Below are positions 1 to 29,861 of a stretch of 29,861 nt of DNA, in pieces. Within the stretch, counting starts at the first letter, position 1; each line of letters opens with the position of its first letter. Source of the DNA: a virus. The DNA is taken from IMG/VR virus record IMGVR_UViG_3300048587_000356, positions 1 to 29,861 of that record, one strand, 5' to 3'. Below the pieces are notes generated by a model. It was not told the DNA's origin. It worked only from the letters and a program-made list of their open reading frames with translations, and searched no databases. Made by a program: the position numbers and the translations under genes.

Positions 1-21
1 ACGTTAAACGGGAGGCGTGAG

Positions 22-528
22 ATGGACGACTGGCAGAGCATGACCATTGCAGACTGCGGCGCCTGCGGCTTGTCGAGCAAGGCCGACGAGGGCTACACGG
101 AGGTCAGGCCTCGCCGGGTCCAGATCAATGTCATAGCCGTCGTCTGCGGGCGGTGCGGATGCCGTGGGCCCGAGTCCGACACTCCAGCCGGCGCGATCGC
201 GGCCTGGAACAAGATGTGGGCGCCAAAGGAATCCGGCGAGCCGACAGCGGGCGCCCTGCCGAAGATCACCGTCGTCACAGTCGAGATAAACTACGGCGAC
301 GATACCTACGCGGTCTATCGGGACGGCGTATTCCTGTCCGACTGCGACGGCTACAAGGTCGTGAACGTCTTGGAGGCGCTGGGGTACGACGTAGAGGAGG
401 TCGAGGCTTCGACCGATTGGGTCGAGTCGACGAAAGAGAGGAGGGGGGGGACTGCACCCAGGATGCCCGAGCGACTTGAAGACGTCGTGCTTGGCAAGTG
501 CCTTCGCGGCGTTCCTGGCTGTCAGTGA
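22..528 (+). CDS. Lar-like zinc-ribbon protein
   Basis: A 168-residue protein starting at an ATG preceded by a clear GGGAGG ribosome binding site. Residues 12-63 form a zinc-ribbon typical of the Lar restriction-alleviation-like family: CGAC at 12-15, CGRC at 42-45, then GCRGPESDT and the AIAAWN ending. Lar of the Rac prophage modulates type I restriction, but most family members in phages are uncharacterised, so only the fold is claimed. The remaining 100 residues are acidic and match no family I know. The gene runs against the large minus-strand operon and its stop codon overlaps the stop of the glycosidase gene (7 bp, convergent). A run of eight G at 443-450 lies in the last third. Beyond it the reading frame looks less protein-like (basic, low complexity), so the C-terminus may be altered by slippage or a sequencing error. 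Confidence 0.75.
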   Translation: MDDWQSMTIADCGACGLSSKADEGYTEVRPRRVQINVIAVVCGRCGCRGPESDTPAGAIAAWNKMWAPKESGEPTAGALPKITVVTVEINYGDDTYAVYRDGVFLSDCDGYKVVNVLEALGYDVEEVEASTDWVESTKERRGGTAPRMPERLEDVVLGKCLRGVPGCQ

Positions 529-2180
529 CGCCGCGCCCGGAACGTGATATTGCCGTCGGCGTCGACCATGAGGTCGATCGAGGCGAGCAGCGAGAGGGCG
601 GGCGGATCGGGGCTGGGATCGGGCTCAGGGATGGGAGTGGGGTCCGGGTCGGGTTCCGGGATAGGCTCTGGCTCTGGCTCGGGCACCGGCTCAGGTTCCG
701 GCGCGGGGTCGACGACGGGATTCCTGGCCATCCAGTCCCGCACGGCCGCCGCCTTGGGGGCATCGGCGTCGGGTTGGCCGACGTACTCGCGCAGGCCCCA
801 CACCCCGTATTTCTGGGGCGGGTAGTGGCTGGCGTAGAGGCAGGCGACGTCGGCCCCCGCGTCCCGAAGCCCGTCCAGGTAGCCGGTGTAGAGCGACCCC
901 ATGCGGGCGTCCCGATTGGCCGCGATGTAGAGGTCGGCGAGGGCCGCGTCGTCGCGCTTCGAGAGGTGCTGTCCGCACTCGTAGAGGTGCAGCGGGACGC
1001 CGATCTGATCGGCGAGAGTCTTCCAGCCGGCCGTCCACCCAAGGGCCGCCTCGATCGTCGGCGGGGTCATCCCGAACAGCTCGTCGAGCGCCGTCGCGTC
1101 GCCCTTGGCCCAGCGGGCCCCCAGGGCAGCGAGCGTCGGGACGTCGGCGGTCGCGAAGATCCCGAAGTACGGCGCGCAGCCGATGGCGTCCACGGCCCCG
1201 GCGTCCATCGCCGTGAGGACGGCCCGCTTCGAGTCGGCCAGATAGCCGGCCTGGCCGCAGACGACCCGGACGCACTTCCGCGAGGTGGACAGCGCCGCCT
1301 TGAATCGGTTGAGGGCCGCCGCAGCCATGCGGCCGATGATGACCTGGCGCGACGTCGCCGGCTCGTTCGCCTTCCGCCAGGCCTCGACCGCCTGCGCCTG
1401 CGCGAAGCCCCAATTCCAGAGTTCGTTGCTGAACTCGACGTAGGCCGTCCGTCCGGGGGCCAGCCTCTCGTCGACGAGCCTCGCCATCGACTCGATGTAT
1501 TCCTCCCCCGCCCCATAAGGGATGCAGAACCAAGGGTCGGCGCCGCAGGCGTTGGCCAGCTCGCACAGATCCTCGAACGGGACCTTCGAACTCCTGTCGT
1601 TGGAGCATCCCGGCGGCTGATTGGCCAACATCTCCGCCCACGTCTCCGGGGCGTTCGCCGGGGCGTCGTTGATCGATCGCGTGTCGAGATGGCGGTGGAC
1701 GCGGAAGCCCGCTAGGTCCGCCAGGAACTCCGGCCGGAACGTCCCATCGCCGCCGCCGGGGAGGATGCACCGCAGGTTGCGGTACGGGTCGGCCGCGTCG
1801 CTGGCCATCACCTTGGCGACGAACGACTTCCCGGCCGGTAGCGGGCCGTCGAAGGCGAGGGATTGCGGGGACGCGGAGCCGTCGAACTTCAGTTTCTTCC
1901 AGCCCCCGACGACCCCGTCGAACTGGAACCACACCTCGCCCTTGCCGTCCGCGCGCGCCTCGTAGGGGCCGGCCGGCAGCGGCGACTTGGACGAGAGGAT
2001 CGACTGCGGCTGGCACGTCGTCCCGTCGACGAACTCGGGGTACAGGTCGGGGCGGTAGGGCGGCGCGGGCTTGACGACGCCCCCGCCGCACCCGTAGCCG
2101 TTGGCCTGCCTGCCGATATCGCGGTAGATCAGCGGGTCGTGGTGGGTGCGGCCCCCGAAGGGGTTGATGCCGACTAGCAT
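522..2180 (-). CDS. Clan GH-A glycoside hydrolase-like tail or fibre protein
   Basis: A 552-residue protein; the ATG at 2180 is chosen because the open frame upstream is arginine/serine-rich shadow sequence. Residues about 70-125 look like a small beta domain. The core resembles a (beta/alpha)8 hydrolase of clan GH-A, as in bacterial proteins annotated as cellulose-binding. YVEFSNELWNW carries the typical Asn252-Glu253 acid/base pair, and LHLYECG carries Glu401, a plausible nucleophile. After about residue 490 comes a linker of PEPEP/PDPDP repeats, then a short C-terminal module (SIDLMVDADGNITF). It is the last gene of the visible tail operon, overlapping the 67-residue gene by 7 bp. A virion-borne glycan-degrading or glycan-binding role on the host surface is inferred from context. 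Substrate is unknown, and it may be only a binding protein. Confidence 0.75.
   Translation of the reverse strand: MLVGINPFGGRTHHDPLIYRDIGRQANGYGCGGGVVKPAPPYRPDLYPEFVDGTTCQPQSILSSKSPLPAGPYEARADGKGEVWFQFDGVVGGWKKLKFDGSASPQSLAFDGPLPAGKSFVAKVMASDAADPYRNLRCILPGGGDGTFRPEFLADLAGFRVHRHLDTRSINDAPANAPETWAEMLANQPPGCSNDRSSKVPFEDLCELANACGADPWFCIPYGAGEEYIESMARLVDERLAPGRTAYVEFSNELWNWGFAQAQAVEAWRKANEPATSRQVIIGRMAAAALNRFKAALSTSRKCVRVVCGQAGYLADSKRAVLTAMDAGAVDAIGCAPYFGIFATADVPTLAALGARWAKGDATALDELFGMTPPTIEAALGWTAGWKTLADQIGVPLHLYECGQHLSKRDDAALADLYIAANRDARMGSLYTGYLDGLRDAGADVACLYASHYPPQKYGVWGLREYVGQPDADAPKAAAVRDWMARNPVVDPAPEPEPVPEPEPEPIPEPDPDPTPIPEPDPSPDPPALSLLASIDLMVDADGNITFRARRH
603..708 (-). repeat. Low-complexity repeat coding for a Pro/Glu/Asp linker
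   Basis: Near-hexameric repeats of the ggctct/ggctcg/ggttcc type encode alternating Pro-Glu and Pro-Asp in the minus-strand glycosidase. The linker separates the hydrolase core from the small C-terminal module. On the plus strand the same repeat creates a spurious open Gly-Ser frame. Confidence 0.8.
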
Positions 2181-2377
2181 GGCGGTGCCTCGATGGTGTT
2201 CGATTCGATGCAGGCGAAGCAATCCGACGGCGCGACGCGGGCCCCGTCGTCCAGGCGGCACGCGCCCCATTCGCAGCCGGTGCGGCCGGGGATTCGGTGC
2301 GGGCAGGCGCGGGCGATCGCCAGCAGCCGCAGGGTCTCGCCGATGGGGCGGCGCGGCGGGCGGCCATCGTCGCTCAC
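2174..2377 (-). CDS. Cysteine-rich small protein, unknown function
   Basis: A 67-residue protein starting at GTG 2377 with AGAGG five bases upstream. The GTG overlaps the stop of the preceding gene as GTGA, which points to translational coupling. Cysteines fall in a pattern of CPHRIPGRTGCEWGAC then DCFAC near the C-terminus, which suggests a small metal-binding or disulfide-stabilised fold. It sits between a tail-tip-like gene and the glycosidase gene, overlapping the latter by 7 bp, so it is most likely a minor tail or chaperone-like component. I do not recognise a named family. Confidence 0.65.
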   Translation of the reverse strand: MSDDGRPPRRPIGETLRLLAIARACPHRIPGRTGCEWGACRLDDGARVAPSDCFACIESNTIEAPPC

Positions 2378-3150
2378 GGGACCTCTTCCGCCTCGAAGCC
2401 GACCAGGTTGCCGACGGCCGCAACCGGATACCTGAGCGGGACGGACCCGCTCCAGACGATGTGCAACGGGCTGCACGAGACGACGTGCGACTCGTCGAGT
2501 TCGGGGATGGGCTCGATGAAGTTCGCCCGCCCGAAGACCGGGAGGACGTCACGCTCGCCGCCGAACCAGATGCGGGTCCGGTCCTTGTTGCAGGAGATGT
2601 ACCCGTGGGCCAGGTAGAAATCCGGGTAGAACGAGAAGTTCGACGTGGAGCCGTCCAGGGGGTTCGGGAGGAACTGCCAGATGTATTCTCGGCTCTCGCC
2701 CGAACCAACCACGCTCCCGCTCACGGCCGCGTTGTAGGCGATCTGGCCGGTGCTGAAGGTGAACGTCAGCTTCAGGTAGGCGTGGGTCTCCATCGAGCAG
2801 AGCGGGCAGAAGCCGCGCGGCGGGCCGCCCGGCGGCGTTGCGACCCAGACGCCGCCGCAGCGATGGGCGATCGCCAGGTCGTCGACGGCCGGGGCCCGGC
2901 CGAGGAAGAGGACGGGGATCGACTGCGTCTCGTCGACGCCGACCGTGTACGCCTCGTCTTCCGCCGGGGCCGACGGGATCGAGACCGCGGCCGGCCGGCA
3001 GAGGTAGACCCGGTCCGGTTCGGTCGGCATGTCGCCGCCGTCGTAGACCTTCACGACCATGCGCTGGGTCGACGGGGGGAGGGCAACGCCGGCCAGGGCG
3101 TCGAGGGCCGACGACCGGCTTATGGAGCGATCGAAGTTCAGCCTGCCCAT
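2374..3150 (-). CDS. Tail-tip-associated protein with N-terminal MGR-type domain
   Basis: A 258-residue protein; ATG 3150 follows GAGAGGG at a normal distance. Residues 1-120 resemble the whole of the neighbouring 104-residue protein: MGRLNFDRS against MGRIDYDRD, MVVKVYDGG..PTEPDRVYLC against MVLKTISEG.YPTDAQKVYAC, and a shared GGVWV end. The second half is a separate beta-rich region (YIWQFLPNP, FSFYPDFYLAHGYISC). That half is presumably a minor structural domain placed between the hub-like protein and the glycosidase. Function unknown; virion location is inferred from position. Confidence 0.7.
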   Translation of the reverse strand: MGRLNFDRSISRSSALDALAGVALPPSTQRMVVKVYDGGDMPTEPDRVYLCRPAAVSIPSAPAEDEAYTVGVDETQSIPVLFLGRAPAVDDLAIAHRCGGVWVATPPGGPPRGFCPLCSMETHAYLKLTFTFSTGQIAYNAAVSGSVVGSGESREYIWQFLPNPLDGSTSNFSFYPDFYLAHGYISCNKDRTRIWFGGERDVLPVFGRANFIEPIPELDESHVVSCSPLHIVWSGSVPLRYPVAAVGNLVGFEAEEVP

Positions 3151-3163
3151 CACCGCCGCCCTC

Positions 3164-3478
3164 TCAATACACGAAGACCCAGACGCCGCCGTCTCGAACG
3201 GCGAGGACGTAGGTGCCGACCGCGGGGACATTGGCCCCGATGTTGGCCGCGTAGATCGTCCCGCCGCCCGACGGCAACGCCGGAGCGGCCCCCTCTTCCG
3301 GGTCGGCCGACGCCGCGACCGCCTCGCACGCGTAGACCTTCTGCGCGTCGGTCGGGTACGACCCTTCGCTGATCGTCTTCAGGACCATCGTCGGCGAGCC
3401 GGCCTCCGGCGCGACCGACGCCTCGCGGTCGATCGCCGCAGCCGCCGCCTCGTCGCGGTCGTAGTCGATGCGGCCCAT
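3164..3478 (-). CDS. Small tail protein, paralogue of the next gene's N-terminus
   Basis: A 104-residue protein. Its ATG at 3478 overlaps the stop of the 740-residue gene as TGATG, the usual coupling of adjacent phage genes. An Ala-rich helix near the N-terminus is followed by a compact domain ending in VGTYVLAVRDGGVWVFVY. The domain matches the first 120 residues of the downstream 258-residue protein, so the two arose by duplication, with an extra domain gained or lost. The order hub, small domain, small domain plus extension, glycosidase suggests a tail-tip assembly. No known family recognised. Confidence 0.7.
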   Translation of the reverse strand: MGRIDYDRDEAAAAAIDREASVAPEAGSPTMVLKTISEGSYPTDAQKVYACEAVAASADPEEGAAPALPSGGGTIYAANIGANVPAVGTYVLAVRDGGVWVFVY

Positions 3479-5700
3479 CACGCCCTCCGGCCGATCGGGT
3501 CGGCTTCCATCCGGCGGTCGCTGAGCTGGATCGTGGTCGTGTACTCGTCGCCGGAGAGGTCCAGCGTGCGGCCGACCACGAAGGGATAGCTCGGAGCCTC
3601 GCCCGCCTCTCCCTTGGCGTTGAGGAGCAGGCTGACGTCCCGTCCGTCGATCTTCGAGACGCGGTCGCCGATGGCCAACGCGAAGTCCAGGCGGGGGATC
3701 TTGACGCTGGCCGCGATCGGCGGGAACTCCCTCGCCGCGCGGATCTGCGACGCCTTGGCGACGGCCTTGGGCTCGTCGTCGCGGACCAGCAGGCGGCCGG
3801 CGTCGTCCAGCTCGTAGCCCATGTCCGCCATCGCCTCGAAGTGGGGGGAGGACTGCGAGACCAGCTCCCGGCGGTAGTGGTCGCGGGCCTCGACGCGGCG
3901 GACGATCCGGAACGGCGAGGGCGAGGCGTCCCGCTTCTCCGCCGTCGCCTCGACGCCGAAATCGCCATCGATCACCGTGGTCAGGCGCAGGAAGAACACC
4001 TGGCGGTCCTTCTTGTCCTCGTCGGGCGTGGCGATCGACCGCAGGACGTCCAGGGCCTTGCCGTCCTGCTGACGGTCGGGCCCCTGGTAGTCGCCGATGC
4101 TCCAGGCCTGGACGTCGTCCGCCGTGATCTCGATCCCCAGGCGGTCGTCGAGCAGCTTCCAACTCCCGGCGATCGGCTGCCAGTGGCCCGTCCCGTCCCA
4201 GACGGCGGGGGCCTCGCCCTCGTAATCGCGGCTGAGCGCGAGCAGGGCCTTCCGCGGCCTCCCCGCCGCATCCTTGCTGACGAGCGAGGACCGTCCCGGC
4301 CGGTATCGCCGGACGTAGCCCGCCCGGGACGTGCCGTCGTCGCCGCGCACGTCGGGGAAGACCAACTTGAGGTCGAGCGGTTCGCCCTCGACCCAGGCCT
4401 CGCCGTCCCAATGGCCCGCCCCGACCTCGTCCGCCGACCACACGCGGTACTTCTTGCGGTCGTCGGCGGAGATCTTGTCGCGGTTGGAGGCGAGCCACTT
4501 GGGCGGGTCGGTCGCGTCCCCTTCGTCCGGCTCGAACTCCGGCATCAGCACGATCGAGACCTCGACGCGGGCGGGCGACGTCTCGATCACGATCTCGTTC
4601 GCCAGCTCGCGGAAGTCGTGGGCGGTGCTCAGCCCCGAAACGTCGGCGGCGGCCGGGTCGGTCGCCTGCCGGCTCGGCTTGGGGAGGCGGATCTCCTTCG
4701 GCTCCGTCGGCCCTTCCTGATCCCTGCGATACAACTCCAGGCGGTGGACCGGCTCGCCGGCCTCCCATTCATGGACGAACCGCATCCCGTACCCGAAATA
4801 GCCCAGCAGCTCCGCGACGGCCTCCGGCCACGGCCGATTCGTCGCGTCGTAGTCGCCCAGGGTGATCGGGGAGACGGTGTAGGTGGCGGGGTCGTCCGGG
4901 TCGTAGAAACCGCCCTCCTTCGGGGCCTTGGAGTCGAGCAGGTCGTCGAGCAGGTCGAAGTCGGGGTTCTCGACGTATTCCTCGTCGGCGTTGCCGGAGC
5001 CGATGAGGTAGCGGACGGCCCGGGAGAGCGTCCAGAGCGTTGCGGGCGTCTCGGAGCCCTTCACGGCCTCCAGGAACACGGGGAAGTCGAACCCCTTCGC
5101 GGTGTAGTCATGATCCTCCGGCGTCGCGTTACCCTTGCCGTCGGGGTTGAACCGGACGGGGAGCCCCGTCTCCGTCGCCGAGTCCTCGGCCGGCGCGTCG
5201 GCGTTGCGCTGGAGCCTGCCGCCGACGACCGAGTCCCAGCATCGCACCTCGACGCCGACGGCCGAGAACCCCACGGATTGGCCCCCGTCGGTCACGTCGG
5301 CCTGGGGCGCGGCGACGAAGCCGTCGAACAGCAGGCGGACCGAACGGGCCCGGTCCGGCAGCTCGGCCAGGACGACCAGCCGGTCGCCGGGCCTCGCGCG
5401 GTATCGCGGCCCGGACCCCGACTCCAACGCCCAGAGCGAGGCGAAGTCGTTGGGCCAGCCGTCGGTGTAGGCCAGGGTGTCGTCGAGCAGGTAGGCGAAC
5501 TGCGCCGTCGCCGCCTCGGCCCCCTCGCGTTCCGCGACGCCCACACAGCGGACGTTGGGGAGGTGGCGGTAGCGGCGCGGCGGGGTCTCGTCGTCGGGGC
5601 TGACCGCGTCGGGGTCGTAGATGTAGGTCCGCACCGCGATCGGGGCCGCCGTGTAGGCGGGCGGCGGCGGGTCGAGGTCGAACGACGGGGATGACGGCAT
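3478..5700 (-). CDS. Large tail hub or tail-tip protein
   Basis: A 740-residue protein placed downstream of the tape measure and several small tail genes. That is the position where siphovirus baseplate hub or tail-tip proteins are encoded. The N-terminal third contains a beta-rich segment RPGDRLVVLAELPDRARSVRLLFDGFVAAP and a following VGFSAVGVEVRCWDS, reminiscent of hub domains that describe a local frame of the tail. A C-terminal block (KIPRLDFALAIGDRVSKIDGRD...PFVVGRTLDLSGDEYTTTIQL) resembles the end of gp27/gpD-like hub proteins. No lysozyme or peptidase motif is seen. No strong ribosome binding site precedes ATG 5700. Hub identity is inferred from size, order and these patterns; a structure prediction would settle it. 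Confidence 0.65.
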   Translation of the reverse strand: MPSSPSFDLDPPPPAYTAAPIAVRTYIYDPDAVSPDDETPPRRYRHLPNVRCVGVAEREGAEAATAQFAYLLDDTLAYTDGWPNDFASLWALESGSGPRYRARPGDRLVVLAELPDRARSVRLLFDGFVAAPQADVTDGGQSVGFSAVGVEVRCWDSVVGGRLQRNADAPAEDSATETGLPVRFNPDGKGNATPEDHDYTAKGFDFPVFLEAVKGSETPATLWTLSRAVRYLIGSGNADEEYVENPDFDLLDDLLDSKAPKEGGFYDPDDPATYTVSPITLGDYDATNRPWPEAVAELLGYFGYGMRFVHEWEAGEPVHRLELYRRDQEGPTEPKEIRLPKPSRQATDPAAADVSGLSTAHDFRELANEIVIETSPARVEVSIVLMPEFEPDEGDATDPPKWLASNRDKISADDRKKYRVWSADEVGAGHWDGEAWVEGEPLDLKLVFPDVRGDDGTSRAGYVRRYRPGRSSLVSKDAAGRPRKALLALSRDYEGEAPAVWDGTGHWQPIAGSWKLLDDRLGIEITADDVQAWSIGDYQGPDRQQDGKALDVLRSIATPDEDKKDRQVFFLRLTTVIDGDFGVEATAEKRDASPSPFRIVRRVEARDHYRRELVSQSSPHFEAMADMGYELDDAGRLLVRDDEPKAVAKASQIRAAREFPPIAASVKIPRLDFALAIGDRVSKIDGRDVSLLLNAKGEAGEAPSYPFVVGRTLDLSGDEYTTTIQLSDRRMEADPIGRRA

Positions 5701-5710
5701 GGCGGGTCGC

Positions 5711-6118
5711 TCAGGAGACTCGGTAGGGCGTGCGGGCGTCCACGATGCTCGTCACCTTGGACGCGTCAGTCGTCGCGACGGCCAGGCGGAGGCAGGGCGT
5801 CCCCGACGGCCACGACGCCCCGGAGTCGACGGCGCCGGAGTCGTCGAGCCAGATCATCGTGGTCGAGGAGCCGGGCAGGGACAGCGAGGCGGTCCCCGCG
5901 TAGGTCGAATACGTCTCGCCGTCCGACTCGACGTAGGTCCCGCCGGAAACCGCCACGGCGAGCGTGGTGGACGGGACCTCCTTCGTCGTGACCGCGAAGG
6001 CCCCGAGGGCGTTCGCGGCTTCCAGGGCGTCGGCGTTGGCGTTGAGCATCGCGTGCCAGTTGCGGTCGCCCTGATCGCCCTTGCGGAGCTTCGCCCGCGC
6101 GGTGTAGGTCGTGGCCAT
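5711..6118 (-). CDS. Phage tail-fibre-like protein, short
   Basis: A 135-residue protein; GAGAGG lies 12 bases before the ATG. The start, MATTYTARAKLRKGDQGDRNWHAMLNANADALEA, is the signature N-terminus of many small phage tail proteins, in which a tryptophan/asparagine-rich helix precedes a beta-structured head. The rest is Ser/Thr-rich with beta-type alternation (TTLAVAVSGGTYVES, ASLSLPGSSTTMIWLDD) and ends in IVDARTPYRVS. It probably forms part of the distal tail or a short fibre. Its neighbours are an Fn3-like tail protein upstream and the hub-like protein downstream. Confidence 0.7.
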   Translation of the reverse strand: MATTYTARAKLRKGDQGDRNWHAMLNANADALEAANALGAFAVTTKEVPSTTLAVAVSGGTYVESDGETYSTYAGTASLSLPGSSTTMIWLDDSGAVDSGASWPSGTPCLRLAVATTDASKVTSIVDARTPYRVS

Positions 6119-6139
6119 GGGTGTGGATCGCCTCTCAGG

Positions 6140-6820
6140 TCAGGCCGATGGGCTGGGGAGCCAGCGGAGGGTGACGACGCGGGACGGCTCGTCGTAGGTG
6201 TAGGTGAGCCGACGGCCGCGGGAGTCCCGCGCCGGGGGCTCGGGCGGGGCGACGATCGACGCGGACGCTTCCACCTGCATCGACTCGTTCCCGGCCTCGT
6301 CGACCGCGGTGACGCCGAACGACCACGCCCCGGACGCCAGGTCGCCCGAGGTCCATCGGTAGGACGCGTCGCCGTCCCCGCCGTAGGGGCCCTCGCCGAA
6401 CCCGCCGTTCCCGAACCCGGGCATGACCATCCCGGGCACGCCGGCCGGGATCAAGGCGACGGGCGTCGCGTAGGAGACGGGGAGGCCGGGCGACGGGCTG
6501 GAGTAGACGCGGTACTCGACGGCGGACGCGTCCTCGCCCTGCCAGGCCAGCGCGACGCGGTTTGACGGCGGGGCCGGCAGGCTCGACGAGAAGTCCGTCG
6601 AACGCTCGTCGTAGCCGACCGCCCCCAGGTCGATGCGGGACCGGCCATTGGGCGTGGCGATCGTCGCGGACGCGCCGCGCCCCCACCACGTCAACTTGCG
6701 GTCGACGTAGAGCTGGTGCCACCCGTCGGGCGCGGTCGATCGCCACGAGATCGCGACCTGGCCGGGGAGGCTGTAGTCGGGCGGGTAGACCTCGACGATG
6801 GCGGACTGGTCGAACGGCAT
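6140..6820 (-). CDS. Tail protein with fibronectin-III-like domains
   Basis: A 226-residue protein. Two segments look like fibronectin type III or similar beta-sandwich repeats: residues about 15-55 (PGQVAISWRSTAPDGWHQLYVD) and about 85-180 (NRVALAWQGEDASAVEYRVYSS through YRWTSGDLASGAWSFGVTAVDEAGNES). Between them lies a Gly-rich FGNGGFGEGPYG motif common in phage tail proteins with such domains. The C-terminus contains a further strand pattern ending near RVVTLRWLPS. Such domains decorate tails and bind carbohydrates weakly; no catalytic motif is seen. It starts 3 bp after the stop of the 130-residue gene. Confidence 0.65.
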   Translation of the reverse strand: MPFDQSAIVEVYPPDYSLPGQVAISWRSTAPDGWHQLYVDRKLTWWGRGASATIATPNGRSRIDLGAVGYDERSTDFSSSLPAPPSNRVALAWQGEDASAVEYRVYSSPSPGLPVSYATPVALIPAGVPGMVMPGFGNGGFGEGPYGGDGDASYRWTSGDLASGAWSFGVTAVDEAGNESMQVEASASIVAPPEPPARDSRGRRLTYTYDEPSRVVTLRWLPSPSA

Positions 6821-6823
6821 GGG

Positions 6824-7216
6824 TCAGGCGAGCCCCTGCAGGACCATCTTGTACGGCAGGGCCCACGAGCCGCCGCCGGCCGTCGCCGCGGCCCTGGGCC
6901 CGCCCGGCTCGACCTGGATCTCGCCGCGGAAGATGACCGGATACCAGGCGATCCCCATCGTGTCGACGAGCGTCGTCCCGGGGGCCCCGATGTAGCTGTT
7001 CCAGGCGTAGCGGATCGAGATGACGTCGTAGGGCGTCGGCCCGGTGAACAGGCCGCTGACCTGGAAGATCCGCCCGCGCGTGCCGGCGTAGGTCGCGAGG
7101 ACGCCTTCCACGCCGAAGAACGCCGCCGCCTGGTAGGCCGCCGCGTTGGGGATCTCGACGATGGACACGGCCTCGCCGAACATCGCGTTGCCGTCGAAGG
7201 TCGGGGTGTAGCTCAT
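6824..7216 (-). CDS. Minor tail protein, unknown
   Basis: A 130-residue protein in the tail-tip gene run, with hydrophobic and aromatic beta strands (YDVISIRYAWNSYIGAPGTT, GIAWYPVIFRGEIQV) and few charged residues. It is tightly packed with neighbours: 6 bp after the tail-completion-like gene and 3 bp before the Fn3-like gene. The strand-rich composition suits a distal tail or tube-capping subunit, but I do not recognise a family. There is no obvious ribosome binding site before the ATG, so its translation may be coupled to the gene before it. Confidence 0.6.
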   Translation of the reverse strand: MSYTPTFDGNAMFGEAVSIVEIPNAAAYQAAAFFGVEGVLATYAGTRGRIFQVSGLFTGPTPYDVISIRYAWNSYIGAPGTTLVDTMGIAWYPVIFRGEIQVEPGGPRAAATAGGGSWALPYKMVLQGLA

Positions 7217-7222
7217 GGCGGG

Positions 7223-7711
7223 TCAGCCCTGCGCCTTCAGTTCGCGGTCGAACGCCTCGAGCACCAGTGGCATCACGGCGTCGTCGATGATGTCGTCGTC
7301 CAAAGCGTAGAACGGCCGCTTTTCGCTGTTCCATCCGCCTTCGTCGCGGTCCGTACTCCCGCCGACTTCGTCCGTCGCCCCGGTGCCGTAGGTCATCGTG
7401 ACGGAGTCGGAGTCGACCGCCACCTGGCCTTTCAGCGACTCAACCTTGAGCATGTGCCCCGTGCGGACGAGCGGCTTCGACGAGCCGTACTTCCTGGCCT
7501 TCTGGCTGCGATACGGCTCCTCGTTCTCCGCCAGCGGATTGCCCGTGGCGTCGAGCCCGCGGTCGACCGTCCTCGCGCGAATCCCCTCCGCCACGGCCTG
7601 CGCGATCGACTCGCCTAGGCCTCCGGAGCCGGCGGGCGACGACGATTCGAGGTCCCGGCCGTCACGGTCGGCAAGGTCGGGGATATTGCTGGAATACGCC
7701 GGTCCTGCCAT
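7223..7711 (-). CDS. Tail completion / virion morphogenesis-like protein
   Basis: A 162-residue protein. The middle, RGLDATGNPLAENEEPYRSQKARKYGSSKPLVRTGHMLKVES, has the layout of phage virion-morphogenesis or tail-completion proteins: a basic YRSQKARKYG stretch followed by an L.RTG.ML motif. The C-terminal helix (ALDDDIIDDAVMPLVLEAFDRELKAQ) is also typical. Such proteins usually sit next to head-tail connector genes; here the gene follows the tape measure, separated by an opposite-strand membrane gene. That displacement is unusual. Role by analogy, not proven. Confidence 0.6.
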   Translation of the reverse strand: MAGPAYSSNIPDLADRDGRDLESSSPAGSGGLGESIAQAVAEGIRARTVDRGLDATGNPLAENEEPYRSQKARKYGSSKPLVRTGHMLKVESLKGQVAVDSDSVTMTYGTGATDEVGGSTDRDEGGWNSEKRPFYALDDDIIDDAVMPLVLEAFDRELKAQG

Positions 7712-7762
7712 GATGACCTACATTGAGGGTTGCAGGGGACTTTCGAAACGGAGCCCGATGTC

Positions 7763-8134
7763 ATGCCGCCGGAGTACACACTGCCTCAGATCGACACATC
7801 TCGGCACGCCCAGCCCACAAGCAAGAGCAGCCCAAAGGCTTCGCGGGACCTTGATCCGCCGGCCAGCCTGCTCACCGTCTGGCTGACATCGAATGCCAGG
7901 GAATGGGCGGCTATCCGCATAGCGTGCTTGTTGTTCACGCTGGCTTGTTTCGCCGGCCTTCTCATCACGAGCATGGCCCCTCAGTCGAGGGGGGCCGACC
8001 CGGCGTGGTGGGCTGGATTCTGGGTGTCTTCGGGCGCGAAAGCGGTCATCGTGGCTGCTGTCGCCCGATCGTTCCAGCTTTTCGCGCTCGCCAAGGCATC
8101 GACGATCGCAGGTGCTGACCGGGGCGATGCTTAA
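7763..8134 (+). CDS. Two-TM membrane protein inserted against the tail operon (moron candidate)
   Basis: A 123-residue protein on the strand opposite to the surrounding tail genes. ATG 7763 is preferred because GGAG lies nine bases upstream; an in-frame TTG at 7730 is an alternative. The polar N-terminal 45 residues are followed by a hydrophobic segment at about 55-75 (IRIACLLFTLACFAGLLITS) and a second, weaker one at about 87-115 (WWAGFWVSSGAKAVIVAAVA). Base composition is visibly less GC-rich than its neighbours. Its TAA overlaps the tape-measure TAA in a TTAA palindrome. Placement, orientation and composition fit a cargo gene such as a superinfection-exclusion or host-modifying membrane protein, but nothing in the sequence proves a role. 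Only a weak promoter-like pair (TTGCTG at 7686, CATGAT at 7709, 17-base spacer) is seen upstream. Confidence 0.65.
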   Translation: MPPEYTLPQIDTSRHAQPTSKSSPKASRDLDPPASLLTVWLTSNAREWAAIRIACLLFTLACFAGLLITSMAPQSRGADPAWWAGFWVSSGAKAVIVAAVARSFQLFALAKASTIAGADRGDA

Positions 8135-10167
8135 GGCGGATTTCCGATCCGAGCCGGTGCCGGCGCGGGAGCCGGGGGTACGCGAGGCTTCACGGCCTGC
8201 GCGGCCGCCCTCTGGTCGGCGGCCGCCTCTTTGAAATCGCGGGCGCCAGCCCGGATGTCCTCAAGGGCCTGCGCGGCCGCCTGAAGGACGGCCTCGGGAG
8301 TGAACGACCCTCCGAGTTCGAGGCCGTTGGAATACATGCTGTGACTGCCCGGGGCGACTTTGTGCTCCTCCATCCATCGCCTGCCTCGCTCTGTCCCTCC
8401 TAGGCGTTGGGCCAGTTCGGCGCCGATCAACTGCGTTTCCAGCTGTTCGGCACGATTCCCCGCCCCCATCCCCTGCTTGATCAACGTCGACAGCCCGTCC
8501 CATGGGAGTTCCGGCGTGTCTTTGACGCGACTGGAGATGATCGTTTCTTGCGCCCGACGGCGGATTGCCGCCAGCGACACGCCACGCGATCCAGCCTCTA
8601 ACTGCGCCCGCTGAATGCTGCTCTCCTGGATCTGCTTCGCGCCCTCCTCGGACGACTTGTAAGCGGCGATGTCGGCGTTGATCGTGTCGTCCGTAACTCC
8701 GGCCATTTCGGCGTCTACACGGGCGAAGCCTTGACCGCGAATGCCCGCGCTCAGCGCGGTCCGGATGCCGCCGAATTCGCGGATGTCCGTGAAGTACTCT
8801 GAGAGAAACTGGCCTTCGTCGCCGGACGCCTCGGCAGCCTTGCCGACGGCCGCGACCTGTTCGCGAAAGCTCATATCCTTTTTGATCCCGAGAGCCTGCA
8901 TCTTCGCGGGGTCTGCGCGGATCTTGCGGAGCCCCCTGAGCAGAGATCGCCCGTAGGTCGCCGCCTCGTCGGGATCGCGTTCGGCCATGGCGCGGATGAG
9001 AGGCACTGCCTCCTCGACGCTCTTGATGTCGCCGCCATCGCTCACCTCTTCCTGGATGACCTTCGTGATCTGCCCCACGAGCGGGCCTGTCTTGCCGGGG
9101 GCCATCTGGAGGCCCTTGAAGACCTTGCCGAACGAGGTCATCAGGTCGGCGTTCGTGGCGTTCTCCGGGGCTTTCGCCAGGATCGCGCCCATCAGCCTCA
9201 TGGGCTCCTCGATGGGGATGCCCTGCGATGCGGAGAACGAGGCGACCCGCTGCTGGAGGTCGGTGGCGCGATCCTGGCTGATCTTATGGAGCTTGGGGTC
9301 GTCGCCGATCAGGGCGCCGGCCTGGGCCTGGAACGCAAGCTGCCCTTGCCTCCAGTCTTCGGGGCTCACGCCGGCCTGTGCCGCCTCGCCCGCCTGCTTT
9401 GCGCTGAACAGGACGGTCGGCGCGTTGCCGGTCAAGGCGGCGACTTCGCGGTCTTTATTGCGGGCCTCTTCGCCTATCCGGACGAGTTCTTGGAGGTGTT
9501 GGGTCGACTCGCGGATGGACTGCTCCACGGCCGCGAACGTCGATCTCGCCACCAGGCCGGCGGCCGTATAGGCTCGCGTCAATGCAGCGGTCCAGCCCTT
9601 GGCGAGCCCGACCGTCCCGTCGAACGATCGTTTCTCCTCGCGCCATCGACGCTGAGCTTCGGCGGTCAATCGGCGGCTCGCGGCGACCGATTCCCGGTCG
9701 GATTCCCTCTGGGCCCGCTTCGCCTCGGCCGCAAGCCGTCGCCCTTCGGCGAACGCTTCTTTCTCGATCCGCTTCGACTCCGCGACCTGTTCGCGGACGG
9801 AGTCCAAGATCGCCTTGGCGGCCTTCTTTCGAACTTCGGCCGTCGCCTTCGCCTCTTCGGCGAGTTCCTTTTGCGCCGCCCTGTCGGCCTTCCGGATCGA
9901 GGCGGCCTGATCGGCGACCGACTTCTGCGCATCCTTGATGATCTTGGCCGCGTACTGCGCGGCGTCGGACTTAGCTTTCTCGGTCGACTTCGCGGCCGTC
10001 GCCTTCGCCTTCTCCGCGGCGACGACGGTCGCCTCGGTCGACTTGGCAGCCGCAGCTGCCTTCCTTTGGCCTTCCAGTTCCGCCGCCCAGAACGCCGCCG
10101 CCTTGGCTTTCGCCTCAGCGTCGTCGCGGGTGACCTTGATGATGAGTTCGCGCAGCGCGTCGGCCAT
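8131..10167 (-). CDS. Tail tape measure protein
   Basis: A 678-residue protein beginning one base after the stop of the tail-chaperone frame, the standard place for a tape measure gene. Residues about 10-190 are an extended Ala/Lys/Glu-rich coiled coil (KAKAAAFWAAELEGQRKAAAA, AEEAKATAEVRKKAAKAI). The middle part contains helices with glycines (LVGQITKVIQEEVSDGGDI), as in TP901/phage minor tail families. The C-terminus is an Ala/Pro tail (VPPAPAPAPA). It would occupy the tail lumen, set tail length and interact with the chaperones. By the usual rule of about 0.15 nm per residue the tail would be near 100 nm (inference). No lysozyme or peptidase motif is seen in it. Confidence 0.88.
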   Translation of the reverse strand: MADALRELIIKVTRDDAEAKAKAAAFWAAELEGQRKAAAAAKSTEATVVAAEKAKATAAKSTEKAKSDAAQYAAKIIKDAQKSVADQAASIRKADRAAQKELAEEAKATAEVRKKAAKAILDSVREQVAESKRIEKEAFAEGRRLAAEAKRAQRESDRESVAASRRLTAEAQRRWREEKRSFDGTVGLAKGWTAALTRAYTAAGLVARSTFAAVEQSIRESTQHLQELVRIGEEARNKDREVAALTGNAPTVLFSAKQAGEAAQAGVSPEDWRQGQLAFQAQAGALIGDDPKLHKISQDRATDLQQRVASFSASQGIPIEEPMRLMGAILAKAPENATNADLMTSFGKVFKGLQMAPGKTGPLVGQITKVIQEEVSDGGDIKSVEEAVPLIRAMAERDPDEAATYGRSLLRGLRKIRADPAKMQALGIKKDMSFREQVAAVGKAAEASGDEGQFLSEYFTDIREFGGIRTALSAGIRGQGFARVDAEMAGVTDDTINADIAAYKSSEEGAKQIQESSIQRAQLEAGSRGVSLAAIRRRAQETIISSRVKDTPELPWDGLSTLIKQGMGAGNRAEQLETQLIGAELAQRLGGTERGRRWMEEHKVAPGSHSMYSNGLELGGSFTPEAVLQAAAQALEDIRAGARDFKEAAADQRAAAQAVKPRVPPAPAPAPARIGNPP

Positions 10168-10168
10168 A

Positions 10169-10348
10169 TCAGACGAGGCTCCTCAACATCTTGGCGGACT
10201 TGGCGACCTTCTGCTGCTCGACGTAGTCGTCAACCCATTCGCCGGGAGGGATGGCCCTGCCGGTCTTGACGAGCACTTCGGCGACATCCAAGGCGTCGAT
10301 CAGCGGCATCTCGCGGGTGATCCCGTTGGCGACGAGCGTGGCTCTCAA
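10169..10348 (-). CDS. Tail assembly chaperone, downstream (T) frame
   Basis: This frame encodes VTRWLRATL... to ...KSAKMLRSLV and ends one base before the tape measure start. It could be translated from TTG 10348, whose last bases overlap the stop of the upstream frame (TTGA), giving 59 residues. More likely it is reached by a -1 ribosomal frameshift at CCCAAAA (10369 to 10363), giving a fusion of 134 residues of the upstream frame plus 64 of this one, about 198 in total. This is the gpG/gpGT layout of lambda-like and many other siphoviruses, where both products coat the tape measure during tail assembly. The recognisable protein pattern of this frame begins just at the slippery site, while upstream of it the frame is arginine-rich nonsense. 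Confidence 0.7.
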   Translation of the reverse strand: MRATLVANGITREMPLIDALDVAEVLVKTGRAIPPGEWVDDYVEQQKVAKSAKMLRSLV

Positions 10349-10764
10349 CCAACGGGTGACGCTTTTGGGACGCTGACGCCCTGAATGGCCAGCAGGATAT
10401 CGCGCCACATGGTGGTCAGCCCTTCGTCGCCCATCTCCATTGGCAGGAGATCGGCGAGCATGTCGTCGGTCAGGTCGTAGTTCGCCAGGAGCAGTTCCGC
10501 CGCGACGCGGAGCTTCGCATCGAGCCGATCGCCCGGGTCGACCTCCAGGGCGCCGAGGACGAGGTCGATGTCCCGGTCTCGCTCGGGGCCGTAGGTCACA
10601 CGTCCCTTGGCGACGATCTTCCCGTCGTCGTCCCGCCCCGGGAAGAACCGATATCGGAACTCCGGGAGCGCCCATTCCTGGCCGTCCGCCAGGGCGACGC
10701 GGACGCCCTCATGGAACCCCGGCTTGCGGAGGGCGACCTCGTCCAGCTTCGCGACGTCACTCAT
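10345..10764 (-). CDS. Tail assembly chaperone, upstream (G) frame
   Basis: A 139-residue protein with ATG 10764 overlapping the previous stop as ATGA and a GGAGG ten bases upstream. It lies between the tail tube region and the tape measure, is acidic and mostly helical (DRLDAKLRVAAELLLANYDLTDDMLADLLPM), and includes a beta-type segment FRYRFFPGRDDDGKIVAKGRV. These features fit the G-type tail assembly chaperone. Near its C-terminus, codons CCA AAA preceded by C form a slippery heptamer. Most ribosomes would end at TGA 10345; a minority would continue into the downstream frame. Confidence 0.75.
   Translation of the reverse strand: MSDVAKLDEVALRKPGFHEGVRVALADGQEWALPEFRYRFFPGRDDDGKIVAKGRVTYGPERDRDIDLVLGALEVDPGDRLDAKLRVAAELLLANYDLTDDMLADLLPMEMGDEGLTTMWRDILLAIQGVSVPKASPVG
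10363..10369 (-). promoter_or_regulatory. Slippery heptamer CCCAAAA for -1 frameshift
   Basis: On the minus strand the heptamer reads C CCA AAA in the upstream frame, matching X XXY YYZ. Slipping back one base gives CCC AAA AGC GTC and enters the downstream chaperone frame with no intervening stop. Five codons of the zero frame follow before the zero-frame TGA. The position between tail tube and tape measure is where this recoding is conserved across siphoviruses. Confidence 0.7.
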
Positions 10765-11132
10765 GACCCGAACGCCTCCTTGTTCCCCGCCTCGATCTCG
10801 GCCGCCGTCGGGGCGCCGTCGACCAGGTAGCCGAGCCGGACGCCGTTCTCGCCGTCCTCCCAGCGGTAGCGGTCGCGGCCCGCCAGGCGGTGCCAGGGCG
10901 GGACGAGGTAGGTATCGTGGGGCGACGTCGTGACCAGCGTCTTGCCGGGGATGGCCAGCTTGCGGCCGTGCGCCTGGCCGCCGAGGATCGGCTCGGCGTA
11001 GTCGCAGATGGCGTTGCCCCTGGCGTGGACTCCGGAGCCCCAGCGACCGTCGTCGGGGAGGAGTAAAGCGTCGGGGCGTCGGGCGTCGGGCGCGGCCGGA
11101 GTCGCCTCGACGGGCTTGTCGGTCTTGGCCAT
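10761..11132 (-). CDS. Small tail-region protein, unknown
   Basis: A 123-residue protein between the tail tube and chaperone genes. ATG 11132 is supported by AGGA upstream and by the Arg/His-rich nonsense before it. The N-terminus is a Pro/Ala-rich tether (VEATPAAPDARRPD). The rest contains a compact domain (WGSGVHARGNAICDYAEPILGG..., PGKTLVTTSPHDTYLVPPWHR, YRWEDGENGVRLGYLV). The gene overlaps the chaperone gene by ATGA. I know no family with certainty; it may be a tail tube accessory or an additional chaperone. Confidence 0.6.
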   Translation of the reverse strand: MAKTDKPVEATPAAPDARRPDALLLPDDGRWGSGVHARGNAICDYAEPILGGQAHGRKLAIPGKTLVTTSPHDTYLVPPWHRLAGRDRYRWEDGENGVRLGYLVDGAPTAAEIEAGNKEAFGS

Positions 11133-11137
11133 GGTGG

Positions 11138-11554
11138 TCAGTTCCTGGTGAAGCTGAGGGGGTTGGTCACGCCGTCGGCCGAGTAGGCCATCATGGTCAT
11201 CTGGGCCGACCCGTAGGCCGCGTGGGCGCCGCCGGCCGTGACCTGGCCCGTGACCGTGTTGACGCAGGTGAAGATGATGTCGCCGCCGGTGGCGAGCTTG
11301 GCGTCCTTGTGGGTGGCGGTGAACGTCCCCACGGCGCCCGTGCCGATGCCGAGGAGGGCCGCCTCGTCGCTCACGGTGAGCGTGATCGAGAGGCCGTTCA
11401 TGCTGTTCACGACGACGGTCGGCCATCGCGAGTTGTCGCCGCTGTAGGGCGTCAGCGTCGCGTCGACCGAGAACTGGACGTTGTCGACGTTGGTGATCGT
11501 GGTGGAGCCGTGCTGCACGGCGGTCCAACCCATCTGGAGCTTCGTCGCGGCCAT
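11138..11554 (-). CDS. Major tail tube protein
   Basis: A 138-residue beta-rich, low-charge protein that forms the polymerising tail tube by position: after the terminator-like gene and before the chaperones and tape measure. MAATKLQMGWTAVQHGSTTITNVDNVQFSVDATLTPYSGD is the typical tube start, with a strand, a long loop and a second strand. The central part (LSITLTVSDEAALLGIGTGAVGTFTATHKDAK) and the DIIFTCVNTVT strand fit the single-domain tube fold of siphoviruses. AGGAGG sits before the ATG. No Ig-like decoration domain is present at the C-terminus. Confidence 0.75.
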   Translation of the reverse strand: MAATKLQMGWTAVQHGSTTITNVDNVQFSVDATLTPYSGDNSRWPTVVVNSMNGLSITLTVSDEAALLGIGTGAVGTFTATHKDAKLATGGDIIFTCVNTVTGQVTAGGAHAAYGSAQMTMMAYSADGVTNPLSFTRN

Positions 11555-11576
11555 CGGACGGGCCTCCTATCGTTGG

Positions 11577-12038
11577 TCAGCGGTCGGTGTTGAAGCCCGT
11601 CCACGACGGGACGAGGTAGTCGCACGAGACGGTGGCGCGGACGCGCCGCTCGGGGGCGGAGTCCCGCTCCCAGGTCCAGGCGGAGACGCGGGTCGTGGCG
11701 GGGTGCGTGAGGTCGGCGAGGGCCCGGCCGTTGATCGCGTTCTCGGCGATCGAGAGGAGCCGCCCGGCCTCGCGGTATCGCTCCTCCTCGCCCTCGGCCC
11801 GCGCCATGACGACCAGGGAGAACGTCATCCGGCAGAGCATCGGCCCCGACGACGAGTGGTCGGCGAGCCCGGCGGCCGTGCCTTGGAGCGGCAGGACCGC
11901 CGCCGCGGCGAGGTCGCGCGAGGACTGCCCCCGGACGTCGGGGAGCGCCCCGAGGTACACCTTGTCGAACGCGTTGGTGGCGTCCAGGGCCCGTTTCGCG
12001 GCGGCGAGGACGTCGGCTTCGGCGGCGGTCGCGGGCAT
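11577..12038 (-). CDS. Tail terminator-like protein
   Basis: A 153-residue protein directly before the tail tube gene. N-terminal helix (EADVLAAAKRALDATNAFDKVYLG), a middle strand MTFSLVVMARAEGEE, a helix RYREAGRLLSIAENAING and a final strand pair (RVRATVSCDYLVPS) match the alpha/beta layout of tail terminator (gpU-type) proteins. These form the ring that stops tube growth and joins the head. ATG 12038 overlaps the stop of the 621-residue gene as TGATG. The assignment rests on position and secondary-structure pattern. Confidence 0.6.
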   Translation of the reverse strand: MPATAAEADVLAAAKRALDATNAFDKVYLGALPDVRGQSSRDLAAAAVLPLQGTAAGLADHSSSGPMLCRMTFSLVVMARAEGEEERYREAGRLLSIAENAINGRALADLTHPATTRVSAWTWERDSAPERRVRATVSCDYLVPSWTGFNTDR

Positions 12039-13903
12039 CACCAGTCCTCGGGGTCGGTGGAGATCGCGAGGTCGACGACGGGGGCCGGGCCCGTGGCGTC
12101 GGAGACGGCGGCCACGACGACCGTGTTGCGTTCCTCGCCCGCGTCGTTGTAGGCCCGCACGCCGATGAGGTACGTCGCCCCGTCGACCAGGCCGGAGAGC
12201 GTCGCGGAGTAGGTCCCGGACCGCGTGGGGCCCGCGGGGGTCGTCGCGGCGGGCGAGGCGTAGGAGAGCGGGCCCCCGACGGCCGCGTAGACCCGGTATC
12301 CCGCCGGGGCGTAGCCGCCGGCCGGGGCCGCCCAGGTGACGCGGATCGCGCCGCCCTTGATCGAGATCGCGCCCAGCGCCGTCGGCGGCCCGGGGATGGC
12401 GGTGACGTCGACCCCGGACGCGTCGAGCCGGATCAGGATCTCGGCGTCGAGGTTCTTCTCCTCCCCGCCGAGTTCGGCCGCGGCCCGCACGGCGAATCGG
12501 TAGACGCCGGGGACGCCGAGAGGGTCGGTGCTCCAGAACGTGTCGGTCGTGGTCGCCAGGGCCGTCCCGTAGTCGACGGGCCCGCCCTCGTCGTCGCCGC
12601 CGTAGATCGAGTAGTAGACCGTCGCGACGACTTCGCGGGCGGTCCACGCCGACGCCGCACGCCAGGACTCCGTGGCCCAGACGCCGACGGCGGTCGACGC
12701 CAGTTCGGCCCAGCGGACGGCCTCCTTGGCGTAGATCGCCGCAGAGACGGACGCGGCCGACTCCGAGCCGCCCCACGACTCGCAGGCGTAGACGAAGATG
12801 GGCTCGCCGACGAGCGGAGGGCCGGCGAACGGGTGCGGCGAGCCGAACGGCCACGGCCTCACGTCGAACACGACGGGGGCGACGGCGGCCCCGTAGGCCC
12901 GACCCGCGAACCCCCAGGCGTCGACCGCGTGGACCAGCGTCGATCGGGCCGGGTCGCCCTCGGAGCAACCCCACGCGTCCGACTGCGGCAGGGTCGCCGC
13001 GAGCTGGAAGCCGTCGGCCCCGACGAACGCCTCGACGGCCGCCACGTCGGCGGAGAACCGGGCGAACTCGGACCAGCCGAACGCGTCCCGGGCCGAGATC
13101 GCCGCGGCCGCCCCGGCCGACTCGCCAGACCCGATCGCCTCGACGCCTCGGATCGTCGCGGATACGCCTTCGGGCCCCGGGACGGGCGGGGTGGACCCGC
13201 CGGACGGGCTTCCGATCGAGAGGCTGTCGATCCACGAGCCGGGGCCGTCGGGGACGCCGACGGGCTTGAAGAGCACGGCGTAGCGGCCCGGCCCTGTGAT
13301 GCTGGAGTCCGACGCCGTGGCGACCGTGGCCCCGTTGATCTTGAGGACCAGCCCTGTGCCGCTGACGGCGAAGTCCATCGCGACCGGCGGGGCCACGATC
13401 CACGCCTTGGTCCCGCCCGACGCGAGGGTCGTCTCGACGCCCGCGACCCGCTTCAGGATCATCCACTTGGCCGTGCCGCTCGTCTCGTCGTTGTACGCGA
13501 CCGCGAAGTAGCCGGTGTCGGCCGACGGGTCGACCCGCAGCCCCACGCCGCACTGGGCGTCGGCGAGGAGCGTCACGTCGTCGTCGCCCTGCGTCCACGT
13601 CGCGCGGACGTCCGTCCCGGCGTGGCCGGAGTCGGTGATGTACAGGCTCGCCGCCGGGGTCAGGTCGGCACGCTGGAGCCGCCCGCCGGAGACGGCGAGG
13701 GCCCCGGACGGGTAGCTCGGGTGCTTCGACCACGACCCGGCCCCGCCGCTCGGCGAATGCGACTGGAGGGCCGTCCCGTCGGTGTCGGTGAAGGCGTCGA
13801 AGAGGACGACGCCCGATCCGCCCCCGCCGCCGCCCCCAACCCCGCCGCCGGAGCCGTCCGCGGCCCCCAGGGCTTCGACGGCGTAGATGGTCAGGTCGGC
13901 CAT
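12038..13903 (-). CDS. Large fibre-type structural protein with repeat region and Fn3 domain
   Basis: A 621-residue protein. After a poly-Gly hinge (about residues 17-30), residues 32-215 look like a concanavalin/LamG-type jelly roll (LFDAFTDTDGTALQSHSPSG, GGRLQRADL, GVGLRVDPSADTGYFAVAYND, WIDSLSIG), which often binds glycans. Residues about 245-430 hold degenerate repeats around the pattern [DE]A.GW.E / AVEA / DAWG / ESWG. Residues about 505-610 are a fibronectin-III-like domain (GPPTALGAISIKGGAIRVTWAAPAGGYAPAGYRVY... to ...YLIGVRAYNDAGEE). No catalytic motif is seen. Its place between SGNH fibre and tail terminator makes it part of a fibre block set in the middle of the morphogenesis genes. 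No ribosome binding site is visible. Confidence 0.65.
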   Translation of the reverse strand: MADLTIYAVEALGAADGSGGGVGGGGGGGSGVVLFDAFTDTDGTALQSHSPSGGAGSWSKHPSYPSGALAVSGGRLQRADLTPAASLYITDSGHAGTDVRATWTQGDDDVTLLADAQCGVGLRVDPSADTGYFAVAYNDETSGTAKWMILKRVAGVETTLASGGTKAWIVAPPVAMDFAVSGTGLVLKINGATVATASDSSITGPGRYAVLFKPVGVPDGPGSWIDSLSIGSPSGGSTPPVPGPEGVSATIRGVEAIGSGESAGAAAAISARDAFGWSEFARFSADVAAVEAFVGADGFQLAATLPQSDAWGCSEGDPARSTLVHAVDAWGFAGRAYGAAVAPVVFDVRPWPFGSPHPFAGPPLVGEPIFVYACESWGGSESAASVSAAIYAKEAVRWAELASTAVGVWATESWRAASAWTAREVVATVYYSIYGGDDEGGPVDYGTALATTTDTFWSTDPLGVPGVYRFAVRAAAELGGEEKNLDAEILIRLDASGVDVTAIPGPPTALGAISIKGGAIRVTWAAPAGGYAPAGYRVYAAVGGPLSYASPAATTPAGPTRSGTYSATLSGLVDGATYLIGVRAYNDAGEERNTVVVAAVSDATGPAPVVDLAISTDPEDW

Positions 13904-13919
13904 GAGAGGAGATGTCGCC

Positions 13920-14432
13920 TCAGAGGTCCAGGAACGTCTCGATCGCCAGGACCCTCGCCGTCAGGGCCGCGTTTTCGGTTTCCAGGGCGACGATCCTGTC
14001 GTCTTGATCGAGGATGACCGCCCTCATGGCGTCCCAGGCGTCCTGGAGGTCTCGGATGTCGCCGCCGGTCAGGGCGCCCATCGCCGTGTAGCCGGCCGGT
14101 ATCTCGTCGTCGACCGTCCCCTCGATGGGCTCGGCGATCGTCAGCGTGTCGCCGGCCTTGGCCGTCACGCGGTAGATGCCGACGGCCGCGCCGAGGGTGT
14201 CGAAGATCGTGACGCGGATCGGCCTGTCGGCGACGACGAACCGGCTGGCGTCGGCGAGCACGAGCGACGCATCGCCCGGATCGCGATCAACCTCGACCGT
14301 CGTCGATGCGTAGTTCGGATGCCTGTACCAGTCCCAGGCGGGGAGGACCCCGCCCCCGCCGTCGCCCGGCTCGTACCCCATGGGGTCGTATCCGGGCGGG
14401 TCGTATCCGGGCGGGTCGTAGCTCAGGGCCAT
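13920..14432 (-). CDS. Structural protein with YDPPG repeats and C-terminal coiled coil
   Basis: A 170-residue protein. Residues 5-22 are tandem copies of YDPPG/YDPMG/YEPG-like units. A beta-rich middle (STTVEVDRDPGDASLVLADAS, VADRPIRVTIFDTLGAAVGIYRVTAKAGD) is followed by a C-terminal coiled coil at about 135-170 (DQDDRIVALETENAALTARVLAIETFL). Such a coiled coil is typical of trimeric fibre or attachment proteins. The gene lies 3 bp after the SGNH fibre gene, so the two may form one fibre: a fibre subunit and its connector or adaptor. Function inferred from context only. Confidence 0.6.
   Translation of the reverse strand: MALSYDPPGYDPPGYDPMGYEPGDGGGGVLPAWDWYRHPNYASTTVEVDRDPGDASLVLADASRFVVADRPIRVTIFDTLGAAVGIYRVTAKAGDTLTIAEPIEGTVDDEIPAGYTAMGALTGGDIRDLQDAWDAMRAVILDQDDRIVALETENAALTARVLAIETFLDL
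14371..14420 (-). repeat. Three 15-bp tandem repeats coding YDPPG units
   Basis: Two identical copies of tcgtatccgggcggg at 14386-14400 and 14401-14415 are preceded by a diverged copy at 14371-14385 and followed by a partial unit. In the minus-strand gene they add five residues each, so copy number can change without shifting the frame. Confidence 0.8.
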
Positions 14433-14435
14433 CGC

Positions 14436-16898
14436 TCAACCCCCGTTGATCGAGTTCGTGCGGGTCGAATTGGGCCCGAGGGTGGAGACGAACGCCACCT
14501 CGCCGTCCGCGCGGTGGTAGTTGTACGTCCCGTCCTCATTGCGGGTGGTGTCGCCCGCGGCCTTGGCCCGGACGTAAGCCAGGGCGTCGACCGCCGGCTC
14601 GGAGTCCGCCGTAACGTAGGCCCAGACCGCCGCCGCGACCTCTTCGGCCGTCGCGCCGCCGCCCGCCACCAGCGTCCCGGTGAACCCGGTCCCGCCGGCT
14701 CCGTACTGGTATCCGGCCTCCACCTTGTCCGCCGGCGCGTCGGTTCGGGTGCCCGTCGACCCGTTGCCGCCCACGCCGTAGGACGTCCCTGAAAGGACCA
14801 GCGAGGCAGCCGGGACCGTCGCCGTGCCAGTGCGGTTGCTGGTGGTCGAGTTGGCCTTGTAGCTCTGGCCGATGACGTTGGCGACCCCGGGATCGCTCCA
14901 CCGATCGGAGCCGTCGTAAGTGCCCGTCCCGCCGTCCCCGGCGACGCCCGTCTTGACGTCCGAGAGCGATGGGACCGGCAGGGAGCCCGTCCGGTTGTTG
15001 CTCGTGCTGCCCGCCTTGTACGCGGTTCCGGATCGCACGTTGGCGACGCCCGGATCGGTCCAGCGGTCCGACCCGTCGTAGGTCCCGGTGCCGCCGTCGC
15101 CCGCCACGCCGACCTTGGTGTTCGCCAGGGACGGCACGACCAGCGTTCCTGTCGTCCCGTCGCCGCGATCCACGCCCGACCGGACGTCCCCGGCCGAGGC
15201 GTAGGCGGCCGGCTCCAGTACGGAGAGTACGTATCGCCCCGCCTGGTAGGCGGGGAGTTGGAACCCGCTGATGAGGTGCAGGCCGTCGCCCGACAACATG
15301 TCCAGCCCGTAAGTCGTGATCGCGTCGTTGACGAGCGAGGTGTAGAACCGCGTCGTCCCGTTCGCCTGCGTCGCCAGCCAGTCGTTGTAGGACTTCGTGA
15401 GGGCCTGCGAGGACCCGCCCGCCCTCTGGAACGGGCCGGTGATGAAGACCCGCGCGAACCCGCCCAGTTGCGCCCAGACCCGGCCGACGTACGTCTGGAA
15501 CGAGGCGAGCGACGTCGACTGGCCCACGTCGTTCGTCCCCAGGTCGAACATGACGTTCGCCGCCGAGATGCCGGCGCGGTCCGCCTCGGCGAGCGCGTTG
15601 GCGAGGAGCGTCGTCCCGGACTGCCCGTTCGTCGGGTCCTGGGTCGTGTTGGGCTGCCAGCTCGTCGATGCGGTGGAGTTGTAGACGGACGACCCGCCGA
15701 GGTTCATCGAGACCTCGCGCGAGCGATATCCCGACGTGTACAGGATCTGGGCGAACGTCGGCCCCCAGCCGCCGCGGCTGTCGCCGATCAGGAGGAAGTC
15801 GAAATCCCCCCGGGACAGCCTCGCCATCAGCGGCTCGGCCGTGTACGTCGTCGTCGTCCCGTCGGTCTGCTCCAGCTTGTAGAAGCCGGTCGTCCCGGCC
15901 GCGAGCGTGGCGTCGGACAGCAGCGGCGACGACTGGAGCGAGCCGAGGGCCGTCCCGCCCGAGGGCGTGAAGTTCGGCGTCGTCGTCGAGCGGTGCAGGC
16001 GGTACTGGTAGCCGGCGGGCGTCCCCGCGGCCGGGCGGTTGGCGTGGAAGTAGACGGTGGTCGTCGTCTGGTCGTAGCTGACCATCGACGTTCCGGTCAT
16101 CGTCCCGCCGCCGGCGTAGGTCCCGCGCATCGCGGCCCAGGGATCGGCGACCAGCGTGGCGAAATGGCCGTTGGTCGCCGGGTCCATCGTGCCGTTGTAC
16201 AGGCACGCCGCCGCCAGGTCGAAGTTGCCGACGCAGAACGCGTTGATCGTGACCGAGACTGTCCCGTGCGACGGGTTGAGGCCGGTGTAGGTGGCCCCCG
16301 TCGCCTCGGTGGTCACGTAGGCCTGGTCGGTGAGGTTGTAGACCTGGACGAGCCGCGACGTCCCGGAGTTGTAGGTGATCGCGACGGCGTACCACTTGTC
16401 GTTGGCCAGCGTGACCCCGGTCGACGCCTGGCTGCCGGTGCCGTAGCACTCGACGAGCTGGATCACGCCGGCCGTCGTCGTGTTGTAGCAGATGCCGGTC
16501 GTGGCGTTGGTCTCGTTGCAGCCGAAGACGTGAGTCAGCCGGGCCGCCGGGAGTATGCCCGCGCGGGGCTTAAATACCGCGAAGAACGTCCGCGGCACGG
16601 CGGTCGACGCGAGGCCGCGGCCGGGGATGTAGTAGGCCGGGTCTCCGTGGCGGACGCGAAGCGCCGGGGCGGTGATCGACCCCGCACTGAACAGCCCCGA
16701 CTGGACGCCCGACGGATGAGCCAGGCCGTTACGCACCGACCCGATGAACGGGATGGCGATCACGCTGCCGACGACGTCCCGCAGCGGCCCGTCGACCAGC
16801 GGGACGATCGCAGCCTGCATTTTCTCGCCGACAGTCCCGCCGGTGCTCAGCCATTCGGCGAACGCACCCGACGGCGGGCCGCTGGTAGGATTCGGCAT
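14436..16898 (-). CDS. Tail fibre with LamG-like domain and SGNH hydrolase
   Basis: An 820-residue protein; GGAG is nine bases before the ATG. Residues about 30-265 form a concanavalin-like (LamG-type) sandwich (FFAVFKPRAG, GVIQLVECYG, KWYAVAITYNSGT). After a linker, residues about 365-565 carry SGNH/GDSL hydrolase blocks: block I FLLIGDS (Ser near 373), block III FDLGTND near 455, and block V DGLH near 539. This predicts an esterase, plausibly removing acetyl or other acyl groups from surface polysaccharide. The C-terminal part has two nearly identical units with VAGDGGTGTYDGSDRW, then further gly-rich fibre-like units. The first part of the frame (MPNPTSGPPSGAFAEW) probably docks to the virion. 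Domain assignment is firm for the SGNH blocks, moderate for the LamG part. Confidence 0.8.
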   Translation of the reverse strand: MPNPTSGPPSGAFAEWLSTGGTVGEKMQAAIVPLVDGPLRDVVGSVIAIPFIGSVRNGLAHPSGVQSGLFSAGSITAPALRVRHGDPAYYIPGRGLASTAVPRTFFAVFKPRAGILPAARLTHVFGCNETNATTGICYNTTTAGVIQLVECYGTGSQASTGVTLANDKWYAVAITYNSGTSRLVQVYNLTDQAYVTTEATGATYTGLNPSHGTVSVTINAFCVGNFDLAAACLYNGTMDPATNGHFATLVADPWAAMRGTYAGGGTMTGTSMVSYDQTTTTVYFHANRPAAGTPAGYQYRLHRSTTTPNFTPSGGTALGSLQSSPLLSDATLAAGTTGFYKLEQTDGTTTTYTAEPLMARLSRGDFDFLLIGDSRGGWGPTFAQILYTSGYRSREVSMNLGGSSVYNSTASTSWQPNTTQDPTNGQSGTTLLANALAEADRAGISAANVMFDLGTNDVGQSTSLASFQTYVGRVWAQLGGFARVFITGPFQRAGGSSQALTKSYNDWLATQANGTTRFYTSLVNDAITTYGLDMLSGDGLHLISGFQLPAYQAGRYVLSVLEPAAYASAGDVRSGVDRGDGTTGTLVVPSLANTKVGVAGDGGTGTYDGSDRWTDPGVANVRSGTAYKAGSTSNNRTGSLPVPSLSDVKTGVAGDGGTGTYDGSDRWSDPGVANVIGQSYKANSTTSNRTGTATVPAASLVLSGTSYGVGGNGSTGTRTDAPADKVEAGYQYGAGGTGFTGTLVAGGGATAEEVAAAVWAYVTADSEPAVDALAYVRAKAAGDTTRNEDGTYNYHRADGEVAFVSTLGPNSTRTNSINGG
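14811..15134 (-). repeat. Two ~54-residue repeats in the SGNH fibre
   Basis: Within the minus-strand fibre gene two consecutive units of about 162 bp encode matching segments. Both contain VAGDGGTGTYDGSDRW followed by DPGVANV, then a Tyr-Lys segment and an N-R-T-G turn. The DNA copies differ mostly at third codon positions, so the duplication is old and the protein repeat has been kept. Confidence 0.75.
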
Positions 16899-16904
16899 CG
16901 AGGG

Positions 16905-17300
16905 TCACTCCGCGAATTCGAACACGGTCTGGACGACGAGGTGAGTCGGCAGGGGGCCGGGGAGCGCAACGACGTATGGGCCCGACGTCGGGAACGGGCC
17001 CCGGTGGATCTCGGACGGGACGGATGACGCCAGCCACGCGTCGGCGCTGACGAGCAATGGCTCGTGCGCTGGGTGGAAGTAGACGTGGCACACGGCGGGC
17101 TCGTTGGCCTCGCCGTCGTGCTCGGCGAACGTCAACGTGACGGTCGGCGTAGCCGAGTCGAGGTCGGCCGCGACGGAGATCGCCGTCCGGTCCGGCCGGC
17201 CGCCGTGCGTCGACTCCTCGGGCGGGGCGGTCGGCGCGGGGTCGAAGTACATGGGCCCGACGCGCGGGCCGAGAACGTAGCGGGACGCTCCGGGCATCAT
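16905..17300 (-). CDS. Small structural-region protein, unknown
   Basis: A 131-residue protein just upstream of the SGNH fibre gene. Two ATGs in tandem (17300 and 17297) follow a GGAG; the second has the better spacing. It has a Pro-rich N-terminal stretch, then a beta-structured segment (RTAISVAADLDSATPTVTLTFAEHDGEANEPAVCHVYFHPAHEP) and a final strand pair (YVVALPGPLPTHLVVQTVFEF). The compact beta pattern suits a fibre adaptor or minor virion protein; no family recognised. Confidence 0.6.
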   Translation of the reverse strand: MMPGASRYVLGPRVGPMYFDPAPTAPPEESTHGGRPDRTAISVAADLDSATPTVTLTFAEHDGEANEPAVCHVYFHPAHEPLLVSADAWLASSVPSEIHRGPFPTSGPYVVALPGPLPTHLVVQTVFEFAE

Positions 17301-17313
17301 CTACTCCGAATGA

Positions 17314-17342
17314 TTGCAACCTCGTACCGAACGGCGTAAGAT
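17314..17342 (+). promoter_or_regulatory. Sigma70-like promoter for the small plus-strand gene
   Basis: TTGCAA (17314-17319) and TAAGAT (17337-17342) are each four-of-six matches to the -35 and -10 consensus, with a spacer of exactly 17 bases. Transcription would start near 17349, ten bases before the GGAG that precedes the plus-strand ORF. No experimental support, and the consensus for the likely host is not known. Confidence 0.4.
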
Positions 17343-17371
17343 CGCCGCCGGACACGATGGAGTGCTTGACG

Positions 17372-17488
17372 ATGGATTCGAGCGAGGTTTGTATCGGGAT
17401 TGCGCTATGGGTTGCGTTCGCGGCGTGGCTAGCCTGGACGTGGCGGTCGACCGACCGGCGAGGGGACGATTACGACCCGCCGATGTGA
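17372..17488 (+). CDS. 38-residue single-TM protein, opposite strand
   Basis: A short reading frame against the direction of all neighbouring genes. It starts at ATG 17372, nine bases after GGAG (17359-17362); an upstream in-frame ATG at 17357 would give 43 residues but lacks a site. The protein starts MDSSEVC, has one hydrophobic segment of about 18 residues (VCIGIALWVAFAAWLAWTW) and a charged tail RSTDRRGDDYDPPM. Charge distribution favours the C-terminus in the cytoplasm. It fills almost all of the 202-bp gap between two minus-strand genes. With a promoter-like sequence upstream it looks like an autonomous cargo gene. The function cannot be inferred; chance ORF is the main alternative. Confidence 0.55.
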   Translation: MDSSEVCIGIALWVAFAAWLAWTWRSTDRRGDDYDPPM

Positions 17489-17502
17489 TCTCGCGGCGCG
17501 GG

Positions 17503-18366
17503 TCAGGCGCGGTCGCCGAGGCCGACCCCGGCGCGGAGGGTCCACGAGCCGGCGGAGGTCTTGGTGCCGAGAGAGGCGACCTTGCGGTTGAACAACCGCT
17601 GGCCGCTGGAGGCGTTGGCGATCCCCCACTCGTTCCACGCGAAGTTGGCCGTCGAGGGGGAGAACGTGGCCTGGAGCGTAAGCACGCGGGACTTGGAGGC
17701 GACGCCGCCGGACGTGTACGAGCCGTTGCCCGTCGAGCCCTCCAGCGTGAAGCCGGTGCCGCTGACGCTCGTCACCCGCCAGACGCCGTTGGCCGCCGTG
17801 TTGCCGCCCACGCCCTGGATGAAGACGAAGTCGCCTTCCGAGTAGCTGTTGGTGCAGGTCACGACGATCGGGCTCGCGTTCGTCGCCCCGGTGATCGCCT
17901 GGCCGGTCGTGCCGGTGGCGTGCGAGGGGTAGCCCGAGTCGACGAGCTGGCGGACCTTGTTCGTCGTCGCCTGGAGGTCGGTCTGGTCCTGCGCCTCGGC
18001 CGTCGAAGAGTCGCCGACGCAGAGGTGGGCGTTCGAGCCGTTGAGGTACGTCAGGGCCTGGCCGGACGTCGTCGTCCCGTTGCCGATGGCGTACTGCCAG
18101 ATGTTCGAGCTTCCGCCGATCATCAGCATGTTGTGGCGGACGACGCGGCTGTCGGTCGGCCGGTGCTGTGCGAAGAACCGCCGCTCGCCCTCGGCCTTGC
18201 CGAACTTCTCGCGATACCAGTCGACGTCGACGTTCGCGTACTCGTCGACAGCGACGATCGCGTTCCACGACGCGCTTTGGGCGGAAGGCGAGCCCTTCGG
18301 CCGATGGAACACCGGGTCGTCCGGCGCGCACGCCCCCGCGAAGACCGGCGGATAGCACAGGTCCAT
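17503..18366 (-). CDS. Structural protein with tail-fibre-type motif, unknown
   Basis: A 287-residue protein; ATG 18366 with AGGA upstream, and the frame before it is arginine-rich nonsense. The N-terminal 100 residues contain EYANVDVDWYREKFGKAEGERRFF. A central segment reads VQGVGGNTAANGVWRVTSVSGTGFTLEGSTGNGSYTSGG in pieces, a beta-hairpin motif repeated in many phage structural proteins (N-G-x-W-x-V-T, F-x-L-x-G-S-T). The C-terminus is beta-type (FAWNEWGIANASSG, SWTLRAGVGLG), as in some tail-fibre and minor structural proteins. It follows the connector-like gene by 26 bp, so it could be the head-proximal adaptor or a decoration protein. Confidence 0.65.
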   Translation of the reverse strand: MDLCYPPVFAGACAPDDPVFHRPKGSPSAQSASWNAIVAVDEYANVDVDWYREKFGKAEGERRFFAQHRPTDSRVVRHNMLMIGGSSNIWQYAIGNGTTTSGQALTYLNGSNAHLCVGDSSTAEAQDQTDLQATTNKVRQLVDSGYPSHATGTTGQAITGATNASPIVVTCTNSYSEGDFVFIQGVGGNTAANGVWRVTSVSGTGFTLEGSTGNGSYTSGGVASKSRVLTLQATFSPSTANFAWNEWGIANASSGQRLFNRKVASLGTKTSAGSWTLRAGVGLGDRA

Positions 18367-18392
18367 GGTTCGAGTGATCCTGTTGATGGTGG

Positions 18393-19085
18393 TCAGCCGC
18401 GGAGGATTCGCACCCGGGACGGGCCCGCGGGCGGGATGCAGCAGGTGGCGGGCTTCCAGCGGACCTGGACGCGGGACATGACGGCGGCGAGCCGGGTTTC
18501 GAGCGTCTTGAGCTTCGCGGCGAAGTCGCCGTCGCCCGTCCGCGTGCCCATGCCGTACTGGTTGATGAGCACGGTCAGCACCGTGGCCAGTTCCAGGTCT
18601 TTGAGGTCCCGTAGGTCGTCGGGCGTGTGGCAGAGGCTCGCGGCGTCGATGCCGTAGAGGCGGTTGAGCTGGTCGCTCGCCTGGGCGATCTGGGGCGCCA
18701 GGGAGCAGACCCGGAAGTCGACCGCGGTCGCGCCGGCGGGCGGCCCGGGGGCCTGGCCCACGCCGTCCGCGAAGCCGATGCGGCGGAGCGTCAGCGACCC
18801 GCCGGCGACGGCCGACACGGCAAAGTTGGCACCCGACCCGCGGATGAGTTGGGACGCGCCCGACGTCCCGCCCTTGAGCACGACGAGCATGCCCGCCGCG
18901 ACCCCCTGGGCCTCGAAGTCGACGGACTCCGACGTCAGCACCCACGGGGTGTCCTCGGCGAACACGCCGTCCGACCCGGACGCCAGCGTGGCCGCCTCGG
19001 GCGTCAGGATGGCGACGTCGCCCGGCGAGTACACCGCGATGTCCTCGTCGGTGCAGTAGGCGGGGGTGGTGGAGTAGGTGGGCAT
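18393..19085 (-). CDS. Head-tail connector-like protein
   Basis: A 230-residue protein placed between the head and tail genes. It starts MPTYSTTPAYCTDEDIAVYSPGD, and ..YCT.EDI.. is the usual start of head-tail connector families of the gp6/DUF1320 kind. A beta-rich insertion (residues about 45-130) is followed by helices (LAPQIAQASDQLNRLYGID, DDLRDLKDLELATVLTVLINQYG, FAAKLKTLETRLAAVMSRVQVRWK), matching the helical connector core. The insertion is not usual. No Shine-Dalgarno site is seen; an AT-rich 51-bp gap with an inverted repeat precedes it. Confidence 0.6.
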   Translation of the reverse strand: MPTYSTTPAYCTDEDIAVYSPGDVAILTPEAATLASGSDGVFAEDTPWVLTSESVDFEAQGVAAGMLVVLKGGTSGASQLIRGSGANFAVSAVAGGSLTLRRIGFADGVGQAPGPPAGATAVDFRVCSLAPQIAQASDQLNRLYGIDAASLCHTPDDLRDLKDLELATVLTVLINQYGMGTRTGDGDFAAKLKTLETRLAAVMSRVQVRWKPATCCIPPAGPSRVRILRG

Positions 19086-19120
19086 GGGCGTCGGGCTATA
19101 GTGAACGAATGTTTTTGCCT

Positions 19121-19137
19121 ATTCGCAAAATGCGAAT
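19121..19137. promoter_or_regulatory. Perfect inverted repeat in an AT-rich gap
   Basis: ATTCGC-AAAAT-GCGAAT is a perfect 6-bp palindrome with a 5-base loop. It sits at the end of the HExxH gene, in an otherwise unusually AT-rich 51-bp gap that also holds tttttgcct. TATAGC lies further toward the next gene's start. No T-tract follows, so it is not a standard terminator; an operator or promoter element is possible. Confidence 0.35.
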
Positions 19138-19547
19138 CAGTCGGTCGGCGATAGATCCCGCCTCGCGTCCACTAGAGCCCCGGCGATCAGGTCGATCGCC
19201 TGCTCCTGCGCGGTGTCGAACGGGCCGCCGTCCGGCGTAGCGAACGGGGCGAAGTGCAGGTGCAGCAGTTCGTGGACGATCGTCTTCTCGATGTCCTGGT
19301 CGTAGCCGAAGCGACTGGGCGGGTAGTCGATCGGGTCGATGATCTCGACGATCGCCCGCTTGGTCTCCAACTGCCATGTGCAGGTCCCGTCCGTCCCGGC
19401 GAGCGACATCTCGTGGACGCGGACGCACTTGATCCTGACCGTCCAGTCCTGGAGCCGGAGCCGCCGCTGCCACTCGGACAGCAGCGACTCCAACTCGGCC
19501 TGGGTCGGCGTGGGGAGCCGATCGGGGGTTGAGGTGGCGAGAGCCAT
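19137..19547 (-). CDS. HExxH-type putative metallopeptidase-like protein
   Basis: A 136-residue protein. Residues 88-98 read KTIVHELLHLH, containing the zincin motif HExxH at 92-96. A downstream helix DTAQEQAIDLIAGALVDAR carries Glu115, a possible third ligand as in SprT/ImmA-type small zincins. An N-terminal helix (ELESLLSEWQRRLRLQDWTVRIKCV) resembles the start of SprT-like domains (LxxWxxxLxLxDWxI). The gene is in the head-completion region, so a role in virion maturation or a vestigial fold in a connector protein is possible. Activity not proven; the family assignment is moderate. Confidence 0.65.
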   Translation of the reverse strand: MALATSTPDRLPTPTQAELESLLSEWQRRLRLQDWTVRIKCVRVHEMSLAGTDGTCTWQLETKRAIVEIIDPIDYPPSRFGYDQDIEKTIVHELLHLHFAPFATPDGGPFDTAQEQAIDLIAGALVDARRDLSPTD

Positions 19548-19550
19548 GCG

Positions 19551-20054
19551 TCACTTGCCCTTGGCCTTGGCGTCCTCGATCTTCGCCCTGACCGACTGGA
19601 GTTCGTCCGTGGCGGCCTTGAGCTTCGCCTGGAGTTCGGCGGCCATCTTGACCGCCTCGTCCCGCTCACGCTTCGTCTGCGCGAGCCTCGGGTCGTCCTC
19701 GGACGTCGCACGCTTCACGGCGTCGGCGACGGCCTTCTCGCGGGCCTCGCCCTGGCGGCGGGACTCGGCCTCTGCCTCCGCGAGCCGGGCCTTGAGTGCG
19801 GAGTTCTCGGAGCGGGCCTCGGCGAGTTCCTTGCGGACCGAGTCGACCGCCGCGAGCGATTGCTCGACCTGGAGCCGGACGGCGTCCACGTCGGCGGCCT
19901 GCCGCACCACGGCCGCGGCCACGGAGCCGTCGCCGTCGTCGGCCAGTTCCCACCCCTGGTCGCGATGGGCTGGGACGGCGGTGGGGTGGACCTCCAGAAA
20001 CTCGCCGTCCTTGTGCATCTCGACCAGGTCTTCGGCGGCCTTGTGCTTCGCCAT
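19551..20054 (-). CDS. Coiled-coil protein with N-terminal VHP-type motif
   Basis: A 167-residue protein next to the coat protein gene; GAGGAG stands eight bases before the ATG. The first 40 residues (DLVEMHKDGEFLEVHPTAVPAHRDQGWELAD) resemble a short domain found in small phage head-region proteins that carry the pattern DGE..EVHP..V..H...GW. Residues about 65-165 are an almost unbroken coiled coil rich in Ala, Glu, Lys and Arg. Downstream position relative to the coat gene suggests a head accessory or connector-related protein. Assembly role unknown. Confidence 0.65.
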   Translation of the reverse strand: MAKHKAAEDLVEMHKDGEFLEVHPTAVPAHRDQGWELADDGDGSVAAAVVRQAADVDAVRLQVEQSLAAVDSVRKELAEARSENSALKARLAEAEAESRRQGEAREKAVADAVKRATSEDDPRLAQTKRERDEAVKMAAELQAKLKAATDELQSVRAKIEDAKAKGK

Positions 20055-20080
20055 GCTCGTACTCCTCTATGTGAACGGGA

Positions 20081-20100
20081 CGGCGGCCCGAAGGCCGCCG
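20081..20100 (-). terminator. cUUCGg tetraloop hairpin after the coat gene
   Basis: On the minus strand CGGCGGCC-TTCG-GGCCGCCG forms a perfect 8-bp stem closed by a cUUCGg tetraloop, 20 bases after the coat protein stop. No U-tract follows, so it may be a partial terminator, an mRNA 3' stabiliser or a processing site that sets coat protein mRNA abundance. Confidence 0.55.
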
Positions 20101-20120
20101 CCCGATGTGTTCAGCCGCGA

Positions 20121-21293
20121 TCAACCCTGGAGGATGGCGATGTGCTCGGGCTTGATGGCCGCACAGCCCCAGGCCAGGCCGACGTAGTAGGCCATCTGCT
20201 TGAACTGGCGGTAGACGCACACCTCGAACGTGATGCCCGAGATGGGGTCGGTGATCTGCATCACGTCGTCGGCCTGGTCCATCGGTCGGCCGTCCTCGTC
20301 GGTCGGCGTGGCCGGGGCGCGGGTGACGAGCTGGACGGCCGAACGGACGAAGCCCACGTTCGGCGTGTAGTTGCCGTCGAGCGTCATGGCGTTGGCCGTG
20401 GGGATGGTCATCCTGGCACCGGGGGCGCCGATGGTGATCGTCCCGGGGGCCGCGACGCCGCTGTTCACGACGTACTTGTTGGCGCTGTCGGCGGCGAACG
20501 CCACGACGTCGCCCGCGTTCACCGTGCCGGTGCCGGTGACGAGCGCGATCGTGTTGACGCCGGCCGCTGTGGAGCCGGACGTGACGTAGCTGGCGCCGGT
20601 GCCCTTGGTGATCGGCTTGACGGCGCTGGAGTTGTGCAGCCAGAAGCCGGACAGCTCCTCGTCGGAGATGATGCCGGTCCGGCGGAAGTCGTTGCTCCCG
20701 TTCTCGTTGGCCTTGAGCAGCAAGGTCTGCTTGCCGCGGAGCTTCCGCACGGCGGCGGAGCCGAGGACGAGGTGACGGTCGCTCTGCGGCGCACCGTTGT
20801 CGTCCAGGATCTGGGCGAGCGCCGCGGAGTCGTCCAGGTCGGCCGCCGTCCCGAACGGGGTGGTGCCCGGGGTGCCGTAGGCGCGAGAGGCGGACTTGTA
20901 GGCCGCGTTGAACAGGTCGACCTCGACCATCCTGACGAGTTCGCGGAGCGCCTGCTGGAACTGGTTCGACAGGACGCCGCGGTAGAACCCGGCGTTGCGG
21001 GCGCTCTTCTGCTGCTCGCCGTTCCACGGGATGACCACGCTCTCCGACCTGGTGATCGTCAGCGTGGTGTAGCTGATGGCCTGGCCGGAAACGTCGGGCG
21101 GCGTGACGCCGGGCGTGTTGGTGACCGAGGTCACCGACGGCGTGATGGGGATCTTGATCGGGTCGTTGAGGGCGGCCTGCTCGGCCGACGCGTTGAGCGT
21201 CACGGCCGCCGTGAAACCGGTGATCTCGCGGCTCACGACGTCGAGCCCGTGGAACATCGCCGGGCTCAGCCCGGTCAGCGTATTGCTAGCCAT
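20121..21293 (-). CDS. Major capsid protein, P22-coat-like (HK97 fold)
   Basis: A 390-residue protein; AAAGGA precedes ATG 21293. The N-terminus MASNTLTGLSPAMFHGLDVVSREITGFTAAVTLNAS and the later IPWNGEQQKSARNAGFYRG, LRELVRMVEVDLFNAAYKSA and VLGSAAVRKLRGKQT follow the layout of P22 gene 5-like coat proteins. These include a Thr/Ile-rich inserted domain in the middle third (VTSGSTAAGVNTIALVTGTGTVNAGDVVAF) and a C-terminal strand DPISGITFEVCVYRQFKQM. The gene lies after the scaffold as expected, and hairpins flank it on both sides. The protein would form the icosahedral shell. Confidence 0.88.
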   Translation of the reverse strand: MASNTLTGLSPAMFHGLDVVSREITGFTAAVTLNASAEQAALNDPIKIPITPSVTSVTNTPGVTPPDVSGQAISYTTLTITRSESVVIPWNGEQQKSARNAGFYRGVLSNQFQQALRELVRMVEVDLFNAAYKSASRAYGTPGTTPFGTAADLDDSAALAQILDDNGAPQSDRHLVLGSAAVRKLRGKQTLLLKANENGSNDFRRTGIISDEELSGFWLHNSSAVKPITKGTGASYVTSGSTAAGVNTIALVTGTGTVNAGDVVAFAADSANKYVVNSGVAAPGTITIGAPGARMTIPTANAMTLDGNYTPNVGFVRSAVQLVTRAPATPTDEDGRPMDQADDVMQITDPISGITFEVCVYRQFKQMAYYVGLAWGCAAIKPEHIAILQG

Positions 21294-21314
21294 GGAATGC
21301 TGTCCTTTGGTGGA

Positions 21315-21377
21315 ACCCCGCCGGATGGCGGGAAGTTGAGGAGACAGGCTTTGGCGTCACCCGCCATCCAGCGGGGT
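21315..21377. promoter_or_regulatory. 18-bp inverted repeat in the coat gene leader
   Basis: Arms at 21315-21332 and 21360-21377 are complementary over 18 bp with one mismatch (a G-U wobble in the minus-strand RNA) and a 27-base loop. The element fills most of the gap between scaffold and coat genes and ends about 13 bases before the coat gene's AAAGGA site. It could stabilise the coat mRNA or tune its translation. Confidence 0.6.
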
Positions 21378-21384
21378 CCTCCGA

Positions 21385-22179
21385 TCAGTCGACGAGGGTG
21401 ACCTCGCCGTTCCCCGCCGCGATCGCGGTCTTCATGCGATCGGCGGGGTCCATGCGGTCAAACGCGGCGCGGCTCACGGTCCGCTTGCCGTCGGCTCCCA
21501 TCCGGGTACCGCCGGCTCCGCTTCCGGACGCTCCAGTGCCCTTGAGGATGTGGTCGCGGTGCTGATACCTGCCGACCAGGGATCGCAGGGCCTCGTCGAA
21601 CCCGGCAGGGCTTCCCGGGTTCTCGAGGCTGTCGATGACCTGGCCGTCGTAGCCTCGGGCAAGAATGTTGCCGTCGTCGTCGACCGTGAAATGGCTGCCG
21701 AACCTCGCCTGCGCCATATCCACGGGGATGGCCAGGTTCTCGGCGATGTACTTCGACCGGGCGAAGGCGGTGGTCAGCCGCTCGTTATGGAGCTGCGCCC
21801 GGTACGCGTCCCGCTCTTCGATGACCGGCTTGTACTTCTTCTCGACGGCCTTGAGCCGTTCCTCGAAGGCGTCGGCGGCGGCCTTCTTGACCCGCTCGAC
21901 CTCGCCGGCCTCGATGAGCTTCTTGTCCTCCAGGTTGCGGACCAGGTCGAACGCCTTGCGGGCCTCTTCGGGGTCGATCCCCTCGTAGGCCTGGAGCTTG
22001 GCCAGCGCCTGCTCCTTCGCCTCCCGGTGGGCCTTGTTCTCGGCCCCGCGGTCGTTGATCGCCTTGATCGTCGCCGCCGCGTCGAACGGGACTTCCTTGC
22101 CGTCTTCGTGGACGTAGACGGGCTTGCCGTCCTGGACGACCACATGGCCGGCGTCGTCGAGCTTCAGTTGCATCGGCAT
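21385..22179 (-). CDS. Capsid assembly scaffolding protein (DUF6651-like)
   Basis: A 264-residue protein between portal and coat genes, the normal scaffold position. The start MPMQLKLDDAGHVVVQDGKPVYVHEDGKEVPFDA is a small beta module seen in phage proteins annotated as DUF6651 or scaffold. Residues about 45-145 form a long charged coiled coil (NKAHREAKEQALAKLQAYEG, KKLIEAGEVERVKKAAADAF). The C-terminal part (FGSHFTVDDDGNILARGYDGQ) and a basic tail could bind the coat protein. Scaffold would be lost during maturation. No protease motif seen in it. An alternative ATG lies two codons downstream. Confidence 0.72.
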   Translation of the reverse strand: MPMQLKLDDAGHVVVQDGKPVYVHEDGKEVPFDAAATIKAINDRGAENKAHREAKEQALAKLQAYEGIDPEEARKAFDLVRNLEDKKLIEAGEVERVKKAAADAFEERLKAVEKKYKPVIEERDAYRAQLHNERLTTAFARSKYIAENLAIPVDMAQARFGSHFTVDDDGNILARGYDGQVIDSLENPGSPAGFDEALRSLVGRYQHRDHILKGTGASGSGAGGTRMGADGKRTVSRAAFDRMDPADRMKTAIAAGNGEVTLVD

Positions 22180-22198
22180 CGGTCTTCAGCCTTCCCGG

Positions 22199-23719
22199 TC
22201 ATCCGACCGGCGTTGGGGTGAGGGCTTCCGCCCCCGTTGCTCCGCCGTCGGCTTCCGCCTTGGCGGCATCCGTCGTCTGGGCGTCGGCCTTCGCCTTCGC
22301 CATCGCCTGCTGAGCGGCCTTCACGGCGGCCTGTTTCTCGGCCTCGGCCGCCTTGATCTCCTCGGCCACATCCACGTCGGCGCTGAGGTGGCCGCGCCGC
22401 TGCATCTCGTGGAGGGTGGTGGACTTGGTCAGCATGCCGGCGCCCTCCAGGTCGACCACGAGTTGGGCGGACGCCTCGGAGAGGTTCGAGACGCCGAAGT
22501 CGCTGTAGACGCTGACGTGGCCGCCCTTGTCGAGACGGAGGAACCTGGCCAAGTAGTAGAGGGCGAGGTTGAAGCCGTCCTGGGTCGCCAGCGTGATCCG
22601 CTGGAGGTCGCACATGGCCGGTTCGTTGTCGCTGCGCGTCTGGACGACCGTCGTGTTGCCGGGCTTGATGACCAGCAGCTCGGCGCCCGTCTGCCGCATC
22701 CGATCCTCGTCGTCGAGGAGGGAGACGCGTCCCGCCTCGATGGCCGCGCCGGTGTGCTCGCACCACGCGACCTTGGCGGCCGGGTTCTGGAGCTTGATCG
22801 CCGTCCCGACGCCGATGACGACGTCTTCCTTGTCGTCGGCGCCGGTGACGACCAGGATCGGGACGCGGGCGGCGTGCAGGATGGTCTGCTGGTCGCTGCT
22901 GCTCTGCCAGTGCTTGACGTTGAGGTAGGCGAGGTCGAGCATCGGAGGACGGCCGACCATGTAGTCGACCCGATACCCGTAGACCGGGGCGAACGGGATG
23001 TCCTTGAGCCGCTCGCCGCCGACGGTCGTATCCCCTTCGTCGATGACCGCCCACGCCTCGCGGCCGGCGTCATCCTTGACCTTGCGGTGGATCTCCCAGC
23101 GGCCTGGCGTCAGGACCCGGACTTGGTCGACGACCTTGGTGCGGTACGGGCCGTCGTCGACCTCCACCTTCTCCAGCAGCCGGAGCTGCGAGAGCTTGGT
23201 CTCGCCGTCCCGCCGTTCGGTCTTCCAGCCCAGGATGGCGTCGTGCCGGACGTGGACGAGGTAAGGCCTGAGCTTGGCATCCCGCTCGTCCTTGACGGTG
23301 CGGGCGCCCTTCGACGGCGGGTAGTCGACGAGGATGCCGCTGATCCCGTAGGTGAGCGCGTCGGCGAAAACCGCCGCCGCGAACGCATCCAGGTTCCGCC
23401 CCTCGCGGTCGACGTCGTCGAGCAGTTCCCGGACGGCGGGCGGGACGTCGTCCCCGATGGTGATCGGCTTGCTGAACGGCTTCCCGGTGAGGACGACGAC
23501 GGTCCTGGAGTAGGCGGGGAAGAGGACGGCCGACTTGCGCCGGCATTCGTAGGAGTCGCACTCCTCGGCCGGCCACCTGGGAAGGTACGTCTCCCCGGCG
23601 TCGCGCATCGCGCTCGTGCCGCCCATCAGGGCCGAGATCAGCGGCCAATGTCGACCCATGTCGATCACGGCCGCGGACTGGACGGACGGGTCGTTCTTTG
23701 TGACGTCGGGTTCTGGCAT
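22199..23719 (-). CDS. Portal protein, DUF4055 type
   Basis: A 506-residue protein directly after TerL, the normal portal position. The N-terminal half (ETYLPRWPAEECDSYECRRKSAVLFPAYSRTVVVLTGKPFSKP) and the middle (YGYRVDYMVGRPPMLDLAYLNVKHWQSSSDQQTILHAARVPIL) match the DUF4055 family of portal-like proteins. DLQRITLATQDGFNLALYYLARFL and the following helix pair fit the conserved core. The C-terminal 70 residues are an Ala/Lys/Glu-rich coiled region. It would form the dodecameric DNA entry vertex and dock the terminase and connectors. Only weak ribosome binding site; starts 7 bp after TerL. Confidence 0.85.
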   Translation of the reverse strand: MPEPDVTKNDPSVQSAAVIDMGRHWPLISALMGGTSAMRDAGETYLPRWPAEECDSYECRRKSAVLFPAYSRTVVVLTGKPFSKPITIGDDVPPAVRELLDDVDREGRNLDAFAAAVFADALTYGISGILVDYPPSKGARTVKDERDAKLRPYLVHVRHDAILGWKTERRDGETKLSQLRLLEKVEVDDGPYRTKVVDQVRVLTPGRWEIHRKVKDDAGREAWAVIDEGDTTVGGERLKDIPFAPVYGYRVDYMVGRPPMLDLAYLNVKHWQSSSDQQTILHAARVPILVVTGADDKEDVVIGVGTAIKLQNPAAKVAWCEHTGAAIEAGRVSLLDDEDRMRQTGAELLVIKPGNTTVVQTRSDNEPAMCDLQRITLATQDGFNLALYYLARFLRLDKGGHVSVYSDFGVSNLSEASAQLVVDLEGAGMLTKSTTLHEMQRRGHLSADVDVAEEIKAAEAEKQAAVKAAQQAMAKAKADAQTTDAAKAEADGGATGAEALTPTPVG

Positions 23720-23726
23720 CGTCTCG

Positions 23727-24986
23727 TCAGACTCGGAGCGGCTTGACCGTCATCCCGCCGGCCCTCTTGATTAGCGGCTGGAGGGCGTAGCGGATCGCGT
23801 CGATCACGTGGTTGTGCTTGTCGACCACGTCGGGCAGCACGTTGCCGGTGCGGCGATCGACCTTGTACGAGTACAGCCGCATTTCCTCGGCGGTGCGGAC
23901 GCAGCGGGGATGCACGACGATGCGGTCGTAGGCCCCGCGGAGGTGGGCGATGCCGTCCTCGACGGACCCCGACCACTTGGCGGCGGCCTCGATGCTGTAG
24001 CCCTGGTTCCTCAGGTGGCTGATCGTCTCGGGGCGGGCGGAGTCGGCCCGGATGCGGGTCTTGCGCGAGTCGGGGAAGCGGTCGAACAGGGCCGGGATAT
24101 CCATCAGTTCGACGTGGGCGCCGTAGGCTTCGCGCTCGACCCAGAGGTTCGACCCGAAGATCCAGCAGCGGACGCGGACGGTCGGGTCGACGGCGAAGCC
24201 CCAATCCGCCCCGTCGTAGGGGCCGTCCCAGACCGGGCCTCGCTTCGGGTCGACGTTGGGCTCGAACTCGGCGACGCCCCACTTGCCGTGCATCACCTGA
24301 GCGTCGCTGTGGGTGGCGTACTTCCCCTCCCAGACGTGGTGGTAGGCGTCGGGGTCGCGGCGGAGGTCGTTGAGGCGTTCGGCTTCGAGGACCGCCGGGA
24401 ACCACGGGTTGTCCCGCCAGTTCATCTCGACGATGCGGGCGTCGGCGGGCGGGCTCTCGATGAACCGCTTGTCGGTCGCGCTCCCCTTGACCTCGGGGTT
24501 CCAGGTCAGCCAGATTTCCGAGCCCGGCAGGCGGATCGTCGGGACGAGATCCTTCCAGCTCTGCTCGCTGACGTACTCGGCCTCCTCGACCCAGCACCGA
24601 CGGAATCGGCTCTTGGACTTGATCCCCTGCGTGTTGTAGCGGAGGCCGGAGTAAACGAACTCGGTGGCCGCGCCGCCGGGGAAGTAGCCCGGCCTGGTCC
24701 TCAGGAACTCGCGGCCGTACTCGTAGTAGTCCTGGAGCCCAAGGTCGTCGACCAGCCCGCAAAGCTCGGCGTGAACGCTGTCCTTGAGGCTGATCTGGAG
24801 TTCCCGGGCGCAGAGGATCGGCCCCGGCTCCCGCAACCCGTCGATCAGCAGCATCGCCGCGAACGAACGGCTCTTGGCGCTGCCACGGCCGCCGTAGGCC
24901 CCGCGATACCGCGCCGGCCCCTCGAAGACCGGCCGCAGCTTATCCGGCAGTTGGACCGGTATCGTCGTCGTCGCGCTTCGGGGCAT
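23727..24986 (-). CDS. terL: Terminase large subunit (PBSX/Terminase_3 type)
   Basis: A 419-residue protein that packages DNA: ATPase motor plus headful-type nuclease. Walker A is GGRGSAKS at 32-39 and Walker B with catalytic glutamate is CWVEEAE at 131-137. DADARIVEMNWRDNPWFP follows the ATPase core. Nuclease-type acidic residues appear in DGADWGFAVDP, RADSARPET and the C-terminal DKHNHVIDAIRYAL, as in Terminase_3 C-terminal domains. The start lies 47 bp inside the TerS gene, with no clear Shine-Dalgarno site, suggesting coupled translation. Length is normal for this family. Confidence 0.93.
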   Translation of the reverse strand: MPRSATTTIPVQLPDKLRPVFEGPARYRGAYGGRGSAKSRSFAAMLLIDGLREPGPILCARELQISLKDSVHAELCGLVDDLGLQDYYEYGREFLRTRPGYFPGGAATEFVYSGLRYNTQGIKSKSRFRRCWVEEAEYVSEQSWKDLVPTIRLPGSEIWLTWNPEVKGSATDKRFIESPPADARIVEMNWRDNPWFPAVLEAERLNDLRRDPDAYHHVWEGKYATHSDAQVMHGKWGVAEFEPNVDPKRGPVWDGPYDGADWGFAVDPTVRVRCWIFGSNLWVEREAYGAHVELMDIPALFDRFPDSRKTRIRADSARPETISHLRNQGYSIEAAAKWSGSVEDGIAHLRGAYDRIVVHPRCVRTAEEMRLYSYKVDRRTGNVLPDVVDKHNHVIDAIRYALQPLIKRAGGMTVKPLRV

Positions 24987-25461
24987 TCACGAACTCGACG
25001 CGGAAGGCGGGGGACGCCAGCGGCTCGCCGTTCCTCCCGGTGATCTCCTGCTTGACCCGCTCGCCATACAGCTCCGGGTGCTGCTGGGCCGCCAGCTTGA
25101 ACCTCGCGTCGACCCTCAGCCGGGACCGGGCCACGAACTCCGTGTTCATCACCTCTTGGCCCCGGACGATCTTCACGTCGCGGCTGGAGTCGTCGGCGAT
25201 GTCGAGCACGTCGTCCATCAGCGCGTGGGCCTGGGATTGGCGTGCACGCATGTAACTGTCCGAAAACCCGACGTAGGTCTCGTCGCCCCTCTCGCCCTTC
25301 ACCACCCAGAGCAGGACGGTCGAGCGTGCGGGCATGCCGTCTTCGGCGCAGATCGAGGACAGGCTCTTGCCCTCGGCCAGCTTCACGCAGATCGAGTCGC
25401 CGAGTTCGACCGTGTAGTCGGTCGGCCGCCCCGCCTTGGTCTGTACGGTCTCTTCCTGCAT
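24940..25461 (-). CDS. terS: Terminase small subunit, Sf6-type HTH
   Basis: A 173-residue protein; the ATG at 25461 is preferred since the frame before it is nonsense. It begins MQEETVQTKAGRPTDYTVEL and continues with an HTH domain (ICVKLAEGKSLSSICAEDGMPARSTVLLWV) characteristic of Sf6 gp1-like small terminase subunits. A helical middle (SDSYMRARQSQAHALMDDVLDIADD) and VNTEF/VDARFKLAAQQHPELYGERV also match the family. It binds phage DNA at the packaging start and stimulates TerL, whose gene begins 47 bp before this one ends. Confidence 0.85.
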   Translation of the reverse strand: MQEETVQTKAGRPTDYTVELGDSICVKLAEGKSLSSICAEDGMPARSTVLLWVVKGERGDETYVGFSDSYMRARQSQAHALMDDVLDIADDSSRDVKIVRGQEVMNTEFVARSRLRVDARFKLAAQQHPELYGERVKQEITGRNGEPLASPAFRVEFVNAPKRDDDDTGPTAG

Positions 25462-25466
25462 GGCTC

Positions 25467-25826
25467 TCACGCTGTCGGTTCGATGCCCGCGTCCAGGTCG
25501 CCGCTGTACCGTGCCGCCTCTTCCCGCTCGGCCTTGGTCATGGCCCGCCAGGGTCCGTCGGACTCCTCGCGGAGCGCGTCGGCTTCCGGCGTCTCGCCCT
25601 TGCCCTCGCGGTCGAGCTGGTGAATGCGGAGCGTCAGGGCCTTGAAGCATCCCAGGTGGTCGGGCGGCTTGGTCGCCTCGCGATCGTCGTCCGTCATCCG
25701 CTCCCACGGCCCGTCCATGTCGTCGCGGAGGGCGTCGGCTTCGGGGCCGCTCCCCTTGCCGGCCTCGGCCAGCCGATCGAGCCTGGCGGCTAGTTCGTCA
25801 TAGCGGTCCAGGTCTTCGCGGCTCAT
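25467..25826 (-). CDS. Protein of two tandem SPEADALRD-type repeats
   Basis: A 119-residue protein upstream of TerS. It consists of two copies of one unit of about 45 residues: RLDRLAEAGKGSGPEADALRDD with DGPWERMT and RIHQLDREGKGETPEADALREE with DGPWRAMT. The unit, a helix, G-x-x-PEAD-x-LR, and DGPW, recalls a short uncharacterised domain I associate with Planctomycetota proteins (memory, not searched). It may be regulatory or a DNA-packaging accessory. No catalytic residues seen. Confidence 0.7.
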   Translation of the reverse strand: MSREDLDRYDELAARLDRLAEAGKGSGPEADALRDDMDGPWERMTDDDREATKPPDHLGCFKALTLRIHQLDREGKGETPEADALREESDGPWRAMTKAEREEAARYSGDLDAGIEPTA

Positions 25827-25850
25827 CGGTCGACCCTACGGGTTGGAAGA

Positions 25851-25892
25851 CCGCCCCGGCCCCCGAGAGGGCTTGATCGACGACCGGGGCGG
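25851..25892. terminator. GC-rich hairpin downstream of the tRNA cluster
   Basis: Perfect 9-bp arms CCGCCCCGG (25851-25859) and CCGGGGCGG (25884-25892) enclose a 24-base loop. The hairpin lies in the gap between the tRNA-like element and the repeat-domain gene. On the minus strand TCTTCC follows, with no strong U-tract, so it is at best a weak or Rho-assisted terminator or a processing structure. Confidence 0.4.
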
Positions 25893-25959
25893 CTCAGGAG
25901 GAACACGGCGGAGGTTGTACCGGGAAGCGACTACCGGCCCCTGGTGCCGCACTCTCCGC

Positions 25960-25972
25960 TGATCGTGCCAGG
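25960..25972 (-). repeat. 13-bp direct repeat, copy 1 (3' of tRNA-like element)
   Basis: CCTGGCACGATCA on the minus strand begins three bases after the 3' end of the anticodon-less element. An identical copy is at 26452-26464, two bases after the 3' end of another tRNA-like element. Confidence 0.7.
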
Positions 25973-25975
25973 GAG

Positions 25976-26034
25976 CGTCATGGGCGGGATTCGAACCCGC
26001 GACCTAAAGCTCTAGCCAACTGAGCTACCATGAC
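25976..26034 (-). ncRNA. 59-nt tRNA-like element lacking the anticodon arm
   Basis: It has a perfect 7-bp acceptor stem (GTCATGG with CCATGAC), the U8-A9 linker, a 4-bp D stem GCTC/GAGC with loop AGTTGGCTA, and a perfect T arm (GCGGG-TTCGAAT-CCCGC). The last base is G and no CCA is encoded. Between D stem and T stem only TTTAGGTC remains, so the 17-nt anticodon arm is missing while a variable-loop-like AGGTC stays. It lies 3 bp from the tRNA-Trp gene. It cannot decode; it may be a processed decoy, a precise deletion relic, or an RNA with another use. Confidence 0.7.
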
Positions 26035-26037
26035 GAG

Positions 26038-26110
26038 CACGAGGGGAGGGATTCGAACCCCCGACCATCGGATTTGGAATCCGACGCTCTCCCGACTGAG
26101 CTACCCCCGT
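26038..26110 (-). tRNA. tRNA-Trp (CCA)
   Basis: A complete 73-nt cloverleaf: acceptor ACGGGGG/CCCTCGT with one G-T wobble, D arm GCTC/GAGC, anticodon stem TCGGA/TCCGA with loop TTCCAAA giving CCA, variable TGGTC, T arm with loop TTCGAAT, and discriminator G. The anticodon CCA and G73 fit tryptophan. No 3' CCA is encoded. It is one of the few intact tRNAs here and likely supplements the host's own tRNA-Trp during infection. Confidence 0.97.
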
Positions 26111-26119
26111 GTTGATCGA

Positions 26120-26431
26120 TCAGAGGCAGATCCGTCGGGACAGTTCGTCGAGCCGGCCGCTCGCCCCGCCGACGTCGTCCATCAGGCGACGGAGTTGATG
26201 CGACAACGGGCATCGCTGGGGCTGGGCGATCTCTCCGGCCGCCTGGAGTCCGCCGCAACCGGGAGGCTCGGGCGGGAGGACGGGGGCCAGTTTGTCACCG
26301 AGCATCTTGACCCGCTCGCCGAGTTCGGCGATCAGCTTGCCCAGGATCTCGACGTCCTGGCCCAGCGGCGTCGGGCCGTCGGTGCCCATGGTCGTCATCT
26401 CAAGCCGCCTGGCCGTGGTCTCGCCGTACAT
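26120..26431 (-). CDS. Unknown protein with amphipathic helix
   Basis: A 103-residue protein 9 bp upstream of tRNA-Trp; GGGAG five bases before ATG 26431 supports the start. It contains an amphipathic helical segment at about 25-50 (DVEILGKLIAELGERVKMLGDKL), a Pro/Gly-rich middle with two cysteines, and a second helix at 80-98 (LSHQLRRLMDDVGGASGRLDELS). It has no catalytic motif. It is located among tRNA-like elements and small genes of unknown role. Confidence 0.55.
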   Translation of the reverse strand: MYGETTARRLEMTTMGTDGPTPLGQDVEILGKLIAELGERVKMLGDKLAPVLPPEPPGCGGLQAAGEIAQPQRCPLSHQLRRLMDDVGGASGRLDELSRRICL

Positions 26432-26451
26432 GGTCGCTCCCGGGTTGTCGT

Positions 26452-26464
26452 TGATCGTGCCAGG
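26452..26464 (-). repeat. 13-bp direct repeat, copy 2
   Basis: Identical to 25960-25972 (CCTGGCACGATCA on the minus strand), two bases after the 3' end of the truncated tRNA-like element and between it and the 103-residue gene. Confidence 0.7.
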
Positions 26465-26466
26465 TA

Positions 26467-26516
26467 ATTCAGGCTGGGGAGTCGAACCTGTAAGCGTCGC
26501 TTACCAGTTCGGCCGA
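26467..26516 (-). ncRNA. Truncated tRNA-like element (pair 2, second member)
   Basis: A T-loop TTCGACT followed by CCCCA and GCCTGAA recalls the 3' half of the element at 27137-27207 (TTCAACT, CCCCA, GCCTTAA). Only about 25 bases lie between the preceding element and the T arm, the 5' strand of the T stem is unpaired (ACAGG), and a GTAAGC-GAC-GCTTAC hairpin occupies the space. A D-loop-like AACTGGTAA is present. Probably a decayed copy. Confidence 0.35.
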
Positions 26517-26590
26517 TGCGATGGGCCGGGGTCGAACCGACATGGCGCCGCCTGCCGAGCAGCGCCCGCCCCTCCGACGGGGCCCACCGC
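26517..26590 (-). ncRNA. Divergent tRNA-like element, Ala-type anticodon (pair 2, first member)
   Basis: A 74-nt sequence that folds as a canonical cloverleaf: acceptor GCGGTGG/CCATCGC (one G-U), D stem CCCG/CGGG, anticodon stem GCTGC/GCGGC with loop TCGGCAG (anticodon position GGC, alanine), variable GCCAT, and T arm GTCGG-TTCGACC-CCGGC. A73 fits alanine, but U8 and U33 are replaced by G and C and the alanine G3-U70 pair is missing. The anticodon stem can be extended to 8 bp. Likely decayed or specialised rather than a working tRNA. Confidence 0.45.
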
Positions 26591-26599
26591 GTGGTTGCG

Positions 26600-26785
26600 T
26601 CAGAGATCGAAAAGGAGGGGCACGATCGCCAGCGTCAGGGCGGTGTTCATCGCCGAGTCGTTCGCCTGCCGCTGCATCTCCTCTAGCCGGCGGCGGCTGT
26701 CCTCTTCCTCCCGCTTGCGGCAGTGCGGGCAAGCGATGGCCGTGATGCTGACCGGCTGTCCGCAGCGAAGGCACGGCTTGTTCAT
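26600..26785 (-). CDS. Zinc-ribbon protein with C-terminal hydrophobic tail
   Basis: A 61-residue protein; ATG 26785 overlaps the preceding stop as ATGA, so the two genes are coupled. CLRC at 5-8 and CPHC at 19-22 form a zinc ribbon. A charged helix (KREEEDSRRRLEEMQRQAND) follows, and the protein ends in a hydrophobic segment MNTALTLAIVPLLFDL. That could be a membrane anchor or a packed tail. Function unknown; zinc-ribbon anchored proteins act in several contexts. Confidence 0.6.
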   Translation of the reverse strand: MNKPCLRCGQPVSITAIACPHCRKREEEDSRRRLEEMQRQANDSAMNTALTLAIVPLLFDL

Positions 26786-27012
26786 CGCCCGTCTCCCTTG
26801 ACCACCTGGAACGGCCCGTCGCCGAGCCCGCCGAGCCACACTGGATCGAGGTGTCGCAGGTCGTCGGCCCTGACGATCGAAACCCGTCCGTCGTCCCACG
26901 CGACGTGGGCGATGACGGCGGGCGGGTCCTGGGTCGCGTCGAAGGCCGTGGCGTAGACGTCACCAGTCCGCTCGGGCTCGCTCCGCAGGCAGACGCGGCT
27001 GCCGTGGGTCAT
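26782..27012 (-). CDS. Small SH3-like protein, unknown
   Basis: A 76-residue protein; GGAG eight bases before ATG 27012. The sequence alternates as a small beta barrel: MTHGSRVCLRSEPERTGDVYA, AVIAHVAWDDGRVSIVRADDLRHL. G-x-R-V followed by V-x-W-D-D-G-x-x-S and a DDL pair is common in KOW/SH3-like small domains. Translation is coupled to the zinc-ribbon gene (ATGA). It lies between two tRNA-like pairs. Role unknown. Confidence 0.55.
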   Translation of the reverse strand: MTHGSRVCLRSEPERTGDVYATAFDATQDPPAVIAHVAWDDGRVSIVRADDLRHLDPVWLGGLGDGPFQVVKGDGR

Positions 27013-27136
27013 CGATTCGGCTCCAGTGGCCGTCGCGTGAATGGAATTGGTTCGCGCCTTGTCCTCGGCAGGTCGCCACTCCTGCGTCGACCGCCTACGC
27101 GGCCATCCTGGGCGTCTAGACGACGAGGGCAAGGAG
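27013..27136. other. Gap without a gene; perfect 10-bp palindrome
   Basis: 124 bp between the tRNA-like pair and the SH3-like gene. It contains the perfect 10-bp palindrome CGTCTAGACG at 27113-27122 and the Shine-Dalgarno region of the next gene. No ORF or clear promoter recognised. Confidence 0.5.
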
Positions 27137-27207
27137 CTTAAGGCTGGGGAGTTGAACCCCATTCAGACGAGTTTTTGCCCGCCTAAGATACCGACCTTCC
27201 GCCTGAG
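27137..27207 (-). ncRNA. Divergent tRNA-like element (pair 1, second member)
   Basis: A 71-nt sequence directly after the Gly-type element. T arm TGGGG-TTCAACT-CCCCA is perfect and D arm AAGG-TCGGTA-TCTT keeps the GG of the D loop. Acceptor CTCAGGC/GCCTTAA pairs at only five of seven positions, and the anticodon stem GGCGG/TCGTC closes an 8-base loop GCAAAAAC. No clear anticodon can be assigned. Its 3' half matches the truncated element at 26467, showing that the two pairs share an origin. Confidence 0.4.
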
Positions 27208-27279
27208 AGCGATGGGCTGGGGTCGAACCAGCGAGGCACAGCCTGGGAAGCTATGCATGGGCCCTGACGCCCCCACCGC
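27208..27279 (-). ncRNA. Divergent tRNA-like element, Gly(CCC)-type (pair 1, first member)
   Basis: A 72-nt cloverleaf: acceptor GCGGTGG/CCATCGC, D stem GCGT/ATGC with GG in the loop, anticodon stem ATAGC/GCTGT (extendable to seven pairs) with loop TTCCCAG giving CCC, variable GCCTC, T arm GCTGG-TTCGACC-CCAGC, and U73. G1-C72, C2-G71, U73 and C35-C36 are the known glycine identity elements, so it could be a working tRNA-Gly. But base 8 is G, not U, base 26 is missing and the D loop lacks A14/A21. Confidence 0.5.
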
Positions 27280-27330
27280 GTGAGTCTATCTTACGCCGAG
27301 AAGGACCGGCGCGCCAGGCGGACCATTGTC

Positions 27331-27537
27331 TCACCAAAGCACCGCGGCGGCGACGATCGCGGCGATCACCCCGACGACCAGCACACCGCACCCGACCGCA
27401 CCCAGCGACTCGCCCGGATCACGCCCCCCGGTGAGGATCGTCGTCACCATGAGGCTGTCGGACAGCGCGTCCATCGCCATGTAGGCCACGCCGACGACGC
27501 ACGCGGCGATAGTGAGCCAGCCGATGATCTCGCCCAT
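27331..27537 (-). CDS. Two-TM small membrane protein (holin candidate)
   Basis: A 68-residue protein; ATG 27537 lies 2 bp after the stop of the 55-residue gene. Two hydrophobic segments (IIGWLTIAACVVGVAYMAMDAL and LGAVGCGVLVVGVIAAIVAAAVLW) are separated by a polar turn with GGRDPGES. Small two-segment proteins near a cell-wall-active enzyme are often holins. The C-terminus ends in the membrane segment, lacking the usual charged tail, so the call is tentative. The peptidase gene lies three genes upstream. Confidence 0.5.
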   Translation of the reverse strand: MGEIIGWLTIAACVVGVAYMAMDALSDSLMVTTILTGGRDPGESLGAVGCGVLVVGVIAAIVAAAVLW

Positions 27538-27539
27538 GG

Positions 27540-27707
27540 TTACTTGGCCATCTCCGCGCGAAACGCCTTGATCGCCTGGGCCGCCTTCACGTACCTCTCG
27601 GCCTGGTTGCCGTCCGCTCGCCACAACGCGTCCTTCACGACCACCGCCTCCAGATCGGGAGGCAGGGCCGGCGGCGGGGCGGTCGGCTCGATCGTCTTGC
27701 CGTCCAT
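27540..27707 (-). CDS. 55-residue protein, unknown
   Basis: A short gene whose ATG (27707) overlaps the stop of the previous gene as TGATG and whose stop is 2 bp before the next start. A proline-rich stretch (PTAPPPALPPDLE) is followed by an amphipathic helix (EAVVVKDALWRADGNQAERY, VKAAQAIKAFRAEMAK). Tight packing on both sides favours a real gene. It may be an accessory to the flanking membrane proteins. Confidence 0.6.
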   Translation of the reverse strand: MDGKTIEPTAPPPALPPDLEAVVVKDALWRADGNQAERYVKAAQAIKAFRAEMAK

Positions 27708-28300
27708 CACTTCACGTCCACGGGGGTCGCGGGGAGTTCGAGGTTGCTCGTGCTGCCCTGTTGGGCCTCGACGGTGGCGATGCGGTCGGCGTTCTCTTTG
27801 ACCTTCTCATTGAGCTGCTTGACCGCCTTGCCGGCGCCCTTGCGGAACTTGTCGATCTGCTTCTGCTGGTCGGTGTTCTGGGCCTCCAGCCTCGCGACCA
27901 TCTGCTTCAGGGTTTCGATCTCGCGACCACGCTCGTCGTTGGATCGCACCACGACCAGATACTCGTCCGTGACCGCCTGGCGGTCCAGCGCGTCGGCCTC
28001 CCGCTTGCGCTCGCGGTACTTGTCGTAGGCCCGCATGGCCGGCTGCGCGACGACCGCCCCGAACGCCATGAGTGACATGGCGATGGCGATGGCCCGCTCG
28101 TCCATGGCCGCGGCCAACAGCGACGATCCGCCGCTGAACAGCCCGAGCGCGAACGTCTTGGGATAGGGGAACAGGTTGAGCAAGCGGTGCGGCATCTCGA
28201 TCAACCCCGGGTCGTGCATCATGCTGGCGTCCAATTCGGGGTCGACGTCGACGGGGAGCTTCGGCGCGATCCTGGCCGGCAGCGGCGTGTCGATTGACAT
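27707..28300 (-). CDS. Membrane protein with two TM segments and a coiled coil
   Basis: A 197-residue protein from ATG 28300, preferred to an ATG at 28309 because AAGGGG is better spaced. Residues about 45-90 hold two hydrophobic segments (KTFALGLFSGGSSLLAAAM and AIAIAMSLMAFGAVVAQPAM), followed by a basic stop (YDKYRERKREADALDRQ) and a coiled coil at about 120-180. The C-terminus is polar (SNLELPATPVDVK). The layout fits a holin-like, spanin-like or scaffolding membrane protein in a lysis region, but no family is certain. Confidence 0.55.
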   Translation of the reverse strand: MSIDTPLPARIAPKLPVDVDPELDASMMHDPGLIEMPHRLLNLFPYPKTFALGLFSGGSSLLAAAMDERAIAIAMSLMAFGAVVAQPAMRAYDKYRERKREADALDRQAVTDEYLVVVRSNDERGREIETLKQMVARLEAQNTDQQKQIDKFRKGAGKAVKQLNEKVKENADRIATVEAQQGSTSNLELPATPVDVK

Positions 28301-28326
28301 GGGCGGCATCGCCCCTTGACTGAGAC

Positions 28327-28659
28327 TCAGGATTCCAGGACTTTGACGACGAACTTGGCCAACGCCAGGGCGATCGACCGCCACGGCAACATGGCGAGAG
28401 CCGCATCAGACAGGCCGCCGACCCGATGCTTGGTCGCGTCCATCAGGTAGCCGGCCAGGTCAGCGTCGGAGATCATCGCGGCGGGCGCGTCGCCGACGAG
28501 CCGACTGCCCAGCCCGGCGACCTTGCCCTCGACGTAGCCCTGCACCACCCAGGCGGGGAGCAGCAGGCCCTTGTCATAGAAGTTGCCGCCGGCGGCCGCG
28601 ACCGCGATCTCCTGGAACTCGGCCGCGGGCAGCGTGGCGGGGAAGGCGTACTGGCTCAC
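28327..28659 (-). CDS. Unknown protein beside the peptidase gene
   Basis: A 110-residue protein starting at GTG 28659 with AGGGGAG upstream. The frame extends further 5' as nonsense, so the GTG is preferred. It has alternating helices (PAAEFQEIAVAAAGGNFYDKG, LPAWVVQGYVEGKVAGLGSRLV, DADLAGYLMDATKHRVGGLS) and ends in ALALAKFVVKVLES. It starts 20 bp after the papain-like peptidase gene. Could be a peptidase partner or regulator; no family recognised. Confidence 0.6.
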   Translation of the reverse strand: MSQYAFPATLPAAEFQEIAVAAAGGNFYDKGLLLPAWVVQGYVEGKVAGLGSRLVGDAPAAMISDADLAGYLMDATKHRVGGLSDAALAMLPWRSIALALAKFVVKVLES

Positions 28660-28679
28660 GGGATGGGCTCCCCTGCGGG

Positions 28680-29468
28680 TCAGGCGACGGCGTATCCGAT
28701 GTCCTGCGGGTCCGACGCGGCGGCGCCGATCGTGTAGGCTTCGCACCACGTCGCGGACTCGATGTGGGCGCGGGTCAGCCAGCAACGGCCCCGGATGCCC
28801 CACCCCTCGTCCCACGAGTTGGTCATGAGGATGGCGCGCTCGCCGTTGGGCAGCGTCTTGATCCCGCCGCCGACGAGCACCGCATGGTTGGCCGGCCCGC
28901 GTCCCACCGGGGGGCAGCCGTAGGCGTCGAGCGAGCCGTTGTTGACGAGCCAGCCTTGGTTGGCGCACACCGACAGGTTGATCGGCCGCAGCATGGCGAC
29001 GGCGGTGAGGATGGCCCCCCAATCCTGGCCGAGGGCGAACCCGACGTCGACTCGGTATCGTGCGGCATCGTCGCGGGCGGTCGTCGGGTAGCGGCCCGAG
29101 TAGTCGCCGTAGCGGACCGACGCCTCGGTCGCGACGCCGACGTCCTCGCACAGCGCCAGGGCGTCCATGATGTTGGAGCCGACGTCCCGGCCCCGGACCA
29201 GCATCCCGTACACCCACCACGCCGAGAGGGGGACGTGGGTCATTCCCTGCATGATCCGAGCAAACTCCAGCCCGGTCGCCGCCGCGTGGCCATTGCAGGC
29301 GCCGATGGACCCTTGGTATTTGAGGGCGACCGAGGGCGGCCACGCGACGAAGTCGGGGATCTCGCTCGACGGCCTGACCGGGGGCGCGGCCGACCGGACC
29401 CGCCGCGCGACCTTGGCCGGGTCGGACGGCTGGAGGTTCAGGATGCTCGGGTCGATCCGGTCGCTCAC
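28680..29468 (-). CDS. Papain-like (C1A) cysteine peptidase
   Basis: A 262-residue protein starting at GTG 29468, overlapping the upstream stop as GTGA. The catalytic set of C1A peptidases is intact: Gln52 and Cys58 in YQGSIGACNGHAAA, His195 in NHAVLVGGG, and Asn217 in TNSWDEGWGIRG. No signal peptide or propeptide-type inhibitor domain is evident; the first 40 residues form a short Pro-rich leader. Eukaryote-type C1A enzymes are rare as phage products. Next to small membrane proteins a role as a lysin, or in cleaving host surface protein, is plausible. A maturation protease is an alternative, though capsid proteases are usually of other folds. Confidence 0.8.
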   Translation of the reverse strand: MSDRIDPSILNLQPSDPAKVARRVRSAAPPVRPSSEIPDFVAWPPSVALKYQGSIGACNGHAAATGLEFARIMQGMTHVPLSAWWVYGMLVRGRDVGSNIMDALALCEDVGVATEASVRYGDYSGRYPTTARDDAARYRVDVGFALGQDWGAILTAVAMLRPINLSVCANQGWLVNNGSLDAYGCPPVGRGPANHAVLVGGGIKTLPNGERAILMTNSWDEGWGIRGRCWLTRAHIESATWCEAYTIGAAASDPQDIGYAVA

Positions 29469-29861
29469 TTGCCCGCCTTTCGCGCCGCCTCGACGACCGC
29501 CGCCTTATCGCTCGCCGCCGGAAGAGTCGCGTAGATCGGGGCCTCGTCCTTGCCGTCCGGGAGCCACTGCACCAGGACGCAAGGCAGGGCTTTCAGGGAG
29601 TTCCGGATGTTCAGCCGGTCGACGGCCGGGTCGCCGACCCCGTAGGCGCGGAACCGGGCGTTGAGGCCGGCCAGGACCCCGTCGGTCGCGAGGTCGGCCC
29701 GCATCTTGGCCTGGGCGATCGTCTCCGTCGCCGGGTCGTAGACCAGTGTGACGACAGCCCTTCCGGGGCCCTTCGGGGCGACCGGCAGCGGCTCGGGCGT
29801 GGGGATGGGCCCCGGCGGCGAGGGGGCGGGCGAAGGCGTCGGGCTCGGCGCCGGGCCGAAG
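29465..29861 (-). CDS. Partial protein with N-terminal Pro-rich linker, runs off the edge
   Basis: The frame is open from the window's right end to the stop at 29465; an ATG at 29704 is internal. The visible part begins with a Pro/Ser/Thr linker (PAPSPTPSPAPSPPGP), then a compact domain (GRAVVTLVYDPATETIAQAK, FRAYGVGDPAVDRLNIRNSL, LPCVLVQWLPDGK) and a helix ending in AARKAGK. The linker resembles that of the glycosidase at the other end, so the missing N-terminal part may be an enzyme or binding domain. Overlaps the peptidase start by GTGA. Function unknown. Confidence 0.6.
   Translation of the reverse strand, partial: FGPAPSPTPSPAPSPPGPIPTPEPLPVAPKGPGRAVVTLVYDPATETIAQAKMRADLATDGVLAGLNARFRAYGVGDPAVDRLNIRNSLKALPCVLVQWLPDGKDEAPIYATLPAASDKAAVVEAARKAGK

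Follow-up and report, generated by a model that had tools for sequence, protein, structure and literature searches.

The usual explanations for tRNA genes in phages are codon supply and the replacement of tRNAs that have been cut. A tRNA body without decoding capacity is familiar from tmRNA, whose tRNA-like domain has an alanine-type acceptor and no anticodon. In mascRNA, recruitment of RNase P and RNase Z by the tRNA elbow needs no aminoacylation (PMC11693755). Some phage tRNAs escape host defences that target tRNAs; they retain the anticodon arm and take the place of depleted tRNAs in decoding (PMC10264068, PMC11555353). Other enzymes act on the acceptor end: the anti-phage nuclease Cas12a3 cuts tRNA CCA tails by way of the acceptor and T arm, and still does so when tRNA loops are removed (PMC12851939), and MenT toxins extend tRNA 3′ ends (PMC11541572). 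Annotation tools discard or mislabel anticodon-less tRNA-like RNAs, and we found no description of anticodon-less phage tRNAs in the open-access papers that we searched.

In this study, we analysed a 59-nt tRNA-like gene that has no anticodon arm, located in a 29.9-kb viral record from IMG/VR (hereafter the window, meaning the whole stretch of DNA at its full length), together with a class of similar elements from other phages. Taken together, our results suggest that the element is a maintained RNA whose function is not decoding, and not a single tRNA gene that has broken down.

Results

The window carries terminase, portal, scaffold, major head and tail genes on its minus strand, and the element and its neighbours lie on the same strand (Table 1). 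Read from 5′ to 3′ (26034 to 25976), the element is GUCAUGG UA GCUC AGUUGGCUA GAGC UUUAGGUC GCGGG UUCGAAU CCCGC CCAUGAC G. An initial reading made from the sequence alone had described intact acceptor, D and T arms with a canonical T loop and U8, and this description holds, every acceptor, D-stem and T-stem pair being a standard pair. The same reading had put the element 3 nt from a tRNA-Trp gene; the gap is correct, and the tRNA lies on the 5′ side. It had also proposed that a 17-nt anticodon arm was lost, leaving 8 nt between the D and T stems. The 8 nt stand, but a normal tRNA has 23 here; since the normal variable loop AGGUC is kept and a 3-nt bridge (UUU) spans the gap, 15 nt net have gone, and not 17. 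The nucleotides CUCC follow G73, and C-1 is able to pair with G73.

Table 1. Coordinates of the anticodon-arm-less element, its parts and the neighbouring genes in the window
Feature	Position	Strand	Remarks
Anticodon-arm-less tRNA-like gene, 59 nt	25976..26034	(-)	position 1 = 26034, position 73 = 25976
Acceptor stem, 5′ strand, GUCAUGG	26028..26034	(-)	7/7 pairs with 25977-25983
D arm, GCUC-AGUUGGCUA-GAGC, with G18 G19	26009..26025	(-)	4/4 pairs
8-nt linker UUUAGGUC, in place of anticodon arm	26001..26008	(-)	
T arm, GCGGG-UUCGAAU-CCCGC	25984..26000	(-)	5/5 pairs
Acceptor stem, 3′ strand, CCAUGAC, and G73	25976..25983	(-)	CCA not encoded
tRNA-Trp(CCA), intact	26038..26110	(-)	ARAGORN; RF00005 69.4 bits; 3 nt upstream (5′ side) of element
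Terminase small subunit, next recognised gene downstream of element	24940..25707	(-)	phrog_1482, E 1.1e-34
Terminase large subunit	23727..24986	(-)	phrog_3717, E 1.6e-56; 990 nt from element

A covariance search, which the sequence-only reading had called for, aligned the element end to end with the Rfam tRNA model (RF00005; 48.4 bits, E 1.3e-7 over the whole window, cut-off 29 bits), covering model positions 1-71 and skipping the anticodon arm. ARAGORN, run on the window, reported the neighbouring tRNA-Trp(CCA) and did not report the 59-nt element. The predicted fold has an energy of -24.3 kcal/mol (z -3.1), and none of 200 shuffled sequences was equally stable. A covariance model of the class, built from 50 elements with the window element among the training set, gave the element 74.8 bits, compared with 39.3 for the adjoining tRNA-Trp; in other loci searched, normal-length tRNAs reach about 50 bits at most. 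The same model also matched a 59-nt stretch at 7202-7260 (+), a weak match with an unpaired acceptor that we took to be chance.

The tRNA island around the element consists of atypical or decaying tRNA-like genes. ARAGORN calls a tRNA-Ala(GGC) at 26517-26590 and a tRNA-Gly(CCC) at 27207-27279 (both minus strand), which are atypical, fall under the Rfam cut-off and have a common acceptor stem (GCGGUGG:CCAUCGC); the anticodon stem of the Gly-like unit is 7 bp. More degenerate tRNA-like stretches at 27053-27206 and 26455-26516 (-) include a Glu-like unit with stems largely kept and loops changed, a unit ending GGGGUUCAACUCCCC and a fragment without its 5′ half. A 13-mer, CCTGGCACGATCA on the minus strand, occurs at 25960-25972 and 26452-26464, after two tRNA-like units of the island. 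The five closest relatives of the window (terminase 85% identical) have no RF00005 match, lack the element and show no similarity to the window upstream of the terminase genes.

Searching for the form of the element and not for its sequence, which proved decisive, we scanned 2.9 million viral contigs with a pattern consisting of a D arm, 4-15 nt and a T arm. At least 119 stretches match, corresponding to about 100 such elements, and a narrower linker sub-pattern returned only members already listed, which indicates that the viral list is near complete for the strict pattern. A separate strict pattern, designed for close copies of the window element and run first, gave no matches. Because the pattern constrains parts of the D and T arms and leaves the acceptor stem, D loop, position 48 and outer T stem free, acceptor pairing, the D-loop GG and C48 are fair tests of whether the matches are tRNA-like. 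Among unselected distinct viral matches with 8-9 nt linkers, all seven acceptor pairs form in 54 of 66, the D-loop GG is present in 66 of 66 and C48 in 65 of 66. In an alignment of 50 distinct members, 99.8% of cells are paired, compared with 68.6% after shuffling, a figure inflated by the choice of members with intact 7/7 acceptors. The informative part is that all seven acceptor pairs covary, with varied pair types at each position; the covariation score is 0.80, against 0.15 for shuffled alignments and 0.10-0.14 for slid controls. The window element has the features of the class: a 7-bp acceptor, a D arm, an 8-9 nt linker ending in C48 and a T arm.

Linker length in the class has its mode at 8 nt; linkers shorter than 7 nt are almost absent, and lengths of 13-15 nt form a trough. 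The counts from an unbiased sample were 20 (8 nt), 8 (9 nt), 6 (10 nt), 1 (11 nt), 5 (12 nt), 2 (13 nt), 1 (14 nt), 0 (15 nt) and 31 (16-19 nt), and none of the six 10-nt cases has a full acceptor. The consensus of the 8-nt linkers is approximately C-W-Y-G-G-K-K-C, and the linker of the window element, UUUAGGUC, is identical in the Polaribacter phage Danklef and in an Oleispira MAG. The group with 16-19 nt between the D and T stems (loci L121-L239, for example L157, L194, L148 and L121) is a second kind of phage tRNA, with miniature anticodon hairpins whose 2-5 nt loops make normal decoding impossible, and with the acceptor intact in 18 of 31. A further set of viral loci (L001, L018, L021, L049, L053 and L110) has the linker AACUGGCGAC or a similar one; the acceptor pairs poorly, and CGAAAG or AUGAAA comes next. 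Large-phage tRNA arrays also contain tRNA(CAU)-like genes that have lost the D arm and kept the anticodon arm (L193:2187-2246, L149:4444-4503 and L190:7218-7278).

Of 50 viral records, 22 have the element as their sole RF00005 match, and several others have it kilobases away from ordinary tRNA genes. The form is almost absent from bacteria: a set of 85,000 bacterial genomes (GTDB) yielded 86 stretches, about 21 of them with a full acceptor; several of these 21 are identical to viral copies and are therefore probably prophage. Most of the other bacterial stretches are Bacteroidota loci without an acceptor stem. Some of these loci (L257, L258, L300 and others) encode YrlA-like RNAs with an extra T-arm-like hairpin after the D arm, giving a T-D-T order, and since they fall under the Rfam cut-off they are probably unannotated. 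BLAST searches of INPHARED with the tRNA region and with single elements returned mostly ordinary tRNAs and the arm-less form in Danklef only; a Vibrio match proved to be a full tRNA-Phe. The element of Danklef (MT732458), a cultured phage, is annotated 'tRNA-OTHER, Undet', and the paper describing the phage merely counts it as one tRNA (PMC8776804). The same form is found in dozens of unrelated phages but not in the five closest relatives, and the conservation among close relatives that is seen in several families of the class does not extend to the window element. The argument that the element is not mere decay is supported by the recurrence, in many unrelated phages including Danklef, of a form with intact arms, an 8-9 nt linker and a covarying acceptor.

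The acceptor ends of the class are heterogeneous. G3:U70 occurs in 14 of 81 members, and all 14 have A73 (p 6e-5); this alanine set of G3:U70 with A73 is found in 14/81 members versus 16/512 normal phage tRNAs (p 6e-6). The members that have the full alanine identity set, about one in six, are probably charged with alanine. G-1 is present in 14 of the 20 members with C73, forming the histidine pair (p 1e-6), but many G-1:C73 members have acceptor helices that are extended further, up to 10 bp, which weakens the apparent histidine pair. Extensions of at least 3 bp (3-10 bp), which would be incompatible with a normal CCA end, occur in 12/81 members versus 7/512 normal tRNAs, and CCA is encoded in 15/81 versus 206/512 normal phage tRNAs. 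We rejected the idea that all members share one synthetase identity, in that acceptor stems are varied and 53 of 81 members have neither the alanine nor the histidine set. The window element, with its G73, has neither G3:U70 with A73 nor G-1:C73. Given this heterogeneity, the common denominator is the elbow and a helical acceptor rather than amino-acid identity.

Comparison of the element with its flanks is possible in three linker families, the others being too alike overall to tell. Element identity is 0.93 in the first, with flanks at 0.28 upstream and 0.52 downstream; 0.86 in the second, with flanks at 0.27 and 0.32; and 0.98 in the third, with flanks at 0.39 and 0.46. In the UGUAGUGUC family, changes fall mainly in the acceptor stem and are compensated. 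Because the element is conserved where the flanks are not, it is retained as a unit, not as a piece of a single gene, which argues for an RNA maintained for its own sake and acting away from its neighbours. We also looked for a common target gene beside the element and rejected the idea: the neighbours encode terminase, portal, endolysin, transcription-regulator, cold-shock-like and unknown proteins. In one Microbacterium-type phage family (L028, L029, L076, L090, L091, L104 and L282), a 13-15 bp hairpin lies directly upstream of the element, changes in the hairpin are compensated, and in most members a conserved gene starts 18-35 nt downstream of the element.

Discussion

Our results lead us to favour, tentatively, a model in which the element is a phage-borne, non-decoding mimic of tRNA shape that acts in trans on enzymes recognising the elbow and acceptor. 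The mimic would consist of a complete acceptor-elbow body (acceptor, D and T arms and variable loop), with about 3-4 nt replacing the anticodon arm. It would be transcribed within phage operons; RNase P would free its 5′ end, RNase Z or other nucleases would generate the 3′ end, and CCA would be added where the 3′ end permits. Since the elbow and acceptor are what RNase P and RNase Z recognise, as in mascRNA, both should be able to process the element. The mature RNA would then occupy enzymes that read the elbow and acceptor shape and not the anticodon. This proposal agrees with the sequence-only reading in seeing a non-decoding RNA that keeps all the features read by tRNA-handling enzymes, its arms and core bases being intact. 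That reading had also considered a decoy for anticodon nucleases, a role that we regard as unlikely and that is unsupported because the part such nucleases cut is the part that is absent; by the same token, the mimic would be immune to them.

The likeliest benefit to the phage would be a decoy or sink for acceptor-end activities, for example CCA-cleaving or CCA-modifying defences. By analogy with the enzymes that act there, a decoy for acceptor-end defences is plausible, and it best fits the features that are kept and those that are lost. A single target for all members is doubtful, because few encode CCA and some have extended acceptor helices. We are cautious about a broader proposal, which we consider possible but doubtful: that the elements form an undescribed family of anticodon-less tRNAs in phages of many bacterial phyla, serving as trans decoys for acceptor-end enzymes and as a counter-defence proof against anticodon nucleases. 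The recurrent arm-less form serves neither codon supply nor tRNA replacement, since it is unable to decode and is often the sole tRNA-like gene in a record. It thus offers a small RNA for direct tests of non-translational roles of tRNA shape in phage infection, with Danklef as a cultured starting point.

The main rival, which is possible although we doubt it, is that the element acts in cis as punctuation, an RNase P/Z site between phage genes whose cutting sets the 3′ end of the upstream mRNA and the 5′ end of the downstream one, the excised body being a by-product. Many copies do lie between co-directional genes, and about a dozen, Danklef's included, sit 12-38 nt ahead of a start codon with a Shine-Dalgarno sequence. 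A strong hairpin ending within 6 nt upstream of the acceptor is found in 14/81 members versus 28/456 isolated normal tRNAs (p 0.002), and a terminase gene lies within 3 kb in 12 of 25 cases versus 5 expected, a comparison in which ordinary tRNA genes were not the control. That RNase P can process a tRNA-like element is known from mascRNA (PMC11693755). However, the neighbouring genes vary among members, the element is conserved while its flanks turn over, most copies have no adjacent hairpin, and the window element comes after a tRNA that would do the same job. A different concern applies to the window copy, which could have arisen by deletion from an ordinary tRNA within a degenerating island, its likeness to the class being convergent. 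Covariation excludes decay for the class as a whole. For the window copy such an origin is possible because the relatives lack the element and the island is atypical or decaying, with tRNA-like units that have odd loops and a fragment among them; shortened tRNAs, including D-arm-less ones, also occur in large-phage tRNA arrays. Nevertheless, we judge local decay unlikely: the three arms and every core contact are perfect, and the linker is of the commonest class length and the same as in Danklef and the Oleispira MAG. Membership of the class is the more likely account of the window copy, given its perfect arms and class-typical linker.

Two further explanations assign the RNA a specific partner. 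In one, a synthetase that does not read the anticodon (AlaRS, possibly HisRS or LeuRS) would charge the element as a minimal tRNA, and the aminoacyl group would go to a use other than ribosomal decoding. The association of G3:U70 with A73 and the excess of G-1 in C73 members are what such a carrier would predict, and leucylation of E. coli tRNA-Leu survives removal of the anticodon arm (PMC9976931). Set against this are the majority of members with neither identity set, acceptor stems that are otherwise unconstrained, the many G-1:C73 cases that are part of longer extended helices, and the lack of any of these sets in the window copy, so that we consider a carrier role quite improbable. In the other, the element would be a bacterial Y RNA of the YrlA type, a tRNA-like module recognised by Ro60-type proteins. 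The YrlA model (RF02553) does give a weak match of 30.9 bits (cut-off 69), but it spans two tRNA-like genes, linking the T arm of the tRNA-Trp to the D arm of the element. The Y-RNA-like matches of our pattern, in Bacteroidota (YrlA 38-43 bits in the three tested), have no acceptor stem, whereas the window element has one. We therefore rejected YrlA membership for the window element and regard a Y RNA as very improbable. Of the readings considered, a trans-acting mimic of tRNA shape is the one that we prefer.

Comparison with known systems

Compared with canonical tRNA (RF00005), the element has the same acceptor, D and T arms, U8, G18 G19, T loop and variable loop with C48, but it has no anticodon arm with a 7-nt loop and hence does not decode; the class, moreover, usually has no encoded CCA, and some members have extended acceptor helices. 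The phage-encoded tRNAs that evade host defences resemble it in being phage tRNA genes tied to tRNA-targeting defences of the host, and differ in that the window element is unable to decode. Among non-decoding RNAs, mascRNA and menRNA (RF01684) are likewise tRNA-like, about 60 nt long and keep the elbow. They are eukaryotic, however; their D arm is small and a remnant stem occupies the anticodon position (PMC11693755), whereas in the phage form the D arm is full and a third arm is missing. The window element scores 20.6 bits with RF01684, under the 42.5 cut-off. YrlA (RF02553) is a bacterial case of D- and T-arm mimicry without decoding, but its T arm precedes its D arm, it lacks an acceptor stem and it has a Ro60-binding stem. 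The tRNA-like domain of tmRNA shares G3:U70 and A73 with some members of the class, which differs from tmRNA in having no mRNA part or tag and a true D arm; the window element is matched by RF00005 and not by tmRNA.
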